From contig JAIDFQ010000043.1 in the NCBI GenBank assembly GCA_029054245.1, positions 62,001 through 126,000 of the forward strand: a stretch of DNA of 64,000 nt, given 5' to 3'. The position numbers and the translations under genes are program-made. The stretch's first letter is position 1. Every line of letters starts with the position of its first letter. Shown in pieces: positions 1-64,000 of this stretch. This stretch comes from Lachnospiraceae bacterium. Its GTDB lineage: Bacteria > Bacillota > Clostridia > Lachnospirales > Lachnospiraceae. Below the pieces are notes generated by a model. That model saw only the letters and a program-made list of their open reading frames with translations, was not told the origin of the DNA and searched no databases.

Positions 1-717
1 TATGTAAAGGAATGTTTAGCGGGGATGGATGGTGAACTGGACCAATACGGAAAAGTAAAATATATTTATGAATATATTATCAATCAGACAGAATATGATG
101 CAAAAGCCCCGGATAATCAGAATATTTGTTCCGTATTTATCACGCGCAAAAGTGTCTGTCAGGGATATGCCAAGGCGACGCAGTATCTGCTAAGGAGAGC
201 CGGGATTGAAGCAGCGCTGATTATGGGAAGAGTTTCAGAAGGAGAAGGACATGCATGGAATCTGGTGAAGCTGGATGGGAAATACTATTATGTAGATACT
301 ACATGGGGAGATGCATCTTATCAGATTGTGGAGGGAAGCAGCGAACAGATGGCTGAAAGCATTCCGCCTATTAATTACGATTATCTGTGTGTTACAACGG
401 AGCAGCTGGAGAAGACTCATGTCATTGATTCTATCGTAGAAGTGCCTGTGTGTGATTCCATGGAGGATAATTATTACGTTAGGGAAGGACGTTATTTTAC
501 CGAGGTCGATGAAGAAAAGTTAAAGGATGTATTTAAAGCGGCGTATGAACAGGAAATCACTTATGTGACACTAAAATGTGCGGATGATACTGCCTATGAA
601 GCGATGATCAGGCATCTGATAGAGGAGCAGGGAATATTCAGCTATTTAAGCTCCCAGGAAGGAACGGTGTCCTATGCTGAAAACAAAGAACAGTTGAGTC
701 TTAGCTTCTGGCTTTAG
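1..717 (+). CDS. Transglutaminase-like domain protein, 5' truncated by window edge
   Basis: The reading frame is open from base 1, so the true start lies outside the window. The visible part resembles a transglutaminase-like (cysteine protease fold) domain: a Cys at about visible residue 53 in SVCQGYAKA, a His at about 84 in GEGHAWNL and an Asp at about 99 in VDTTWGD match the family's Cys-His-Asp triad. The last ~110 residues are acidic and carry no motif I recognise. Such proteins in Firmicutes are often secreted or membrane-anchored, but the N-terminus that would show this is missing. Substrate unknown. The first internal ATG (base 25) falls inside the conserved domain, so it is unlikely to be the start. 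Confidence 0.75.
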
Positions 718-820
718 GAAAAGGAGGATTTTATTTTGGACGGGGCTATGCAAAAAGCGGAATTTTTGATATGATAAACATTAACAGGCTTGCAATAAAT
801 GGAGAGAAAGGAACGTTATT

Positions 821-1207
821 ATGGAAAAAACTTTTGAACAGAATACCTATGTGTTACAGGAGGACGAGGACCTGGGTACAGTAAAGATTGCTGATGATGT
901 AGTGGCAATGATTGCAGGTCTTGCTGCAACGGAAGTGGATGGCGTTGCTGCTATGGCAGGAAATATCACCAATGATCTTATGAGCAAGATGGGCGTTAAA
1001 AATCTTGCTAAAGGTGTGAAAGTGGAAGTGTTTGGCAAGCGCGTAAGAGCTGAATTGGCATTGATTATTGAATATGGATATAACATTCCGGCTGTTTCCC
1101 AAAGAGTTCAGGACAAAGTGAAATCAACGATAGAGAGTATGACAGGTCTTGAAGTTTCAGATGTAGATATCCGCATTGCAGGTGTCAATATGTTGCGAGA
1201 GAAATAG
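821..1207 (+). CDS. Asp23/Gls24 family protein
   Basis: A 128-residue protein with the Asp23/Gls24 (alkaline shock, YqhY/AmaP-linked) pattern: '[27 protein letters not shown]' style N-terminal half and a C-terminal half ending [11 protein letters not shown]. Members are small cytoplasmic proteins linked to envelope stress or to control of fatty-acid synthesis (YqhY). Position immediately before nusB is typical for Clostridia, as yqhY precedes nusB in Bacillus. Ribosome site GAGAAAGGA lies upstream of the ATG. Biochemical role is unknown. Full length for the family. Confidence 0.85.
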
Positions 1208-1224
1208 GCACAGGGTGGAATTAT

Positions 1225-1623
1225 ATGAGCAGAAGAGAAATGAGGGAGCAGATTTTCAAGCTGTTGTTTCGTGTGGAATTTAATCCTAAGGAAGAAATGG
1301 CGCAGCAGGAGGCATTCTTTTTTGAGGACGAAGAAAATGCTGCGACAGAGGAAAATAATGCACAGATTAGTGAGAAATTTAATAAAATCATCGATAAAAT
1401 AGAATCTATTGACCAAGCTTTAAATGATAAGGTGCAAGGGTGGAATACAGAGCGCATGGGAAAGGTGGATCTTACCATTTTAAGACTTGCGGTCTATGAA
1501 ATCACATATGATCAAGAAATCCCCACAGGCGTTGCAATTAATGAAGCAGTGGAATTGGCTAAAAAATTTGGTCAGGATTCTTCACCATCCTTTGTCAACG
1601 GTGTATTGGCAAAGTTTGCTTAG
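1225..1623 (+). CDS. nusB: Transcription antitermination factor NusB
   Basis: A 132-residue all-helical protein. The N-terminus ([18 protein letters not shown]) and the C-terminal signature ([16 protein letters not shown] followed by [10 protein letters not shown]) are the NusB core. NusB binds boxA RNA with NusE (S10) and supports antitermination of rRNA operons. Length is normal for the family. It starts 17 bases after the Asp23 gene and its stop is 2 bases before xseA, so it is probably in one transcript with them. Confidence 0.95.
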
Positions 1624-1625
1624 GT

Positions 1626-2861
1626 GTGCAGAAGATGCAGAATGTTTATACGGTTGGACAAGTAAATTCATATATCAGAAATATGTTCGCGCAGGATTTT
1701 TTGCTGAATGAGCTGTCTGTTAAAGGTGAGGTCAGCAACTGCAAATATCATTCTTCCGGGCATATTTATTTTACTTTAAAGGATAAAAAAGGAACGATTT
1801 CCTGTGTTATGTTTGCAGGGAACCGTTCCGGTCTTGCATTTCGGATGATAGAGGGGATGCAGGTGGTTGTAAAGGGCGCCATCGATGTGTATGAAAGGGA
1901 CGGTAAGTATCAGCTTTACGCCAAGGAAATCATACAGGATGGGGCAGGCGAGCTCTATGAGCGCTTTGAACAGTTAAAGCAAGATTTGCTTGAGCGCGGG
2001 ATGTTCGCGCCTGAGTATAAAAAGCCGATTCCGAGGTTTATAAAAACCCTTGGTGTAGTAACGGCGCCTACAGGAGCGGCAGTCAGGGACATCATCAATA
2101 TAACATCGAGGCGCAATCCCTATGTACAGATTATTCTGTATCCTGCTATTGTGCAGGGGGAGGCAGCGGCGGAAAGCATTGTTAAGGGAATCCGGGCACT
2201 TGAGAAAAGGCAGGTGGATGTGATCATTGCAGGACGCGGAGGTGGCTCCATTGAAGATCTGTGGGCATTTAATGAAGAAATCGTAGCGCAGGCAGTGTTC
2301 GATTGCAGCGTACCGGTTATTTCGGCAGTGGGGCATGAGACAGATACGACGATCATCGATTATGTGGCTGATATGCGCGCACCGACGCCTTCTGCGGCGG
2401 CAGAACTGGCAGTGTATGATGTAAATCTTCTGCTGGGGCAGATGGAAGGGGTCAGGATTTCTCTTAACAGGCAGATGCAGGGGAGGGTGAAGCTTGCCCG
2501 CATGAAGCAGCAGACCCTTGAGACAAAATTAAAAATGAATAGTCCTATGGGCAAAATCAGAGAGAAAAGGACATATGCCATAAATTTAGAAGAAAGACTG
2601 TCTTCGGCAATGAAGAACCGAATTTTGAAAGGCAGACACCAAATGGCAATCTATATAGAAAAGCTAAAGGGACTTTCGCCCCTTGATAAGCTGAATCAAG
2701 GATATTCCTATGTATCGGATATAAATGGAAGAACGGTGACAGACATTCGTAAGATATCGGCAGGTGACCAGATACAGATTTATGTTAAAAACGGCAGAAT
2801 TGATGCCAAAGTTAAGGAGAAGCATCTGATAGAAAATATAAGCAGGATGGAGGGAGAATAA
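1626..2861 (+). CDS. xseA: Exodeoxyribonuclease VII large subunit
   Basis: 411 residues. An N-terminal OB-fold (about 5-100, with VKGEVSNCKYHSSGHIYFTLKD) precedes the catalytic region containing GRGGGSIEDLWAFN and AVGHETDTTIIDYVADMRAPTPSAAA, the signature of the large subunit, and a helical C-terminal part. With XseB it degrades single-stranded DNA to oligonucleotides in the cytoplasm. Translation may start at GTG 1626 or at ATG 1635 (MQNVYTVGQVN); neither has a strong ribosome site, which fits coupling to nusB, whose stop codon ends 2 bases earlier. Confidence 0.95.
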   Translation: MQKMQNVYTVGQVNSYIRNMFAQDFLLNELSVKGEVSNCKYHSSGHIYFTLKDKKGTISCVMFAGNRSGLAFRMIEGMQVVVKGAIDVYERDGKYQLYAKEIIQDGAGELYERFEQLKQDLLERGMFAPEYKKPIPRFIKTLGVVTAPTGAAVRDIINITSRRNPYVQIILYPAIVQGEAAAESIVKGIRALEKRQVDVIIAGRGGGSIEDLWAFNEEIVAQAVFDCSVPVISAVGHETDTTIIDYVADMRAPTPSAAAELAVYDVNLLLGQMEGVRISLNRQMQGRVKLARMKQQTLETKLKMNSPMGKIREKRTYAINLEERLSSAMKNRILKGRHQMAIYIEKLKGLSPLDKLNQGYSYVSDINGRTVTDIRKISAGDQIQIYVKNGRIDAKVKEKHLIENISRMEGE

Positions 2862-2863
2862 AG

Positions 2864-3082
2864 ATGCAGGAGCAGGAAGAAAAAGAATGGAAGCTTGAGG
2901 AAGCATTTGAAATGCTTGAAGAGACTGTTTCGGCATTGGAGCAGGAAGACATTTCCCTGGAAGAATCTTTTCAGATATACAAAAAAGGTATGGAGCTATT
3001 AAATAAATGCAATCAGGCTATCGACCAGGTAGAAAAAAGAGTGATGGCATTGAATGAAGATGGAGAAACCTATGAATTTTAA
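2864..3082 (+). CDS. xseB: Exodeoxyribonuclease VII small subunit
   Basis: A 72-residue, strongly acidic coiled-coil-like protein with the XseB pattern: LEEAFEMLEETVSALEQEDISLEESFQIYKKG. Several copies of it associate with XseA. It follows xseA after 2 bases, and its last codons overlap the start of ispA, so the three genes are translationally linked. Length is normal for the family. Confidence 0.93.
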   Translation: MQEQEEKEWKLEEAFEMLEETVSALEQEDISLEESFQIYKKGMELLNKCNQAIDQVEKRVMALNEDGETYEF

Positions 3083-3971
3083 AGGAACGCTGGAAGAAAA
3101 GACAAGACGGGCTAATGATATTCTTATGAAATATCTGCCAGAAGAAAAGGGATTTCAGAGTAAGGTTTTAGAAGCGATGAACTATAGCGCGCTGGCAGGA
3201 GGAAAAAGGCTCCGGCCGATCTTGATGGAAGAGAGCTTTCTTTTGTTCGGAGGAAGAGGTGCATTGGTGGAGCCATTTATGGCAGCACTTGAAATGATTC
3301 ATAATTATTCGCTGGTGCATGATGATCTGCCAGCAATGGATAATGACAAATACAGGAGAGGACGCAAGACCACGTGGAATGTTTATGGAGACGGCATGGC
3401 AGTTCTTGCCGGAGATGGACTTTTAAATCTGGCTTTTGAAACGGCTTCTTCGGCATTTGATCTGGCAAAAGATACTGAAGCGTTAAAGCGGACGGCAGCG
3501 GCAATTCAAGTACTTGGCAAAAAAGCAGGCGTCTATGGAATGATTGGCGGACAAGCAGCCGATATTGAGGCAGAGTCTGGCGGACAGGTGACAGAAGAAT
3601 TACTTTTATTCATACATGAAAATAAGACGGCAGCGCTTATACAGGCGGCGATGATGATTGGAGCCATTTTGGCAGGTGCAGATCAGGAAGCGGTCCTTGC
3701 AATGGAGAAGGCGGCATATAATATTGGAATCGCGTTCCAGATTCAGGATGATATATTAGATGTGACAAGTACCCTGGAAGTGTTGGGAAAGCCGGTTGGA
3801 AGCGATGAGAAAAATCATAAGTTGACTTATGTGACGCTTCACGGTCTTAAGGAATCCAGAGAGGAAGTAAAAAAATTGTCGGAGGAAGCGATTTCTATTC
3901 TCCGCTCTTTTGACCATAAAAATGAATTTCTTGAGGAACTTGTAGATTCTCTGATTACCAGACAAAAATGA
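3072..3971 (+). CDS. ispA: Polyprenyl diphosphate synthase (farnesyl/geranylgeranyl type)
   Basis: 300 residues. It carries GGKRLRP, the first aspartate-rich motif DDLPAMDND at about residues 84-92 and the second, DDILD, at about 226-230; these bind the Mg-diphosphate of the allylic substrate and of IPP. The enzyme condenses DMAPP/GPP with IPP to make C15 (possibly C20) diphosphate for quinone and undecaprenyl synthesis. I prefer the ATG at 3072, with GGAG six bases upstream, over ATG 3054; the chosen start overlaps xseB by 11 bases. Chain length cannot be fixed by eye. It feeds from the MEP pathway, whose first enzyme dxs follows. Confidence 0.92.
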   Translation: MNFKGTLEEKTRRANDILMKYLPEEKGFQSKVLEAMNYSALAGGKRLRPILMEESFLLFGGRGALVEPFMAALEMIHNYSLVHDDLPAMDNDKYRRGRKTTWNVYGDGMAVLAGDGLLNLAFETASSAFDLAKDTEALKRTAAAIQVLGKKAGVYGMIGGQAADIEAESGGQVTEELLLFIHENKTAALIQAAMMIGAILAGADQEAVLAMEKAAYNIGIAFQIQDDILDVTSTLEVLGKPVGSDEKNHKLTYVTLHGLKESREEVKKLSEEAISILRSFDHKNEFLEELVDSLITRQK

Positions 3972-4011
3972 CGCGACAAGCTGTAGGACAGAAGAAAAGA
4001 AGGTTGATAAT

Positions 4012-5877
4012 ATGTTGCTTGATAATATTAAGGGTGCAAATGACATCAAGAATATAAATCCATCGGACTATCAGGTCCTGGCGCAGGAAATACGAGAATT
4101 CCTGATTGAGAAAATTTCCCATACGGGAGGTCATCTGGGCTCAAATCTGGGGGCTGTGGAATTGACCATGGCATTGCACCTTTTTTTGAATCTGCCGGAG
4201 GATAAGCTCATCTGGGATGTGGGACATCAATCCTATACGCATAAACTTCTGACGGGCAGAAGAGATGGGTTTGAGACATTGCGCAAATTTGGCGGTATGA
4301 GCGGCTTCCCGAAGAGGAAAGAAAGCGATTGTGACTGCTTTGACACAGGGCACAGCTCTACATCTATTTCAGCGGGATTGGGACTTGTAAAAGCAAGGGA
4401 TATCCAGGGGAAGACCAACACTGTGGTTTCTGTGATCGGGGATGGTTCCCTTACCGGAGGCATGGCTTACGAGGCTTTAAACAATGCGGCAAAGCTTGAG
4501 ACAAATTTTATCATTGTACTCAATGACAATAATATGTCGATTTCAGAAAATGTGGGCGGGGTATCAAAATACCTGAACAATGTAAGGACAGCCAATGCTT
4601 ACCTGGACATCAAGGAAGGTGTATATAATACTTTAAAGGAAATACCTAAGGGCGAGAAGGTGGTCGAAGGTATCCGCAAAGCAAAAAGCAGTTTTAAACA
4701 GCTTGTGGTACCCGGAATGTTCTTTGAAGATATGGGCGTTACTTATTTAGGACCGGTAGACGGTCACAATATTTCTGCAATGCTTCGGGTGCTTCAGGAA
4801 GCACGGCGTACGAGAAATGCCGTGATTGTGCATGTGATTACCCAGAAGGGCAAGGGATTTGCACCAGCGGAGCGGCACCCGGCAAGGTTTCACGGAGCAG
4901 AGCCTTTTGACATCCAGACAGGGATTCCGACAAAGCCGAGAACCACGGCAAATTATACGGATATTTTTTCGACGGTCATGACCAAATTAGGAGCCAGGGA
5001 CGAAAAGGTGGTTGCGATTACGGCGGCTATGCCGGATGGCACAGGATTAAAACGCTTTCGGAACATGTATCCCGAACGCTTTTTTGACGTAGGAATTGCT
5101 GAAGAACATGCGGTCACTTTTGCTGCCGGTCTTGCGGCGGGAGGATTACGGCCTGTAGTTGCCATATATTCATCTTTTCTGCAAAGGGCATATGATCAGA
5201 TTCTGCACGATGTATGTATTCAGAATCTTCCGGTGGTATTTGCAATCGACAGGGCAGGGCTGGTCGGAAGTGACGGAGAGACGCATCAGGGAATTTTTGA
5301 TCTTTCCTTTTTATCTTCGATTCCGGGGATGCATATCATGGCACCTAAAAATAAATGGGAATTATCGGATATGATGAAATATGCTGTTTCATTTGATGGT
5401 CCGATTGCAATCCGCTACCCTAGAGGAGAAGCATATGCTGGGCTTAAGGAATTTCGTGCTCCCATTGAGATGGGAAAGGCAGAGCTCCTTTATGCAGAAG
5501 GTGAAATATGCCTGATGGCAGTCGGCAGTATGGTAAAGACGGCAGAAGAAGTTAAGACCATGTTGAATGAGTCAGGATTTAAGTGCAGCATCATCAATGC
5601 AAGATTTGTAAAGCCGATCGATGAACGGGCAGTGAAATGGGCAGCAGAAAATCATAAATTGGTGGTTTCCATGGAAGAGAATGTTGCAAGCGGCGGTTAT
5701 GGTGAAAAGGTAAGAAAGATGATGGATCATCTTGCCGGAGGGGCAGCGCTTTTGCAGATTGCTATACCTGATGAATATGTAGAACATGGCAATGTGGATC
5801 TATTAAAGCATGAGATTGGAATTGATGCTGAAACGATTACACAAAGAATTAAAATAGAAATGGAACGTAACCAATGA
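4012..5877 (+). CDS. dxs: 1-deoxy-D-xylulose-5-phosphate synthase
   Basis: 621 residues, the normal size. TPP-enzyme layout: N-terminal pyrophosphate-binding part with SHTGGHLGSNLG and GDGSLTGGMAYEALNN, central pyrimidine-binding part with AEEHAVTFAAGLA and DRAGLVGSDGETHQG, and a C-terminal transketolase-C domain. It joins pyruvate and glyceraldehyde-3-phosphate to DXP, the first step of the MEP isoprenoid pathway, and DXP is also used for thiamine and pyridoxal. It follows ispA after 40 bases and overlaps tlyA by 4 bases (ATGA). Confidence 0.96.
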   Translation: MLLDNIKGANDIKNINPSDYQVLAQEIREFLIEKISHTGGHLGSNLGAVELTMALHLFLNLPEDKLIWDVGHQSYTHKLLTGRRDGFETLRKFGGMSGFPKRKESDCDCFDTGHSSTSISAGLGLVKARDIQGKTNTVVSVIGDGSLTGGMAYEALNNAAKLETNFIIVLNDNNMSISENVGGVSKYLNNVRTANAYLDIKEGVYNTLKEIPKGEKVVEGIRKAKSSFKQLVVPGMFFEDMGVTYLGPVDGHNISAMLRVLQEARRTRNAVIVHVITQKGKGFAPAERHPARFHGAEPFDIQTGIPTKPRTTANYTDIFSTVMTKLGARDEKVVAITAAMPDGTGLKRFRNMYPERFFDVGIAEEHAVTFAAGLAAGGLRPVVAIYSSFLQRAYDQILHDVCIQNLPVVFAIDRAGLVGSDGETHQGIFDLSFLSSIPGMHIMAPKNKWELSDMMKYAVSFDGPIAIRYPRGEAYAGLKEFRAPIEMGKAELLYAEGEICLMAVGSMVKTAEEVKTMLNESGFKCSIINARFVKPIDERAVKWAAENHKLVVSMEENVASGGYGEKVRKMMDHLAGGAALLQIAIPDEYVEHGNVDLLKHEIGIDAETITQRIKIEMERNQ

Positions 5878-6764
5878 AAGAACGTCTTGATGTGTTGTTG
5901 GTGAAGGAAGGGCATGCACCCTCAAGAGAGAAAGCAAAAGCCATTATTATGGCAGGAAATGTATTTGTAGACGGACAAAGAGAGGATAAGGCAGGCGCCT
6001 TATTCGATCCGACTAAAATACAGCTGGAAATAAGGGGAAACACCCAGAAATATGTCAGCAGAGGTGGTCTTAAGCTGGAGAAGGCAGTTTTGCAGTTCGG
6101 TATCCGCCTGGAAAACGATGTCTGTATGGATATTGGTTCTTCAACCGGCGGATTTACGGACTGTATGCTGCAAAATGGCGCCCATAAAGTATATGCTGTT
6201 GATGTGGGGCACGGACAGCTGGACTGGAGGCTGCGCCAGGATGAAAGAGTAATCTGCATGGAGAAGACAAACTTCAGGTACATGGTGCCAGAAGATATTG
6301 CAGAGAAACTGGATTTTGCCTCGGTGGATGTTTCATTTATTTCACTGACAAAGATTCTGCTGCCTGCAAGAGCGCTTCTTACGCCGCAGGGTGAGATGGT
6401 CTGCCTGATCAAGCCTCAATTTGAAGCAGGGCGTGATAAGGTAGGCAAAAAGGGAGTCGTAAGAGAGGCAGATATCCATGAAGAAGTGGTAAGAAAAATC
6501 ATAGACTATTCTGATTTTATTGGTTTCGACATATTGCATCTTGATTTTTCGCCGATCAAGGGTCCAGAAGGGAATATAGAGTATCTGGTCCATCTGAAAA
6601 AAAATCCCGAAAAAATGGAAAGTACCGCAGAAATAACGGAGGCAGAAGCTGAAAGAAAATTGCGGGAAATCATAGGAGAAAAGACAGGATATTCATGGGA
6701 AAAAGACATATCCAGCCTTATACGAATGGCAGTAGATAAGGCGCATAGCAGTCTGGATTTGTAG
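5874..6764 (+). CDS. tlyA: TlyA family rRNA 2'-O-methyltransferase
   Basis: 296 residues. N-terminal S4 RNA-binding domain (RLDVLLVKEGHAPSREKAK, about residues 3-60) followed by an FtsJ/RrmJ-type SAM-binding domain with DIGSSTGGFTDC at about 85-97. Characterised TlyA proteins methylate ribose in 16S and/or 23S rRNA; older annotations call the family hemolysin A. The Bacillus homologue is YqxC. Start ATG overlaps the dxs stop by 4 bases. The dxs-tlyA-nadK-argR-recN order is a common Firmicute arrangement. Confidence 0.9.
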   Translation: MKERLDVLLVKEGHAPSREKAKAIIMAGNVFVDGQREDKAGALFDPTKIQLEIRGNTQKYVSRGGLKLEKAVLQFGIRLENDVCMDIGSSTGGFTDCMLQNGAHKVYAVDVGHGQLDWRLRQDERVICMEKTNFRYMVPEDIAEKLDFASVDVSFISLTKILLPARALLTPQGEMVCLIKPQFEAGRDKVGKKGVVREADIHEEVVRKIIDYSDFIGFDILHLDFSPIKGPEGNIEYLVHLKKNPEKMESTAEITEAEAERKLREIIGEKTGYSWEKDISSLIRMAVDKAHSSLDL

Positions 6765-6767
6765 TTA

Positions 6768-6806
6768 AATAAGCTGGTCCGCGAAGCGAGCCAGCGTTTG
6801 GTATTG
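6768..6806 (+). repeat. Small hairpin repeat of the AATAAGCTG...CAGCGTTTG type
   Basis: A short hairpin in the gap between tlyA and nadK: the arms CTGG..CGC and GCG..CCAG close on a GAA loop. Its flanks AATAAGCTG and CAGCGTTTGGTAT recur around the two hairpins at 39920-39990 (AATAAGCTG, CAGCGTTTGATAC), while the stem bases differ but stay paired. It lacks a clear T-tract, so termination is not the obvious role; it could be an RNA-processing or stability element or a dispersed repeat. Confidence 0.5.
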
Positions 6807-6849
6807 TGATTTCATGATGCGTAAAAAGCGCAGAAATGAGGAAAATGGT

Positions 6850-7704
6850 ATGGAGCATTTTTATGTGATAACCAACCCGACCAAGGATGCAGAATTGAAA
6901 ACTGCTTGTTCTGTCAGGGAATATCTCATAAGCCACGGCACGACCTGCATTGTAGATGAAGGTACAATAAAAGCCGACAGAGAAGGGTATACATATAAGG
7001 AACAGGTAAGCGGTGAGATTGACTGCATTATCGTTGTGGGGGGAGATGGAACACTTTTGCAGGCTGCTATAGATTTGGCTGACAGGGATATTCCCTTTTT
7101 GGGAATCAACCTAGGAACCTTAGGCTTTCTTGCAGAGGTAAACAGGACAGGGATAGAAGCAGCGCTCGATAAGCTTATGAAAAATGAATATGAAATTGAA
7201 AAGCGTATGATGCTGTGTGGAAAAAGTTATCACACAGAAGGCATCAAGGATGAGGCAAGGGCGCTTAATGATATTGTCATAACCAGAAAAGGATCTTTGC
7301 AGATTATCAATTTTAACATTTATGTCAATGGACAGTTTCTTCATCGATATCATGCGGACGGCATGATCATTTCTACTCCTACAGGTTCGACAGGGTACAA
7401 CCTGTCTGCCGGGGGACCTATTGTGGAACCGAAGGCGGAATTGATTCTGCTTTCTCCAATCTGTCCACATTCCATGCAAAATAGAAGTATCGTGCTTTCC
7501 TCTGGGGATGTGGTGGTAGTCGAGATAGAAAGCAGCAGGGACGGGGAAAATCAGGAAGTGGAAGCGATATTTGACGGAAGCCATAAAGTAAGCCTTTGTA
7601 CAGGTGAAAGGATAGAAATCAAAAAATCTGAAAAGACCACCGGAATTGTGAAGTTAAGTAAAGTAAGCTTTTTAGAGGTGCTTCACAGAAAGATGAGTGA
7701 TTAG
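6850..7704 (+). CDS. nadK: NAD kinase
   Basis: 285 residues from the preferred ATG at 6850, which has GAGGA seven bases upstream; an ATG at 6814 would add 12 basic residues with no ribosome site. Motifs: VVGGDGTLLQAA (catalytic GGDG), LNDIVITRKG in place of the usual LNE-type motif, and DGMIISTPTGSTGYNLSAGGPIV, the NAD-binding signature. It phosphorylates NAD to NADP with ATP (or polyphosphate) in the cytoplasm. Same operon-like run as tlyA and argR, 39 bases before argR. Confidence 0.94.
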   Translation: MEHFYVITNPTKDAELKTACSVREYLISHGTTCIVDEGTIKADREGYTYKEQVSGEIDCIIVVGGDGTLLQAAIDLADRDIPFLGINLGTLGFLAEVNRTGIEAALDKLMKNEYEIEKRMMLCGKSYHTEGIKDEARALNDIVITRKGSLQIINFNIYVNGQFLHRYHADGMIISTPTGSTGYNLSAGGPIVEPKAELILLSPICPHSMQNRSIVLSSGDVVVVEIESSRDGENQEVEAIFDGSHKVSLCTGERIEIKKSEKTTGIVKLSKVSFLEVLHRKMSD

Positions 7705-7743
7705 GACGGAATAGAATATGAGACTGTATGATGGAGTGAGTGT

Positions 7744-8196
7744 ATGAAAAAGAGCAGGCATCAGAAGATAAAGGAACTTGTTGAACAGTTTGAGATCGAA
7801 ACCCAGGAAGAATTGGCGGATCGCTTGAAAGAAGCCGGATATGTAGTTACGCAGGCAACGGTATCAAGAGATATCAGGGAATTAAAACTGTCTAAAATTG
7901 CAATGGGTGATGGCAGGCAGAAATACACGATTTTGATTCACAGCGATCATTATTTAAGCGATAAGTACATCAGGGTGCTCAAGGATGGATTTGTATCTAT
8001 GGATATGGCACAAAATATTCTTGTGGTAAAGACGGTGTCAGGCATGGCAATGGCGGTTGCGGCGGCGATAGACGCCATGAAGTTAAAAGAAATCGTAGGT
8101 TCTATTGCCGGCGATGACACGATCATGATGGCTGTACGTACCGTGGAAGATACACAGGCAGTTATGCAGAAAATACGCAATGTATTAGATGAATGA
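7744..8196 (+). CDS. argR: Arginine repressor ArgR/AhrC
   Basis: 150 residues. An N-terminal winged helix (HQKIKELVEQFEIETQEELADRLKEAGY, then VTQATVSRDIRELKL) precedes a C-terminal arginine-binding oligomerisation domain with IVGSIAGDDTIMMAVRT. The hexamer binds ARG boxes with arginine as corepressor. No arginine genes are in this window; argR before recN is a conserved Firmicute position. Size is normal. Its 3' end overlaps an unused upstream frame of recN but not the chosen recN start. Confidence 0.95.
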   Translation: MKKSRHQKIKELVEQFEIETQEELADRLKEAGYVVTQATVSRDIRELKLSKIAMGDGRQKYTILIHSDHYLSDKYIRVLKDGFVSMDMAQNILVVKTVSGMAMAVAAAIDAMKLKEIVGSIAGDDTIMMAVRTVEDTQAVMQKIRNVLDE

Positions 8197-8236
8197 CCGA
8201 TTATGCACTAAAGAGAAGGGCGTAAGGAGGAGCGAT

Positions 8237-9922
8237 ATGCTTGAAAGTTTACACGTAAAGAATCTGGCGCTGATTGATGAACAGGAGGTAACCTTTGGGG
8301 AAGGGATGAACATCCTGACCGGTGAAACTGGTGCGGGTAAATCTATTATTATTGGATCGATTAATCTGGCGCTTGGAGCAAAGGCGGATAAGGACTACAT
8401 CCGTACAGGGGCAGACCATGCATTGGTGGAGCTCATTTTTTCACTGAATGAACAGCAGTGTGCGCAAGTGCGTGAAATGGATCTGCCGGTGGAGGAGGAT
8501 CATGTGCTGATTCTACAGAGGAAAATTATGGCAGGCAGAAGTATCTGCCGTGCAAACGGGGAAAGCATCAGTGCCGGTCAGCTCAAAAATCTTGCAGGAT
8601 GCCTTCTTGATCTGTATGGTCAGCATGAACATCAATCGCTTCTTAAGCCTGCCGCCTACAAAAAAATGCTGGATGACTACATCGGAGAAGAGGTGAGTCT
8701 CCTGAAAGCCCGGCTAAAAGGCAAGCTGGCGGATTACAGGAAGTGTGAAGAAGAGCTTGAAAGTCAGAATGCAGATGAAGCCGTCAGAATGCGTGAAGCA
8801 AAACTGCTGGAATTTGAAATCAATGAAATTGAGACTGCAGGATTAGATCCGGTGGAGGATGAGCAGGTGGAAAGAAAGTACCGTAAACTTGCAAACGCCA
8901 GAAGAATGAAGGAAGCCGTATATTTGGTGCACGGACTTACCGGTTATGATGAGGAAGGAAGTGCAGGACTTGCCGTTGGGCATGCGCTGCGTGAGCTTAA
9001 GCCCTTAAGTGAATATGATGCGGAAGCAGAGCCGCTCATAGAGCAACTGACTGACATTGATGATCTGCTGAATGATTTTAATCGCGCTATGGCGCAGTAC
9101 AGGGACAGTCTTGCGTTTGACGAAGAAGAATTTGCGCATCTGGAAGAGAGGCTGAATGTCTTAAATCATCTCCAAAGTAAATATGGAGAGCATATTCCAG
9201 ATATTCTAAAGGCACAGGATGAGAAACAACAAGCACTTGACAAGCTGAATCATTATGAGGAATACAGGGAGCAGCTTCGCAGAAGAATGGGCGAACAAAA
9301 AGAGGAAATTCTTCGTCTGTGCGGAAATATTTCTAAGCTTCGTCAAAGCGCGGCAGCGCCGCTCACGGAAAAGTTGAAAGAGGCGATGATTGATTTAAAT
9401 TTTCTGGATGTGGAATTTTCTATTTCCGTAACAGCGATGGAGGAATCCTTTGCTGCTGACGGGTATGATAAAGTGGAATTTCTGATATCAACCAATCCGG
9501 GCGAAGCGCCAAAACCCATGTGGCAGATAGCAAGCGGTGGGGAGCTTTCCCGTATCATGCTTGCATTTAAAACCGTTTTTGCAGATAAAGAGGGAACGGA
9601 TACGCTTGTTTTTGATGAGATTGATACCGGTATCAGCGGAAAGACAGCATGGAAAGTCTCGGAAAAGCTGGGAAGGCTTTCTAGAAACCATCAGATAATC
9701 TGTATTACCCATCTGGCTCAGATTGCCGCCATGGCAGATGCTCATTTTATGATTGAAAAAAAGGTGGTAAATGAGAGAACTGTCACAAATATCAGAAAGA
9801 TTGCTGGTGATGAGAGCCTTGGTGAATTGGCAAGGCTTTTGGGAAGTGGAAGTCTGACGCAGGCGGTTTTAGACAATGCCAGGGAGATGCAGGAAGCGGC
9901 ACGGAATGTAAAGGAGAATTAG
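8237..9922 (+). CDS. recN: DNA repair protein RecN
   Basis: 561 residues from ATG 8237, which has AAGGAGGAG at good spacing; a longer frame upstream has no such site. SMC-like layout: Walker A GETGAGKSI near residue 30, long central coiled-coil arms, and a C-terminal half with ASGGELSRIMLAFK (signature) and VFDEIDTGISG (Walker B). RecN is recruited early to double-strand breaks and acts in recombination repair. I saw no LexA box directly upstream. A terminator follows at 10011. Confidence 0.95.
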   Translation: MLESLHVKNLALIDEQEVTFGEGMNILTGETGAGKSIIIGSINLALGAKADKDYIRTGADHALVELIFSLNEQQCAQVREMDLPVEEDHVLILQRKIMAGRSICRANGESISAGQLKNLAGCLLDLYGQHEHQSLLKPAAYKKMLDDYIGEEVSLLKARLKGKLADYRKCEEELESQNADEAVRMREAKLLEFEINEIETAGLDPVEDEQVERKYRKLANARRMKEAVYLVHGLTGYDEEGSAGLAVGHALRELKPLSEYDAEAEPLIEQLTDIDDLLNDFNRAMAQYRDSLAFDEEEFAHLEERLNVLNHLQSKYGEHIPDILKAQDEKQQALDKLNHYEEYREQLRRRMGEQKEEILRLCGNISKLRQSAAAPLTEKLKEAMIDLNFLDVEFSISVTAMEESFAADGYDKVEFLISTNPGEAPKPMWQIASGGELSRIMLAFKTVFADKEGTDTLVFDEIDTGISGKTAWKVSEKLGRLSRNHQIICITHLAQIAAMADAHFMIEKKVVNERTVTNIRKIAGDESLGELARLLGSGSLTQAVLDNAREMQEAARNVKEN

Positions 9923-10010
9923 CAGTTAAAAATATTTTTTTGTCCAATAGTAACATTTGGAAGCAAAAAAATAAAATTTATAAAGTAAAATTTCAAGTTT
10001 TTCACATACT

Positions 10011-10042
10011 AAAAAAGGCATACACGCTGTATGTCTTTTTTC
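10011..10042 (+). terminator. Rho-independent terminator after recN
   Basis: GGCATAC pairs with GTATGTC around a five-base loop, with an A-run before and T6 after the stem. It separates the housekeeping operon from spoIVB, which fits spoIVB having its own sporulation promoter. The A/T flanks also make it symmetrical enough to act in both directions. Confidence 0.75.
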
Positions 10043-10071
10043 TATAATTTTAAGATAAAGGATGTGAAAAC

Positions 10072-11373
10072 TTGAACCATTTAAAGGAACCAACTCGTGG
10101 CAGGGTTGTGACTTATAGAAGATTTTTATATACCATGCTTACATTCGGCGTAATTGCCGTAATGCTGTCCATATATTATTTTATGTGGCTCAGTGTTCCA
10201 TCCACCATCATGATTAAAGCGGGGGTGGATCAGGAATTGGATTTTAAAGTACCTGCCACAGGCGAGTTATATAAGGAAGCTGTTGAGGTGAGTGGCGGAA
10301 CAAATGCCAGTACAGACAATAGCAGCATATACATTGACTTAGGACGCCATATCACGGTCAAAGCAAATCAGGTCGATCAATATAAACTCCAGCTTAAGAT
10401 TTTCGGTATCATACCTTTAAAGGAAGTCGATGTAGAGGTCATACAGGATATCCGCTTAAAGCCGGCAGGAATACCGATCGGGATTTATGTAAAGACCCAG
10501 GGCGTCTTAATTGTGGGAATCGGCGAATTTGAGGGAGAAGACGGACAGACAGTAAATCCGGCAAAATATGTTTTCCAGGTGGGAGACTATATATTGGAGA
10601 TCAATGATGAGGAGATTAACGAAAAGAAGGAATTGGTTGATAAAATCAGCCATTGCGAGGGGCAGGAACTGGTCTTTAAGATTCAAAGAGGAGATATGCT
10701 GCTTGATGTAAAAGCACGCCCGCTGCCCAACCAGAACGGAGAATATAAAATGGGGATATGGGTCAGGGACAATGCGCAGGGTGTTGGCACGATGACTTAT
10801 ATAGATGAAAATGGCTGTTTTGGCGCGCTGGGGCATGGCATCAATGATGTTGATACCAGTACCTTGATGACGCTGTCCACGGGTACCCTTTATCATACCG
10901 AAATCATAGGCATTACCAAGGGAACGACAGGTTCACCGGGAGAATTGACCGGATTTATCGAATATGATGACAAAAATATCATGGGTTCTATAACAGATAA
11001 TACACCCAAAGGCATTTTTGGCATCTGTACACCGGAAACAATGATGGATGCAACTTATGATTATCTTTCGCTGGGATTAAAGCAGGAAATCAAAAAAGGA
11101 CCTGCACAGATCATCTGCTCTCTGGGAAACGGGACACAAATATATGATGTAGAGATTACAGATATCAACTTGGAAAATGATAATATAAACAGGGGTATCG
11201 TTTTAGAAATTACAGATCCGGAACTTCTTTCAACGACAGGTGGAATCGTGCAGGGGATGAGCGGAAGCCCCATTATCCAAAACAATAAACTGGTGGGTGC
11301 CGTCACCCACGTCCTTGTTCAGGAACCAACCAAAGGATATGGGATATTTATTGAAAACATGCTTATGCACTGA
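10072..11373 (+). CDS. spoIVB: SpoIVB serine peptidase (stage IV sporulation)
   Basis: 433 residues with an N-terminal membrane anchor (about 15-40), a PDZ-like domain (about 145-220; GDYILEINDEEI) and an S55 peptidase domain containing GHGI, SPGELTGFI and GMSGSP at about 395-400, which carries the nucleophilic serine. In Bacillus SpoIVB is made in the forespore and cleaves SpoIVFA, releasing sigma-K processing by SpoIVFB. Start is TTG 10072 with AAAGGAT upstream; no ATG fits. In most spore formers spo0A follows directly; here a terminator and a sugar locus follow instead. Confidence 0.93.
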   Translation: MNHLKEPTRGRVVTYRRFLYTMLTFGVIAVMLSIYYFMWLSVPSTIMIKAGVDQELDFKVPATGELYKEAVEVSGGTNASTDNSSIYIDLGRHITVKANQVDQYKLQLKIFGIIPLKEVDVEVIQDIRLKPAGIPIGIYVKTQGVLIVGIGEFEGEDGQTVNPAKYVFQVGDYILEINDEEINEKKELVDKISHCEGQELVFKIQRGDMLLDVKARPLPNQNGEYKMGIWVRDNAQGVGTMTYIDENGCFGALGHGINDVDTSTLMTLSTGTLYHTEIIGITKGTTGSPGELTGFIEYDDKNIMGSITDNTPKGIFGICTPETMMDATYDYLSLGLKQEIKKGPAQIICSLGNGTQIYDVEITDINLENDNINRGIVLEITDPELLSTTGGIVQGMSGSPIIQNNKLVGAVTHVLVQEPTKGYGIFIENMLMH

Positions 11374-11393
11374 GCGCTTGGAGCGATGGAAGG

Positions 11394-11432
11394 TATCCAC
11401 CTGTCTGCCTATACAGACGGGTGGATATTTTT
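11394..11432 (+). terminator. Terminator after spoIVB
   Basis: A 14-pair stem (TATCCACC..GTCTG with CAGAC..GGTGGATA, one G-T pair) and a six-base loop, followed by T5. It isolates spoIVB from the downstream lipoprotein gene. Confidence 0.85.
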
Positions 11433-11473
11433 ATCAACTGTCACATTTAATGTACTAAAATAAATACAAAACC

Positions 11474-11502
11474 TTGACAATCGGCAAAAAAAATGGTAAA
11501 TT
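11474..11502 (+). promoter_or_regulatory. Promoter of the maltodextrin-locus lipoprotein gene
   Basis: TTGACA at 11474-11479, a 17-base spacer and TAAATT at 11497-11502. It is followed by a LacI-type operator starting 5 bases after the -10 box, so repression by steric blocking is plausible. Distance to the lipoprotein ATG is about 100 bases, giving a leader with a hairpin and a second operator. Confidence 0.7.
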
Positions 11503-11506
11503 TAAA

Positions 11507-11524
11507 TTGTTTAAACGGTTAAGC
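11507..11524 (+). promoter_or_regulatory. LacI-family operator O1
   Basis: TTGTTTAAACGGTTAAGC has a TTAA(A)CGGTTAA core, an almost symmetrical 12-mer with the central CG step bound by LacI-family proteins. A near-identical site lies at 11565-11580. The obvious candidate regulator is the LacI-type protein at 12895-13692. Confidence 0.65.
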
Positions 11525-11557
11525 AAATCAAACACAAGAGATGATTTGCTTCCTTTT
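11521..11557 (+). promoter_or_regulatory. Terminator-like leader hairpin between the two operators
   Basis: AAGCAAATCA (11521-11530) pairs perfectly with TGATTTGCTT (11542-11551) across an 11-base loop, followed by CCTTTTT. It sits in the leader of the lipoprotein gene, downstream of its promoter, so it could attenuate transcription. The stem's first bases overlap the end of operator O1. Confidence 0.5.
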
Positions 11558-11564
11558 TACCAAT

Positions 11565-11580
11565 TTGTTTAAGCGGTTAA
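11565..11580 (+). promoter_or_regulatory. LacI-family operator O2
   Basis: TTGTTTAAGCGGTTAA matches O1 at 15 of 16 positions and lies 58 bases from it, close to 5.5 helical turns. It is about 25 bases before the lipoprotein start. Two sites could support looping or roadblock repression. Confidence 0.6.
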
Positions 11581-11604
11581 ATAAAAGAGAAAGGAAGGCA
11601 AAAA

Positions 11605-12780
11605 ATGAAAAAGAGATTAATGACAGTAAGTATGTTGGCAGCAGCAGCCATCGGATTAGCTGCATGCGGATCAGGGGGCGGTGCGCAGGAAAGTGGCCAA
11701 AGTACAGAGGCAGAAGCAACACAGGAAATAAGCGAAGAAGCCACGGAGGAAGAGACGCAGGCACATGCAGTGACCTTTTACGATTCTGACGGAACAACAG
11801 TATTACAGACTGTGGAGGTAGTAGACGGCGCATTATTGGAAGCGTATGTTCCCGAAAAGGAGGGGTATACCTTTGCTGGATGGTTTGCAACCCCTCAGAT
11901 GAGCCACCGCTTTGATTTTGCGGCAGCCATTACCCAGGACACTTCTGTATTTGCCGGGTTTGTATCTTACGTGGAAGATACCAGGACTTTTGCGATTCTA
12001 GGAAGTGGAAAGAGCCCTGTGCTTATGGAATCCAGCTGGGGAAGTGTGATTGGGGATGCACAGACTATGCAGAAGGAAGAAAATGCTGAGGCAAATATTT
12101 ATACCATCACGCTGGATTTGGAAGAAGGAGATGAATTCCAGCTGGCAATGAACAGTGCATGGGAAAATCAAAGAGGTTACGGTTACTTAAGCACCATTAC
12201 ACAGGATGGGGTGGAATACTTTGCTAACTCAGGCGGACTTGGAGATACAGGCGTAAAGAGAGCGAACATTAAAGTAAAGGTTCCTGGAAATTATACGATT
12301 ACGCTTACCACCTATCCGGGTGAAGATACTTATGACACCCAGTCAAGCGGTTATTCAGAGGATAATAAGGAAAACTTTAACATCAATCCCTATGACAGCA
12401 TCACATGGGTCTATAATGGAGAATCAGAGACAAGCGGAGTAGAAACACAGACTGATTATTATATTAAAGGTGCAAAGATCACCGATTGGAAGGATGTTTA
12501 CTCTGATGAAACAAAGTTTACGGAGGAGAATGGCATTTATACGCTGACAATTGCACTTGAAGAAGGCGATGAATTTATGTTTACGTCTTTGATCACAGCG
12601 CAGGATGTGGAAAGTGTGGGAAATGAATATATCCGTTATACGAACATCGCGGAAGATGATACGGAAAGTTTATCTTATGTAACGGGTACAGAGAGTGCAA
12701 ATCTGGTTGCAGGAGCAGGAGGAAGTTATACCTTTACTTATGATCCGTCCACCCAGGTACTCACAGTTGCATTTGAATAG
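11605..12780 (+). CDS. Lipoprotein with InlB-type repeat and probable carbohydrate-binding modules
   Basis: 391 residues. A lipoprotein signal peptide ends in GLAACGSGGG (Cys about residue 21), then a Ser/Glu-rich linker. About residues 55-110 match a Listeria-Bacteroides (InlB) repeat: VTFYDSDGTTVLQTVEV...EGYTFAGWF. Two similar beta-rich segments follow (about 125-255 and 285-391), each with a 'YTITLDLEEGDEFQL'/'YTLTIALEEGDEFMF' strand pair, suggesting duplicated carbohydrate-binding modules. In a locus with a GH13 enzyme and a sugar importer, a surface role in starch or maltodextrin capture is likely, but this is inferred from context. Expression probably depends on O1/O2 and the leader hairpin. 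Confidence 0.7.
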   Translation: MKKRLMTVSMLAAAAIGLAACGSGGGAQESGQSTEAEATQEISEEATEEETQAHAVTFYDSDGTTVLQTVEVVDGALLEAYVPEKEGYTFAGWFATPQMSHRFDFAAAITQDTSVFAGFVSYVEDTRTFAILGSGKSPVLMESSWGSVIGDAQTMQKEENAEANIYTITLDLEEGDEFQLAMNSAWENQRGYGYLSTITQDGVEYFANSGGLGDTGVKRANIKVKVPGNYTITLTTYPGEDTYDTQSSGYSEDNKENFNINPYDSITWVYNGESETSGVETQTDYYIKGAKITDWKDVYSDETKFTEENGIYTLTIALEEGDEFMFTSLITAQDVESVGNEYIRYTNIAEDDTESLSYVTGTESANLVAGAGGSYTFTYDPSTQVLTVAFE

Positions 12781-12788
12781 AATTATTT

Positions 12789-12850
12789 ACCGCTCTTAAG
12801 GTTTTCGCAGTAACTGCTTGAACGAAGCAGTTACGCTTCTTAAGAGCGGT
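12789..12850 (+). terminator. Nested double hairpin between convergent genes
   Basis: An outer 12-bp stem (ACCGCTCTTAAG at 12789-12800 with its complement at 12839-12850) encloses an inner 10-bp stem (GTAACTGCTT at 12810-12819 with AAGCAGTTAC at 12825-12834). It lies between the lipoprotein gene (+) and the LacI gene (-), so a bidirectional terminator is the simplest reading, although no T-tract of more than a few bases follows. The inner palindrome begins GTAAC, like the small hairpin elements at 44.96 and 47.6 kb. Confidence 0.6.
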
Positions 12851-12894
12851 GTTATTAAACATAAAGATGTCCCGCGAAGCGCATCATACGCTGT

Positions 12895-13692
12895 CTACAC
12901 AAAAATGTGATGCTGGTCGATCAGCGTTCTTTGGATTGCGTTTTCGATGCATTGCAGTACGATCTTGGCTTTTGCTTCTGATAGGGAAGGGATGAAACAG
13001 ACCTTGTTCTGCTCCATTAATAGAGTGTTCAATGTGGATTCCGTGACTAAGAGGTTCTGCCCGGACAGATGGCGAAGGTCATCGAAGCTATTGATAAAAA
13101 GGGTGTCGGCAAACATGCTTTTAAGAAAATCTTCTTTTTCCCTATTATCGGTTTGAAGCAGTACATACCGATAAGGTTCGCCGTGAAAAAAGCGCAGGGC
13201 TTTTTCTGAAAGCAGTTTGTAATCCGTATTAATTTGAAAGAAAAGCGGGTCATCGATCATACAGTCCAGCGCGATAAGTGGGATAAAGTTATTATCGCCA
13301 AGCTGGCGGAAACATGCAGAGGATACGTCATAACAGATAATGGCATCTGCCTGTTCACATTTTTCATTGTAATCATGCTCTAAATAAATAAGACTAAAAT
13401 TTTTCTTATGAAGAAATTGTGATAAAAACTGAATGGTATTCAAAAGCTCCGCCTTTTTTAAGATGGAGCAGGCAGGAGATGAAAAGACGGCAAGAAGGTT
13501 CTTACGATTTGTGGCAAGTGCCTTAGCTGCCTGATTGGGCGTGTAATTCAACAGATTGATGACTTGTAATACCTTTTTGCGGGTTGCATCGCTGATGCGA
13601 AGATCCGTTCTTTGGTTGACCACATAAGAAACGGTAGCAACGGAGACACCGGCTTCGCGCGCAACATCTTTAATCGTAACCTTCCGGTCCAT
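12895..13692 (-). CDS. LacI-family transcriptional regulator, short sensor domain
   Basis: 265 residues from the ATG whose ribosome site AAAGGAGG is six bases away. The N-terminal HTH and hinge are intact (TIKDVAREAGVSVATVSYVVN, then NYTPNQAAKALAT). The rest is only about 200 residues, where LacI-type sensor domains usually have about 270, and the sugar-binding motifs are not obvious, so the sensor is shortened or highly diverged. It is flanked by the lipoprotein and GH13 genes, and operator-like sites lie before the lipoprotein gene. Probably controls the maltodextrin locus; effector unknown. Confidence 0.85.
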   Translation of the reverse strand: MDRKVTIKDVAREAGVSVATVSYVVNQRTDLRISDATRKKVLQVINLLNYTPNQAAKALATNRKNLLAVFSSPACSILKKAELLNTIQFLSQFLHKKNFSLIYLEHDYNEKCEQADAIICYDVSSACFRQLGDNNFIPLIALDCMIDDPLFFQINTDYKLLSEKALRFFHGEPYRYVLLQTDNREKEDFLKSMFADTLFINSFDDLRHLSGQNLLVTESTLNTLLMEQNKVCFIPSLSEAKAKIVLQCIENAIQRTLIDQHHIFV

Positions 13693-13724
13693 AATCATCC
13701 TCCTTTAAAAAGCATTTATCCATT

Positions 13725-13753
13725 ATTATTCAGAATTTTAAATAATTTGTCAA
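13725..13753 (-). promoter_or_regulatory. Promoter of the LacI-type regulator
   Basis: On the minus strand TTGACA (13748-13753) is followed by a 17-base spacer and AATAAT (13725-13730). The first codon is about 33 bases downstream. It lies in the gap shared with the GH13 gene, for which I see no equally good plus-strand promoter. Confidence 0.65.
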
Positions 13754-13783
13754 CAGTAAACTAGAGATTTGAAAGGAAATAAA

Positions 13784-15493
13784 ATGAATCAACACGCAAT
13801 TTTACATATACCGGATTCACGATATTGTTTTGCCTGCACAGACAAAGAACTGATTTTACGCCTGCGTATGGCAAGGGAGGACGAAGAGGCGTTAGTTTCC
13901 CTGATCTATGCCTGCAAATATGACTTTTCGATTAAACGCAGACAGGAAAAAATGAAAATATGTTACAGTGACCGACTGTATCACTATTATGAAATCAGAC
14001 TGCAGCTTGAAGATGTGCGCTTGGCATATATTTTCCAGATTGAGGAGAAGGGAAACATTTATTTCTACAGTGAAGACGGAATCACAAAGACTTACAACTT
14101 TGAAGAAGGATTTTACAATTTTTTCCAGATGCCCTATATCAACACGAATGATGTCATGGATGTGGTGGAATGGATGCGGAGCGCTGTCTTTTACCAGATT
14201 TTTGTGGATCGCTTTTATCAGGGGGATTGTGAAAAAGATACAGAGTATATTACAATGCAGTGGGGGGATATTCCTACTCCTAAAAGCTTTGCAGGGGGAG
14301 ACATAAAAGGTATCATCCAAAAGCTGGATTATATAAAAGGTCTTGGCGTCAATGCAATTTATTTAACACCAATCTTTGAATCGATATCAAACCATAAATA
14401 CGATATCAGTGATTACAAAAAGGTAGATCCCCAGTTTGGGACAATGGAAGATGTAAAGGAACTGGTCTTAAAGGCGCATCAAAAAGGAATCCGTATTGTT
14501 TTAGATGCCGTATTCAACCACTGCAGCATGAAAATGGCGGAATTTCAAGACGTGCGCAAAAAAGGAAAAAAGTCTGCGTATTATAACTGGTTTATCATAG
14601 ACGGAGAATTTCCCGAACCGGATAAAATGAATTATGAATGCTTTGCCGCGTGCAGTTATATGCCTAAGCTCAACACAGCAGATAAAGGGGTGCAGGACTT
14701 CTTGATCGATATCGCCTTGTATTGGATCAGGGAGGCAGACATTGACGGATGGAGGCTGGATGTGTCAGATGAGGTATCACACGAATTCTGGAGGCGGTTT
14801 CGGCGTGAAGTCAAGGCAGAAAAAGGAGACTGCGTCATTATTGGTGAGAACTGGCACGATGCTTATCCCTATCTGATGGGAGAACAGTATGACAGCATCA
14901 TGAATTACTCTTTTACGAAAGCATGTCTTGACTACTTTGCAAGAGAAAAGTTCTCGGCAAAAGAGATGGCGGAGAAGCTAAACGGCAATCTGATGCGCAA
15001 CACAGAGCAGGTCAATTTCATGATGATGAACCTTTTGGATTCTCATGACACCCATCGATTTTTTTCAGAGGTTTCTAAAAACAAAGATAAGCTGCTTGCC
15101 GCGCTGGCGCTGGAAATCACTTTCCCTGGGGCTCCATGCATTTATTACGGAACGGAGATCTGTATGGAAGGAGGATATGATCCGGATTCGCGCAGATGCT
15201 TTGATTGGGAAGAAGCTGGCTGGGACAGGGACGTCATGGAAACACTGAAAGAACTGACTGCACTTCGGGAAGATTCAGTTCTGCAATATGGAAGGGTGCA
15301 TATTGGGGAAGAGGACGGGATGCTGTGCGTGGAAAGAAGCTGGCAGAAGCGTAAGATAACACTTATGATCAATCTGTCAAAGAAAGAAAAGCAGATACAG
15401 TTTTCAGAAAGCCATAGGGTGCTGAGCAGTCATCTATATGAAAAGAATTTGCAGAATAATGGGTTCGTGGTGGCGGCGTATGAAGAGGCATAA
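13784..15493 (+). CDS. GH13 alpha-glucan hydrolase (neopullulanase/cyclomaltodextrinase-like)
   Basis: 570 residues from ATG 13784, which has GAAAGGA upstream. An N-terminal beta domain (about 1-120) precedes a GH13 barrel beginning AVFYQIFVDRFYQGD. Conserved regions: DAVFNH, GWRLDVSDE with the nucleophile Asp326, IIGENWHD with the acid Glu355, and LLDSHDTHR with Asp422. No signal peptide is visible, so it is probably cytoplasmic and acts on imported maltodextrins. The N-terminal domain and SNHKYDISDY motif fit the neopullulanase/cyclomaltodextrinase group rather than secreted alpha-amylase; exact specificity is not settled. Upstream of the importer genes in the same direction. Confidence 0.88.
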   Translation: MNQHAILHIPDSRYCFACTDKELILRLRMAREDEEALVSLIYACKYDFSIKRRQEKMKICYSDRLYHYYEIRLQLEDVRLAYIFQIEEKGNIYFYSEDGITKTYNFEEGFYNFFQMPYINTNDVMDVVEWMRSAVFYQIFVDRFYQGDCEKDTEYITMQWGDIPTPKSFAGGDIKGIIQKLDYIKGLGVNAIYLTPIFESISNHKYDISDYKKVDPQFGTMEDVKELVLKAHQKGIRIVLDAVFNHCSMKMAEFQDVRKKGKKSAYYNWFIIDGEFPEPDKMNYECFAACSYMPKLNTADKGVQDFLIDIALYWIREADIDGWRLDVSDEVSHEFWRRFRREVKAEKGDCVIIGENWHDAYPYLMGEQYDSIMNYSFTKACLDYFAREKFSAKEMAEKLNGNLMRNTEQVNFMMMNLLDSHDTHRFFSEVSKNKDKLLAALALEITFPGAPCIYYGTEICMEGGYDPDSRRCFDWEEAGWDRDVMETLKELTALREDSVLQYGRVHIGEEDGMLCVERSWQKRKITLMINLSKKEKQIQFSESHRVLSSHLYEKNLQNNGFVVAAYEEA

Positions 15494-15500
15494 GGCATAA

Positions 15501-15523
15501 GAAGCGCCTTTACAAAACGCTTC
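15501..15523 (+). other. Intercistronic hairpin
   Basis: GAAGCG (15501-15506) pairs with CGCTTC (15518-15523) between the GH13 and binding-protein genes. No T-tract follows. Such hairpins can protect the downstream mRNA and raise binding-protein expression over the upstream enzyme; that role is inferred. Confidence 0.35.
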
Positions 15524-15537
15524 GGAATGGAGGAAAA

Positions 15538-17016
15538 ATGAAGAAGAAAAGCATTGCATTATTAATGGCGGCATGCTTATGTGCCGGAATGTTTACAGGA
15601 TGCGGTAAGGATACGGAAGGCGCACAGGCCGCACCGGATGCGCAGGAAAAAGAGCAGACAAGTGTTGTCAGCACCGTATTTAGCGGTGAACTGGAACATG
15701 ATGTGACGATTCAGGTCCTGGAAAACGATACTGCCGTTTCTAAGGGGTATTTTGCCGAACTGATTGAGGCTTTTAACGAGGAATATGCAGAATACGGCAT
15801 AGTAGCAGTGGATGCCAATATGAACCAGTATCTGGACCTTGCCAACGACGGACCTTATGGGTATGGACCGGACGTTCTCTATCAGGCGAATGATATTATC
15901 ATGCAGTACGCGGAAGGAAAACATATTTACCCACTTCCGGTAGAAAAGATGGAATGTTTTGACCAGATTCCAGAAACCGCATGGGCGGCATACCGGATTA
16001 ATCTTGGCGGAACGGCATATACCTGCGGTGTTCCGGTCAATGTGCAGGCGCCTATGCTGTATTACCGGAAGGATCTCCTGCCGGAAGATTGGGAGCAGGT
16101 GTGGGATGAAAATGGAAATAAAATCCCAGATATGGCTGAAAACTGGAATGCCATGTATGCTTTTTCTGTCAGCCGTCATCAAGAAGACGGCAGCAGATAC
16201 GGTTACATGAAGTCTTTGTATGATGTTTATTTTTCCAGTGGATTTTTATTTTCTTACGGGGGCTATGTCTTTGGGAATAACAACACCGATCCGTCTGACA
16301 TTGGATTTTCAGCAGGAGAAGCAGAAAAAGGGGCATGGGTATTAAGTCAGCTTGCCAGTACAATGAATGAGGAGTGCATTGACGATTCTATCACCACCAA
16401 TGCCTATAGTAAATTGGCGGACGGCACTTACTTTGCAACGATCACGACGCCGGATATGTATTCCACGTTTTTGAGTGAGATGGCATTGGTGTATGAAGAA
16501 GAGGGACTTTCAAAAGAAGAGGCAAGCGCAAAGGCAGAAGAAAATCTGGTTATGACCACATTGCCTGCATTGCCGGAAAGCGGAGATTTGACAGACGAAA
16601 ACGCAGCCTTTTTTGATGCAAAGTCCATGGGCGGAATCAATGGATATGCCATCAGTGCTTACACAAAACATCCCAATGCCTGTCTGGCGTTCGTAGAATT
16701 CGCTACCAGTTATGATAGGATGGTGAGAAGAAGCGAGCTATTAGGGGTTGCCCCGGCAAGGAATGATGCCGCAGATACGGCAGGAGGCACTTCACAGCTT
16801 TTATACGATAATCTGGAAGCTGGGAATATTGTGCTGATGCCGTCCATCAAGGAAGTAAGTCAGATCTGGACACCAGGAGAGACCTTCTTTACAGACCTTG
16901 CAAAGGATGCCTTCAGAACGGAAGGAGAGAAAAAATACACAGATTTAGATGCCATGAAGAAAGGTCTTGAAGCGGTGGACCAGCAGATCTATGATGCTAT
17001 TTTTACGTTGAAGTAG
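15538..17016 (+). CDS. ABC transporter sugar-binding lipoprotein (maltodextrin type)
   Basis: 492 residues. Lipoprotein signal peptide ending GMFTGCGKD (Cys about residue 22). The body follows the family 1 solute-binding fold: DVLYQANDIIMQYAEG..., APMLYYRKDLLPE, GGINGYAISAYTKHPNACLAFVEFA, LGVAPARNDAA. It is followed by two MalF/MalG-type permeases, so it probably captures malto-oligosaccharides at the membrane surface. It is longer than Escherichia MalE, with inserts around residues 205-235. GAAUGGAGG-type ribosome site at good spacing. Confidence 0.88.
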   Translation: MKKKSIALLMAACLCAGMFTGCGKDTEGAQAAPDAQEKEQTSVVSTVFSGELEHDVTIQVLENDTAVSKGYFAELIEAFNEEYAEYGIVAVDANMNQYLDLANDGPYGYGPDVLYQANDIIMQYAEGKHIYPLPVEKMECFDQIPETAWAAYRINLGGTAYTCGVPVNVQAPMLYYRKDLLPEDWEQVWDENGNKIPDMAENWNAMYAFSVSRHQEDGSRYGYMKSLYDVYFSSGFLFSYGGYVFGNNNTDPSDIGFSAGEAEKGAWVLSQLASTMNEECIDDSITTNAYSKLADGTYFATITTPDMYSTFLSEMALVYEEEGLSKEEASAKAEENLVMTTLPALPESGDLTDENAAFFDAKSMGGINGYAISAYTKHPNACLAFVEFATSYDRMVRRSELLGVAPARNDAADTAGGTSQLLYDNLEAGNIVLMPSIKEVSQIWTPGETFFTDLAKDAFRTEGEKKYTDLDAMKKGLEAVDQQIYDAIFTLK

Positions 17017-17044
17017 ATAAATCGCGGGGAAGGAGCAGGAGAGG

Positions 17045-18364
17045 ATGAAAGAGAAATGGAATGAGTTTACGTCTGCAGTCCGTGACAGCAGCTGGAAAGT
17101 AAGGCTCTCTGCGGTGGTTATGGGTGGAGGACAGTTTTTATATGGCAGCTATGTAAAGGGGATTTTGTATTTTCTGCTAGAAGTTTGCATTGTTCTATAT
17201 ATGGTTATAAGAGGCTTTGAGGATATTGAGGGATTTTTTACGTTGGGAACGCAAAAAGGCGATGCATGGCTGGGGACCGTGGGAGACAATTCCGTTATTA
17301 TGCTGCTTATGGGAATCTTTGCATGGATTGTGGTGGCAGGGTTCCTTTATCTGTATCAGATGAATATAAAGGATGCCTATCATACGCAGAAAATGATTGA
17401 GAACAGAAAAAAACCCTTATCCTTCAAAGAAGAACTGGCACAGCTTTTGGATAAGAAATTTTACATAACTGTTCTTATCCTTCCGGTGCTGGGCGTATGT
17501 GTGTTCAATATTCTGCCAATCGTTTTTATGATTTTGATTGCGTTTACAAATTATGGCGGCGATATTGTTCCGCCTGAACTTGTGGACTGGGTGGGAATTG
17601 CTAATTTTGAAAAATTAATTACCCTTTCGCAGTTTGCACCGACTTTTTTCAAAATTCTGGGATGGAACCTGCTCTGGGCAGTGGTATCCACAGCGCTGAA
17701 TTATTTTTTAGGGCTGGGGCTTGCCCTTTTGCTTGACAAGGAGTGTGTGAAGGGAAAAGCTTTCTGGCGCGCATTTCCAATACTGGCATATGCCATCCCA
17801 GGGTTCATCACACTTTTGGCATTCAAGTTCATGTTTTCTTATGGTGGTCCCATCAATCAGATGATTACGGCTTCTGGAAATGCGGCGATAGGTTTTTTGG
17901 ATCTGGATGCAAAGCAGATGGCAAGAGGTATTGGCGTGCTGGTTAACTGTTGGATCAGCGTACCATCCATTATGCTTCTGGCGACAGGACACCTTTCAAA
18001 CAGGGATATGTCCTTATATGAAGCGTCCCGCATTGATGGCGCGGGCAGATGGAAACAGTTTCAAAAGCTGACGATGCCCTTTATGCTGTTTGCCACTACA
18101 CCGGTTCTGCTTAGCCAGTTCATCGGCAATTTCAATAATTTCGGTATATTTTATTTCTTAAGAGGCGGTTTGTATGTGGACGGCTATTTCCTTGCAAGTG
18201 ATACCGATCTTTTGATCAATTGGCTATATAATCTGTCCATTGATAATAATTATTACTGCATCGGTGCGGCAATCAGTTTGGTGATCTTTATGATCACATC
18301 CTTGATTTCCCTGATTATCTATGTGAAATCACCATCCTATCGAGAGGAGGATACCTTTCAATGA
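17045..18364 (+). CDS. Maltodextrin ABC transporter permease, MalF type
   Basis: 439 residues with an extra N-terminal pair of hydrophobic segments (about residues 20-45 and 75-105) before the six-helix permease core, as in MalF. The EAA loop that contacts the ATPase reads EASRIDGAGRWKQFQKLTMP (about 325-345). Overlaps the MalG-type gene by 4 bases (ATGA), so translation is coupled. No ATPase gene is present; in Gram-positives a shared MsmK/MsmX-type ATPase usually serves such importers. Confidence 0.9.
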   Translation: MKEKWNEFTSAVRDSSWKVRLSAVVMGGGQFLYGSYVKGILYFLLEVCIVLYMVIRGFEDIEGFFTLGTQKGDAWLGTVGDNSVIMLLMGIFAWIVVAGFLYLYQMNIKDAYHTQKMIENRKKPLSFKEELAQLLDKKFYITVLILPVLGVCVFNILPIVFMILIAFTNYGGDIVPPELVDWVGIANFEKLITLSQFAPTFFKILGWNLLWAVVSTALNYFLGLGLALLLDKECVKGKAFWRAFPILAYAIPGFITLLAFKFMFSYGGPINQMITASGNAAIGFLDLDAKQMARGIGVLVNCWISVPSIMLLATGHLSNRDMSLYEASRIDGAGRWKQFQKLTMPFMLFATTPVLLSQFIGNFNNFGIFYFLRGGLYVDGYFLASDTDLLINWLYNLSIDNNYYCIGAAISLVIFMITSLISLIIYVKSPSYREEDTFQ

Positions 18365-19200
18365 GAAAAAATTTGAGTGCTGGGAAAATACTGGATACGG
18401 CTATTACATACATGATTCTGCTGGCAGTGGCTTTTGTGTTCTTTTTTCCGTGCCTGTGGCTTATCCTGGCTTCTTTTTCAAAGTCAGGAAGCATTTATTC
18501 CTTTGACGGATTTTTTCCTGCGCAGTACAGTACGGCTTCTTTTGAGAAGCTGTTTACGGATACCACAATGTATAATTATCCAAAATGGTTTTTGAATACA
18601 TTGCTGATAGCGTCAGGAAGTTGTGCGCTTGGGACTTTTTTGACGATACTGACGGCGTATACCATGTCGCGTTTTAATTTCCGTATGAGAAAACCAATGA
18701 TGAAGACGACGATGGTACTAGGTATGTTCCCATCTTTTATGGGAATGACGGTGGTTTATCTTCTTATGACGCAGTTTGGTCTGATCAATCATTTGGGGGG
18801 ATTGATTTTGATTTACGCGTCCGGTGCACCTATGGGATATCTGACACAAAAAGGGTTTTTTGATACGATACCAAGATCCATTGATGAGGCGGCGAAAATT
18901 GACGGAGCCACTAATTTTCAGATATTTACTAGGATTAATCTGCCTTTATCCAAACCAATCATTGTGTATACAGCGCTTACCTCGTTTACGTGGCCGTGGA
19001 GTGATTTTATTCTGCCTAAGCTGCTTTTAAAAGAAAAAAATCTTTATACGGTAGCAGTGGGGCTAATGAGCCTTGACGAAACCGAGTTCGCCCGTTTTGC
19101 GGCAGGAAGCGTATTTATTGCAGTTCCAATCGTCATTTTATACTTCTGTCTTGTAAAAAATATGGTGAATGGTATTTCGGAGGGAGCGGTAAAAGGCTGA
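18361..19200 (+). CDS. Maltodextrin ABC transporter permease, MalG type
   Basis: 279 residues with six predicted membrane helices. EAA motif: DEAAKIDGATNFQIFTRINLPLSKP, about 175-200. The C-terminal SEGAVKG resembles the MalG end that contacts the ATPase. It completes the importer with the preceding binding protein and MalF-type permease. Starts inside the stop region of the preceding gene. Confidence 0.9.
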   Translation: MRKNLSAGKILDTAITYMILLAVAFVFFFPCLWLILASFSKSGSIYSFDGFFPAQYSTASFEKLFTDTTMYNYPKWFLNTLLIASGSCALGTFLTILTAYTMSRFNFRMRKPMMKTTMVLGMFPSFMGMTVVYLLMTQFGLINHLGGLILIYASGAPMGYLTQKGFFDTIPRSIDEAAKIDGATNFQIFTRINLPLSKPIIVYTALTSFTWPWSDFILPKLLLKEKNLYTVAVGLMSLDETEFARFAAGSVFIAVPIVILYFCLVKNMVNGISEGAVKG

Positions 19201-19280
19201 ATCTTTAAAAATTGTGCTGGAATAAATCTATTTCCTGTATTATACTTACCTTAAATAATCTGAAAGAGAGAAACGGATAA

Positions 19281-20012
19281 GTGAAGAAGATACTTTTGTT
19301 GGAAGATGAAAAAGAATCTTTGGACCGGCTGAGAAGGATTCTGTTTGAGATTGATGAAAAGGTAGTTGTTTTGGCGAGGGATAATGCGAAGGATGCCTAC
19401 AGATGCGCCATCAAGATTCCCATAGATTTATTTATAGTAGACATTACGCTTGAGGTAGAAGGGGAGCATATTCCACAGGAACTTGAGTTCGTGGAGAAGA
19501 TACGCAACAATGATAAATATCAATTTACCCCCATCCTGTTTATTACGGAAGTGAAAGATACCCTGCTGTATACTTATGATAAACTGAACTGCTACAAATT
19601 TATCAATAAACCGGCCGATAAGTATGTATTTAAAAAGGTGGTTGAGGATAGCCTGCGGTTTTTATCAAGCATTCAGAAAAATCAGATGTTTCATTTTCAA
19701 TGGAACAGTGTGGTATACAGAATCGAAAAAGATGCCGTCACTTATATAGAGATGATTGATGATAAGCTGTATATACATACCTGTGACAGGAAAGTGAGAT
19801 GCGCGCCTTATATTTCAATGAAGCAGATGCTGGAAAAGCTGGACAACTCTGATTTTGTGAAATGTCACCGCAGTACGATAGTAAATCTGAATTATGTGAA
19901 AAGTATCGATACAGTACACAGGACTCTTCAATTAAAGAACGGATTAGAAAAAATCGGTATTGGCGTTACTTATGTAGAGCTTATGGAAGAAGTCTTAGGT
20001 GAAAACTTTTAA
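19281..20012 (+). CDS. LytTR-family response regulator
   Basis: 243 residues, GTG start. N-terminal receiver domain (KKILLLEDEKES acidic pocket; likely phospho-Asp in FIVDITLE, about residue 58; Lys in KFINKPAD) and C-terminal LytTR DNA-binding domain with FVKCHRSTIVNLNYVKSID. Proteins of this AgrA/LytR class bind paired 9-bp direct repeats. No partner histidine kinase is adjacent, so it is an orphan in this window. Its link to the preceding sugar genes is unclear; an 80-base gap separates them. Confidence 0.88.
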   Translation: MKKILLLEDEKESLDRLRRILFEIDEKVVVLARDNAKDAYRCAIKIPIDLFIVDITLEVEGEHIPQELEFVEKIRNNDKYQFTPILFITEVKDTLLYTYDKLNCYKFINKPADKYVFKKVVEDSLRFLSSIQKNQMFHFQWNSVVYRIEKDAVTYIEMIDDKLYIHTCDRKVRCAPYISMKQMLEKLDNSDFVKCHRSTIVNLNYVKSIDTVHRTLQLKNGLEKIGIGVTYVELMEEVLGENF

Positions 20013-20028
20013 AATCGATAGAGGAACG

Positions 20029-20066
20029 ACCCGGGCATAATCTATGTGCCCGGGTTAAAATTTTCA
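20029..20066 (+). terminator. Terminator after the LytTR regulator
   Basis: ACCCGGGCA pairs perfectly with TGCCCGGGT across a nine-base loop, followed by TAAAATTTT. The stem is strong; the T-tract is broken by A residues. Confidence 0.7.
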
Positions 20067-20113
20067 TTGAATTATGTCAGAAGGATGTTATTATAAAAAG
20101 AGGAGGGTGAAAA

Positions 20114-21166
20114 ATGAAATATCCGGGTTTTTTAAAAGAAAAAGGAACGATTGGTTTCCCAGCCCCTTCCTTTGGCTGTGCAACAGACCCCTATAGAACC
20201 GCTTTTGAAAATGCGCAGAAAAAATGGAAAGGTATGGGGTATGAAGTAAATTTAGGACCAAACTGTTATGAAGCGAAAGGGATTGGAATCAGCAACACAC
20301 CCAGAGAATGCGGCAGGGAATTGACCGAGTATTATACGGGCAGGGACAATGATTGTCTGATTTCCTGCGGCGGTGGTGAACTGATGTGCGAGATTCTGGA
20401 GTACGTAGATTTTGAGGCGATACGAAAGGCAGAGCCGAAGTGGTTCATGGGATATTCCGACAATACGAATATGACCTTTCTTTTAAACACGCTCTGCGAT
20501 ACAGCCGCCATTTATGGTCCCTGTGCCGCTGCTTTTGGTATGGAACCGTGGCACCCGTCCTTGATGGATGCAATGGATCTGCTGACGGGAAAGAAAAAGG
20601 AAGCAGGTAGTTATGGAAAGTGGGAGATAGAAGGCATAAAGGACGAGGAGCATCCCTTAGCGCCTTATCAGTGCACAGAAGCGTTAGAACTAAAGATTTA
20701 TCAGCCTGATCAGGCAGGCGAAATGAAGATGACAGACGCAGCCGTTCTTGAAGGGCGCTTGATTGGAGGATGTATGGACTGTCTGGTAAATCTATTAGGA
20801 ACCCGGTTTGATAAAGTAAAAGATTTTGCGGAAAACTATAAGGAAGACGGATTTATCTGGTTCCTAGAGGCATGCGATTTGAATGTTTTCAGTGTACGCA
20901 GGGCGATGTGGCAGATGGAGCAGGCAGGTTGGTTTAGATACGCGAAAGGTTTTCTGATTGGCCGTCCCAGATTTTGTTATGGGCAGGAAATGATGGGACT
21001 TGACCAGTATACGGCAATCCTTCCCACAGCTAAAAAGCATGGCATACCAGTTATCATGGACAGCGATATAGGGCATCTACCGCCTATGATGCCGCTTGTA
21101 AGCGGAAGTCTGGCAAAAATAAAGGCACAAGGAAATCAATTGGAAATAAAGATGGAGTATAGATGA
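20114..21166 (+). CDS. S66-family peptidase (LD-carboxypeptidase / MccF-like)
   Basis: 350 residues. The nucleophile motif MGYSDNTNMTFLL (Ser about residue 115) and later FLEACDLN and DIGHLPPMMPL supply the Ser-Glu-His triad of family S66. Members either trim the tetrapeptide stem of peptidoglycan (LdcA) or hydrolyse microcin C7-type nucleotide peptides (MccF). The length and GYSDNT context are closer to the MccF-like branch; no microcin genes lie nearby, so the substrate stays open. Cytoplasmic, no signal peptide. GAGGGTG ribosome site. Confidence 0.85.
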   Translation: MKYPGFLKEKGTIGFPAPSFGCATDPYRTAFENAQKKWKGMGYEVNLGPNCYEAKGIGISNTPRECGRELTEYYTGRDNDCLISCGGGELMCEILEYVDFEAIRKAEPKWFMGYSDNTNMTFLLNTLCDTAAIYGPCAAAFGMEPWHPSLMDAMDLLTGKKKEAGSYGKWEIEGIKDEEHPLAPYQCTEALELKIYQPDQAGEMKMTDAAVLEGRLIGGCMDCLVNLLGTRFDKVKDFAENYKEDGFIWFLEACDLNVFSVRRAMWQMEQAGWFRYAKGFLIGRPRFCYGQEMMGLDQYTAILPTAKKHGIPVIMDSDIGHLPPMMPLVSGSLAKIKAQGNQLEIKMEYR

Positions 21167-21167
21167 G

Positions 21168-22049
21168 ATGAGAGCAGAACCTAATGAAAACCAAAACAAG
21201 GCGTTAACGGAGGCGAGGCGGTTTTGTCTGATTGTACTTGCCTCCTGTATCATGGCAATGAACATCAAGAGTTTCATTCGCGCAGGGAATCTGATTCCGG
21301 GCGGCTTTAATGGGGTTACCCTGCTGATTCAGCAGATCGGGGTGGAATTTTTTCATATATCGATTCCATTTACCGCAGTGAACCTGCTCCTAAATGCAAT
21401 TCCAGTGTTCATCAGCTTTAAATTTATCGGAAAGAAATTCACGGGATATTCCTGCTTGATGATTGTTTTATCTGGTATATTGACGGATATTCTGCCGGGT
21501 TATTCGGTTACCCATGATACGCTTCTTGTCTGTGTATTTGGAGGAATCATCAATGCATTTGCCATCAGCCTGTGTCTGTTTGCCAATGCCACTAGCGGAG
21601 GAACAGATTTTATTGCAATTTTCTTCTCCGAAAAATATGGAATCGATACATGGAACTATATTTTTGCAGCCAATGTCATCGTTCTTCTGATAGCAGGAAG
21701 TCTGTTTGATTGGAATGAGGCATTATACTCTATTATTTTTCAGTTTACATCCACGCAGGTGCTGCATTTTCTTTATAAGAGATATCAGAAGCAGACGCTT
21801 TTTATTATCACCGAAAAACCTGGAAAGGTTTATGAAGAAATACGCGATATCACAAATCATGACGCGACGTTATTTAAAGGAATCGGATGCTACCGGAATC
21901 AGGAATGTAATATGCTGTACTCTGTCGTAGGAAGTGATGAGATCCGCAAGGTTGTGACAAAAATCAAGGAAGTGGATGAAAAAGCATTCATTAATATTAT
22001 GAAAACAGAGCAGATTACGGGGAGATTTTACAAAAGACCTAATGACTGA
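21168..22049 (+). CDS. YitT family membrane protein
   Basis: 293 residues. Five or six hydrophobic helices (about 15-200), with GNLIPGGFNGVTLLIQQIG and ATSGGTDFIAIFFSEKYGI patterns of the YitT/DUF161 family, then a soluble C-terminal DUF2179-type domain (about 210-290; LFIITEKPGKVYEEI...GCY...VVGSDEIRKV). Function of the family is not established. It begins 2 bases after the S66 gene, suggesting one transcript. Confidence 0.85.
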   Translation: MRAEPNENQNKALTEARRFCLIVLASCIMAMNIKSFIRAGNLIPGGFNGVTLLIQQIGVEFFHISIPFTAVNLLLNAIPVFISFKFIGKKFTGYSCLMIVLSGILTDILPGYSVTHDTLLVCVFGGIINAFAISLCLFANATSGGTDFIAIFFSEKYGIDTWNYIFAANVIVLLIAGSLFDWNEALYSIIFQFTSTQVLHFLYKRYQKQTLFIITEKPGKVYEEIRDITNHDATLFKGIGCYRNQECNMLYSVVGSDEIRKVVTKIKEVDEKAFINIMKTEQITGRFYKRPND

Positions 22050-22140
22050 ACGAAAAAAGCGCGATGAATTACAGTTGAAGTGGCATATCATGTATTTTAT
22101 AATAAATTCATAGCAATATTTGGAAAAAGGAGGGAAAATG

Positions 22141-22656
22141 ATGGAGCAGTTAAATTTATCGACAATTGAGGATACGGAAAAGGTATATAAAATTCTGGGA
22201 GAGTTAATACATATGAATAAGGAATTCCAGATAATGATAACAGTACCCTCCGGCAGTAAATCTGTGCTGAAGGAAGAGGATATAAAGGACGCAGACAAGA
22301 AGGTCTCTTATAATCTGGAAAGAGATGTGACAGATATGATCCATGAGATTGGCGTTCCTGCGCATATCAAAGGATATCAGTATCTGCGGGAGGCAATTAT
22401 GATGTCAGTAGAGAGTCCTGATATGCTGGGATCAATTACAAAAGTATTATATCCCACCATTGCAAGAAAGAACCAGACTACAGCAAGCCGTGTGGAGCGT
22501 GCCATCAGACATGCAATTGAAGTTGCATGGAACAGAGGAAGGATGGAAACCTTAGATGCTCTGTTTGGCTACACCATCAATACAGGGAAAGGAAAACCAA
22601 CAAATTCAGAGTTTATCGCACTGATTGCAGATAAGATCAGGCTTCAGTACAAATAA
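22141..22656 (+). CDS. Receiver-less Spo0A-like transcription factor (Spo0A effector domain only)
   Basis: 171 residues from ATG 22141 (AGGAGG seven bases upstream). Residues about 60-171 match the Spo0A DNA-binding domain closely: [51 protein letters not shown] (recognition helix) and LFGYTIN...[17 protein letters not shown]. The first ~55 residues are not a receiver: there is no DD pocket, no phosphoacceptor Asp and no conserved Thr/Lys. Full Spo0A has about 260-270 residues and normally follows spoIVB; this gene lies 10.8 kb from it. In Bacillus the receiver inhibits the effector domain until phosphorylated, so this protein may bind 0A boxes constitutively, or compete with a full-length Spo0A elsewhere. 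That is inference. Confidence 0.9.
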
Positions 22657-22703
22657 AAGGCGCCGCAAAGTTATCAAAACGGATGATTTTGCGGCGCTTT
22701 TTC
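22657..22703 (+). terminator. Terminator after the Spo0A-like gene
   Basis: GCGCCGCAAA and TTTTGCGGCGC form a GC-rich stem with A-run before and T5 after. It begins at the stop codon, so the Spo0A-like gene ends its transcript here. Confidence 0.88.
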
Positions 22704-22832
22704 AGAAGTAACAGTCTGGTCTAAAAGGGGGCGCAGCAGAGGCGGCAGAATCATTAATTTACAAATTTTTCTTTTATTGCGCACAGGGATGATGTATAAT
22801 ATTTATTAACAATAATTATTGGAGGGTTTGTG

Positions 22833-24278
22833 ATGAAAAAGATTCTTTTTGTCGCATCAGAAGGTGTTCCATTTATTAAAACGGGGGGATTGGCTGATGT
22901 TGTAGGTTCACTACCAAAGTGTATTGATAAGAGGTATTTTGATGTGAGGGTCATTTTGCCTAAGTATACCTGCATGACCCAGCAGATGAAGGACAAGATG
23001 AGCTATGTCACTCATTTCTACATGGATTTTCATTGGAAAAATGAATATGTGGGCATCATGTATGCAGAGGTAGATGGCGTTAAGTATTATTTTATTGACA
23101 ATGAGATGTTTTTTAACGGATTTAGACCATACAGTGACAATGCATTGTTTGAAATTGAGAAATATGCATTTTTCTGTAAGGCAGCCTTATCGATTCTGCC
23201 TGTCATTGATTTCAGACCGGATCTGATTCACTGTCATGACTGGCAGACAGGTCTTATCCCTGTATATTTGAAGGAACGTTTTCAGGGAAGCGATTTTTAC
23301 CGTGGCATTAAGTCTGTAATGACCATCCACAACTTAAAGTTCCAAGGGAAATGGAGCATTAAGGAAGTACAGGATATCACAGGGCTTCCGCCGTATTATT
23401 TCACGCCAGATAAACTGGAACTTTATAAGGATGCAAATCTTTTGAAGGGCGGTCTGGTTTATGCAGATGCCATCACCACTGTGAGCAATACCTATGCAGA
23501 AGAAATTAAGACACCATTTTATGGTGAACAGTTGGATGGGCTTTTACGTGCAAGGAGCAATTCCCTGCGAGGTATCGTAAATGGCATCGACTATGATGAG
23601 TTCAATCCAGAAACGGATAGAAATATTGAATTTAATTATAATGCAGTGAACTTCCGCAAGGAAAAGATCAAAAACAAACGTGCCCTGCAGGCAGAGTTGG
23701 GACTGGAACAGGATGAGCGTAAGTTCATGATTGGTATCGTATCCAGACTGACCGATCAAAAGGGATTTGATTTGATTGCGTATATTATGGATGAGCTGTG
23801 CCAGGATAGTGTCCAGCTTGTTGTTCTGGGAACAGGCGAAGAGCGGTATGAAAATATGTTCCGTCATTTTGACTGGAAATACAACAATAAGGTTTCGGCG
23901 AATATTTATTATTCAGATGCATTGTCACATAAGATTTATGCGGCAAGTGATGCATTTTTGATGCCTTCCTTGTTTGAGCCCTGTGGACTTAGCCAGCTTA
24001 TGAGCCTTCGCTATGGCACCGTTCCGATCGTCAGGGAAACAGGTGGTCTGACAGACACTGTAATGCCATACAATGAATATGAGAACACAGGAACAGGTTT
24101 TTCCTTTGTAAACTACAATGCCCATGAAATGCTGGGAATCATCCGTTATGCAGAACACGTTTTTTATGATAAAAAGCGTGAGTGGAACAAGATTGTGGAC
24201 CGGGCTATGGCAGCCGATTTTTCATGGAATGTTTCAGCTGCGAAATACCAGGAGATGTATGACTGGCTGATCGGCTAA
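22833..24278 (+). CDS. glgA: Glycogen synthase (ADP-glucose type)
   Basis: 481 residues from ATG 22833 (GGAGGG six bases upstream; GTG 22830 is the alternative). GT5 layout: N-terminal KTGGLADVVGSLPK for ADP-glucose binding, HDWQTGLIPVYL, and C-terminal EPCGLSQLMSLRYGTVPIVRETGGLTDTV. It transfers glucose from ADP-glucose to glycogen. It stands alone: glgB, glgC, glgD and glgP are not in this window. A TATAAT lies at 22795-22800 but no good -35 box is visible. Followed after 21 bases by a flippase-like gene. Confidence 0.95.
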   Translation: MKKILFVASEGVPFIKTGGLADVVGSLPKCIDKRYFDVRVILPKYTCMTQQMKDKMSYVTHFYMDFHWKNEYVGIMYAEVDGVKYYFIDNEMFFNGFRPYSDNALFEIEKYAFFCKAALSILPVIDFRPDLIHCHDWQTGLIPVYLKERFQGSDFYRGIKSVMTIHNLKFQGKWSIKEVQDITGLPPYYFTPDKLELYKDANLLKGGLVYADAITTVSNTYAEEIKTPFYGEQLDGLLRARSNSLRGIVNGIDYDEFNPETDRNIEFNYNAVNFRKEKIKNKRALQAELGLEQDERKFMIGIVSRLTDQKGFDLIAYIMDELCQDSVQLVVLGTGEERYENMFRHFDWKYNNKVSANIYYSDALSHKIYAASDAFLMPSLFEPCGLSQLMSLRYGTVPIVRETGGLTDTVMPYNEYENTGTGFSFVNYNAHEMLGIIRYAEHVFYDKKREWNKIVDRAMAADFSWNVSAAKYQEMYDWLIG

Positions 24279-24299
24279 AAGTTTTGGAGCGTAACATCA

Positions 24300-26189
24300 A
24301 TGCCGAATAAGAAAAAGAAAGATAGTTTTATTTTGCAGGCGGGGATTCTGGCTATTGCCGGAATCATCGTCCGCATCATTGGTCTTCTCTATAACAGACC
24401 ACTGGTTGGTATTATTGGAGATGAGGGAAACGGATATTACAATAGTGCATATTACGCATACAGCATAGTCCTTTTGATATCCTCCTACAGTATTCCGTCA
24501 GCCGTTTCCAAAGTGATCGCGCAGAGGCTGGCGACAAAAGAATATCGAAATGCGCATAGGATTTTCTGTTGTGCGTTTATATATGTGCTGGTAGTCGGTG
24601 GTATTGCCAGCTTATTTGTGTTTTTCGGAGCGGGTCTTCTGGTAAAGATGGACAGTGCAGTCCTGCCACTTAAAGTGTTAGCGCCTACCATTTTCTTCAG
24701 CGGAATTTTAGGAGTTTTGCGGGGCTATTTTCAGGCACATAAGACCATGGTGCAGACCTCCGTATCGCAGATTGTTGAGCAGCTTGTCAATGCGGGCGTC
24801 AGTATCGGTATGGCATATGTGATGGTAAGTATGGTTGCGGATAAGGATGCAACGACACAGGCTTCCTATGGAGCTGCCGGTGGAACGATAGGCACAGGGG
24901 CTGGGGTTCTTGTAGGGCTATTGTTCATGCTGGGCGTTTATGCATTGAACAGAAAGACAATACGCAGGAGAATCGAAAGAGATACGACTCATGTGGATGA
25001 ATCTTATGGCGATATCTTTAAGATGATTTTGATGGTAGTGACTCCGTTTATTTTAAGCACAGGCATTTATAATATCAATAATTTTTTGGATAATACGATT
25101 TACCAGCAGATTATGATGGGTGTCAAGAAGGTGGAAGAGGCAGCGGTATCCACCGATTTAAGCGTTGTTGCCAAGGGGACGAAGATTTCCAATATTCCTA
25201 TTGCACTTGCATCTGCGATGGCGACTGCGCTGATACCGGGAATCTCCAGCGATTTTGCCCAAGGATATATTGATGGTGTTAAGAAAAAGGTGGCGAAGTC
25301 GGTAAAGGTGACGATGCTCATTTCCATACCCTGTGCAGTGGGAATCGGGGTTTTATCAAGACCGGTCACAATGGTGATTTTTCCTCAGCCGGCATCTTTG
25401 GAGATTTCATCTATACTGCTCTCATGCATGGCGGTGAGTATTATATTCTATGCACTTTCCACTTTGACACAGGCAATCCTGCAGTCTATTGGAAAAATGA
25501 ATACGCCAATTATAAATGCATCCTTAGCGGTGGTGATTCATGCGGCAGTCATGATTTTGATGATGCTGTTTATGGATCAAAAATACAGCCTTTATTACTA
25601 CGTATTTGCAACAGTGCTGTATTCCTTTATTTTGTGCATCTTAAATCAGATTTCAGTGCATCGTCATTTGCATTACAGCCAGGAGATTTACAAAACTTTT
25701 GTGTGCCCGATTCTGGCGTCTGTTCTCATGGGCGCCACGGCTTTTGGCGTATACCAAGGTCTTTATTATGTCTGCAAAATCAATATTCTTGCGCTGGCAA
25801 TCGCAATTGGAGTGGGGGCAGCCGTTTATTTTGTCTTGATCATACGCTGGCGGGCAGTTTCGGAGGAAGAATTGTGCAGCATGCCGAAAGGATATATGCT
25901 TCTTAGGATTGCCCGCAAAACAGGTATCATGAAGACGAAGGAGGAAGGAAGTAGAACTGCTTCCAAAAAGAAGCAGACAAAGAAGGGCGGAAGCAAAAAG
26001 AGCAGCAACAGACCCTTGGAGAATAGTAAAAAGCAAAGCGGCAAAAAACAAGATAATAACAACCAGTACATCAAAAGGCAAGATGAAGAAAATCAAAGCA
26101 TTGAAAAACAAAATGAAATTAAAATGAAAAATAAAAATATAAAAATACAGGTCGATGAAATGGATGATGATTATTGGCTTGATGAATAA
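24300..26189 (+). CDS. MOP-family lipid flippase-like protein (SpoVB/MurJ type) with charged tail
   Basis: 629 residues. About 14 hydrophobic helices up to residue ~530 follow the polysaccharide biosynthesis / SpoVB pattern (AGIIVRIIGLLYNRPLVGIIGDEGNGYY near the N-terminus, typical of the clostridial SpoVB/YabM/MurJ-like group). The last ~95 residues form a Lys/Gln/Asn-rich tail (KKQTKKGGSKKSSNRP, ending MDDDYWLDE) with no membrane segment. Members flip lipid-linked sugars or lipid II across the membrane; which lipid is used here is unknown. It follows glgA closely and may be co-transcribed. Confidence 0.82.
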   Translation: MPNKKKKDSFILQAGILAIAGIIVRIIGLLYNRPLVGIIGDEGNGYYNSAYYAYSIVLLISSYSIPSAVSKVIAQRLATKEYRNAHRIFCCAFIYVLVVGGIASLFVFFGAGLLVKMDSAVLPLKVLAPTIFFSGILGVLRGYFQAHKTMVQTSVSQIVEQLVNAGVSIGMAYVMVSMVADKDATTQASYGAAGGTIGTGAGVLVGLLFMLGVYALNRKTIRRRIERDTTHVDESYGDIFKMILMVVTPFILSTGIYNINNFLDNTIYQQIMMGVKKVEEAAVSTDLSVVAKGTKISNIPIALASAMATALIPGISSDFAQGYIDGVKKKVAKSVKVTMLISIPCAVGIGVLSRPVTMVIFPQPASLEISSILLSCMAVSIIFYALSTLTQAILQSIGKMNTPIINASLAVVIHAAVMILMMLFMDQKYSLYYYVFATVLYSFILCILNQISVHRHLHYSQEIYKTFVCPILASVLMGATAFGVYQGLYYVCKINILALAIAIGVGAAVYFVLIIRWRAVSEEELCSMPKGYMLLRIARKTGIMKTKEEGSRTASKKKQTKKGGSKKSSNRPLENSKKQSGKKQDNNNQYIKRQDEENQSIEKQNEIKMKNKNIKIQVDEMDDDYWLDE

Positions 26190-26264
26190 AATGTCAGTAT
26201 AGAATGAAACCTTCTGGAAATAATAAAAACGTCGGATAGGACAATATTTTCAGGAGGTATTTTT

Positions 26265-26450
26265 ATGGCAAACTTATCAGAACTTGATTTACAGAATCTG
26301 CGTCATTTGATTGGCGGATATGATGTGACACACTGCAAAATGAAAGAATATGCATCCTGTGCATCGGATACACAGGTGAAGCAGTTTTTTGAAAAAGGGG
26401 CTAAATCAGCCATGGACAACAAAAATCAGTTGATGAAATTTTTGCAGTAG
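26265..26450 (+). CDS. Small spore-coat-associated-like protein
   Basis: A 61-residue helical protein with an excellent ribosome site (CAGGAGG). It contains LRHLIGGYDVTHCKMKEYASCASD and two cysteines. It is followed after 12 bases by a CotF-like protein; small partner proteins of this kind often precede CotF-domain genes in Clostridia. I do not recognise it securely; a role in the spore coat is suggested only by its neighbour. Confidence 0.6.
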   Translation: MANLSELDLQNLRHLIGGYDVTHCKMKEYASCASDTQVKQFFEKGAKSAMDNKNQLMKFLQ

Positions 26451-26462
26451 GAGGGATGAAAG

Positions 26463-26723
26463 ATGCAGATGAATGAAAAGACAATGGTAGCGGACACACT
26501 GACTGGTATCAACGGGGAACTGGTACGTTTTGGGGAAATGATCGCACAGACAGAGAACCAAGAACTGAAGCAGACATTAAAGCAATTTCGGAATACCTGC
26601 GAACAGTCACAGGAAGAACTTTATAAGCTGGCAAGAGAAAAATCTTATTATGTGCCGGCAGCAAAAGCCACACAGACAGAAATCGACCATGTGAAGAGTC
26701 TGTTTACCAGCAGTACACTTTAA
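26463..26723 (+). CDS. CotF-like spore coat protein
   Basis: 86 residues. The pattern NEKTMVADTLTGINGELVRFGEMIAQTENQELKQ...LYKLAREKSYYVPAAKA fits the CotF (coat F) domain, a helical-bundle protein of the spore coat. The family is often near 85-160 residues, so this is a minimal version. Start could also be ATG 26469. AGGAGG lies just before. Followed by a strong terminator. Confidence 0.65.
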   Translation: MQMNEKTMVADTLTGINGELVRFGEMIAQTENQELKQTLKQFRNTCEQSQEELYKLAREKSYYVPAAKATQTEIDHVKSLFTSSTL

Positions 26724-26730
26724 TAACCAT

Positions 26731-26770
26731 AAAAGAAAGCGTCTGACAAAAGCGGCAGACGCTTTCTTTT
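26731..26770 (+). terminator. Terminator after the CotF-like gene
   Basis: AAAAGAAAGCGTCTG pairs perfectly with CAGACGCTTTCTTTT over a ten-base loop. The A/T flanks make it bidirectional; it lies between the coat genes (+) and rqcH (-). Confidence 0.92.
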
Positions 26771-26834
26771 GGTGTATTTTGTGGGCACACGTTCTAGCAA
26801 ATAAGCTGGATTTAGGAGTGTGTGCTATCTACTA

Positions 26835-28592
26835 CTAATCTTCCACGCGCGTTAAGGCGGAGATATCAGAATCGATCATCATGGAATAATTCGTATAATA
26901 AACCACGAACCCGGGTTTGCTTCCGTTAGGTTTTTTCACGTTTTTCTTTTCCGTATAGTCGATTTCCGCTTTTTCCTGCCCTCTGGCCTTGGAATAGTAC
27001 GCGGCAAGCTTTGCTGCATCTTCAAAAGTACTATCGGGCAGTTCATTCCCTTCTGACTTTACGATTACATGTGAACCGGGTATGCCTTTGGCGTGGAACC
27101 ACCAGTCATTCCCATTGGCTGATTTGAAAGTGAGCTCATCGTTCTGATAATTGTTTTTGCCTACATAAATATGATAGCCGTCTCTGCTGATGTAATGAAA
27201 TGGTCTGCTGGAAAATTTGATTTTTTTGTTTCCGCCTTTTCGGCGGATATAGCCGCAGGAAATCAGTTCTTCTTTGATTTGGACTAAATCCTCCTCTAAA
27301 AGTGCAATGTCAAGGGCATTCTGGATGGATTCCAAATGATCGATTTCCTCCTTTACCTGAGCCGTGAGGGTAGACAATGCCTCAAAGGTACGCTTTAATT
27401 TCCCATATTTGTCAAAATATTTTTTGGCATTTTCGGAAGGAGATAGGAGCGGATCAAGGACAATGGTGATCATTTCGTTCGTATAATAATTCAGCGCTTC
27501 CATGGATTTTGCGCCAGGGGAAACTTCATAACCGTAAGTGTTCAGAAGCTCGCCGTAGACCCGGTATTGCTCTTTCTTTTCGGTATCTTTCATCTGCCGC
27601 AGTTGAAGGTCATACTTTTTTATGTTACGCTCTAATGCAGTCTGGACGATCTTGCGCAGATCCACAGACTTCTGGCGAATGCGTGTCACGGTGTTTTTTT
27701 CTGCATAGTATTGTTCTAAAAGATTGCTGATGGAGCTGACACTTTTTTGCTGATCCTCCTGATACATAACGAGAGGAAAGGGAGAAAACTCCCTAGGACT
27801 GCCATTTTCATAGATAATGACAGGATGAAAATCTCCTTTTTTTATTTGTTCCATCATCTGGGAAAAAGTTTGATAAAGGTCATGCAAAGCTTGTTTCCCT
27901 TCGGGAGAACTGGTTAAGAAAGCAGTGGAAGTATCGCCGTCGAGTTTTGCAAGACAGCATATTTCATGTGCCATAATTGGCGAAATACCCGTATACAGGC
28001 TGTATATTGCCTTGTACAGAGGCATGCTCCTGCCGGTGATGGCGCTCTCAAAAGCAGAGAAATCTGCTGTCAGGGGATCATGCTTTTCTTGTGTGTCTGG
28101 AATAAAGTATGTGCGCCCAGGCAAAACTTCCCGGACAGAGCTGATAAGCCCGGAGATATGCTTGATACTGTCGATGATCATATCTTCCTCATTTACAAAA
28201 ATGATATTGCTGTGTTTTCCCATGATTTCAACAATCAGCCGCTTGCGGCAAAGGTCGCCCATTTCATTTAAGTGTTCAATATGAAGATGAATGATCCTCT
28301 CAAGTCCGGGCTGAGAGATATCGATTATTCTCCCGTTTTGAAGATGCTTGCGAAGCAGCATGCAGAACCCCGGTGCGGTCATGGGACTTGGCTTATTTCC
28401 TTCCGTGAGATAAATCAGCGGAAGAGAAGCGCCTGCTGAAATAAGAAGGCGTTTTTGCCCTCCGTCAGATGTTTTTATGGTAAGCAGCAGCTCATCGTTT
28501 TCAGGCTGGGCAATTTTATAAATGCGTCCGCCGGTGAGGGTTTCCTTCATCTCTTTGACGACCGCTGCGATTGTGATTCCATCAAAAGCCAT
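26835..28592 (-). CDS. rqcH: Rqc2/RqcH (NFACT family) ribosome quality-control protein
   Basis: 585 residues from the ATG with AAAGGAG upstream (MAFDGITIAAVVKEM). NFACT-N domain (about 1-200), helix-hairpin-helix region, long coiled coil (about 290-430), and C-terminal NFACT-R domain with SRDGYHIYVGKNNYQNDELTFK and DWWFHAKGIPGSHVI. In Bacillus RqcH binds stalled 50S subunits and recruits tRNA-Ala to add poly-alanine tails for degradation. Older annotations call it fibronectin-binding protein. It stands alone on the minus strand. Confidence 0.93.
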   Translation of the reverse strand: MAFDGITIAAVVKEMKETLTGGRIYKIAQPENDELLLTIKTSDGGQKRLLISAGASLPLIYLTEGNKPSPMTAPGFCMLLRKHLQNGRIIDISQPGLERIIHLHIEHLNEMGDLCRKRLIVEIMGKHSNIIFVNEEDMIIDSIKHISGLISSVREVLPGRTYFIPDTQEKHDPLTADFSAFESAITGRSMPLYKAIYSLYTGISPIMAHEICCLAKLDGDTSTAFLTSSPEGKQALHDLYQTFSQMMEQIKKGDFHPVIIYENGSPREFSPFPLVMYQEDQQKSVSSISNLLEQYYAEKNTVTRIRQKSVDLRKIVQTALERNIKKYDLQLRQMKDTEKKEQYRVYGELLNTYGYEVSPGAKSMEALNYYTNEMITIVLDPLLSPSENAKKYFDKYGKLKRTFEALSTLTAQVKEEIDHLESIQNALDIALLEEDLVQIKEELISCGYIRRKGGNKKIKFSSRPFHYISRDGYHIYVGKNNYQNDELTFKSANGNDWWFHAKGIPGSHVIVKSEGNELPDSTFEDAAKLAAYYSKARGQEKAEIDYTEKKNVKKPNGSKPGFVVYYTNYSMMIDSDISALTRVED

Positions 28593-28784
28593 AGTAATAC
28601 TCCTTTCTTTCTTCCATATTATATAGCAATCGTTTTGATCCCGCAACTAACGCATCCGCTTTGAAAGGAAAAAATGGACAACGGAAAAAATTGGTGGTAA
28701 ACTAATGTAGGAATGTAAAATTTTTGTTGAAGCATTCAAATACAGAACAATAAAATGATAATTAGGAATTAAGGGGGGATGGGT

Positions 28785-30242
28785 ATGAAGAGTAATCAGT
28801 ACAAACGAGCAAACAAGGTGGTTTTTCCGGTGTTAATTGCAATTATGGTATATATCATATTTACACTGGCGGTGTACATCTTACAGGGGAAGGCAGATTG
28901 GAAGACCTGGCCGCAGGTCGTTGTCACGATAGCGGCATTCATCGTGTGTGTGGTTTTGTTTATAGCGAAACGGGAAACAAAATTATGTGGCGTGGGAATG
29001 TTTGGGGCAGCAATTGCAGTTTATATGGTAATGAGACTGATAGGAAACACGGAGGATTCCTATACATATGTATATCCAATGATATTAGTAGCAATGGCGT
29101 ATCTGGATAGAAAAATGATATTAATTGGCAGCAGTGTTGCTGTGGCGGTTAATATCATCAGGGTGTTTCTTAGAGCGGATCTGCTTGCAGGGGACGGCGG
29201 AATAAGCATGGTAGTAGCGGTATTTATCACCATTCTTATCTTTTATGCTTCCACAAAGGCGTTGAAGTTGTTGATTGATTTCAATCAGGAGAAAACGGAT
29301 GCGATTGTTGAGGCGGCAAATTATCAGGAAGAAGCAAATAAAAAGATGTCATCTACCGCTGAAATTATTATGAATCATTTCGAAGATGCAATGCAGATGT
29401 TTGAGAAATTAAAGACAAGCATGCACAACAGCGATTTTTCAATGAAAAATATTGCGGACAGTACAGAAAGCACAGCGGAAGCAATCCAGAGACAGGCTGT
29501 GATGTGCCAGAAAATCAGCAGCGAGATAGATACAGCAGAGAAGGTTGCCGCTCAGATGATAGAGTCCTCCACAAAAGTAGAGCATACAATAGAAAACCTT
29601 GTTAAATCTGTCCAGGAATTGAAGGAACAGGCTGGCAATGTGGAAGGTGCAAGCAAGGTTACAGTGGAAGTGGTAGAAAAGCTGACAGACAAAGTACAGG
29701 AAGTGGAAAGCTTTGTAGGTTCTATCCTCAGCATTTCCAATCAGACAAATCTTTTGGCGTTAAATGCATCAATTGAGGCAGCAAGAGCAGGAGAGGCAGG
29801 AAAAGGCTTTGCTGTAGTGGCAGATGAAATCAGAATGTTGTCAGAGCAGACGAAGGATGCTTCCAACAACATCACAAAGATTATAAAGGAACTGAATAAT
29901 GATACTGCCAGAGCAAATGAGAGTATCAATTATTCTGTTCGATCAGTTGAGAAGCAGAATGAGCTGATTGAAGAATCAAGGGAGACATTTGAGAAAATCG
30001 TCGGCGAGGTGGATGAGCTGATTAAAGGTATTAAAACCACAGAAAATGCAATGCAAGAAATTTTACAGGATTCTGATGTGATAGCAGATAATATTACGCA
30101 CTTATCTGCAAGCAGCCAGGAAGTAGCAGCATCTTCCAATGAAGGACTTACAAATACCAATTCTACTGTAGACGAAATTAAGAACTGTGCTGAGATATTT
30201 GAATCTGTTTATGAGTTGGCAAAAAATCTGCAGGTAAGTTAA
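28785..30242 (+). CDS. Methyl-accepting chemotaxis protein without periplasmic sensor
   Basis: 485 residues from ATG 28785 (AGGGGGG six bases upstream; ATG 28779 abuts the ribosome site). Six hydrophobic helices in the first ~165 residues, with no large extracellular domain and no clear HAMP, then a coiled-coil signalling domain whose tip reads [34 protein letters not shown]. It should signal to CheA/CheW. Signals sensed by a purely membrane-embedded input domain are unknown. No other chemotaxis genes are in the window. Confidence 0.9.
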
Positions 30243-30286
30243 TTTTAGGATTATAGTAATACGTTTAGGGAATGAGTGATTAAACT

Positions 30287-30316
30287 AAGGGCACCGTTTT
30301 ACGCGGCGCCCTTGTT
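30287..30316 (+). terminator. Terminator after the chemoreceptor gene
   Basis: AAGGGC-CCG pairs with CGG-GCCCTT around a TTTTACG loop with one A/C mismatch; a weak TTGTT follows. Confidence 0.65.
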
Positions 30317-30334
30317 CCGGTTTGGAAAACTTTC

Positions 30335-30363
30335 TTGACGTTTATTTGCACTTCGCCTATAAT
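30335..30363 (+). promoter_or_regulatory. Promoter of yicC-gmk-rpoZ
   Basis: TTGACG at 30335-30340, 17-base spacer, TATAAT at 30358-30363: a near-consensus housekeeping promoter. The leader to yicC is about 60 bases. Confidence 0.85.
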
Positions 30364-30430
30364 GGAATGGAGTACGTAGCGGGGGAACAAAGCGACTCCT
30401 AAACTTATATACAAAAGCAGGAGGAATGGC

Positions 30431-31309
30431 ATGATCAAAAGCATGACGGGGTTCGGCAGATGTGAGGTGCAGGAAGCTGAACGCAAAATCGTCGTAGAAA
30501 TGAAATCAGTCAATCACCGGTATTTGGATATTAACATCAAGATGCCTAAGAAACTGAATTTTTTTGAAGCGGCAATCAGAAGCGAACTGAAAAGTTATAT
30601 CCAGAGAGGCAAAGTGGATATTTTCATTACCTATGAAGATTACACGGAATCCAATGTGTGTGTGAAGTACAACAAAGAGCTGGCAGCAGAGTACATGAGG
30701 TATCTAAACCAGATGGCGGAGGACTTTGCACTGGATAATGATGTAAGGGTTTCCTGTCTTTCCAGATATCCGGAGATCCTCACAATGGAAGAACAGAATG
30801 TGGATGAGGAAAAACTTTGGCAGCTTTTAGCAAAAGCAATTAAAGGCGCTGCTGAGGGGTTTGTTGAAACCAGAATAAAGGAAGGGGAGAATTTAAGAAA
30901 TGACCTTCTGGAAAAGCTGGATGGCATGCTTACTCACGTGGCTTTCATAACACAGCGGTCCCCCCAGATTATAGCAGAGTACAGGCAGAAGCTTGAAGAT
31001 AAGGTAAAGGAACTTCTTGAAGATACGAAGATAGATGAGAGCAGACTGCTGACGGAAGTGACCATATTTGCCGACAGGGTCTGTGTGGATGAGGAATTGG
31101 TCCGCTTAAAGAGCCACATTGAAACTACCCGGGAAACTTTGCTGCAGGGCGGAAGCATTGGCAGGAAATTGGATTTTATTGCCCAGGAAATGAACCGGGA
31201 GGCAAATACGATTTTATCCAAATCAAATGATTTGGAGATTTCCAACCGTGCAATCGAGTTGAAAACTGAAATAGAAAAAGTAAGGGAACAGATTCAGAAT
31301 ATTGAGTAA
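30431..31309 (+). CDS. YicC family endoribonuclease
   Basis: 292 residues. Starts MIKSMTGFGR, the family's N-terminal hallmark, with SVNHRYLDINIKMP shortly after, and ends in the DUF1732 region containing GRKLDFIAQEMNREANTILSKSND. Enterobacterial YicC is an endoribonuclease with a role in small-RNA turnover; the role in Clostridia is assumed similar. Placement just before gmk and rpoZ is typical for Firmicutes (the small remA gene often found between is absent). AGGAGG ribosome site. Confidence 0.9.
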   Translation: MIKSMTGFGRCEVQEAERKIVVEMKSVNHRYLDINIKMPKKLNFFEAAIRSELKSYIQRGKVDIFITYEDYTESNVCVKYNKELAAEYMRYLNQMAEDFALDNDVRVSCLSRYPEILTMEEQNVDEEKLWQLLAKAIKGAAEGFVETRIKEGENLRNDLLEKLDGMLTHVAFITQRSPQIIAEYRQKLEDKVKELLEDTKIDESRLLTEVTIFADRVCVDEELVRLKSHIETTRETLLQGGSIGRKLDFIAQEMNREANTILSKSNDLEISNRAIELKTEIEKVREQIQNIE

Positions 31310-31332
31310 GTAAACTGATTTATTGAGGAAAG

Positions 31333-31965
31333 ATGAAGAAAATGAAGCAAAAAGGAATCTTGATTGTAGTTTCAGGTTTTTCTGGAGCAGGAAAAGGTAC
31401 GCTTATGAAGCAGCTGGTGCACACTTATGACAACTATGCATTGTCTGTTTCCATGACCACGAGAAGTCCAAGACCTGGAGAAGAAGAAGGTAAAGAATAC
31501 TTTTTTGTAAGCAGGGAAGCCTTCGAGGGAAAAATTGCCCAGGATGGTCTGATTGAATACGCGAGTTATTGTGAAAATTACTATGGAACACCAAGAGAGT
31601 ATGTGGAGAAACAGCTTGAGAGGGGCAAAGATGTAATTTTAGAAATAGAGATTCAGGGCGCGCTTAAGATAAAGAAAAAGTTTCCCACAGCGCTTCTTAT
31701 GTTTGTAATGCCGCCCAATGCTGCCGAACTGAAAAGGCGTTTGGAAGGCAGAGGAACAGAGAGCCGGGAAATAATAGAAAAAAGGCTGCGAAGGGCATCG
31801 GAAGAGGCAGAAGGAATTGAGCAGTATGACTATATTGTCATTAATGATAAGTTAGAAGAATGCGTCGACAAGATGCATGCGCTGATACAGGCAGCTCATT
31901 ATGCTCCTCAGAGAAATGGGGAGATGATTGAAAATATGAGAAAGGAACTGGAAGCATTGAATTAA
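31333..31965 (+). CDS. gmk: Guanylate kinase
   Basis: 210 residues. P-loop GFSGAGKGTL at about 13-22, the GMP-binding segment TTRSPRPGEEEGKEYFFV, and IEIQGALKIKKKFP. It phosphorylates GMP to GDP. GAGGAAAG precedes ATG 31333; ATG 31342 is a less well placed alternative. Follows yicC by 23 bases and precedes rpoZ. Confidence 0.95.
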   Translation: MKKMKQKGILIVVSGFSGAGKGTLMKQLVHTYDNYALSVSMTTRSPRPGEEEGKEYFFVSREAFEGKIAQDGLIEYASYCENYYGTPREYVEKQLERGKDVILEIEIQGALKIKKKFPTALLMFVMPPNAAELKRRLEGRGTESREIIEKRLRRASEEAEGIEQYDYIVINDKLEECVDKMHALIQAAHYAPQRNGEMIENMRKELEALN

Positions 31966-31989
31966 TACTTCCGGATGAAAGGAGAAAAA

Positions 31990-32223
31990 ATGTTACATCC
32001 ATCTTATTCTGATTTAATGAAAGTCGTCAACAGCGAGGTTGAGCAGGGCGAGGCGCCTGTTGTAAACAGCAGATATTCTATTGTGATGGCAACGGCAAAA
32101 AGGGCAAGACAGATTATTGCCGGAGAAGACCCTTTGGTAAATGTGAAGGAAGCAAAACCTTTGTCAGTTGCGGTAGAAGAACTGAATCAAGGAAAAATCA
32201 AGATTCTTTCTGAGGATGAGTAA
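31990..32223 (+). CDS. rpoZ: RNA polymerase omega subunit
   Basis: 77 residues from ATG 31990, with AAAGGAG seven bases before it; an ATG at 31975 overlaps that ribosome site. Contains the omega core NSRYSIVMATAKRARQII and PLSVAVEELNQGKIKI. It assists assembly of the beta' subunit. Last gene of the yicC-gmk-rpoZ unit. Confidence 0.92.
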   Translation: MLHPSYSDLMKVVNSEVEQGEAPVVNSRYSIVMATAKRARQIIAGEDPLVNVKEAKPLSVAVEELNQGKIKILSEDE

Positions 32224-32294
32224 CCTGCATAGGCATTTAAGGGCAGAAAGAAGCTGCTCCTGGAAGAAAGGGATAAACCGTAAAATTTAACGTT

Positions 32295-32328
32295 AAGGAT
32301 GGCTCGCGGAGCGTGTCATCCGTTTTTA
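32295..32328 (+). terminator. Terminator after rpoZ, CGC-GGA-GCG hairpin type
   Basis: GGATGGC.CGC and GCG.GTCATCC close on a GGA triloop (32297-32321) and are followed by T5. The CGC-loop-GCG tip resembles the hairpins at 6768, 12868 and 39920. Confidence 0.75.
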
Positions 32329-32392
32329 TCTTACAGTTTTTTGGTCTATATTATACAATAAAATGTTTACCCAAATAAAAGGAAATAATAAC

Positions 32393-33721
32393 ATGAAAAT
32401 TTTGTTTATCTCACTGGGATGTGATAAAAATCTGGTGGATTCTGAGGTGATGTTAGGAAAACTATCCAAGGAGGGATATTCCTTTACCGATGACGAGACA
32501 GAGGCAGACGTGATCGTGGTAAATACCTGCTGTTTCATTAACGATGCGAAGGAAGAGAGCATCAATACGATACTGGAAATGGCAGAACTGAAGAAAAACG
32601 GGCAGATCAAAGCGCTTATCGTGACAGGGTGTCTGGCACAGCGCTATCAGGATGAAATACAAAAGGAGATCCCAGAGGTGGATGCCATTGTGGGAACCAC
32701 AGCTATTTTGGCGATTGCGCAGGTAATTAAGGAAGTGCTTCAAGGAGAGCCCGAAAATCATATGGATATACTTGACAAAGCGCCTGTGGGGGGAAGAGAG
32801 CGAATCGTGACCACCGGAGGCTATTATGCTTACCTGAAAATTGCAGAAGGCTGTGACAAACACTGCTCTTACTGCATCATACCTAAAGTGAGAGGCAACT
32901 ATCGCAGCATCCCCATGGAGGATTTGATCAAAGAAGCAAGATCACTGGTTTCGGGCGGTGTGAAGGAGCTGATCCTTGTGGCGCAGGAGACGACCCTTTA
33001 CGGCAGGGATCTATATGGAAAAAAATATCTCCCGCAGCTTTTAAGAGAACTTTGCAAAATAGAGGACTTAGAATGGATCAGGATTCTTTATTGTTACCCT
33101 GAAGAGATTACAGAGGAATTGATACAGGTAATGAAGGAAGAGAAAAAGATCTGCCATTATCTGGATGTCCCCGTGCAGAGCGGCAGCGATGCAGTCCTTA
33201 AACGTATGGGAAGAAGGACAGATGCAGGTCAGATAAAGGCTATGATTCGTAAGCTGCGCAAAGAGATACCGGATATCTGCATCCGTACCACACTGATTTC
33301 CGGTTTTCCAGGGGAGTCAGAGGAAAATCACGAAGAGACCATGGATTTTGTAAATGAAGTGTCTTTTGACCGGCTGGGCGTTTTTACCTATTCAGCGGAG
33401 GAAGACACGCCGGCGGCACAGATGCCGGATCAGATACCGGAAGAAATAAAAGAGCGCCGCAGGGATGAAATTATGGAGCTGCAGCAGGAACTTGCCTTTG
33501 ATGCTGCCAGGGAGATGGTAGGCAGGACAGTGAAAGCCATGATTGAAGGAAAGGTGTCGGATGAGGATGCTTATGTGGCACGTACATACAAAGATGCACC
33601 GGGGGTGGACGGCTACCTTTTTATCAATACAGATAGAACGTTTATGAGCGGTGATTTTGTAGATGTACTCATAACTGGATCGAATGAGTATGATTTAATA
33701 GGAGAAATATCTGCAGACTAG
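32393..33721 (+). CDS. rimO: Ribosomal protein S12 methylthiotransferase
   Basis: 442 residues from ATG 32393 (AAAGGAA upstream). N-terminal UPF0004 domain with three cluster cysteines (SLGCDKNLVDSEVM, NTCCFIND, VTGCLAQRY), then a radical-SAM domain with EGCDKHCSYCIIP and a C-terminal TRAM domain. LGCDKN...VDSE favours RimO over MiaB. It adds a methylthio group to Asp of ribosomal protein S12. Followed by pgsA. Confidence 0.94.
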   Translation: MKILFISLGCDKNLVDSEVMLGKLSKEGYSFTDDETEADVIVVNTCCFINDAKEESINTILEMAELKKNGQIKALIVTGCLAQRYQDEIQKEIPEVDAIVGTTAILAIAQVIKEVLQGEPENHMDILDKAPVGGRERIVTTGGYYAYLKIAEGCDKHCSYCIIPKVRGNYRSIPMEDLIKEARSLVSGGVKELILVAQETTLYGRDLYGKKYLPQLLRELCKIEDLEWIRILYCYPEEITEELIQVMKEEKKICHYLDVPVQSGSDAVLKRMGRRTDAGQIKAMIRKLRKEIPDICIRTTLISGFPGESEENHEETMDFVNEVSFDRLGVFTYSAEEDTPAAQMPDQIPEEIKERRRDEIMELQQELAFDAAREMVGRTVKAMIEGKVSDEDAYVARTYKDAPGVDGYLFINTDRTFMSGDFVDVLITGSNEYDLIGEISAD

Positions 33722-33743
33722 GCAGAAAATGGAGGATTTTGTG

Positions 33744-34277
33744 ATGAACTTACCCAATAAACTTACAATGTTCCGCGTGATATTGATACCTTTTTTTATT
33801 GTTTTTCTGATGGTGCCGCTCACTTCTTATGATAAATGGATAGCGCTTGCCATATTTATTATAGCCAGCCTGACGGATCTTTTGGATGGTAAAATAGCCA
33901 GAAAATATAATCTTGTCACCAACTTTGGCAAATTTATGGATCCGCTTGCAGATAAACTTTTGGTCTGTTCTGCGTTGATCTGTCTGATTGAACTGCATAA
34001 GATACCAGCATGGATGGTTATAATCATTATTGCCAGAGAATTTATCATAAGCGGCTTTAGGCTTGTGGCTTCAGATAACGGGAGAGTGATTGCGGCAAGC
34101 TACTGGGGAAAGTTCAAGACGACCTTCCAGATGGTCGCTGTGTGCCTTTTGATTGCAGATATTGCAGCAATCAATCTTTTGACACAGATTGTACTGTGGA
34201 TAGCAGTCGTATTGACGGTGGTATCACTGATTGATTATCTGGTAAAAAATAAAGACGTTATGAAGGAAAGCAAATAG
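33744..34277 (+). CDS. pgsA: CDP-diacylglycerol-glycerol-3-phosphate 3-phosphatidyltransferase
   Basis: 177 residues from ATG 33744 with GGAGG eight bases upstream. Contains the CDP-alcohol phosphotransferase signature DLLDGKIARKYNLVTNFGKFMDPLADKLL (DG-AR-G-D-D) and four hydrophobic helices. It makes phosphatidylglycerol phosphate at the membrane. Its stop is 1 base before pncC; rimO-pgsA-pncC-recA is a common order in Clostridia. Confidence 0.93.
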   Translation: MNLPNKLTMFRVILIPFFIVFLMVPLTSYDKWIALAIFIIASLTDLLDGKIARKYNLVTNFGKFMDPLADKLLVCSALICLIELHKIPAWMVIIIIAREFIISGFRLVASDNGRVIAASYWGKFKTTFQMVAVCLLIADIAAINLLTQIVLWIAVVLTVVSLIDYLVKNKDVMKESK

Positions 34278-34278
34278 G

Positions 34279-34758
34279 ATGACGGACGAAAATCAGATAG
34301 AAGAAAAGATTGTTGCCAGATTGAAAGAAAAAGGATGGCAGGTTACCTGTGCGGAATCTTGTACCGGCGGCATGATTGCGTCCACATTGGTAAATGTGGC
34401 AGGCGTATCAGATGTTTTTATGGAGAGTTATGTCACTTATGCAAACGCTTCCAAGCATAAGCTGATCGGTGTCAGGGAGGAAACGCTTAAGACTTGGGGG
34501 GCGGTAAGCCGGCAGGTGGCAGAACAGATGGCGCAGGGGGCGGCAAAGTCAGCATCAGCCCAGGCTGCTGTGGCTGTTACAGGCATTGCAGGTCCCGATG
34601 GAGGAACACCGGAAAAGCCGGTGGGGCTTGTGTATATTGGATGCTTTGTAAATGGAAGGACTTGGGTTACAGAGAATCACTTTACAGGAAACCGGATGGA
34701 AATCAGAAGGAAGACCACACAGGCGGCGCTTACACTTTTATACGATTGTCTCATATAA
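34279..34758 (+). CDS. pncC: CinA C-terminal-domain nicotinamide-nucleotide amidase
   Basis: 159 residues. Starts near VTCAESCTGGMIASTLVNVAGVS (active-site Ser region) and carries VAVTGIAGPDGGTPEKPVGLVYIG, the PncC/CinA-C core. It deamidates NMN to NaMN in the pyridine nucleotide cycle. The N-terminal CinA domain is absent, as in stand-alone PncC. Near recA, as cinA often is. Confidence 0.9.
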   Translation: MTDENQIEEKIVARLKEKGWQVTCAESCTGGMIASTLVNVAGVSDVFMESYVTYANASKHKLIGVREETLKTWGAVSRQVAEQMAQGAAKSASAQAAVAVTGIAGPDGGTPEKPVGLVYIGCFVNGRTWVTENHFTGNRMEIRRKTTQAALTLLYDCLI

Positions 34759-34816
34759 AAGAAGCGGACGATTTTGGCGCGCCGCCATAGGATGCGGCTT
34801 GCAAGGGGGAATATAG

Positions 34817-35773
34817 ATGGATAAAAAATTAAGTTCGGGGAAGATCGTTGCTGTCGTATTTGGGAGTTTAGGCACGGTCATTGCGCTGCTAATTGTATTT
34901 ACTTTAAGCTTGTATCAGCTTGTCCAAAATCCATGGTTCTTACCAGATACAGACAACCAAGACAGAAAAGAAACGATGCAGGCATCCAGAGAGGGTGAAG
35001 GGGACGAAAAAGAAACCTATAGAGAAGATCCTGACCGTGATGAAAAGGATTCTAACAGGGAAGATGAGGATAGGACAGAGAATGAGGAAGACTTTGGCCT
35101 GTATAAAGACGGAAAGCATGATAAAGAGCAGATTGATAGCGAATATTACGATTTCCATAATGATATACAAAGAGATTTATCTTATCAGATAGAATTTAGA
35201 ACCTATCAAGAAACATACGGCGATCATAGAAATATTTCTGTGGAAATGGATTATCCAGTGGTGACAGGAAGAAGTGCAGATGATTTAGAAGGCATTAATA
35301 ATGCAATTTATAAAGAAGTGGAAGCTGTGGAGACTTATGGAAAGTCGGTGACCGACTGGCTGCCAAATGATGAAGAATTTCGCTTTGAGACAGAATGTTA
35401 TGTCACTTATATGGATGAAGACATCTTAAGTATTATATACGTGGAATATGGTTATTTAGAGGATGAAATTTATGAAAGCTACGTCATTCCCGTCAATATC
35501 GATATGGAAAGCAGGATGGCATTGACCAATTCCCAGATTCTGAATATCAATGATGCGTTTTCCATTGAATTCAGAGAAAGGTGTGAGAGACAGAACGGAG
35601 AAATACAATTCTTTTCCCTGTTTTCGGATCAGGATATCACGTACCTGCTCACAGACGAGGATAGTCTTATCATTTTTTATACTCCGCTGGGAATGGAAAT
35701 TGGTTTCAATTACTATTATGGCTGGGTAACCGTCACCTATAAGGACTATCAGAAATACCAGAATCAACTTTAG
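34817..35773 (+). CDS. Membrane-anchored protein with charged linker and DUF3298-like domain
   Basis: 318 residues. One N-terminal membrane helix (about 10-35), then an Asp/Glu/Lys/Arg-rich linker (about 50-105), then a globular region with DYPVVTGRSADDLEGINNAI and, near the end, SLIIFYTPLGMEIGFNYYYGWVTVTYKDY. The last block resembles the C-terminal DUF3298 fold of RsiV-type proteins, but no anti-sigma domain is present and the match is by eye. Probably extracytoplasmic; function unknown. GGGGGAA ribosome site. Confidence 0.6.
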   Translation: MDKKLSSGKIVAVVFGSLGTVIALLIVFTLSLYQLVQNPWFLPDTDNQDRKETMQASREGEGDEKETYREDPDRDEKDSNREDEDRTENEEDFGLYKDGKHDKEQIDSEYYDFHNDIQRDLSYQIEFRTYQETYGDHRNISVEMDYPVVTGRSADDLEGINNAIYKEVEAVETYGKSVTDWLPNDEEFRFETECYVTYMDEDILSIIYVEYGYLEDEIYESYVIPVNIDMESRMALTNSQILNINDAFSIEFRERCERQNGEIQFFSLFSDQDITYLLTDEDSLIIFYTPLGMEIGFNYYYGWVTVTYKDYQKYQNQL

Positions 35774-35810
35774 TTATAGTGCAAGGCGTTAGTTGAGAAG
35801 GCTTTTAGGG

Positions 35811-36146
35811 CCGCAAGGGCAGCGCAGCAGGTAAGATGGATCATCCGTTAACCAGAGCTGCCACAGCCTGCCGCACATATAACCGTTTCAAGGCTCTGGC
35901 GGAAAAATCAGCAATTTCACTTACAGAATGCTTCACAGCCAGAGGAAAATCGCCATGGACGGCGATTTTAGGAGCCATTAGGCAGGATGCCGCTTGGCTC
36001 CGACTCGTCCGTCTTAAAGTTTCTATGCGCATTCTGTTAGTGAAATCCGATTTTGAAGACGAGACTTGAAACGGTTATATGTGCGGCAGGCTGTGGCAGC
36101 TCTGGTTAACGGGTGATCCATCTTACCTGCTGCGCTGCCCTTGCGG
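35811..36146. repeat. Long inverted-repeat (hairpin) element, about 336 bp
   Basis: The outer arms 35811-35892 and 36065-36146 are reverse complements over 82 bases with a single difference (T35844 opposite G36113, which is a G-U pair in RNA). Further in, 35914-35931 pairs with 36029-36046 with one mismatch, and A-rich 35903-35909 can pair with 36049-36055. The apical part holds two small hairpins: 35946-35954 with 35961-35969 (9 bp), and GGAGCCA/TGGCTCC at the ends of 35971-36001. The whole can fold into one long branched hairpin. No gene-like frame with a ribosome site, no transposase and no clear flanking direct repeat are seen. It could be a MITE-like mobile element relic or a structured RNA. 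Confidence 0.85.
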
Positions 36147-36416
36147 GCTTCGTGACTGCCATGCTTTGCAGGTTGGCAAGTATCCAGTCGGCATTTTTAG
36201 CTTGCCAGCGAGGGGAGAGTGTGGTACATTTAAAAGGTAATTGATCTGCACTGCCTATCTTTGGCGGTGAATGTTCTGCTTTGCATATCCGGCATTTTCT
36301 GCCATACATCCAAAGCAAAAATATGGAAAGAAAAGGGAGGAAGATGCCTTTGAGGGAGTTTTATTGGACATATAAAGTGTTATAATCAATTTTAGTCAGA
36401 AAGCAACAGGATTTTA
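36147..36416. other. Non-coding remainder before recA
   Basis: No credible gene. Small hairpins are present: TGGCAAG (36174-36180) with CTTGCCA (36201-36207), and GCTTTG with CAAAGC within 36279-36317. A minus-strand frame (36318-36106) with CRICKAEHS near its start has no ribosome site and runs into the right arm of the inverted repeat. The stretch may belong to the same element as 35811-36146. Confidence 0.5.
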
Positions 36417-36445
36417 TTGACAAATACGAACGTTTGTTTTATAGT
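36417..36445 (+). promoter_or_regulatory. recA promoter
   Basis: TTGACA at 36417-36422, 17-base spacer, TATAGT at 36440-36445. One LexA-box-like site sits in the spacer and a perfect one lies just downstream. Confidence 0.88.
36427..36439 (+). promoter_or_regulatory. LexA box 1 at recA (one mismatch)
   Basis: CGAACGTTTGTTT matches the Gram-positive SOS box CGAAC-N4-GTTCG except that the second half is GTTT. It lies between the -35 and -10 boxes. Confidence 0.7.
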
Positions 36446-36450
36446 AATTA

Positions 36451-36464
36451 AGAACAAATGTTCT
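36451..36464 (+). promoter_or_regulatory. LexA box 2 at recA (perfect palindrome)
   Basis: AGAACAAATGTTCT is a perfect 14-base palindrome with GAAC-N4-GTTC spacing, 6 bases after the -10 box. LexA bound here would block recA and recX transcription until DNA damage. Confidence 0.82.
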
Positions 36465-36520
36465 TGCGAGAGGTATTCTGACTTTAAAACAGTTCATCAG
36501 GTGAAAAGGAGAAACAACTT

Positions 36521-37564
36521 ATGCAAAAAGAAGACAAATTAAAAGCATTGGACGCTGCGCTTGGGCAGATTGAGAAGCAGTTTGGAAAGGGTGCAGTCAT
36601 GAAATTGGGCGATTCCTCTGCGCATATGAATGTAGAAACCATTCCTACCGGCTCTTTGAGCCTTGATATTGCGCTGGGGCTCGGTGGCATTCCCAAGGGC
36701 AGGATTGTTGAGATATATGGACCGGAATCCAGTGGTAAGACCACAGTTACCCTGCACATGATTGCAGAGGTACAAAAGAGAGGCGGCATCGCAGGGTTTA
36801 TTGACGCGGAACATGCCCTCGACCCTGTTTATGCAAAGAATATTGGAGTAGATGTGGATAATCTTTACATATCCCAGCCGGATAACGGCGAGCAGGCGCT
36901 TGAAATCACGGAGACGATGGTACGTTCAGGGGCAATAGATATTGTCGTAGTTGACTCGGTTGCCGCCCTTGTCCCCAAGGCAGAAATTGATGGCGATATG
37001 GGAGACTCCCATGTGGGATTGCAGGCGAGACTGATGTCCCAGGCGCTGCGTAAACTGACGGCAGTTATCAGCAAATCAAACTGTACCGTTATATTCATCA
37101 ATCAGCTGCGTGAGAAAGTAGGGATTATGTTTGGCAATCCGGAAACGACGACAGGTGGACGTGCGCTTAAGTTTTATTCTTCCGTGAGACTGGATGTAAG
37201 AAGAATAGAGTCCCTTAAACAAAGCGGAGAAGCAATTGGAAATAGAACAAAAGTAAAAGTTGTAAAGAATAAAATCGCGCCGCCCTTTAAGGAGGCTGAA
37301 TTTGATATTATATTTGGTGAAGGCATTTCAGTAGCAGGTGATGTACTGGACTTGGCAGCAAACGTAAACATCGTAAATAAAAGCGGTGCATGGTATTCTT
37401 ATGGTGGCAATAAAATCGGTCAGGGACGGGAAAACGCCAAGCAGTATCTGAAAGACAATGCGGAAATATTTGACGAAATCTCCAGAAAGGTTCGGGAACA
37501 CTACGGATTACAGGATGCCGAGGTTTCCAAAGAAAAGACGGCTGATGACGGTAACGGGAATTAA
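36521..37564 (+). CDS. recA: Recombinase RecA
   Basis: 347 residues. Walker [10 protein letters not shown] at about 67-75, DNA-binding loop region with [28 protein letters not shown], and an acidic C-terminal tail. RecA forms filaments on single-stranded DNA for strand exchange and triggers LexA cleavage. Ribosome site AAAGGAG. The promoter carries two LexA boxes. The last 20 bases overlap recX. Confidence 0.98.
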
Positions 37565-38168
37565 AGAGATAACCAAATCAAGAATGAAAATAGAAATAGA
37601 CGGAGCATTCGCCTTTGTATTATACAAGGGCGAATTGCGCATTTATGGAATAAAGGAAGACAAGGAGCTAAGCGAGGAAAATTATCAGAAAATCCTGACA
37701 GAGGTTCTGCCTAAAAGGGCAAAGCTCCGCGCTATGAATCTTTTGAAAAGCCGCACCTATACTGCCGTTCAATTGAAAGAAAAGTTAGAAACAGGCGGGT
37801 ATCCTAAAAAAATCATTGAAGATGCAATTGCCTATGTAGCTTCTTTCGGCTATATAAATGACAGCCAGTATGCGATGGATTTTATAGAATATAACAAAGA
37901 AAAGAAGAGTAAAAACAGGATTTTCATGGATCTGTATAAAAAGGGCATTCCTAAGGAGTTGATAGAGGAAGCATGGGAGGATGTTGTCGGAGAAGACAGG
38001 CTGGAACTGGAAAAGAAACAGATTATACACTTGATTCATAAAAAAAATTATTCGCTGGAAACTGCGTCATTACAGGAAAAACATAAAATGTTGGCGTTCT
38101 TATATCGTAAAGGATTTTCAAATGAATCGATTAGGAGTGTACTTTCACTTGACATAACTACTATTTGA
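37545..38168 (+). CDS. recX: Regulatory protein RecX
   Basis: 207 residues. I place the start at ATG 37545 ([24 protein letters not shown]), inside the end of recA, because a longer frame upstream only encodes recA in a shifted frame. The body has the three-helix repeats of RecX ([42 protein letters not shown]). RecX inhibits or caps RecA filaments. The 20-base overlap implies coupled translation. Confidence 0.92.
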
Positions 38169-38177
38169 GTTTAAAAT
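38149..38177 (+). promoter_or_regulatory. Candidate rny promoter
   Basis: TTGACA at 38149-38154, 17-base spacer, TAAAAT at 38172-38177, overlapping the end of recX. The leader to rny would be about 120 bases. No other feature in this gap is convincing. Confidence 0.6.
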
Positions 38178-38307
38178 TTAAGTGTTGTAGATTGCTTTTA
38201 GAATGTTTTATTACAATAATTGGCATATCATTCATGTCAGAATTTGTTACATACATTCTATATAGATCAGGGTACAATGAAAACTAAATAAGGAGGTGCT
38301 CCTGTAA

Positions 38308-39855
38308 ATGATGCAAGTTTTGATTGCAATCATCGTCACGCTGGTAGTGGTAGCTCCTATAGCATGGGTTCTGGCGACCAATTATTACAAAAAAGTGTCT
38401 GAAGCCAAAATCGGGAATGCTGAGGAAAAAGCACGTGAGATCATCGATGAAGCATTGAAAACTGCTGAGACCAAAAAGCGTGAGTCCTTGCTGGAAGTAA
38501 AGGAAGAGTCCATTCGCACAAAGAATGAACTTGACAAGGAAATCAAGGAACGCCGTGCCGAGGCGCAGCGTTACGAGCGCAGAGTTCAGCAGAAAGAAGA
38601 GAACATCGATAAAAAATCAGAGGCGATTGAGAAAAAGGAAGCCAGTCTTGCAGCCAGAGAAGAAGAATTGGCAAAGCAGAGGGTTGAAATTTCAAAGCTG
38701 AATGAACAAAGATTACAGGAACTAGAACGAATCTCTGGTTTAACCTCCGAACAGGCAAAAGAATATTTATTAAAAATTGTTGAAGATGAAGTAAAACATG
38801 AAACGGCTGTGATGATCAAAGAAATGGATAATCGCGCCAAAGAAGAAGCAGACAAGAAAGCCAAGGAATACGTGGTTACAGCAATCCAGAAATGTGCTGC
38901 CGACCATGTATCAGAAACTACGATATCTGTAGTTCAGCTTCCTAATGACGAAATGAAGGGAAGAATTATAGGTAGAGAGGGTAGAAATATCAGAACTCTT
39001 GAAACCCTAACAGGTGTGGATTTAATTATTGATGATACACCGGAAGCCGTTATTTTATCAGGCTTTGACCCTATCCGCAGGGAAGTGGCGAGAATTGCGC
39101 TTGAAAAACTAATTGTGGACGGACGTATTCATCCGGCGCGCATTGAAGAGATGGTAGAAAAAGCGCAAAAAGAAGTCGAGATCATGATCAAGGAGGAAGG
39201 TGAGGCAGCTACCTTAGAGGTAGGCGTGCATGGCATTCACCCCGAACTTGTGAGATTGCTTGGTAAGATGAAGTTTAGGACAAGCTATGGTCAGAATGCA
39301 TTAAAGCATTCTATTGAAGTTGCTCAGCTTTCAGGACTACTGGCGGCAGAGCTTGGTCTTGATGTGAGAGTGGCAAAGAGAGCAGGACTTCTGCACGATA
39401 TCGGTAAGGCAGTAGACCATGAAATGGAAGGATCCCATATTCAGCTGGGTGTGGAATTGTGCAGAAAGTACAAGGAATCACCGACTGTCATCAATGCTGT
39501 GGAATCCCATCATGGGGATGTTGAGCCGCAGACTTTGATTGCATGTATTGTACAGGCTTCTGATACAATATCTGCTGCAAGACCAGGAGCAAGACGAGAG
39601 ACACTTGAAACGTACACAAGCAGACTCAAACAGTTAGAAAATATCACAAACAATTTTAAAGGCGTAGATAAATCTTTTGCAATTCAGGCAGGTAGAGAGA
39701 TTCGTGTAATGGTAGTTCCGGAACAGATTTCTGATTCCGATATGGTACTTTTAGCGAGAGATATTTCCAAGCAGATTGAAGCTGAGCTGGAATATCCCGG
39801 ACAGATCAAGATTAATGTAATCAGAGAATCCAGAGTAATTGATTATGCAAAATAA
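38308..39855 (+). CDS. rny: Ribonuclease Y
   Basis: 515 residues. N-terminal membrane helix (about 3-25), long charged coiled coil (to about 200), KH domain ([28 protein letters not shown]) and HD domain ([15 protein letters not shown]). It is the membrane-bound endoribonuclease that starts decay of many mRNAs in Firmicutes. Start could be ATG 38308 or 38311, after AAGGAGG. recA-recX-rny order is common. Confidence 0.96.
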
Positions 39856-39883
39856 GTTTATTCAATTTACGGACAAGCTAGCG

Positions 39884-39915
39884 GCAGAATTCATTTTATG
39901 AATTCTGCTGTTTTT
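39884..39915 (+). terminator. Terminator after rny
   Basis: GCAGAATTCA pairs perfectly with TGAATTCTGC over a TTTTA loop, followed by TG and T5. Confidence 0.85.
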
Positions 39916-39919
39916 ATGC

Positions 39920-39990
39920 AATAAGCTGTCACGCTTTGCGAGACAGCGTTTGATACAATAAGCTGTCTCGCAAAACGTGACAGTCATTGT
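39920..39990. repeat. Two opposed hairpin repeats of the AATAAGCTG type
   Basis: Two units lie side by side: CTGTC.CGC-TTT-GCG.GACAG and, 14 bases later, its near reverse complement (one difference in 22 bases). Each unit can fold alone, or both can pair into one 22-bp hairpin. Each is preceded by AATAAG, and the first ends CAGCGTTTGATAC, as the copy at 6768-6806 does. They sit between the rny terminator and the aminotransferase promoter. Confidence 0.6.
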
Positions 39991-40015
39991 ATTAAAAAAA
40001 AAACAAAAATAAATC

Positions 40016-40044
40016 TTGTCTGCCTATAGATGTTATAGTAAAAT
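40016..40044 (+). promoter_or_regulatory. Promoter of the aminotransferase gene
   Basis: TTGTCT at 40016-40021, 17-base spacer, TAAAAT at 40039-40044, about 70 bases before the start codon. Confidence 0.6.
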
Positions 40045-40114
40045 GATATGAGCATTTGATTGTATACAATTATTCAATCATACCATTAAGATACAAGCAG
40101 GAGGGATATGCACT

Positions 40115-41401
40115 ATGAAGGCATATAAGGAACTGAGTGAAAATGAATTGCTTGCGCTGAAAGAGGGTTTGAACAAGCAGTATGAGGAAGCAAAGGCAAA
40201 GGGACTGAAACTGGATATGTCCAGAGGAAAGCCTTCTCCATCCCAGCTGGATATGGAAAGAGACTTTCTGGAAGTCATCAGGTCAGACACTGATTTGAAG
40301 ACCTCATCAGGGGTTGACTGCAGAAATTACGGGCTTTTAGATGGTATACCAGAAGCGAAGAAGCTTATGGCAGATATGATAGGTGTTTCCGAGGATATGA
40401 TTATTGTTTTTGGAAATTCCAGTCTCAATATTATGTATGATACAGTTGCACGTTCCATGCTCTTCGGCGTGCTTGGGAGTACACCATGGTGCAAGCTGGA
40501 TAAGGTAAAATTCTTGTGCCCTGTACCGGGATATGACAGACACTTTGCAATCACAGAGCAGTTTGGCATTGAAATGATTAATATTCCAATGACCTGTGAC
40601 GGACCGGATATGGATCTTGTAGAAAAGTATGTAAATGAGGATCCGGCAGTGAAAGGAATCTGGTGTGTGCCTAAATATTCAAATCCCCAGGGGTATACCT
40701 ATTCAGATGAAACGGTAAAGAGGTTTGCTTCTTTAAAACCGGCTGCCGAAGATTTTAGAATTTACTGGGATAATGCATATGCCATCCACGATTTATATGA
40801 AGATAAAAGCGATCAGTTGCTCGAAATATTGAGTGAGTGTGAGAAAGTAGGAAATGCGGATATGGTTTATGAATTTGTATCCACATCCAAGGTCACGTTT
40901 CCTGGATCAGGAATTTCAGCTCTCGCGTCCTCCAAAGCAAATTTGGACTCTATTAAAAATACGATGACGATTCAGACCATTGGTCCTGATAAATTAAATC
41001 AGCTCCGTCATGTGCTTTACTTTAAAAATATTGACGGAATGAAAGCACATATGATGAAGCATGCGGCGATTATGCGTCCTAAGTTCGAGGCGATTGAAGA
41101 AGTTCTTTTAAAGGAACTTGACGGGCTTGAAATTGGCTCATGGACAAAACCTAATGGCGGTTATTTCATTTCCTTTGACGCAATGGAGGGATGTGCAAAA
41201 GAAATCGTGAATAGATGCAAGGAAGCAGGTGTCGTTCTTACAGGGGCAGGAGCAACCTATCCTTATAAGAAGGATCCCAAGGACAGCAATATCCGTATTG
41301 CACCTACCTTCCCGTCCGAGGAAGAATTATCGATTGCCACAGATTTATTTGTACTTTGCGTAAAGCTGGTCAGCGTGGAAAAACTGCTTGAGAGCAAATA
41401 A
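40115..41401 (+). CDS. PLP-dependent aminotransferase class I/II (aspartate aminotransferase-like)
   Basis: 428 residues. Fold type I: VFGNSSLNIMYDTVARSM near residue 90, KYSNPQGYTYSDE, YWDNAYAIHDL (PLP-contacting Asp and Tyr) and FVSTSKVTFPGSGISAL with the Schiff-base Lys at about 254. It matches the clostridial aspartate aminotransferase group with the start ENELLALKEGLNKQYEEAKAKGLKLDMSRGKP. Likely moves amino groups between aspartate or another amino acid and 2-oxoglutarate; exact substrate not certain. GGAGGG ribosome site. Stands in its own unit. Confidence 0.88.
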   Translation: MKAYKELSENELLALKEGLNKQYEEAKAKGLKLDMSRGKPSPSQLDMERDFLEVIRSDTDLKTSSGVDCRNYGLLDGIPEAKKLMADMIGVSEDMIIVFGNSSLNIMYDTVARSMLFGVLGSTPWCKLDKVKFLCPVPGYDRHFAITEQFGIEMINIPMTCDGPDMDLVEKYVNEDPAVKGIWCVPKYSNPQGYTYSDETVKRFASLKPAAEDFRIYWDNAYAIHDLYEDKSDQLLEILSECEKVGNADMVYEFVSTSKVTFPGSGISALASSKANLDSIKNTMTIQTIGPDKLNQLRHVLYFKNIDGMKAHMMKHAAIMRPKFEAIEEVLLKELDGLEIGSWTKPNGGYFISFDAMEGCAKEIVNRCKEAGVVLTGAGATYPYKKDPKDSNIRIAPTFPSEEELSIATDLFVLCVKLVSVEKLLESK

Positions 41402-41489
41402 TTGCAGCCGTTACAAGCGGCAGCAAATATGCTATAGTAAAGTGTGAGCAGCCTGCAGTAAAGCAGATTGGAACAGGAGTTTAGATAGG

Positions 41490-42026
41490 ATGGAAGAGTT
41501 CAAAAGATTGTCCAGAGATCTGGTAGCCCACGGAGCGATTATTGATTATTATCAGGACACGATACAGGTACCCAACGGCAATATTGTAAAGTGGGATTTT
41601 ATCAAGCATAAGGGAGCTGCCGCAGTAGTGCCGGTGGATAGTGAAGGCCGCCTTATTATGGTGAAGCAGTATCGCAACGCGCTTGACCGGGATACGCTTG
41701 AAATACCTGCCGGAGGGCTGAATGGTGAGTCGGAGCCTTCAAGGGAGGCGGCGGCAAGGGAATTGGAGGAAGAGACAGGATATACAGCAGAATATATGGA
41801 GTTACTTCTCACAATCCGCACGACAGTAGCTTTTTGTAATGAAAAGATCGATATTTATTTGGCAAAGGGACTTAAATCAGGCAAGCAGCATCTGGACGAA
41901 GACGAATATGTCAATGTAGGCGCTTACACGATTGAGGAACTGACAGAAAAGATTTATGCAGGGGAGATTCAGGATTCTAAAACGATTGCCGCGATTCTGG
42001 CATATAAAGATAAATACATCAGATAG
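41490..42026 (+). CDS. nudF: NUDIX hydrolase, ADP-ribose pyrophosphatase type
   Basis: 178 residues. Nudix box GLNGESEPSREAAARELEEETGY fits GX5EX7REUXEEXGU. The N-terminal beta domain (DTIQVPNGNIVKWDFIKHKGAAAVVPV) and LEIPAGGL are typical of ADP-sugar pyrophosphatases (NudF/YqkG). It hydrolyses ADP-ribose to AMP and ribose-5-phosphate. The nudF-spoIIM-xerD neighbourhood resembles that of Bacillus. Ends in a terminator. Confidence 0.88.
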   Translation: MEEFKRLSRDLVAHGAIIDYYQDTIQVPNGNIVKWDFIKHKGAAAVVPVDSEGRLIMVKQYRNALDRDTLEIPAGGLNGESEPSREAAARELEEETGYTAEYMELLLTIRTTVAFCNEKIDIYLAKGLKSGKQHLDEDEYVNVGAYTIEELTEKIYAGEIQDSKTIAAILAYKDKYIR

Positions 42027-42031
42027 TTTTG

Positions 42032-42062
42032 ACAGGCAGTGCATAAGTACTGCCTGTTTTTC
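42032..42062 (+). terminator. Terminator after the NUDIX gene
   Basis: ACAGGCAGT pairs perfectly with ACTGCCTGT over an eight-base loop, followed by T5. Confidence 0.9.
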
Positions 42063-42099
42063 ATATATATATTAAAACCTGAAATTGGGACAATATGTG

Positions 42100-42705
42100 A
42101 TGAACAAAACAGGAAAAGGGAATGTTTACATGCTCTGGTTTTATCTGTTTCTGGGAAGTTTTTTGCTGGGAGTATTGATCATGAACATGGGGGATGAAAT
42201 ATTGCTTTCAGAAAATGGCATTTTCAGTCAGACTTCCGTGAGCAGGCTGAAATATATTGAGGTTGACAGCGGAAGGTTTTTTGGGTATGTCCTGAAACAT
42301 AGGATAAGGGAAGGTGCACTTCTCTTACTTTTGTCCACAACCGGGCTGGGAATTGTTTCGGTTTATGCATGTATCGTCTGGCAGGGAATACTTGCCGGCA
42401 TGACGATTACGACGGCAATCATACGATATGGGATAAGGGGGCTGCTTCTTCTGTTGGGGGGGATGTTTCCCCATCAGTTGCTCTTAATTCCTGCGCAAAT
42501 CATGCTTCTAGGATGGTGTTATGAGAACTGCAGCAGGGGACATTTTTCAGGAAAATACAACCCGCCTTATTACAAAAGCAGAAAACAGCAATATATAAGA
42601 CAGGGAATCGGTCTTTTGTGGATTATTATGGTAATTACAATTGGATGTATATTGGAAAGTTATGTAAACCCAATACTGATTTCAGACCTTGTAAAAATTT
42701 TTTAG
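42100..42705 (+). CDS. spoIIM: Stage II sporulation protein M
   Basis: 201 residues from ATG 42100 (GGGA nine bases upstream; GTG 42097 is possible). Five hydrophobic helices, with a FLGSFLLGVLIMN first helix and a GGMFPHQLLLIPAQIMLLGW segment matching SpoIIM. SpoIIM works with SpoIID and SpoIIP in septal peptidoglycan thinning and engulfment. A candidate SpoIID-like domain is elsewhere in the window (59215-61038). Followed by xerD as in other Firmicutes. Confidence 0.85.
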   Translation: MNKTGKGNVYMLWFYLFLGSFLLGVLIMNMGDEILLSENGIFSQTSVSRLKYIEVDSGRFFGYVLKHRIREGALLLLLSTTGLGIVSVYACIVWQGILAGMTITTAIIRYGIRGLLLLLGGMFPHQLLLIPAQIMLLGWCYENCSRGHFSGKYNPPYYKSRKQQYIRQGIGLLWIIMVITIGCILESYVNPILISDLVKIF

Positions 42706-42897
42706 AATATTTTTTTTACTATATATGGTATTAACACAATTTAGCACTTGCGATATCTGGTATTTTTTTTAGAAATCTTTAGGAATACGTGCAATTAGGG
42801 CAAAAAATGCATTTGATTTTCTTTCTTTTTCTGATTATAATGATACCTATACCCAGTTTATGTAAACGGGAATCGGTGGGGGAGAAGTGTATTTTAG

Positions 42898-43782
42898 ATG
42901 GAAGCGGAAATCAATGCGTTTATTATTTATTTACATAACATCAGGAAAACTTCTGAGAATACAGAAATGTCTTACCGCAGGGACTTGATGAAAGTAAGAA
43001 ATTATATGGAAGAGCAGGGAATCAAGGATGTGAGGAAAATTACATCAACGAACTTGAATTCTTACATACTTTATCTGGAAAAGAACAAATTTTCATCAGC
43101 TACGATATCAAGGAATATTGCGTCACTGAAGGCTTTTTATCACTACATGTATAAAGAAGGGATGGTAAGCGAAGATGTTGCAGAAATGCTTCACGCGCCG
43201 AAAATAGAAAAGAAGATGCCGGAAATTCTTTCCACACAGGAAATCGTCCGGCTGTTAGACCAGCCTTCAGGCGACACGCATAAGGAAATTCGTGATAAAG
43301 CAATGTTAGAGCTTTTATACGCCACTGGAATCAGGGTTACGGAACTTATTACATTAAAACAAAAAGATGTAAACCTTCACATGGGATATCTGATTTGCAG
43401 AGATGCCGGGAAAGAGAGGGTCATTCCTTTTGGAAATGAAGCAAAGAGCGCGCTTGTACGATACCTAGGTGGAACGCGCGCAGCCATGATTTCTGACGTG
43501 GATTCGGAATACTTATTTGTCAACTGTTCGGGACAGCCCATGAGTCGTCAGGGATTTTGGAAATTGATTAAATATTATGCAAAAAAAGCGGGGATTACAG
43601 AAGAAATCACACCACATACGCTGCGCCATTCTTTTGCTGCGCATCTGGTAGAAAACGGAGCAGATCTTCGGAGTGTGCAGGAGATGCTTGGACACTCGGA
43701 TATTTCTACAACACAGATTTATGCGAATATGAATCATAACAGAATACGGGAAGTATATGCGAAATCTCATCCTAGACGATAG
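42898..43782 (+). CDS. xerD: Tyrosine recombinase XerD
   Basis: 294 residues. N-terminal SAM-like core-binding domain (FIIYLHNIRKTSENTEMSYRRDL) and catalytic domain with ATGIRVTELITL (Arg), HTLRHSFAAHL (His-Arg), LGHSD (His) and TTQIYANM (Tyr nucleophile). Length and the nudF-spoIIM context favour the chromosomal dimer-resolving XerD over a phage integrase. The 190-base gap before it is AT-rich with no clear promoter. Confidence 0.9.
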   Translation: MEAEINAFIIYLHNIRKTSENTEMSYRRDLMKVRNYMEEQGIKDVRKITSTNLNSYILYLEKNKFSSATISRNIASLKAFYHYMYKEGMVSEDVAEMLHAPKIEKKMPEILSTQEIVRLLDQPSGDTHKEIRDKAMLELLYATGIRVTELITLKQKDVNLHMGYLICRDAGKERVIPFGNEAKSALVRYLGGTRAAMISDVDSEYLFVNCSGQPMSRQGFWKLIKYYAKKAGITEEITPHTLRHSFAAHLVENGADLRSVQEMLGHSDISTTQIYANMNHNRIREVYAKSHPRR

Positions 43783-43820
43783 AATATTTTGTTAGCTCAG
43801 AGAACGATCCTATACGATGA

Positions 43821-43867
43821 AAAAGAGTCCGCTTACATGTTAAAACGTGTTGGCAGACTCTTTTTTA
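43821..43867. terminator. Bidirectional terminator between xerD and aroF
   Basis: AAAAGAGTC..GC pairs with GC.GACTCTTTT, with an inner ACATG/CGTGT stem. A-run on one side and T6 on the other let it serve xerD (+) and the minus-strand DAHP synthase. Confidence 0.88.
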
Positions 43868-44896
43868 TTATTCATATTCTGCAATATCATAAATCAGCTG
43901 CTCGGTGTCTTTCCAGCCAAGGCAAGGGTCTGTGATGGATTTGCCATAGACGCCGCCGCCTACTTTTTGACAGCCTTCCTCAATGTAACTCTCAACCATA
44001 ACGCCTTTTACCAGTTTGTGAATATCCGCGTTTAGTTTACGGCTGTGCATGACCTCCTTTACAATACGAACCTGCTGTTTAAACTCTTTGTTGGAATTGC
44101 TATGGTTCGTATCAATGATGGAGGCAGGGTTTTTCAGATCGCGCTCGTTATACAGATTGAGGAGCAGGTTCAAATCTTCATAATGATAATTGGGAAGATT
44201 TCCACCGTGTTTATTGGTAGCGCCTCTTAAGACGGTGTGGGCAAGTTCATTACCGTTGGTTTTAACCTCCCACCCCCTGTAGATGAAGGAGTGAGAATGC
44301 TGGGAAGCATAGACGGAATTGAGCATAACCGTTAAGTTGCCGCTGGTGGGGTTTTTCATACCCGCCGGAATGCCGAAACCGCTGACCACGATTCTGTGTT
44401 GTTGATCTTCCACAGAGCGTGCACCGATTGCCACATATGATAAGATATCCGATACATAGCCCCAATTTTCAGGATAAAGCATCTCATCGGCGGCGGTAAG
44501 CCCGGATTCTGCAATGGCACGAATATGCATTTTCCGCATAGCAATCAGACCTGCAAGGAAATCAGGTTTTTGCTCGGGGTCGGGCTGGTGCACGATTCCC
44601 TTATAGCCTTCTCCGGTAGTTCTGGGTTTATTTGTATAGATACGGGGAATCAATATCAGCTTATCTTTTACTTTTTCATTGACCTTTGCAAGGCGGGTCA
44701 CGTAGTCACATACAGCGTCTTCATTATCGGCAGAACAAGGACCAATAATGACAAGGAACTTATTGCTTTTTCCTGTGATGACATCACGGATTTCTTTATC
44801 TTTTTCTTCTTTTAATCTGACCAGGTCGGAAGGGACGGCGAACTGACTCCTGATTTCATCCGGCGTGGGCAGCTTCTTTATAAAATCAAATGACAT
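43868..44896 (-). CDS. aroF: 3-deoxy-7-phosphoheptulonate synthase (DAHP synthase, type I alpha)
   Basis: 342 residues with AAGGAGGAAG before the ATG. Motifs: VIIGPCSADNED, YTNKPRTTGEGYKG, ARSVEDQQHR, GNLTVMLNSVYASQHSHSF, DTNHSNSNKEF and VMVESYIEEG. It joins PEP and erythrose-4-phosphate in the first shikimate step. It is of the AroFGH type found in enterics rather than the AroA(Q)-chorismate-mutase fusion of Bacillus. Feedback amino acid cannot be told from sequence. Single gene; aroF/aroG/aroH naming is arbitrary. Confidence 0.92.
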   Translation of the reverse strand: MSFDFIKKLPTPDEIRSQFAVPSDLVRLKEEKDKEIRDVITGKSNKFLVIIGPCSADNEDAVCDYVTRLAKVNEKVKDKLILIPRIYTNKPRTTGEGYKGIVHQPDPEQKPDFLAGLIAMRKMHIRAIAESGLTAADEMLYPENWGYVSDILSYVAIGARSVEDQQHRIVVSGFGIPAGMKNPTSGNLTVMLNSVYASQHSHSFIYRGWEVKTNGNELAHTVLRGATNKHGGNLPNYHYEDLNLLLNLYNERDLKNPASIIDTNHSNSNKEFKQQVRIVKEVMHSRKLNADIHKLVKGVMVESYIEEGCQKVGGGVYGKSITDPCLGWKDTEQLIYDIAEYE

Positions 44897-44946
44897 TACT
44901 TCTTCCTCCTTGAGTAATCCCGTACATTATAATATACCAAAATAGG

Positions 44947-44990
44947 AATTGCAAGCAACAGTTCAGCCCTAAAACTGTTACCAATTGCAA
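44947..44990. repeat. Tiny hairpin element with 8-bp flanking repeats, copy A
   Basis: AATTGCAA at 44947-44954 and 44983-44990 flank a 28-base hairpin whose arms are AACAGTT and AACTGTT with CAGCCC in the loop. The arm and loop bases AACAGTTCAGCCC also occur in copy B at 47577. AATTGCAA contains the palindrome TTGCAA, so part of the flank could simply extend the hairpin; the insertion reading leans on copy B. Confidence 0.5.
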
Positions 44991-45009
44991 TGAAAAAACT
45001 GCCGGATGC

Positions 45010-45038
45010 TTGCATTATGAGGCGAAAAAGTGTAAAAT
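45010..45038 (+). promoter_or_regulatory. hisS promoter
   Basis: TTGCAT at 45010-45015, 17-base spacer, TAAAAT at 45033-45038, about 50 bases before hisS. No T-box leader is present in the 194-base gap. Confidence 0.6.
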
Positions 45039-45090
45039 TGCAAAGTATATACATTGACGAGTAGAAGGAAAACAGATAGGAGCAAGAAAA

Positions 45091-46350
45091 ATGGCATTGA
45101 GTAAAAAGCCGGTTACCGGTATGAAAGATATCCTTCCTGAGGAGATGCAGATTCGGGATTATGTGATCAGCGTGATAAAGGAAACTTACGCATCTTTTGG
45201 GTTTACGTCTATTGAGACTCCCTGTGTGGAAAATATTGAGAATCTAAGCAATAAACAGGGCGGTGAGAATGAGAAACTGATCTTTAAGATTTTAAAAAGG
45301 GGAGAGAAGCTGAATTTAGAGACGGCGGAAAGTGAGAAGGATTTGGTGGACGGCGGACTGCGCTATGATTTAACGGTGCCTCTTGTGCGGTTTTATTCTA
45401 ATCATGCAAATGAACTGCCGAATCCATTCAAGGCGCTTCAGATGGGAAATGTATGGAGGGCTGACAGACCCCAGAGAGGACGTTACCGTCAGTTTATGCA
45501 GTGCGACATAGATATTCTAGGGGAACCTTCCAACCTTGCTGAAATAGAGTTAATATTGGCAACCACCACCACATTGGGGAAACTTGGATTTAAGAATTTT
45601 CAGATCAGGATCAATGAGAGAAGAATATTAAAGGCGATGGCGGCATACAGTGGATTTGCAGAGGAGAGTTATGACAGTGTCTTCATCACGCTTGACAAGA
45701 TGGACAAGATTGGGCTTAACGGTGTGGAAGAAGAGCTTTTAGGAAATGGATTTACAAAGGAAAGCGTGGATAAGTATCTGGCGCTGTTTAAAGGGATGGA
45801 AAGCGCCGAAGATGGGCTTGCTTTTCTTGCAAAGGAGTTAGGGGATTATCTGGAGGAAGAAGTGAAAGTCAGCCTTAAGGAGATTATGGAAAGCGTGCGT
45901 GCAACACAATGCTCTGATTTTGAACTTGTATTTGACCCTACTTTGGTACGCGGAATGTCTTATTACACAGGTACGATCTTCGAGATTGCAATGCCTGAAT
46001 TTGGTGGAAGCTGCGGCGGCGGTGGAAGATATGACAAAATGGTAGGAAAGTTTACCGGAAATGATGTGCCGGCATGCGGATTTTCCATTGGATTTGAACG
46101 AATCATCCTGCTGCTTATGGAGAGCGGTTTCAAAGTGCCTTCCCAGCCGTCTAAGGTTGCCTACCTTCTTGAAAAAGGGCTTCCTGGCGAGGAATTGTGT
46201 AAAGTGATTGCAAAGGCACAGAAGGAACGGGGCGAAGGAAGACAAGTGCTGGTGGTCAGAATGAATAAGAATAAGAAATTCCAGAAAGAACAGCTCATGA
46301 AGGAAGGCTATACAGACTTCCAGGAATTTTATAAAAATCCCCTTCGATAA
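45091..46350 (+). CDS. hisS: Histidine-tRNA ligase
   Basis: 419 residues. Class II synthetase with motif 2 region RADRPQRGRYRQFMQCDIDI, the His-binding LVRGMSYYTGTIFEI and GGGGRYDKM, motif 3 FSIGFERI, and a short anticodon-binding domain (VLVVRMNKNKKFQKEQLMKEGYTDFQEF). aspS, its usual partner, does not follow. A paralogue such as HisZ is unlikely because the His-A motif is intact. Ribosome site AGGAGC. Confidence 0.92.
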   Translation: MALSKKPVTGMKDILPEEMQIRDYVISVIKETYASFGFTSIETPCVENIENLSNKQGGENEKLIFKILKRGEKLNLETAESEKDLVDGGLRYDLTVPLVRFYSNHANELPNPFKALQMGNVWRADRPQRGRYRQFMQCDIDILGEPSNLAEIELILATTTTLGKLGFKNFQIRINERRILKAMAAYSGFAEESYDSVFITLDKMDKIGLNGVEEELLGNGFTKESVDKYLALFKGMESAEDGLAFLAKELGDYLEEEVKVSLKEIMESVRATQCSDFELVFDPTLVRGMSYYTGTIFEIAMPEFGGSCGGGGRYDKMVGKFTGNDVPACGFSIGFERIILLLMESGFKVPSQPSKVAYLLEKGLPGEELCKVIAKAQKERGEGRQVLVVRMNKNKKFQKEQLMKEGYTDFQEFYKNPLR

Positions 46351-46398
46351 TAAGATGCGGAAACGTGAAAATTTTAAAAATAATGGGTACTACTACGA

Positions 46399-46438
46399 AA
46401 AATACTACTTTTTTCTTTAAAAGTAGTATTTTCTTTTT
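46399..46438 (+). terminator. Terminator after hisS
   Basis: AAATACTACTTTT pairs with AAAAGTAGTATTT over a short loop and is followed by T-rich bases. The partial copy TACTACGAAAAA just upstream shares the stem sequence. Confidence 0.8.
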
Positions 46439-46495
46439 CACATACACCCAATAGAATGAAACCATAAAAAGATCCAAACAAAAGGAGGAATCAAT

Positions 46496-46957
46496 ATGTA
46501 TTTATTATCAATTCTCAGTGTCATATTATTGACAGCGGTTATGTGTGCTTCAACATTTGGGATGGATGGGAGCTATGTGCTCAGGCTTTTTAGCGGTAAC
46601 ACAATTCTTTTTCTCGTGCTGTTTTTGGTACCGCTGCTGATTTCCGGAGGACTGCTGAAAGATTTCAATCATGCATTTCGTCTGGTGATTGGCAAAAAAG
46701 AAGCGAAAAACCTGATGGAGCTTAAGCGCGCCAAGGAGTCAGTGAGTCTGACCATCAAAATCCTGTTGATCTTATCGGTATTCATTTGTGCCATACAGGG
46801 CGTTCTGATCATCTACAATATGGATGACCCGGCAATGCTTGGACCCTATTTTTCAGTGTCTATGCTTACTATTATTTATGGCATGGGAATCACGCTGATT
46901 CTTTTACCTCTGCAGGCAAGACTGAATATTAAAATACAGGAATATATCAACCAATGA
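46496..46957 (+). CDS. Four-helix membrane protein paired with a LuxR regulator
   Basis: 153 residues with four hydrophobic helices (about 3-22, 32-50, 80-105, 118-140). The C-terminal GPYFSVSMLTIIYGMGITLILLPLQARL block resembles the last two helices of MotA/TolQ-type proton channels, but no partner MotB-like gene is present. Strong ribosome site AAAGGAGG. Its last codons overlap the next gene (ATGA), so the two are coupled. Function unknown. Confidence 0.65.
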   Translation: MYLLSILSVILLTAVMCASTFGMDGSYVLRLFSGNTILFLVLFLVPLLISGGLLKDFNHAFRLVIGKKEAKNLMELKRAKESVSLTIKILLILSVFICAIQGVLIIYNMDDPAMLGPYFSVSMLTIIYGMGITLILLPLQARLNIKIQEYINQ

Positions 46958-47574
46958 AATTTACAATCAAAAAAATGGCGGCAATCGTGTTATACATGCT
47001 GTTTCTTGGCTTCCTGCTCAAAACAGAAGCGATACTACTTTTCAGCCCTAAGCATATCGGCATGTTTCTGGCAGGATGCTTGATCCTTTGTATTCCATAT
47101 CTTGAAAAAAAGACAAGATGGAAGGAACAAAAGGGCATATTCAAAAGAAATGCCATCACAGCAGGGTATCTAGAAACAATTATGCTGATATTTGCCACCA
47201 TGATGCAAAAAGAAATAACATGGAATACGCTTCCAGCAGAGCTGGCTCTCGATTTAAGACCAATATTTTACGGATTTGTATGTTACATTATTTTAAAAGA
47301 GGAGCCCCCAACCTTTCAAGAATCAGACCCTTTTAAAATAGAGGATCAACGAAGGGCAATTGCAGATGAAACTCCAGAAAAGGAAGAAAATAAGCCAGAG
47401 CTGGATATATCCGTACTGACCAGACAGGAAAAACAAATAGCAGCTCTTGTAAAAAAAGGTATGACAAACAGAGAAATAGGAGAAGAACTCTGCATATCAG
47501 AAGCCACCGTAAAAAAGCACATGTCCAATATCTTTGAAAAATTAAAAATCCAAAGCCGCCGGGACTTAAGATAG
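46954..47574 (+). CDS. Membrane-bound LuxR-type transcriptional regulator
   Basis: 206 residues. Four hydrophobic segments in the first ~115 residues and a C-terminal LuxR HTH (LTRQEKQIAALVKKGMTNREIGEELCISEATVKKHMSNIFEKLKI, about 152-200). It probably senses a membrane or envelope state, possibly with the upstream membrane protein, and binds DNA at the membrane. Its TAG stop lies inside the left 8-bp repeat of a small hairpin element. Confidence 0.82.
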   Translation: MKFTIKKMAAIVLYMLFLGFLLKTEAILLFSPKHIGMFLAGCLILCIPYLEKKTRWKEQKGIFKRNAITAGYLETIMLIFATMMQKEITWNTLPAELALDLRPIFYGFVCYIILKEEPPTFQESDPFKIEDQRRAIADETPEKEENKPELDISVLTRQEKQIAALVKKGMTNREIGEELCISEATVKKHMSNIFEKLKIQSRRDLR

Positions 47575-47638
47575 CGGTAACAGTTCAGCCCGCAGGGGCG
47601 ACAGAACGCCACAGCGGGCTGAACTGTTACAGATAGCG
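47569..47638. repeat. Tiny hairpin element with 8-bp target-site-like repeats, copy B
   Basis: AGATAGCG at 47569-47576 is repeated at 47631-47638. Between them lies a 54-base element with a perfect 17-bp inverted repeat: GTAACAGTTCAGCCCGC (47577-47593) and its complement (47614-47630), and an inner GGCG/CGCC. The left flanking repeat contains the TAG stop of the LuxR gene. This is the structure expected of a very small MITE-like insertion; it may also act as a terminator for the LuxR gene, since an A-rich tract follows on the plus strand. Confidence 0.75.
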
Positions 47639-47662
47639 TAATAAAAAAAAAGAGATTATGCA

Positions 47663-47691
47663 TTGTCAAAAAAATATCAATGTGGTATGAT
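47663..47691 (+). promoter_or_regulatory. Promoter of the ECF S-component gene
   Basis: TTGTCA at 47663-47668, 17-base spacer, TATGAT at 47686-47691. Confidence 0.75.
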
Positions 47692-47705
47692 TACACCGTA
47701 TTGTA

Positions 47706-47717
47706 TCTCATATGAGA
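47706..47717 (+). promoter_or_regulatory. Perfect 12-bp palindrome, possible operator
   Basis: TCTCATATGAGA begins 15 bases after the -10 box of the S-component promoter and lies before the ribosome site. The position fits a repressor site for the pantothenate/CoA cluster; the binding protein is unknown. Confidence 0.5.
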
Positions 47718-47739
47718 ATAATAACAGGAGGAAAGTACC

Positions 47740-48570
47740 ATGAAAAATGAAAAAACTTACGAACTTGTGCTCACAGCACTGTTCACCGCCATTATTATCA
47801 TAATGGCATTCACACCACTGGGATATATCCCATTAGTTGTTATCAATGCAACGGTCATTCATATCCCGGTTATCCTTGGAGCGCTATTTTTGGGACCGAA
47901 AAAAGGTGCATTTTTAGGATTTGTATTTGGCTTGACGAGCTTTATCAACAACACATTTAAGGCGGCTACGGCATCTGCGTTTGTATTTTCACCAGTATTG
48001 GCTGCCAATATGGTGGGTGTATCGGGCATTTTCAAAAGCACGTATATCTGCTTTGTGCCGAGAATCTTAGTAGGGGTTGTTCCTTATTTTGTGTACATTC
48101 TGATTCGGAATATATTGAAGAGCGAACAGAAAGTATGGCGTGTTGTGATTAATGCGGCGGCGGCTGTCATTTTGTTTATTTCCGTAAGAGCATTTGTCAA
48201 TAATCTGATAGAGGGGGCGGGGAGCCTGGCAGGTACAGTGGCGGGGCTTATTTCTGGCATTGTATTGTTCGCAGCTCTGACAGTGGCAGCAAAAGCCCAG
48301 AAGGCATCGGGCATTGCATTTGCCTATGCCGGTTTAACAGGCGCCTTTACCAATACATTATTTGTCATGAGTGGCATTTTCATTTTATATAAGGATGCTT
48401 ATGCCAATGCACTTGGCATTGCAGGTGATGCAGTAATTAATACGATTATGGGCATCATAAGCTTTAATGGAATCGTGGAGGCAGTTGTTGCAGCGATTCT
48501 GATTGCTGGTGTTGGCATGGCATTGGTACATGTAAGACCCGTTAAAGAATTAAAAGGGAATACGAAGTAA
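47740..48570 (+). CDS. panT: ECF transporter S component, probably for pantothenate
   Basis: 276 residues with six or more hydrophobic helices. The N-terminal LVLTALFTAIIIIMAF and HIPVILGALFLGPKKGAFLGFVFGL are typical of energy-coupling-factor S components (substrate-binding membrane subunits that use a shared EcfAA'T module). The next two genes, coaX and coaBC, use pantothenate and its product, so pantothenate is the likely substrate; this is from context. AGGAGG ribosome site. An extra C-terminal third (about residues 185-276) with more helices is longer than typical S components of ~180-200 residues. Confidence 0.72.
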   Translation: MKNEKTYELVLTALFTAIIIIMAFTPLGYIPLVVINATVIHIPVILGALFLGPKKGAFLGFVFGLTSFINNTFKAATASAFVFSPVLAANMVGVSGIFKSTYICFVPRILVGVVPYFVYILIRNILKSEQKVWRVVINAAAAVILFISVRAFVNNLIEGAGSLAGTVAGLISGIVLFAALTVAAKAQKASGIAFAYAGLTGAFTNTLFVMSGIFILYKDAYANALGIAGDAVINTIMGIISFNGIVEAVVAAILIAGVGMALVHVRPVKELKGNTK

Positions 48571-48676
48571 AACAGAAGAAGGCAGCGAAAAGCGGATTTG
48601 GGACGATGAGTGAGAAAGCTTAGGTTCATTTCTCTTAACGTGTACGCGTGCCAGGGCACGCAGATAGGAGTAAGCG

Positions 48677-49441
48677 ATGATTTTAGCAGTAGATATCGGA
48701 AATACCAATATAGTGCTTGGATGTATAGAGCAGGAGAAGATTTATTTTGTGGAGCGGGTATCAACCAATATCTCCAAGACAGAACTGGAATACGTGGTCG
48801 AGCTTAAGACCCTTTTAGACCTGTACCATATTCAGGTAGAAGAAATCACAGGCTGTATCATTGCATCCGTCGTCCCGCCGCTAACCAATATCGTGAAAGC
48901 AGCTATGGAGAAATATCTCCATACCACGCCTTTAATTGTAGGTCCGGGAGTTAAAACGGGATTGAATATTCTGATGGATAATCCGGCGCAGATTGGAGCA
49001 GACTTGATTGTAAATGCTGTGGCAGGTTTGAAATATTACGGAGCTCCCATTATTATGATTGATATGGGGACGGCGACTACCATCAGCGTAGTGGATGAAA
49101 AGAAAAATTATATTGGCGGCATGATTCTGCCGGGCGTCAAAGTATCTTTGGAATCACTGGTAAACCGTACTTCCCAGCTGCCTAAGATCAGTCTGGAAGC
49201 GCCCAGGAAGATTATCGGCAAAAATACCATAGATTGTATGAAGAGCGGCATCATTATGGGGCAGGCATCATGCATAGACGGTATGATTGAACGGATATGG
49301 GAGGAACTGGGCTATCAGGCGCAGGTGGTCGCCACCGGCGGACTAGCGGGCTGTATCGTGCCTTATTGTAAGAAAAAAATTATTTATGATAATGAGCTGA
49401 CCTTAAAAGGACTGAATGTAATCTACAGGAAAAACACGTAA
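48677..49441 (+). CDS. coaX: Type III pantothenate kinase
   Basis: 254 residues. Actin-like ASKHA fold: MILAVDIGNTNIVLG (phosphate 1), the GADLIVNAVAG region, IDMGTATTISVVD and GGMILPGVKVSLESL. It phosphorylates pantothenate, the first CoA step, and is not inhibited by CoA in characterised members. Ribosome site AGGAG. Between panT-like and coaBC genes. Confidence 0.94.
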   Translation: MILAVDIGNTNIVLGCIEQEKIYFVERVSTNISKTELEYVVELKTLLDLYHIQVEEITGCIIASVVPPLTNIVKAAMEKYLHTTPLIVGPGVKTGLNILMDNPAQIGADLIVNAVAGLKYYGAPIIMIDMGTATTISVVDEKKNYIGGMILPGVKVSLESLVNRTSQLPKISLEAPRKIIGKNTIDCMKSGIIMGQASCIDGMIERIWEELGYQAQVVATGGLAGCIVPYCKKKIIYDNELTLKGLNVIYRKNT

Positions 49442-49469
49442 ATCCCCCGTTTAGGGATAGGAGGAAGAG

Positions 49470-50657
49470 ATGCTACAGGGAAAACACATTGTACTTGGTG
49501 TAACAGGCAGCATTGCCGCCTACAAGATTGCCAAGCTTGCAAGTATGCTAAAAAAGCAAAAAGCTGATGTAACGGTGATTATGACCCGTAATGCCACGAA
49601 CTTTATTAATCCAATCACTTTTGAAGCCTTGACGGGAAACAAGTGTCTGGTAGATACGTTTGATAGGAACTTTCAGCACAGCGTGGAACACGTGTCATTG
49701 GCAAAGCAGACGGATGTGTTGATGATTGCGCCAGCATCTGCCAATGTGATTGCAAAAGCAGCTCACGGTATCGCGGATGATATGCTGACTACGACCCTGC
49801 TTGCCTGCCAGTGTCCGAAGGTAATTGCCCCTGCCATGAATACGCGGATGTATTTAAACCCTATTGTGCAGGATAACATGAAGATACTGGAACGTTATGG
49901 TATGGAAGTGATTACGCCGGCAACAGGATATTTAGCCTGCGGTGATACAGGAGAGGGCAAGATGCCGGAACCTGAACTTTTGCTGGACTATATTATAAAA
50001 GCGTTGTCACCTAAGGATATGAAAGGGGTCAAGGTGCTGGTGACGGCGGGACCTACCAGAGAAAAAATTGACCCGGTGCGTTATATCAGCAACCATTCTA
50101 CAGGAAAAATGGGATATGCCATAGCGAGAATGGCAATGATGCGGGGGGCTGAGGTGACATTAGTCACTGGAAAGACATCCCTTACGCCGCCTGTGGGTGT
50201 TCATACCGTTGAAATCGTATCTGCCAAAGACATGGCGCAGGCTGTGAAAGCATGCGCAGCGGAGCAGGACATCATTATCAAGGCAGCCGCCGTTGCGGAT
50301 TATCGCCCCATGCATACGGCAGAAGAAAAAATGAAGAAAAAAGATGCCGATATGAGCATTGCGCTTGAACGCACGGAGGACATTTTAGGATTTTTAGGAA
50401 GCCATAAAAGAAAAGGGCAGTTTTTGTGCGGATTTTCCATGGAAACAGAGAACATGATAGAAAATTCCCGCAAGAAATTAGAAAAAAAGAATTTGGATCT
50501 GATTGTGGCGAACAATTTAAAAGAGCAGGGAGCGGGCTTCGGCACGGATACTAATATCGTGACGCTGCTGTCTGCAGAAGATACAATACAGCTTCCCATG
50601 ATGGAAAAGGAAGAGGTGGCGGATAGGCTGCTTACCTTTATCATGGAGCATAAATAG
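49470..50657 (+). CDS. coaBC: Bifunctional phosphopantothenoylcysteine decarboxylase / synthetase
   Basis: 395 residues. N-terminal flavoprotein CoaC (GVTGSIAAYKIAKLAS; HVSLAKQTDVLMIAPASANVIAKAAHGIADDMLTT; APAMNTRMY) and C-terminal CoaB (VLVTAGPTREKIDPVRYISNHSTGKMGYAIA). It makes 4'-phosphopantetheine from 4'-phosphopantothenate, cysteine and CTP. 28 bases after coaX, in the same transcript. Confidence 0.95.
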   Translation: MLQGKHIVLGVTGSIAAYKIAKLASMLKKQKADVTVIMTRNATNFINPITFEALTGNKCLVDTFDRNFQHSVEHVSLAKQTDVLMIAPASANVIAKAAHGIADDMLTTTLLACQCPKVIAPAMNTRMYLNPIVQDNMKILERYGMEVITPATGYLACGDTGEGKMPEPELLLDYIIKALSPKDMKGVKVLVTAGPTREKIDPVRYISNHSTGKMGYAIARMAMMRGAEVTLVTGKTSLTPPVGVHTVEIVSAKDMAQAVKACAAEQDIIIKAAAVADYRPMHTAEEKMKKKDADMSIALERTEDILGFLGSHKRKGQFLCGFSMETENMIENSRKKLEKKNLDLIVANNLKEQGAGFGTDTNIVTLLSAEDTIQLPMMEKEEVADRLLTFIMEHK

Positions 50658-50663
50658 CAAATC

Positions 50664-50701
50664 AAAAGAAACTGATTCGTTTGATGGAATCAGTTTCTTT
50701 T
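50664..50701. terminator. Bidirectional terminator between coaBC and the siroheme reductase
   Basis: AAAAGAAACTGATT pairs perfectly with AATCAGTTTCTTTT. The minus-strand gene ends inside it (stop at 50690-50692). Confidence 0.9.
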
Positions 50702-52264
50702 ATTAGGCGCGCACAGCGGTGTCGTTTCTGTATACTGTGCAAGCAGCTGGTCAAATTCTTCATGATGAAGCACAATCCATGCTTCATAGTAGCTGTCGTC
50801 AGCAGAGATCATACGGCCGAGCTTTATGAGAAATTCGGGAAGGTCTTTTGCAAGGATGGATTTCCCCATATCTGCAAGAACCTCCTTTCCCCTAATGGGA
50901 CATCCGCCTTTAAAAACAGCAAAGGCTGGTGCAGGTCCATCAGGGGTCTGACGGATGCCGCCTCGCAGTCCAAGAGTTCCAATCTGATGCGTGCCGCAGG
51001 AGGATGGACAGCCAGAAATATGAAGTTTGGGAAGAACGCCGTCGGCAAAATTTTCCTTGCGGACTGCATTTATGCAGGCGGACAGAAGGGACTGGGAATC
51101 ACCGATGCCTACCTGACAGATGGAGGCGCCGATACATGCGGTGGAAGTTTCAAAAGGATTTCGGGCGCCGTCATCGGTTGCCTCAAGGAGCGTTTGCGCT
51201 TCTTTGGAATTACAGTTGATGATATACAGTCCTTCCTGCGGAGTCAGCCGGATTTCCACATCTTTCATGGGTGCAATCAATTGATACAATTGAGCTGCCT
51301 TGCAAGGTGAAAGGTTTCCGCCGATAGGTTGATAAAATACGGAGTACAAGCCGTTCTGCTTTTGGGGAATGATACGTTTATGGGAAATAGCAGATCCGAT
51401 GCCCTGTTTGGCAGGCTGCGAGGTAAGGATATGAAGATCAAGCGATTCTGTCTCCAATACTTTGGCAAGCTGTACCTGATATGCAGAACGAAGCCCTTCA
51501 ATACCCAATGTTTCCTGCATAAACCGTGTCCTTGCTTTGCCCCGGTTTTCATAGTTGCCGTAGGTCGTGAAAGTATTGACCATTGCCTTGATATGATAAA
51601 GAATCTTTTCAGGCGCGACTTGGCTGGCGGCACATATGCCGAGTTTGGGTTGGATGCCTAAACCTCCTGCGATATAGACATCAAAGGTGTGATTGGCTCT
51701 GGCAATAAAACCAAGGTCACGGAAGGTTGCATGGGTTTCATTTTCCGGGGAGTTGGAAAAGCAGACCTTCAATTTCCGGGGGAATTTTACTGCTTTGATA
51801 AAGTCCATAAGATATTCGCCTGCAGCCTCTGCGTAAGGCATTACGTCAAAATATTCGTTTTTTTGAACGCCGGATAAAGGAGATGCCATGACATTGCGCG
51901 GAAAATCACCGCCGCCGCCTCTGGAGATCATGCCTGCCATCCAGGCTTCTTCCATCAGAGGACACAAATCAGAGGCTTTAAGATTGTGCAGCTGGATGGA
52001 TTGACAGGTGGTCATTTTCAGCCGGTCAATTCCATATTTTTCACATCTCGTTACGATGAAATGCATTCGTTCTTTTGTGAGTCGCCCGCCTGCCATACGC
52101 AGCCGCAGCATATGCTTTTGACCGCCCCGCTGGGCATAGCTTCCAAAACCGCCGGAAAAGCGCTTATATTCGGCAACGGTCAACTCTCCATTGTGAAACT
52201 GCATGGTCTTTTCTTTAAATTCTTCCAGATCAGGAAGAAACTGGGTTAAATAATCTTTTGCCAT
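50690..52264 (-). CDS. Nitrite/sulfite reductase, siroheme-[4Fe-4S] type
   Basis: 524 residues from the ATG with AAGGAGGAAG upstream. Two ferredoxin-like half domains (the first with GGFGSYAQRGGQKHMLRLRMAGGRLT; the second with FYQPIGGNLSPCKAAQL) alternate with two siroheme domains. The cluster ligands are TACIGASIC (CX5C) and HISGCPSSCGTHQIG (CX3C). It reduces nitrite to ammonia or sulfite to sulfide by six electrons; which one cannot be decided by eye, and no partner genes (siroheme synthesis, nitrate reductase, ATP sulfurylase) are present here. Confidence 0.87.
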   Translation of the reverse strand: MAKDYLTQFLPDLEEFKEKTMQFHNGELTVAEYKRFSGGFGSYAQRGGQKHMLRLRMAGGRLTKERMHFIVTRCEKYGIDRLKMTTCQSIQLHNLKASDLCPLMEEAWMAGMISRGGGGDFPRNVMASPLSGVQKNEYFDVMPYAEAAGEYLMDFIKAVKFPRKLKVCFSNSPENETHATFRDLGFIARANHTFDVYIAGGLGIQPKLGICAASQVAPEKILYHIKAMVNTFTTYGNYENRGKARTRFMQETLGIEGLRSAYQVQLAKVLETESLDLHILTSQPAKQGIGSAISHKRIIPQKQNGLYSVFYQPIGGNLSPCKAAQLYQLIAPMKDVEIRLTPQEGLYIINCNSKEAQTLLEATDDGARNPFETSTACIGASICQVGIGDSQSLLSACINAVRKENFADGVLPKLHISGCPSSCGTHQIGTLGLRGGIRQTPDGPAPAFAVFKGGCPIRGKEVLADMGKSILAKDLPEFLIKLGRMISADDSYYEAWIVLHHEEFDQLLAQYTETTPLCAPNKRN

Positions 52265-52477
52265 GATTTTACTTCCTCCTTGTATGTGTGGTAAGCTGTG
52301 GCGGCTCTGGTGTGGAGACTTTGTCTGTCCTGCCACACCGCCTTTGAGCATTACTGTAACCTATATTGTGTGCAGTTTTTCATAAAATACTTGCGAAGGC
52401 AATATGTGTGGTCTTATACTTTTATTTGTATAGACATTTTTGCCGGCTGGATGCACAGGACAGGGAGGAAATGGTAA

Positions 52478-54496
52478 ATGAGACGATTGATTCACCAAAA
52501 ACGCAAAAGGATGTTGCTGGCGGGGATTGTGCTGCTGCTTGTACTTACAGGGTGCGGCGGAAGGCAGCCGGTTTTTGATTCGACTTCCAAAGAAGAGGAA
52601 AGCAAGGAAGAGAGAACTTTGGATGATGAAAATAGCAGCGAGTTTGTTTATCTGGAACAGAGAGAAATTGATGATTTTAATGACAGGAGACAAACTTATA
52701 CCACCTATATGCCAAAGGGATGCGAGGTATATGACGGATATGGTTCTTATACAGATCATGGATTATCCTATACTGTCAGAGTACAAAACTATGGCGATGG
52801 AGACATACAGGAGCAGTATGACACCTTTGCATATGGGTTTGAGGTAAGGATGGAGTATAGTCATGAACCAGTGGATGACTATACGGATGTGAATACCAGC
52901 GGAATCTTATCAAACGGAGAAGACCGGTATTACATTCTTACAGCAAGAGGCATAGATTACGAAGGGGTACCTTTTCAGATGCGGTATCTTGAGTATATAG
53001 AAATGCTCTCTACAGGTGCATGTATTAACTGGAGTCTGTATGTGTATGCTGATCACGCGGACGAAGATACGGATCTGATTATTGGTGAGTTGGAAGAATG
53101 TTTCGGCGTCAATCTAGAACAGATGAAGGCAGGCAGTGAGTTTCCGGAAGGCGAACCGGATCAGGATTATTATGAGGTGAAGGAGGGGCATAATGCGCTG
53201 GAGGGTGTGGAGGGGTATCAGTATCTGGGCGTTGGAGATCTGTCAGATTATTACAAAGAATCTTTCTGCAAGATTATGCTTCCCAAAGCGCGGAGTACGA
53301 ATTTGAGGACGGATCATGCATATGCCTATCTGCATGGGGTGCAGATTACGGTGGATGTGGATAATTTTTTCTATGGCAATACACTGATGGACAATATGAA
53401 GGAAGTTGCGGAAGCAAGATATGAGTCCAGAGAAGCAGATGAAAATGTGATACGAAATCTTGAGAAAACCAGTATCATTCCTGTTCCGGGATTCAAAGAT
53501 GCCGTGCTTATGGAAATGAGTTATGAGAAAAAGGGAAGCAGGATCGATCAATATTTTCCTAAAGCAGAAATATTTGAGTATATCAGGATGGATAGCGAAA
53601 ACTACCTTGCAGTGGAAATCTATCTGTCAGGTGAGGATTACGATGCTTCTACGAATGCGGTAATCAGGGAATTAGAAAATGCATATGGAATTGACTTGTC
53701 AAACTATTATAATAAAGAAGCGGCAGAAGAAAATAGGGATCAGCCTGAGATTGCGAGTGCCTTAAAACCTCTTGTCACTGTGGCAGAGATGATGGAGAGT
53801 GATGCAGACGAAAGCAGGGAAGAACTTTCTGATACCGTACTCTGGTTCAATGCTACCTACGCGCCGCTTACCTACAGTAATGGGTGGGATTGGAGACTGG
53901 TAGGCGGGGTTTTGCCTACGGAAGAAATGATAAAAATCAAGCAGTACGGACTTTCGTCAAGCTGGCATGTAAGTGACAGGAAAACTGCGCTGGCAACTGT
54001 TACGAACCTGAAAGAGAATGGACACAGGGGAATCTTCCAGAAATATTTGGATGAGTTGGAGGAGCTGGGGATACTTGAACTGGAAGAAAAGGAGTTCAAA
54101 AAAGCGTTTCTGAAATCTGAAATCGAAGACAAGGATTATCGCTATGTACTGGCCTACAATATGCATCAGGCAGGCTTTGATGCGGATGATATGGCAGCAT
54201 GGGATCTGTGCAGAGCAAATCAGCTGTATGCAGATTTTTATATCTGCGGATATATGACCTATGAGGAAGCCATGGATGCTTCCCTTGAAAATTCCCTTAT
54301 CCTTCAGCAGATGTACGCTTCCTGGGAGGAAATGGTGGAAGGATATATGCTTGGATATCAGTTCTGGAGCAGGGATTCTGGAACTAATGATGATTCAGCC
54401 ACGGAAGAAAGATATCATTTTTATGAGATTCTGCGCGAATCACAGGATGGTCCCTATATGCTTGACTGGGATATGAAGCTGGAAAAGAGCTGGTAA
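52478..54496 (+). CDS. Lipoprotein with C-terminal DUF1266 domain
   Basis: 672 residues. Lipoprotein signal ending LVLTGCGG (Cys about residue 26). Two similar acidic segments (about 50-200 and 250-420) recur: each has an 'IIGELEECFGVNL' or 'VIRELENAYGIDLS' end, suggesting an internal duplication. The last ~170 residues match DUF1266: AWDLCRANQLYADFYICGYMTYEEAMD...ASWEEMVEGYMLGYQFW. Function unknown, extracytoplasmic. The frame continues past the TAA at 54494-54496 for 29 sensible codons to a TAA at 54584 that overlaps the next ATG, so the stop may be a recent nonsense change (see findings). Confidence 0.75.
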   Translation: MRRLIHQKRKRMLLAGIVLLLVLTGCGGRQPVFDSTSKEEESKEERTLDDENSSEFVYLEQREIDDFNDRRQTYTTYMPKGCEVYDGYGSYTDHGLSYTVRVQNYGDGDIQEQYDTFAYGFEVRMEYSHEPVDDYTDVNTSGILSNGEDRYYILTARGIDYEGVPFQMRYLEYIEMLSTGACINWSLYVYADHADEDTDLIIGELEECFGVNLEQMKAGSEFPEGEPDQDYYEVKEGHNALEGVEGYQYLGVGDLSDYYKESFCKIMLPKARSTNLRTDHAYAYLHGVQITVDVDNFFYGNTLMDNMKEVAEARYESREADENVIRNLEKTSIIPVPGFKDAVLMEMSYEKKGSRIDQYFPKAEIFEYIRMDSENYLAVEIYLSGEDYDASTNAVIRELENAYGIDLSNYYNKEAAEENRDQPEIASALKPLVTVAEMMESDADESREELSDTVLWFNATYAPLTYSNGWDWRLVGGVLPTEEMIKIKQYGLSSSWHVSDRKTALATVTNLKENGHRGIFQKYLDELEELGILELEEKEFKKAFLKSEIEDKDYRYVLAYNMHQAGFDADDMAAWDLCRANQLYADFYICGYMTYEEAMDASLENSLILQQMYASWEEMVEGYMLGYQFWSRDSGTNDDSATEERYHFYEILRESQDGPYMLDWDMKLEKSW

Positions 54497-54586
54497 GCGC
54501 TTGATGCGTTTTATGACGTCTATGATACCAAGGAAACGGACGGTTTGTATGTGGCGCCGGAAGACCGCGTGGGGATTTGGAGATAA
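54497..54586 (+). pseudogene. In-frame 3' extension of the DUF1266 gene after a TAA codon
   Basis: After TAA 54494-54496 the same frame reads ALDAFYDVYDTKETDGLY and on to VGIWR before a second TAA at 54584-54586. Composition is protein-like and the second stop forms a TAATG junction with the MATE gene. This looks like the original C-terminus cut off by a nonsense codon, or a rare readthrough; sequencing error is also possible. Confidence 0.55.
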
Positions 54587-55935
54587 TGACAGTGGATAAT
54601 ACAAAAGATATGACAACGGGTAGCCCGGCACGTTTATTGCTGGCATTTTCCTTGCCGCTTATGCTGGGAAATCTGTTTCAGCAATTATATACATTTGTGG
54701 ATGCACTGATTGTGGGGCAATGTGTGAGCGCCAATGCACTGGCAGCGCTTGGTGCAACGGAATGGATGACCTTTATCATGTTCGGCGTGATTTCGGGGGT
54801 GACGCAGGGATGTTCGGTAGTAATTGCCCGCTTTTTTGGTGAAAAGCAGATAAAGCAACTCAAGAAGGCTGTCTATGGAGGTTTATCTCTGGCGGCGGCA
54901 GGCGCAGTTTTGTTTACAGCAGTGGGGCAAATCATCATAGGTCCTATGTTGAATATTTTGCGGACGCCTGTTGAGGTTCTTTTACTGACGCAGACTTACC
55001 TGCGTATTCTTTATGCAGGGGTCCCTGTGACCTTCTTATATAATATTGCAGCTGCCATACTGCGGGCGCTGGGGAACAGCCAAAAGCCTCTTCATGCAAT
55101 GATGATAGCCTCCCTGGGCAATATTGCATTCGATATTTTATTTGTGATGGGACTTCATATGGGAATCGCCGGGGCAGCCTTAGGTACGGTACTGGCGCAG
55201 GTTTTGGCAGCAGTTTATTGTCTGATTGCAATAAGTAAGATTGAAATATGCCGTTTGGATAGAGAAGGAAGGGTGCTGGATGGCAGGATTTTACAGGAAG
55301 AGATTAAGATGGGGATTCCCATGGGCGTACAGAATATCATTACCGCTACCGGCGGTCTGGTGGTACAGGCGACGGTTAATAGTTTTGGGATTTTGTTTCT
55401 GACAGGGTATGCTGCCGCAAATAAGCTGTATGTGCTGCTGGAAATCGCAGCCACTTCATACGGACATGGGATCATGACGTATACAGCACAGAATATGGGA
55501 GACGGCAGTGATAAGAGGGTTCGTTATGGATTGATTGCGGCATTGGTGATTGGAACAATCACAGCGCTTATCATGTCAGGTATCATGGTCTTTGCCGGAG
55601 GAGATATCGTAGGACTTTTTATCAAAGAAAAAGAGACAGGAGCAGATGAAATGATAAGAGTTGGATATCACTATCTATGTGTTTTGGCGCTCGGTTTTCC
55701 ATTGCTGTACTGCCTTTATGTGTTAAGATCCTGCATTCAGGGGATGGGGGATTCGGTTATTCCTATGCTCTCCAGCCTTGTGCAGGTATTTATGAGAGTT
55801 ATGTGCGCGCTGCTTCTAACCCGCGTGATTGGAAAGGAGGGCGTATTCTGGGGAGAAGTGCTTGCTTGGATGGGAGCCGATCTTTTTTTATCCTTTATAT
55901 GTGCGAAGAGAATTTCAAAGCTTTCTGACGCTTGA
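54586..55935 (+). CDS. MATE family efflux transporter
   Basis: 449 residues from ATG 54586, which overlaps the TAA of the extended DUF1266 frame; TTG 54577 is an alternative. Twelve hydrophobic helices. Starts MTTGSPARLLLAFSLPLMLGNLFQQLYTFVDALIVGQ, the DinF/NorM-like MATE pattern, with a second-half GIPMGVQNIITATGGLVVQATVNSFG repeat. Likely a Na+ or H+-driven multidrug exporter; substrate unknown. Confidence 0.9.
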   Translation: MTVDNTKDMTTGSPARLLLAFSLPLMLGNLFQQLYTFVDALIVGQCVSANALAALGATEWMTFIMFGVISGVTQGCSVVIARFFGEKQIKQLKKAVYGGLSLAAAGAVLFTAVGQIIIGPMLNILRTPVEVLLLTQTYLRILYAGVPVTFLYNIAAAILRALGNSQKPLHAMMIASLGNIAFDILFVMGLHMGIAGAALGTVLAQVLAAVYCLIAISKIEICRLDREGRVLDGRILQEEIKMGIPMGVQNIITATGGLVVQATVNSFGILFLTGYAAANKLYVLLEIAATSYGHGIMTYTAQNMGDGSDKRVRYGLIAALVIGTITALIMSGIMVFAGGDIVGLFIKEKETGADEMIRVGYHYLCVLALGFPLLYCLYVLRSCIQGMGDSVIPMLSSLVQVFMRVMCALLLTRVIGKEGVFWGEVLAWMGADLFLSFICAKRISKLSDA

Positions 55936-56075
55936 ATTTATATATGTGATGTTTGGGCAGATGAACAAAAATATCTGTCACATCAGTCGGTTTATGTGGT
56001 ATGATTACAATAAAAATGAAATGTTTCGTAAGCACACTGTATGGTGAAATGAACTAAGAATGGTGGAAATACAAA

Positions 56076-59000
56076 ATGGATCAATCAAAACATATTGGTA
56101 TCAACGAAAAACAAAGGAGACAGACGGCTGTTTATGCCATAGTAGGTGGCAGTATTATTGTATCGATTCTCCTTATTACTTCAATATGGGTTTCAAATAT
56201 GGCAAGGATAGGTACAAGCCAGGCTGTGAGCAAAGTCAGTGAATTTTACCTGGAGGAGTTGGCGGGGCGAAGAGCCCAGGTTGTTTCGGAGGAATTGAAA
56301 AATGGCTTTGCATACATAGAAAGTTCCCTTGAGATATTAGATGAATCAGATTTAGAATCACAGGAGGCGCTGCGCGCATTTTTGGGAAAGGTTAAGAAAT
56401 TGCATGGTGTAGATAAATTTGCACTGGTAGATGAGAACGGAAACGTTTATACGGAACACAGTACATCATCCGGTCTTAGCAGATATGACTTCCTTTCTGA
56501 GGATTTGACAGAACCTGTAATCGGCACCACCAATCTCCATGGGGCAAAAAAGCAGGTGATTCTGGCGGTTCCTGTTGAAAACGTATATTTTCAGGGATTG
56601 CAGATCAAGGTATGTTTTATCCAGATTAATATTGATGAAATGATTAGCTCCCTTTCGCTGCAGACTGGTAATAATGAAACCTACTGTGGTCTTTATTATC
56701 GTAATGGAGAAAGTCTGACAAATGAGGATTTTGGCAATTTTAAATCAGAAAATAATATTCTTTCTGCGCTGAAAGAGGCAGAGATAGACGAGAAATTCAG
56801 CTATGAGCAGTTGGAAAATGATTTTGCTGCTGGAAGATCAGGTCAGATATCGTTTAATTATTTCGGTTCCCGGGAGGATTTGTGCTATGTTCCGGTGGAA
56901 GGTACCAATTGGATGCTGACCATTCTTATTGGGGACAATGTGATCAGCGACCAGATCAGTTCCATCAGCTCCGGTATGATGAACCGCAGCATTATCCAGA
57001 TTATCATTACGGTGGTGGTGATGCTTGGTGTGTTCTTAGTATTGATTCATCAGTCGAGGAAGAATGCGAGGGTCCTTTTAGATCAGGAAAAAGCAGACGG
57101 CGACAAGATAAGAGCCGCTTTTGCCCAGATTGAGAGGCAGCAGACGGCAATGGAAAATATTCATGCCGCCATGGGCTCTGGTTCGTGGAGCATGGAGTTT
57201 GATGAGAATGGAGAATTGATATCCTGCACATGGACAGATGTTTTTCGTAAGATGGTGGGATATGAGAGCCAAGAAGCATTTCCGAACAGGCTGGAATCAT
57301 GGTCAGATTTGCTGTATGAGGAAGATAAAGCGCAGGTACTGAAGGAGTATTGGGATACGGTAAAGGACTATACAGGTGAGAAAACATATGATGTGGATTA
57401 CCGTCTTTTGACCAGGCATGCTGGGGTAAGATGGTTCCATGCAGCTGGCAGGCTGTCTAGGCGTGAGGATGGATCGCCGATTACCTTTGTGGGGCTTTTT
57501 GTGGATATTGACGATAAGAAAAAGATGGAAGAACGCTTAAATAAGCAGAAGATCGATCTTGAGGATGCTCTTGTGGCGGCACAGCATGCCAATCGGGCAA
57601 AGACCGTTTTCCTTAACAATATGTCGCATGATATCAGAACGCCAATGAATGCCATTATTGGATTTACGTCCCTGGCGGCAACCCATATCGATAATAAGGA
57701 ACAGGTTCAGGACTATCTGTCAAAGATCACCATCTCCAGTAATCACTTGCTTAGCCTGATCAATGATGTGCTGGATATGAGCCGAATTGAAAGTGGAAAA
57801 GTAAAGATTGAAGAGAAGGAAACCTCTCTCCCTGAGGTTATGCATGATTTAAAGACGATTGTACAGTCGGAAATTGCGTCTAAGCAGCTGGATTTTTATA
57901 TTGATACGGCAGATGTGGTCAATGAAAATATTTTGTGCGATAAGCTTAGGCTGAACCAGATTCTGATCAACCTTTTAAGCAATGCCATGAAATTCACAAA
58001 GCCCGGCGGTATTGTAAGTGTCCGCATTTTGCAGAAGGAGAATGCGCCTGAAGGATGGGCTTCTTACGAATTTCAGGTAAAGGATACCGGAATCGGGATG
58101 AGTCAGGAATTCCTTGAACATGTTTTCGAGCCTTTTGAGCGGGAGCGGACAAGCACTATCAGCGGAATTCAGGGAACCGGGCTGGGGATGGCAATTACTA
58201 AGAATATTGTGGATATGATGGGAGGCAGGATCTTTGTCGAAAGTGAAGAAGGAAAGGGAACGACTTTTACCGTAGATTTGAAGTTCAGAACGTGTACCGG
58301 TACGGTAAGGCAGGAGGTAGTTCCAGAGCTTAAGGGACTGCGTGCTTTGGTGGTAGATGATGATTTTAATACCTGTTCCAGCGTTACACGTATGCTGTCA
58401 ACTATCGGCATGCGACCAGACTGGACGACTTCCGGCAAAGAGGCGGTGCTGCGAGTTAAACTTGCTGGAGAACAGAACGATGAGTATGCTGCATACATTA
58501 TCGACTGGCTGATGCCGGATATGAACGGGATTGAGGTTGTAAGACGTATCCGGAGGATTATCGGAGAGGGTAAGCCGATTATTATCCTGACTGCTTATGA
58601 TTGGTCGGACATTGAAGAAGAGGCAAGGAAGGCTGGCGTTACAGCATTTTGTTCAAAGCCGATTTTCCTATCAGAGTTAAGAGAGATTTTGGAGTCTCCA
58701 TTTACGGTTCAGGAAACGGAAGATTCCGTTATAGAGGAAAGTAATTTTAAAGGAAAGAAAATTCTTCTGGTCGAGGATAATGAGATTAATCAAGAAATAG
58801 CCGTAGAGATTTTAAAGGAATTAGGATTTATTATGGATGTGGCTGACGATGGTTCTGTGGCGGTGGATAAAGTAAAGGCGTCAAATCCTGGTCAGTATGA
58901 TTTAATCCTTATGGATATACAGATGCCAATCATGGATGGTTATGAGGCGGCTAGACAGATAAGAGCATTGGATACGCCTGCACTTGCAAATATCCCGATT

Positions 59001-59132
59001 ATAGCAATGACGGCGAATGCTTTTGAAGAAGATAGAAAAGCAGCGTTTGATGCTGGGATGAATGCGCATATCGCAAAGCCTATCGATACAAAGAAGCTGG
59101 TGGAATTGCTAAAAGAAATATTAAATCAATGA
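56076..59132 (+). CDS. Hybrid sensor histidine kinase with two receiver domains
   Basis: 1018 residues. Membrane helix about 17-40, extracytoplasmic Cache-like sensor (about 42-300), second helix about 303-323, PAS domain (about 360-480), HisKA with NMSHDIRTPMNAIIGFT (His518), HATPase_c (about 620-745; LINLLSNAMKFT, GTGLGMAITK), receiver 1 (about 753-870, phospho-Asp810 in IIDWLMPDMNG) and receiver 2 (about 893-1015, Asp947 in LMDIQMPIMDG). There is no HPt domain and no DNA-binding domain, so output must go through another protein. Ligand unknown. Single-gene unit ending in a terminator. Confidence 0.93.
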   Translation: MDQSKHIGINEKQRRQTAVYAIVGGSIIVSILLITSIWVSNMARIGTSQAVSKVSEFYLEELAGRRAQVVSEELKNGFAYIESSLEILDESDLESQEALRAFLGKVKKLHGVDKFALVDENGNVYTEHSTSSGLSRYDFLSEDLTEPVIGTTNLHGAKKQVILAVPVENVYFQGLQIKVCFIQINIDEMISSLSLQTGNNETYCGLYYRNGESLTNEDFGNFKSENNILSALKEAEIDEKFSYEQLENDFAAGRSGQISFNYFGSREDLCYVPVEGTNWMLTILIGDNVISDQISSISSGMMNRSIIQIIITVVVMLGVFLVLIHQSRKNARVLLDQEKADGDKIRAAFAQIERQQTAMENIHAAMGSGSWSMEFDENGELISCTWTDVFRKMVGYESQEAFPNRLESWSDLLYEEDKAQVLKEYWDTVKDYTGEKTYDVDYRLLTRHAGVRWFHAAGRLSRREDGSPITFVGLFVDIDDKKKMEERLNKQKIDLEDALVAAQHANRAKTVFLNNMSHDIRTPMNAIIGFTSLAATHIDNKEQVQDYLSKITISSNHLLSLINDVLDMSRIESGKVKIEEKETSLPEVMHDLKTIVQSEIASKQLDFYIDTADVVNENILCDKLRLNQILINLLSNAMKFTKPGGIVSVRILQKENAPEGWASYEFQVKDTGIGMSQEFLEHVFEPFERERTSTISGIQGTGLGMAITKNIVDMMGGRIFVESEEGKGTTFTVDLKFRTCTGTVRQEVVPELKGLRALVVDDDFNTCSSVTRMLSTIGMRPDWTTSGKEAVLRVKLAGEQNDEYAAYIIDWLMPDMNGIEVVRRIRRIIGEGKPIIILTAYDWSDIEEEARKAGVTAFCSKPIFLSELREILESPFTVQETEDSVIEESNFKGKKILLVEDNEINQEIAVEILKELGFIMDVADDGSVAVDKVKASNPGQYDLILMDIQMPIMDGYEAARQIRALDTPALANIPIIAMTANAFEEDRKAAFDAGMNAHIAKPIDTKKLVELLKEILNQ

Positions 59133-59139
59133 GTATATG

Positions 59140-59176
59140 CTGCGGACAATTTGAGTGCTATTGTCCGCAGTTTTTT
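59140..59176 (+). terminator. Terminator after the hybrid kinase
   Basis: CTGCGGACAAT pairs perfectly with ATTGTCCGCAG over a nine-base loop and is followed by T6. Confidence 0.93.
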
Positions 59177-59214
59177 ATATAAAGATGTCTATTGAAGCGT
59201 GGCAGCTGTTGTAT

Positions 59215-61038
59215 TTATGAAGGAATCCGCAATACCTGCCCTATGCTCAGCATATCACTGGTAAGTCCGTTCAAACTTTTGATGGCATCTACGGTGGTGC
59301 CGTATCTTCTTGAGAGGAGCCAGAGTGTGTCACCGGGGCGAACTGTATATTCTATATAGGGTCTGGTACCTGATGAGGGAATCTTTAAAGTCTGACCGAC
59401 ATCGATTAATGTGCCGGTAAGACCGTTTAGCTGTCTGATGGCATCTACAGTAGTTCCATATCGCTGCGCAATCAGCCATAGGCTGTCTCCCGGTTGTACG
59501 GTATATTCTGTAACGTTGGAATCGGAACCGCCGGGACCAGGCAGAGGGACGTTCTGATTGATTCCAAGATACACATTATATAATGCCTGCCAGGTAAGAG
59601 GACCTACAATTCCATCAGCATTAAGATCCATTGCCCGCTGAAAAGCGATGACTGCCTGCCGCGTACCATCTCCGAAGATGCCATCCTGGGCAGGAGCCGG
59701 AATGCCAGGGTAATATTCGGAAGCGACGTTTAAAAGATATTGCAGTGTAATGACATTTTGCCCGGATGTGCCTTGGCGGAGCAGAGCATCTGGCGGTACC
59801 GTACCGATACCGAGGGTGTTTCCTTCGCTGTTAAGCTCACCGAGCCGGGCGACGGCAGTATATAGATTGGAAATTTTATACCAGGTGGAACTGCCCACGA
59901 TACCATCCGGTGTCAGGTTGAATATGCTTTGGAATTTTGTGACAGCTGCTTTTGTACTGTCTCCGAAAACGCCTGTTTCATCTGTGATAGCGGGGATGGC
60001 GGGATAATTTTGCCGTATTCTGTTTAAGTAAGTCTGAATGGTCTGCACATCAAGCCCTCTGCTTCCGACTTTTAGCGGCGTGCCGGGGTATGAGGAAAGT
60101 ACGCCGGAGATGATATTTGTTTCCGTGATTTCAATATCATTAGGATAATAAGAACGCAGGATTGAAAGCGGGGAAAGCCCCTGATTTGCCAGTGTGACTG
60201 TGCCCCACTGGGAAAGCCCCTGACAGGAAACAGTGGATCCATTGCAGAAGGAAGTAAAATAAGGGGCATTCTGTCCTTGGCGTCTTACATATTCATTAAA
60301 GATTTCGTCTACAATACGGCTGATGGATTCATAAATCGGCCGTCCGTATACAAAATTCTGATCATAGGCAGTGCTGTTAGTTATGTCAAAGCTATAGCCG
60401 CGGTTTCTATACCATTCTGTATATACGCGGTTTAGGGCAAATGTGATGATGGCATAGATATTGGCTCTTAAGGAGGCGTCGGGCCAGGTGGGATATATTT
60501 CGCTGCTGGCGGCATTTTTTACATAGTCGGGGAAGCTGACCTGCACATTAGGGGCGGATGTGCCAGGGGCGCCTAAATGCACGGTTATGGGATTGGGAAT
60601 CGCTACTTGGCGAAGAACGCGCGAATCGGCTACGGTGCCTTCCTGTTCGCGCATCTGATTCATGGCAACGGCGGGCTTTCCGATATAGAGTTCTGTCTGA
60701 AAAGGGCTGCGCTGCAAGTTCTGCATTGGTACAAGAGCAAGCGGCAGGAATGCCGTTTCTCCATCGTAAATTGGAATATCTGATAGGTGTAGAGAATTGA
60801 ATCCATTTGCTCTTGCCAGTACATTGTAACTTATGTACGGCAGACCGGAAAAGTAAGGGTTTTGCGAAAAACGTTTATCCAGCGTTTCGAGCGGAATTTC
60901 TTTTGCTTCTCCATTTTCATCTGTCTGTAGTTCATATATGCTGTTTCCCTGATCGTCTGTCACCCTGATCTGAACGTTCCTTAACGGAACGGCATCATGG
61001 GCAGTTCGCGCCTGTATGGTCAAATAACCGATAGCCAT
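59215..61038 (-). CDS. SpoIID-like, double peptidoglycan-binding, double LysM protein
   Basis: 607 residues with AAAAGGAG before the ATG. No signal peptide or membrane helix. Order: beta-rich N-terminal domain like carboxypeptidase-regulatory folds (about 1-105), a SpoIID-like segment (about 170-305; WPDASLRANIYAIITFALNRVYTEWYRNRG, then GQLSQWG-type 'CQGLSQWGTVTLANQGLSPLSILRSYYP'), two PG_binding_1 repeats (about 320-390 and 415-485; each with GVFGDSTKAAV or GIFGDGTRQAV and DGIVG) and two LysM repeats (about 508-553 and 559-605). It probably acts on spore peptidoglycan; without a signal peptide it might be made in the mother cell and assembled on the spore. Confidence 0.8.
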   Translation of the reverse strand: MAIGYLTIQARTAHDAVPLRNVQIRVTDDQGNSIYELQTDENGEAKEIPLETLDKRFSQNPYFSGLPYISYNVLARANGFNSLHLSDIPIYDGETAFLPLALVPMQNLQRSPFQTELYIGKPAVAMNQMREQEGTVADSRVLRQVAIPNPITVHLGAPGTSAPNVQVSFPDYVKNAASSEIYPTWPDASLRANIYAIITFALNRVYTEWYRNRGYSFDITNSTAYDQNFVYGRPIYESISRIVDEIFNEYVRRQGQNAPYFTSFCNGSTVSCQGLSQWGTVTLANQGLSPLSILRSYYPNDIEITETNIISGVLSSYPGTPLKVGSRGLDVQTIQTYLNRIRQNYPAIPAITDETGVFGDSTKAAVTKFQSIFNLTPDGIVGSSTWYKISNLYTAVARLGELNSEGNTLGIGTVPPDALLRQGTSGQNVITLQYLLNVASEYYPGIPAPAQDGIFGDGTRQAVIAFQRAMDLNADGIVGPLTWQALYNVYLGINQNVPLPGPGGSDSNVTEYTVQPGDSLWLIAQRYGTTVDAIRQLNGLTGTLIDVGQTLKIPSSGTRPYIEYTVRPGDTLWLLSRRYGTTVDAIKSLNGLTSDMLSIGQVLRIPS

Positions 61039-61175
61039 AAATCAAATATTCTCCTTTTGACACATTGATCCTATAAATTATAAATATGTATGAAAGGTGA
61101 TAACAGTTCCAATTTGTGCAGATAGAGTGTTATCAATAAGCGTATTTTGTGCTAAACTGGATAAATAGGAGGACA

Positions 61176-61232
61176 ATGAAAGCTGGGGATAAGGGCGGGG
61201 CAGGTTATGTTTTAGCCTGTAGATGGTTTTAG
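61176..61232 (+). CDS. Possible 18-residue leader peptide before cutC
   Basis: ATG 61176 is preceded by AGGAGG with a three-base spacing and encodes MKAGDKGGAGYVLACRWF before TAG at 61230. The stop directly abuts the cutC ribosome site (GGGAGG at 61233). The spacing is short and the peptide resembles nothing I know, so it may be chance; it could couple cutC translation. Confidence 0.3.
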   Translation: MKAGDKGGAGYVLACRWF

Positions 61233-61242
61233 GGAGGAAAAC

Positions 61243-62022
61243 ATGAGACAATATACATTGGAATGTTGTGTGGACAGTGTGGAATCTGCTTTGGCGGCGG
61301 AAGCAGGAGGGGCAGACCGGCTGGAATTATGCAGCGCGCTTATCATAGGCGGAATATCTCCGGGAATGGCTTTGTTTGAGCAGATAAGACAATGCACAAA
61401 GATTCCGGTCCGCGTACTTTTGCGTCCGCGTTTTGGAGATTTCCTTTACACGGAATATGAATTTGAGATATTGAAAAGAGAAGTGGAATTATTTCGGCAG
61501 GCAGGCGCAGAAGGAATTGTGATTGGGTGTCTTATGGAGGATGGCAGTCTGCATATGGAGCAGATGAGGGAATTGATTGCTGCGGCGGATGGAATGAAGA
61601 TTACACTGCACCGCGCAATTGATGTGTCTGCTGATCCGTTGCTTGTTTATGAGCAGGCAAAGTCGCTTGGGATCGATACGATTCTGACATCAGGTCAGGA
61701 GAGCAACTGCCTTGCGGGAATACCGCTTATAAAGCGTCTGTGCAGGCTGCGGGAGGAAATGAATGGACCAAAGCTTATGGCAGGTGCAGGCGTGACACCG
61801 GATGTCATCAGGCAGTTCCTTCAAGAGACACAGGTGAAGGATTATCATTTATCTGCAAAAATAATTTTAGAAAGCCATATGCGCTACCGAAAGGAGGGCG
61901 TTCCAATGGGGATTCCTGCTATGAGTGAATACAGTATTCTAAGAACGGATCGTAAGGTAGTGGCACAGGCGAAGAAAGTGCTGACAGATTATTTCGGCGC
62001 TGAAACATCAAAAGAACAATAA
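61243..62022 (+). CDS. cutC: CutC family protein
   Basis: 259 residues. TIM-barrel family with the start LECCVDSVESALAAEAGGADRLELC, then RVLLRPRFGDFLYTE, VIGCLMEDGSL and TLHRAIDVSADP, ending with ILTSGQESNC and MAGAGVTPDVI. Known as copper homeostasis protein CutC, though the direct copper role is disputed. GGGAGG ribosome site. Preceded by a possible leader peptide and a GATAACA/TGTTATC hairpin (about 61099-61136). Confidence 0.9.
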   Translation: MRQYTLECCVDSVESALAAEAGGADRLELCSALIIGGISPGMALFEQIRQCTKIPVRVLLRPRFGDFLYTEYEFEILKREVELFRQAGAEGIVIGCLMEDGSLHMEQMRELIAAADGMKITLHRAIDVSADPLLVYEQAKSLGIDTILTSGQESNCLAGIPLIKRLCRLREEMNGPKLMAGAGVTPDVIRQFLQETQVKDYHLSAKIILESHMRYRKEGVPMGIPAMSEYSILRTDRKVVAQAKKVLTDYFGAETSKEQ

Positions 62023-62099
62023 TGGAGAAAAGGTTGAAGAATAGTATTTTCAACCTCCTTGATTTGAGCGTCCGTTAAAGCGGACAGATGGGAGCTATA

Positions 62100-62417
62100 A
62101 TGAAAAGTAAAGGACAAGCAGCTTTTTATGCGATAGCCGGAGGATATCTGTTGTATCTGGCATATCAGCTATTTGGAGGAAGAATGGATAACGCAGGAGA
62201 GGACTATGTGATGGCATTGCTATTTAGCATCTTTTTTGCCGTTGCTGGAACAGCAATTCTAGTTTACACAGCAATAATGTATCAGAAAATTTTAAAAAAA
62301 GAAGCGCAGGAGCTTGCAGAGCCAGAAGAGAGTGCCGAACTGAAATTGGAGGAAGAAGTACAAAAGGAAACTCCTAAGAAGGAGGAAGATCATTTGGCGG
62401 AAGAGGAGCAGTTCTGA
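62100..62417 (+). CDS. Small two-helix membrane protein with acidic tail
   Basis: 105 residues from ATG 62100 (GGGAG five bases upstream; ATG 62088 overlaps that site). Two hydrophobic helices (about 8-25 and 38-62) and a Glu/Lys-rich C-terminal tail (about 68-105). Not recognised as a named family. It lies between cutC and a CPBP protease gene in the same direction. Confidence 0.6.
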   Translation: MKSKGQAAFYAIAGGYLLYLAYQLFGGRMDNAGEDYVMALLFSIFFAVAGTAILVYTAIMYQKILKKEAQELAEPEESAELKLEEEVQKETPKKEEDHLAEEEQF

Positions 62418-62418
62418 T

Positions 62419-62450
62419 GCGCTGGTGCAAATGACATTGCACCGAAGCGC
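62419..62450 (+). other. Intergenic hairpin before the CPBP gene
   Basis: GCGCT-GGTGCAA pairs with TTGCACC-(GA)-AGCGC over a six-base loop; 12 base pairs with a two-base bulge. No T-tract follows, so termination is doubtful. Confidence 0.55.
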
Positions 62451-62487
62451 TAAGATGGGGAGACATTGAGAAGAAAGGAAATTTATT

Positions 62488-63477
62488 ATGAAAGAGAAAT
62501 GGAACATAGAAAAGCCGGAAATCGTCATGAGGGCGCAGGAAAATCATAAGGGAATGAACTGGATCTTAGAAATCATTGTCTTCTTTGCCGTTTTCATTGT
62601 CGTTGGAATTGGGCAGCTCCTAATTATGATGCCAGGAGAAATGCTGTTGATTTCCCAAAATGCGTATTATCAGGCGGCGGAAGCAGCCGGGGATTTGGAA
62701 GGAATGGCGGAGGCGTTGGTTCAGATTGGAAGCAGCGATTTGTATATGGTGCTGACGTTGTTTTCGAATATCGGCATGATTCTGGTTGTTCTTTTGTTCT
62801 GTAAGCTGATTCAAAAAAGAAATCCAGTGACACTGGGCTTTCGGAAAAAGGGAGCTTTTAAAGAATATTTGATAGGACTTGCCACAGGATTTTTGGTGTT
62901 TTCGGCGGCTGTCCTTATTTGTGTAGTTACAGGGGCAATGAAGATAGAAGGGATTTCTGAAACTTTTGGGATTGGAATGTTTGTACTATTTATGCTTGGA
63001 TTTATGATTCAGGGAATGGCGGAGGAGGTGCTGTGCAGAGGATATTTTTTAGTATCGCTGGGAAGACGTAATTCCATGTGGGCAGCAATCATGCTTAATG
63101 CACTTGCATTTGCTGCTTTGCATTTGCTCAATGATGGTATTAGTGTGCTGGCATTTGCCAATCTGGTACTGTATGGTGTCTTTATTTCTATTTATTTTAT
63201 CAAAAGAGGAAATATCTGGGTGGCAGGAGGATTCCATTCGGTATGGAATCTGGCGCAGGGAAATATATATGGTATTTTAGTCAGTGGCATGGGGACTGAC
63301 TGCACTTTGCTAAAAAGCATGTCGATGGAGAATATGAAAATCATAAATGGAGGTGCATTCGGATTGGAAGGAGGACTTGCAGTGACGATTGTGCTCCTCG
63401 CAGGAACGATATTTCTGGTTTTCTCTGAAGCTAGCAGCAGACAGATAAAGGAAGTACACAGAAAACATCATGCCTAA
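62488..63477 (+). CDS. CPBP family intramembrane glutamic endopeptidase
   Basis: 329 residues with about eight hydrophobic helices. CPBP/Abi motifs are intact: MAEEVLCRGYFLV (EExxxR, about 172-180), NALAFAALHLLND (FxxxH) and AGGFHSVWNLAQG (HxxxN). Members are Rce1-like membrane proteases, several linked to bacteriocin immunity or protein processing; the substrate here is unknown. AAAGGAAA ribosome site. Its 3' end overlaps the convergent phosphoesterase gene by 4 bases and its terminator lies within that gene. Confidence 0.88.
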   Translation: MKEKWNIEKPEIVMRAQENHKGMNWILEIIVFFAVFIVVGIGQLLIMMPGEMLLISQNAYYQAAEAAGDLEGMAEALVQIGSSDLYMVLTLFSNIGMILVVLLFCKLIQKRNPVTLGFRKKGAFKEYLIGLATGFLVFSAAVLICVVTGAMKIEGISETFGIGMFVLFMLGFMIQGMAEEVLCRGYFLVSLGRRNSMWAAIMLNALAFAALHLLNDGISVLAFANLVLYGVFISIYFIKRGNIWVAGGFHSVWNLAQGNIYGILVSGMGTDCTLLKSMSMENMKIINGGAFGLEGGLAVTIVLLAGTIFLVFSEASSRQIKEVHRKHHA

Positions 63478-64000
63478 ATGGGAAGCATAAACTGGGACAG
63501 AACTTCTCTTGCAACATAGAGGGTTCTGTCTTTTTTTACGGATAGTGTCCACTTTACCAAGGTGATGATTCCTTTTTCGATTTCCATACAGGTGATGCAG
63601 CGCGGATGTACGCAGCTGCCAGTATTCATATAGTAGGGGGCTGCCGGGTCGAGGCGGGGTCTGTGGGTGTGACCAGTCATCAATGGTCTTTGCATGCGCT
63701 GGGCGTAGTCGCCAAGACGCTGTTCGATTCTGTCTTTGTGTGTATAATTTTTTGCGGCGCTGGTGGGATCGAGCATGCCGAAGTGTTCTAGCGTCCTCCA
63801 GACATACCTGACAAGAAAGCGATTAAATTTCCATAAGGTTGAATTAAAAAAATCAGCCTGATGCCCGTGAGTGAGATATAATTGATAATCATAACATGTG
63901 CTTTTTAATATAATGCCCTCATAAAAAGATAGTTTTGGAAATAGAGACTGGGTGCATTGTGTGTCTGTACAGAAAAAGGAAGAGCACACAGAACTGCTGT
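63474..64000 (-). CDS. Metallophosphoesterase family protein, 5' end beyond window
   Basis: The frame is still open at base 64000, so the N-terminus with the first metal motifs is missing. Visible motifs LYLTHGHQADFF and LMTGHTHRPR with YYMNTGSCVHPRCIT are the C-terminal metal-binding blocks of calcineurin-like phosphoesterases; similarity is to UDP-2,3-diacylglucosamine pyrophosphatase-like proteins common in Clostridia, but a lipid-A role is not expected in a Gram-positive. Its last ~17 codons also form the terminator of the opposite gene. Confidence 0.75.
   Translation of the reverse strand, partial: SSSVCSSFFCTDTQCTQSLFPKLSFYEGIILKSTCYDYQLYLTHGHQADFFNSTLWKFNRFLVRYVWRTLEHFGMLDPTSAAKNYTHKDRIEQRLGDYAQRMQRPLMTGHTHRPRLDPAAPYYMNTGSCVHPRCITCMEIEKGIITLVKWTLSVKKDRTLYVAREVLSQFMLPI
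63496..63537 (+). terminator. Terminator of the CPBP gene, inside the convergent coding region
   Basis: GACAGAAC pairs perfectly with GTTCTGTC, with extra TCTCT/AGAGG pairing, followed by T7. It lies wholly within the 3' part of the minus-strand phosphoesterase frame. Confidence 0.85.

What the first reader, a model, noticed from the sequence alone, without database searches (positions are those of the whole stretch)
35811..36146. A ~336-bp near-perfect inverted repeat with a branched tip, upstream of recA
Two 82-base arms are complementary with one difference, and that difference keeps a G-U pair if transcribed. Inner arms of 18 bases pair with one mismatch, and the apex holds two further hairpins. 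This is much longer than any terminator, and the region lacks a transposase, protein-coding signal or clear flanking duplication. Either it is a recently formed non-autonomous mobile element, or a large structured RNA. Such long perfect arms are normally unstable, so persistence suggests youth or selection.
Basis: partly seen in the sequence, partly recalled or inferred. Interest (0 to 1): 0.72.

Follow-up and report, generated by a model that had tools for sequence, protein, structure and literature searches.

The report
Palindromic mobile DNA filed as RNA
The long hairpin sequence before recA is one of about 45 scattered copies, in this gut bacterium, of a foldback-shaped, mobile-looking DNA element whose tip is catalogued as an RNA, and whose two arms appear to be copied from one another so that they stay matched while their sequence changes.

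Summary
Observation confirmed. The apex (35897-36061) is Rfam RF01731, TwoAYGGAY RNA; the outer arms lie outside that model. This genome holds 45 RF01731 matches, G004 78, G009 7; 124 of these 130 have long near-perfect outer arms, mostly different from copy to copy.

At 14 shared loci where both species' copies have arms, 252 substitution columns changed alike in both arms against 61 that did not, and 343 gap columns against 14; two recently diverged loci show none changed alike. Arm mismatches do not prefer G-U over A-C (106:152), nor clearly do core stems (24:19, 14:16); RNase P gives 116:3. Matching thus seems kept by DNA copying between arms, not by RNA pairing. The core is inverted at 5 of 16 shared loci. 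A minority of copies have transposon-like ends with 8- or 10-bp duplications.

Best reading: an old, non-autonomous foldback element with self-homogenising arms, not a young insertion. Unexplained: neighbours within 700 bp always point apart (24 of 24). No transcription data; no mobilising transposase found.

The parts
35811..35896 (+). left outer arm of the palindrome
   Evidence: 86 nt, 98% complementary to 36061-36146; outside the Rfam model
36061..36146 (+). right outer arm of the palindrome
   Evidence: its outer 20 bp resemble the arm tips of several other copies
35897..36061 (+). conserved asymmetric core = Rfam RF01731 TwoAYGGAY, 77.5 bits (gathering 43); divergent 'type B' core
35914..35931 (+). 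inner stem, 5' side (pairs with 36029-36046)
36029..36046 (+). inner stem, 3' side
35946..35969 (+). apical hairpin 1 with loop ATGGAC (35955-35960)
35971..36001 (+). apical hairpin 2, loop contains GGAT
47577..47630 (.). core-less short hairpin with GTAACAGTTCAGCC ends, flanked by an exact 8-bp repeat AGATAGCG (47569-47576 and 47631-47638): collapsed or mini relative of the element
44955..44981 (.). probable further collapsed remnant with the same terminal sequence

Best explanation
The feature is one copy of a dispersed, non-autonomous, foldback-shaped mobile DNA element of Lachnospiraceae. Each copy has a conserved, oriented core of about 165 bp (filed in Rfam as TwoAYGGAY RNA) and, as a rule, two long arms. 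SHOWN: the arms are nearly identical within a copy, differ between copies and between species at the same locus, and at most shared loci substitutions and indels appear in both arms together; mismatches show no G-U preference; mismatch density rises from the core outward; the core is found in either orientation at shared loci; some copies end in defined terminal repeats with 8- or 10-bp duplications. INFERRED: the arms are homogenised by DNA copying of one arm from the other (template switching or gene conversion at replication, starting near the core), which also flips the core; some events collapse the element to a short hairpin; spread happens in trans by transposases of insertion sequences that recognise the arm tips. 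The window copy is an old one whose tips have decayed.
For: Copy number and arms: (124 of 130). Paralogue pairs share arms plus core with sharp ends and unrelated flanks. Same-locus comparison: at 14 of 16 shared loci both copies have arms; concerted against unconcerted substitution columns 252:61, gap columns 343:14 (nine loci, five). Clearest single case, G000:C69:79158 and G004:C14:51741 (core identity 0.88, next best 0.77): 16:1 and 1:0. G-U:A-C 106:152 in arms, 24:19 and 14:16 in core stems, 13:11 in apical hairpins of three genomes and 1:2 in 11 other genomes; RNase P control 116:3 within the genus, 210:19 over 25 genomes. Mismatch and gap rate 0.011 next to the core, 0.06-0.11 beyond 70 nt. 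Arms 62% G+C, flanks 41%. Core inverted at 5 of 16 loci. End types in 15 of 123 and 6 of 123 copies, controls 0 and 0; exact duplications at G000:C37:654, G004:C5:53317 (8 bp) and G004:C6:32286 (10 bp), 3 seen against 0.08 expected at that score. Random orientation to neighbouring genes. Precedent: template switching homogenises inverted-repeat arms and inverts the spacer (PMC8604942, abstract and introduction; PMC8794818, abstract and passages).
Against: At two recently diverged loci (G004/G009) no difference is concerted (0 of 14 and 0 of 15), and 3 and 14 of those columns are the same arm mismatch kept in both species, so homogenisation is not rapid everywhere. At several shared loci the two species hold different core types or cores closer to other copies, and even where the orthologue ranks first the margin is small except at one locus; replacement by another copy is an alternative to change in place. 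102 of 123 copies show neither end type at the threshold used, which does undercount (G000:C37:654, with an exact duplication, is missed). No autonomous element with these ends was found. The core is conserved and oriented across genera, and close neighbours always point apart, which plain parasitic DNA does not predict. In other genera the arms are shorter or less perfect. No measurement of conversion or transposition.
Confidence: 0.64

Rival explanations
1. A functional structured RNA (the Rfam reading): the core is transcribed and folds, the arms extend its base helix, and both are kept by selection on RNA base pairing.
For: Matches RF01731 above its gathering score; the core is conserved and asymmetric over many genera; compensated pairs of several types; strict mutual orientation of close copies.
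Against: No G-U preference in arms, core stems or apical hairpins against 116:3 in RNase P; gaps of some 18 to 43 columns shared by both arms; strand random with respect to neighbouring genes, so not cis-regulatory; up to 78 dispersed copies.
Confidence: 0.12
2. A self-propagating element read as folded single-stranded DNA: the oriented core is recognised as a hairpin by an unknown protein, close head-to-head pairs of cores bound a moving unit with or without a gene, and snap-back synthesis remakes the arms at each round.
For: Conserved mismatches and asymmetry of the core; pairing without G-U preference; 24 of 24 neighbours within 700 bp, and 33 of 36 within 2 kb, are divergent; some pairs enclose single genes; mismatches are fewest next to the core.
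Against: No associated protein found; G000 has no Y1 transposase match; in the pairs inspected the enclosed DNA differs except for one protease gene found between pairs in three genomes; most copies are single.
Confidence: 0.15
3. Each insertion creates its arms anew as an inverted duplication of neighbouring host DNA.
For: Arms are mostly copy-specific.
Against: Paralogues share arms up to a sharp end while flanks differ; orthologous copies share flanks but not arms; arms are G+C-rich unlike flanks.
Confidence: 0.03
4. Assembly artefact: false palindromes from short-read or amplified-DNA assembly.
For: The window genome is in 80 contigs; contigs of G010 and G035 break near this spot.
Against: Same architecture in independent assemblies of several genera, with 33-nt arms in the single-contig genome G414; one locus nearly identical (99.6% over 1166 nt) in G004 and G009.
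Confidence: 0.02

Closest known systems
Rfam RF01731 TwoAYGGAY RNA (Weinberg et al. 2010, PMC2864571)
   Same: 43 of the own genome's 45 matches cover the whole model at 72-121 bits.
   Different: The model stops where the long arms begin; base-pair changes do not look RNA-driven; copies are dispersed and strand-random. Weinberg's table marks it probably RNA, probably not cis-regulatory (passage); Rfam 15 types it Cis-reg.
[quoted passage not shown] review PMC10969869, passages)
   Same: Short, non-coding, multi-copy, intergenic, inverted ends, some with target-site duplications, hairpin-forming.
   Different: Inverted repeats of about 30-200 bp, mostly copy-specific and G+C-rich (the review says MITEs are typically AT-rich); two different end types around similar cores; no parent transposon found.
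REP/REPIN doublets (PMC3116915, passages)
   Same: Palindromic extragenic repeats; inverted doublets over-represented.
   Different: REPs are 20-40 bp (abstract of PMC3733652 in the listing) and go with a tyrosine transposase; G000 has no Y1 transposase match; here each partner is itself a palindrome of some 300 bp and close doublets are head to head.
Quasipalindrome correction by template switching (PMC8604942, PMC8794818)
   Same: Arm homogenisation and spacer inversion.
   Different: Studied there in yeast genes and RNA genes; here seen on a family of long palindromes, with shared indels and a gradient from the core.
Foldback transposons of eukaryotes (recalled)
   Same: Long inverted arms that vary between copies.
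   Different: Bacterial, much shorter, conserved structured core.

Membership tests
RF01731 TwoAYGGAY | covariance-model score above the gathering threshold | tested here: met
   77.5 bits against 43
RF01731 TwoAYGGAY | is an RNA whose pairing is kept by selection (G-U tolerated, A-C not) | tested here: not met
   G-U:A-C 24:19, 14:16, 13:11, 1:2 against 116:3 for RNase P; modest samples, and the control matches lie below their Rfam cut-off
RF01731 TwoAYGGAY | transcribed | not testable with these tools
   no expression data
RF01731 as cis-regulatory element (Rfam type) | same strand as, and upstream of, the gene it controls | tested here: not met
   36 same-strand, 38 opposite-strand, 17 convergent, 28 divergent of 119; medians 29.5 bp to 3' gene ends, 113.5 bp to 5' ends (genes by ORF length)
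MITE | dispersed multi-copy, non-coding, intergenic | tested here: met
   no Pfam match in the ORF of the window copy
MITE | terminal inverted repeats of a defined sequence | tested here: inconclusive
   15 of 123 and 6 of 123 copies for two end types, controls 0 and 0; not recognised in the window copy
MITE | target-site duplication | tested here: inconclusive
   three exact cases, several with one mismatch, in copies with clear ends; none at the window copy
MITE | ends shared with an autonomous insertion sequence | tested here: inconclusive
   none seen near the IS66 transposases of G000 and G004, near 7 loci with CAATGTC ends, or as IS-sized end pairs in held loci; genomes incomplete, other IS families not searched
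REPIN | REP-associated Y1 tyrosine transposase in the genome | tested here: not met
   PF01797 absent from G000, one match each in G004 and G009
REPIN | inverted doublets as the repeated unit | tested here: inconclusive
   close neighbours always inverted but most copies are single
attC-like folded single-strand recombination site | integron integrase present and acting on it | not tested
   considered from recall only

The most novel reading that the evidence does not exclude
TwoAYGGAY cores are not an RNA but the oriented recognition ends of an undescribed class of bacterial mobile DNA that works as folded single-stranded DNA. Head-to-head pairs of cores bound a unit that can carry a gene (protease, NUDIX and acetyltransferase genes are seen between pairs), and snap-back copying remakes the long arms, which is why they stay matched while drifting.
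Probability: 0.14. Interest if true: 0.87.

Novelty: new variant of a known kind. Interest (0 to 1): 0.67.

Why it matters
An accepted structured-RNA family would turn out to be, at least here, the tip of a DNA palindrome whose 'compensatory changes' come from copying rather than selection. Covariation is a main line of evidence for new RNAs, so this is a concrete, countable warning (G-U against A-C) that can be applied to other families. It also offers over a hundred natural long palindromes in one genus as a record of arm conversion, core inversion and collapse, in hosts that carry an SbcD match, although long perfect palindromes are generally held to be unstable (PMC8604942, introduction).

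Tried and rejected
Recent insertion with an empty site: G004 and G009 lack the full element at recA, but G009 keeps a 17-bp hairpin like the arm tips and neither is a clean pre-insertion site; I treat both as later losses. A conserved spacer between paired copies: the left-left matches (output cut; filtered again) were the partner copy itself. Transposase beside the CAATGTC ends: none in the 7 loci read. The IS-sized pair of ends at window 44955-47630 encloses ordinary genes, so I read it as two collapsed remnants. REP-type Y1 transposase as driver: absent from G000. Loss of SbcCD as the reason for persistence: an SbcD match is present in G000, G004 and G009. Phage, plasmid or viral carriage: no match in phages (core) and plasmids, none for one exact 30-base pattern in viral contigs. 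Promoter or terminator in the element: scans at chance level. Pair partners as inverted duplications of one another: of 13 pairs, 4 combine the two core types, 8 are both type B, 1 is unclassed. The duplication scan also lists palindromic words inside the arms; I count only cases just outside a recognised end, picked by eye. Between-species tally: one search took 9 of 16 loci; one search added the other 5 that have arms on both sides; at 2 one copy has no arms. Alignments of 16 pairs are, one of them (G000:C36:80366) with one matching flank only and in no tally. Pair count: lists for G000, G004 and G009 are complete for that search; those for other genomes were typed from the capped listings, without the 33 weakest rows. 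Transposon family names for the ends (8-bp duplication with GTAA start as in IS66, 10-bp as in IS4/IS231) are recalled and not tested.

Full report
Observation. Window 35811-36146 is a near-perfect palindrome: arms of 86 nt, 98% complementary, 164 nt apart, with an inner 18-bp stem and two apical hairpins. It is far beyond chance (fold z = -26); among 8 inverted repeats of at least 22 nt within 600 bases in the window the next has 35-nt arms. It lies between a 318-aa ORF without a Pfam match (34817-35773) and recA (36521-37564).

What the apex is. Rfam places 35897-36061 in RF01731, TwoAYGGAY, at 77.5 bits (gathering score 43); the match ends where the outer arms begin. The papers that name TwoAYGGAY in the library searched (7 papers, 5 listed) say nothing about arms, mobility or function in what I saw: table rows of PMC2864571, passages of PMC11661157 and PMC11701678; the other two I saw only in the listing. 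Further searches for such an element listed nothing that by title and abstract describes it.

Copies. The own genome (3.85 Mb, 80 contigs) has 45 matches: 11 close to the Rfam consensus (97-121 bits; 'type A') and most of the rest a more divergent kind like the window copy ('type B', 72-92 bits). Of 60 relatives searched (G000 included), 17 have matches, all among the 36 of the same genus (strict filters). G004 has 78 and G009 has 7. In a sample of 392 genomes of the order, 34 have matches, in 20 of 174 genera, all but 4 in the same family. From contig lengths, G009 is Lachnospiraceae bacterium IMSAGC_005 and G004 the assembly MGG03587.

Arms. Of the 130 copies in G000, G004 and G009, 124 have an outer inverted repeat starting at the core: 43 of 45, 75 of 78 and 6 of 7, with median arm 93, 90 and 61.5 nt and median identity 0.967, 0.978 and 0.972. 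Of one locus from each of 11 other genomes (9 genera), 10 show an outer repeat, but as a rule shorter or less perfect (24-110 nt, 79-97%), and three of these are short and weak. Arm sequences mostly differ between copies. Where two copies in one genome share arms, the likeness runs through arms and core and stops sharply, for instance G004:C38:10255 and G004:C3:118517 (95.7% over 371 nt, unrelated outside).

Arms change together. Sixteen loci have matching flanks on both sides in two species; in four of them one or both species have a close pair of copies, so that the partner assignment rests on order. At 14 both copies have arms. In the first nine tallied, 372 columns are the same in all four arms, 184 differ between species but agree within each copy, 27 disagree within a copy; gap columns are 250 shared by both arms and 4 not; arm identity between species is 0.53-0.75 while flanks are 0.78-0.92. 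Three more give 24:3, 20:2 and 24:0. Against this, two G004/G009 loci with nearly identical flanks (in one of them on one side only) give 0:14 and 0:15, and 3 and 14 of these columns are one arm mismatch kept in both species. All 14 together: 252:61 substitution columns, 343:14 gap columns. So matching is restored over the time that separates G000 from G004, but not at once.

Same insertion or replacement? In five of the nine the orthologous core is also the closest core in the other genome: 75 concerted against 8 unconcerted substitution columns, 151 against 2 gap columns. The margin is large at only one, G000:C69:79158 and G004:C14:51741 (0.88 against 0.77), which has 16:1; in the others it is 0.02 or less, and in two a copy in the own genome is closer still. 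Two further loci carry different core types in the two species. So replacement of one copy by another surely contributes at some loci.

DNA, not RNA, pairing. If pairing were kept by selection on an RNA, single changes seen as mismatches should be G-U far more often than A-C. In outer arms they are 36:46 in G000 and 70:106 in G004 plus G009 (other mismatches 20 and 49). In type B core stems they are 24:19, in a cross-genus alignment of 31 cores 14:16 (only the outer core stem was recovered there), in the apical hairpins 13:11, and 1:2 in 11 other genomes. The same procedure as on RNase P RNA gives 116:3 within the genus and 210:19 over 25 genomes. Caveat: those RNase P matches, found in 25 of 40 genomes, lie below the cut-off of the class searched. 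Shared gaps of some 18 to 43 columns are a second argument for copying.

Polarity and composition. Mismatches and gaps rise from 0.011 per position next to the core to 0.06-0.11 beyond 70 nt; part of the outer rise may be the edge of the repeat. Of 119 copies 26 have perfect arms after trimming. Arms are 62% G+C, outward flanks 41%; read outward from the core the arm is C 39%, G 22%, T 24%, A 14%, and in 115 of 119 copies more than half pyrimidine. This fits repeated, biased copying but does not prove it.

Inversion and collapse. At 5 of the 16 shared loci the core lies in opposite orientation; of the five, one has a rank-1 core match (by 0.78 to 0.77), one a different core type. Spacer inversion goes with arm homogenisation in published template switching (PMC8604942, abstract and introduction read; PMC8794818, abstract and passages). 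At the recA locus G009 has, in place of the element, a 17-bp hairpin like the arm tips, and G004 nothing recognisable. The window itself holds two core-less hairpins with the end sequence GTAACAGTTCAGCC or a near form, at 47577-47630 (flanked by an exact 8-bp repeat) and 44955-44981.

Ends. Two kinds of outer end occur...GGCTGAACTGTTAC (15 of 123 copies within 3 mismatches, control 0) and ...CTTAACTTAATGACATTG (6 of 123, control 0) (an undercount, as the search looked only near the computed end of the repeat). Copies with the first have 8-bp duplications (exact in G000:C37:654 and G004:C5:53317, 7 of 8 in several), with the second 10-bp duplications (exact in G004:C6:32286, 9 of 10 in G004:C38:10255); at the score of an exact 8-mer 3 were seen and 0.08 expected. 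Most copies have no recognisable end, among them the window copy. No transposase with these ends was found. Trans-mobilisation by at least two kinds of insertion sequence is therefore an inference from the ends alone.

Setting. Of 119 copies with ORFs called on both sides, tandem settings are 36 same-strand and 38 opposite-strand, 17 convergent, 28 divergent; copies lie nearer to 3' ends (median 29.5 bp) than to 5' ends (113.5 bp). This speaks against cis-regulation and fits insertions tolerated behind genes.

Unexplained: head-to-head pairs. Among the lists for G000, G004 and G009, 12 of 12 neighbours within 700 bp are divergent, the 5' sides of the motifs facing each other; in partial lists of other genomes 12 of 12; within 2 kb 33 of 36, in six genera, the three exceptions being tandem. 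Between 5 and 20 kb the orientation is mixed. Some pairs are orthologous between species, so independent cases are fewer than 24. The members of the 24 pairs inspected have outer repeats of their own, and in G000 and G004 4 of 13 pairs combine the two core types. Wider pairs enclose ordinary genes: a Trypsin_2 protease in G004 and G035 and a similar ORF in G019, NUDIX proteins in G030 and G035, an acetyltransferase in G108. This shows that the core's orientation matters; nothing tested here explains it.

Verdict. The best account is an old, non-autonomous foldback element whose arms are homogenised by DNA copying, with a conserved core that has been catalogued as an RNA. It works like a MITE and like a corrected quasipalindrome; as a MITE its membership is incomplete, because defined ends were found in a minority of copies and no parent element was found. 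The RNA reading is weakened, not excluded, since transcription could not be examined.

Noticed in passing
window 47569-47638: Core-less 54-bp hairpin with GTAACAGTTCAGCC ends and an exact 8-bp flanking repeat (AGATAGCG), at the end of the 46954-47574 ORF.
   Followed up: yes
window 44955-44981: Probable collapsed remnant GCAACAGTTCAGCCCTAAAACTGTTAC in the gap between two divergent ORFs.
   Followed up: partly
window 36417-36445: recA promoter-like site (TTGACA, 17 nt, TATAGT) overlapping ACGAACGTTTGTTT, which resembles a LexA box of Firmicutes (recalled); the stretch is conserved in G004 and G009, and the element lies outside it.
   Followed up: no
window 39926-39983: A further 22-nt hairpin (95% complementary) of unrelated sequence upstream of the ORF at 40115.
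   Followed up: no
L142, L320: The pair-enclosed protease gene lies next to the RNase P RNA match in G004 and G019.
   Followed up: no
G000, G004, G009 and other genomes: RF01731 copies within 700 bp of each other are divergent in 24 of 24 cases.
   Followed up: partly
G010:C40 (L075) and G035:C26/C40 (L090, L091): Assemblies of two relatives break near the recA-upstream site; in G010 the contig begins with a core-like match, so the element is probably present there too.
   Followed up: no
outer arms, three genomes: A-C mismatches with A in the 5' arm are the commonest class (95 of 258 G-U or A-C mismatches), an asymmetry relative to core orientation that I cannot explain.
   Followed up: no
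G004:C5:41213 / G009:C77:8025 and G004:C13:19143 / G009:C79:10793: Flanks of 99-100% identity (in the second on one side only, 90% on the other) between genomes where another shared locus is 88-94% alike, which suggests recent DNA exchange.
   Followed up: no
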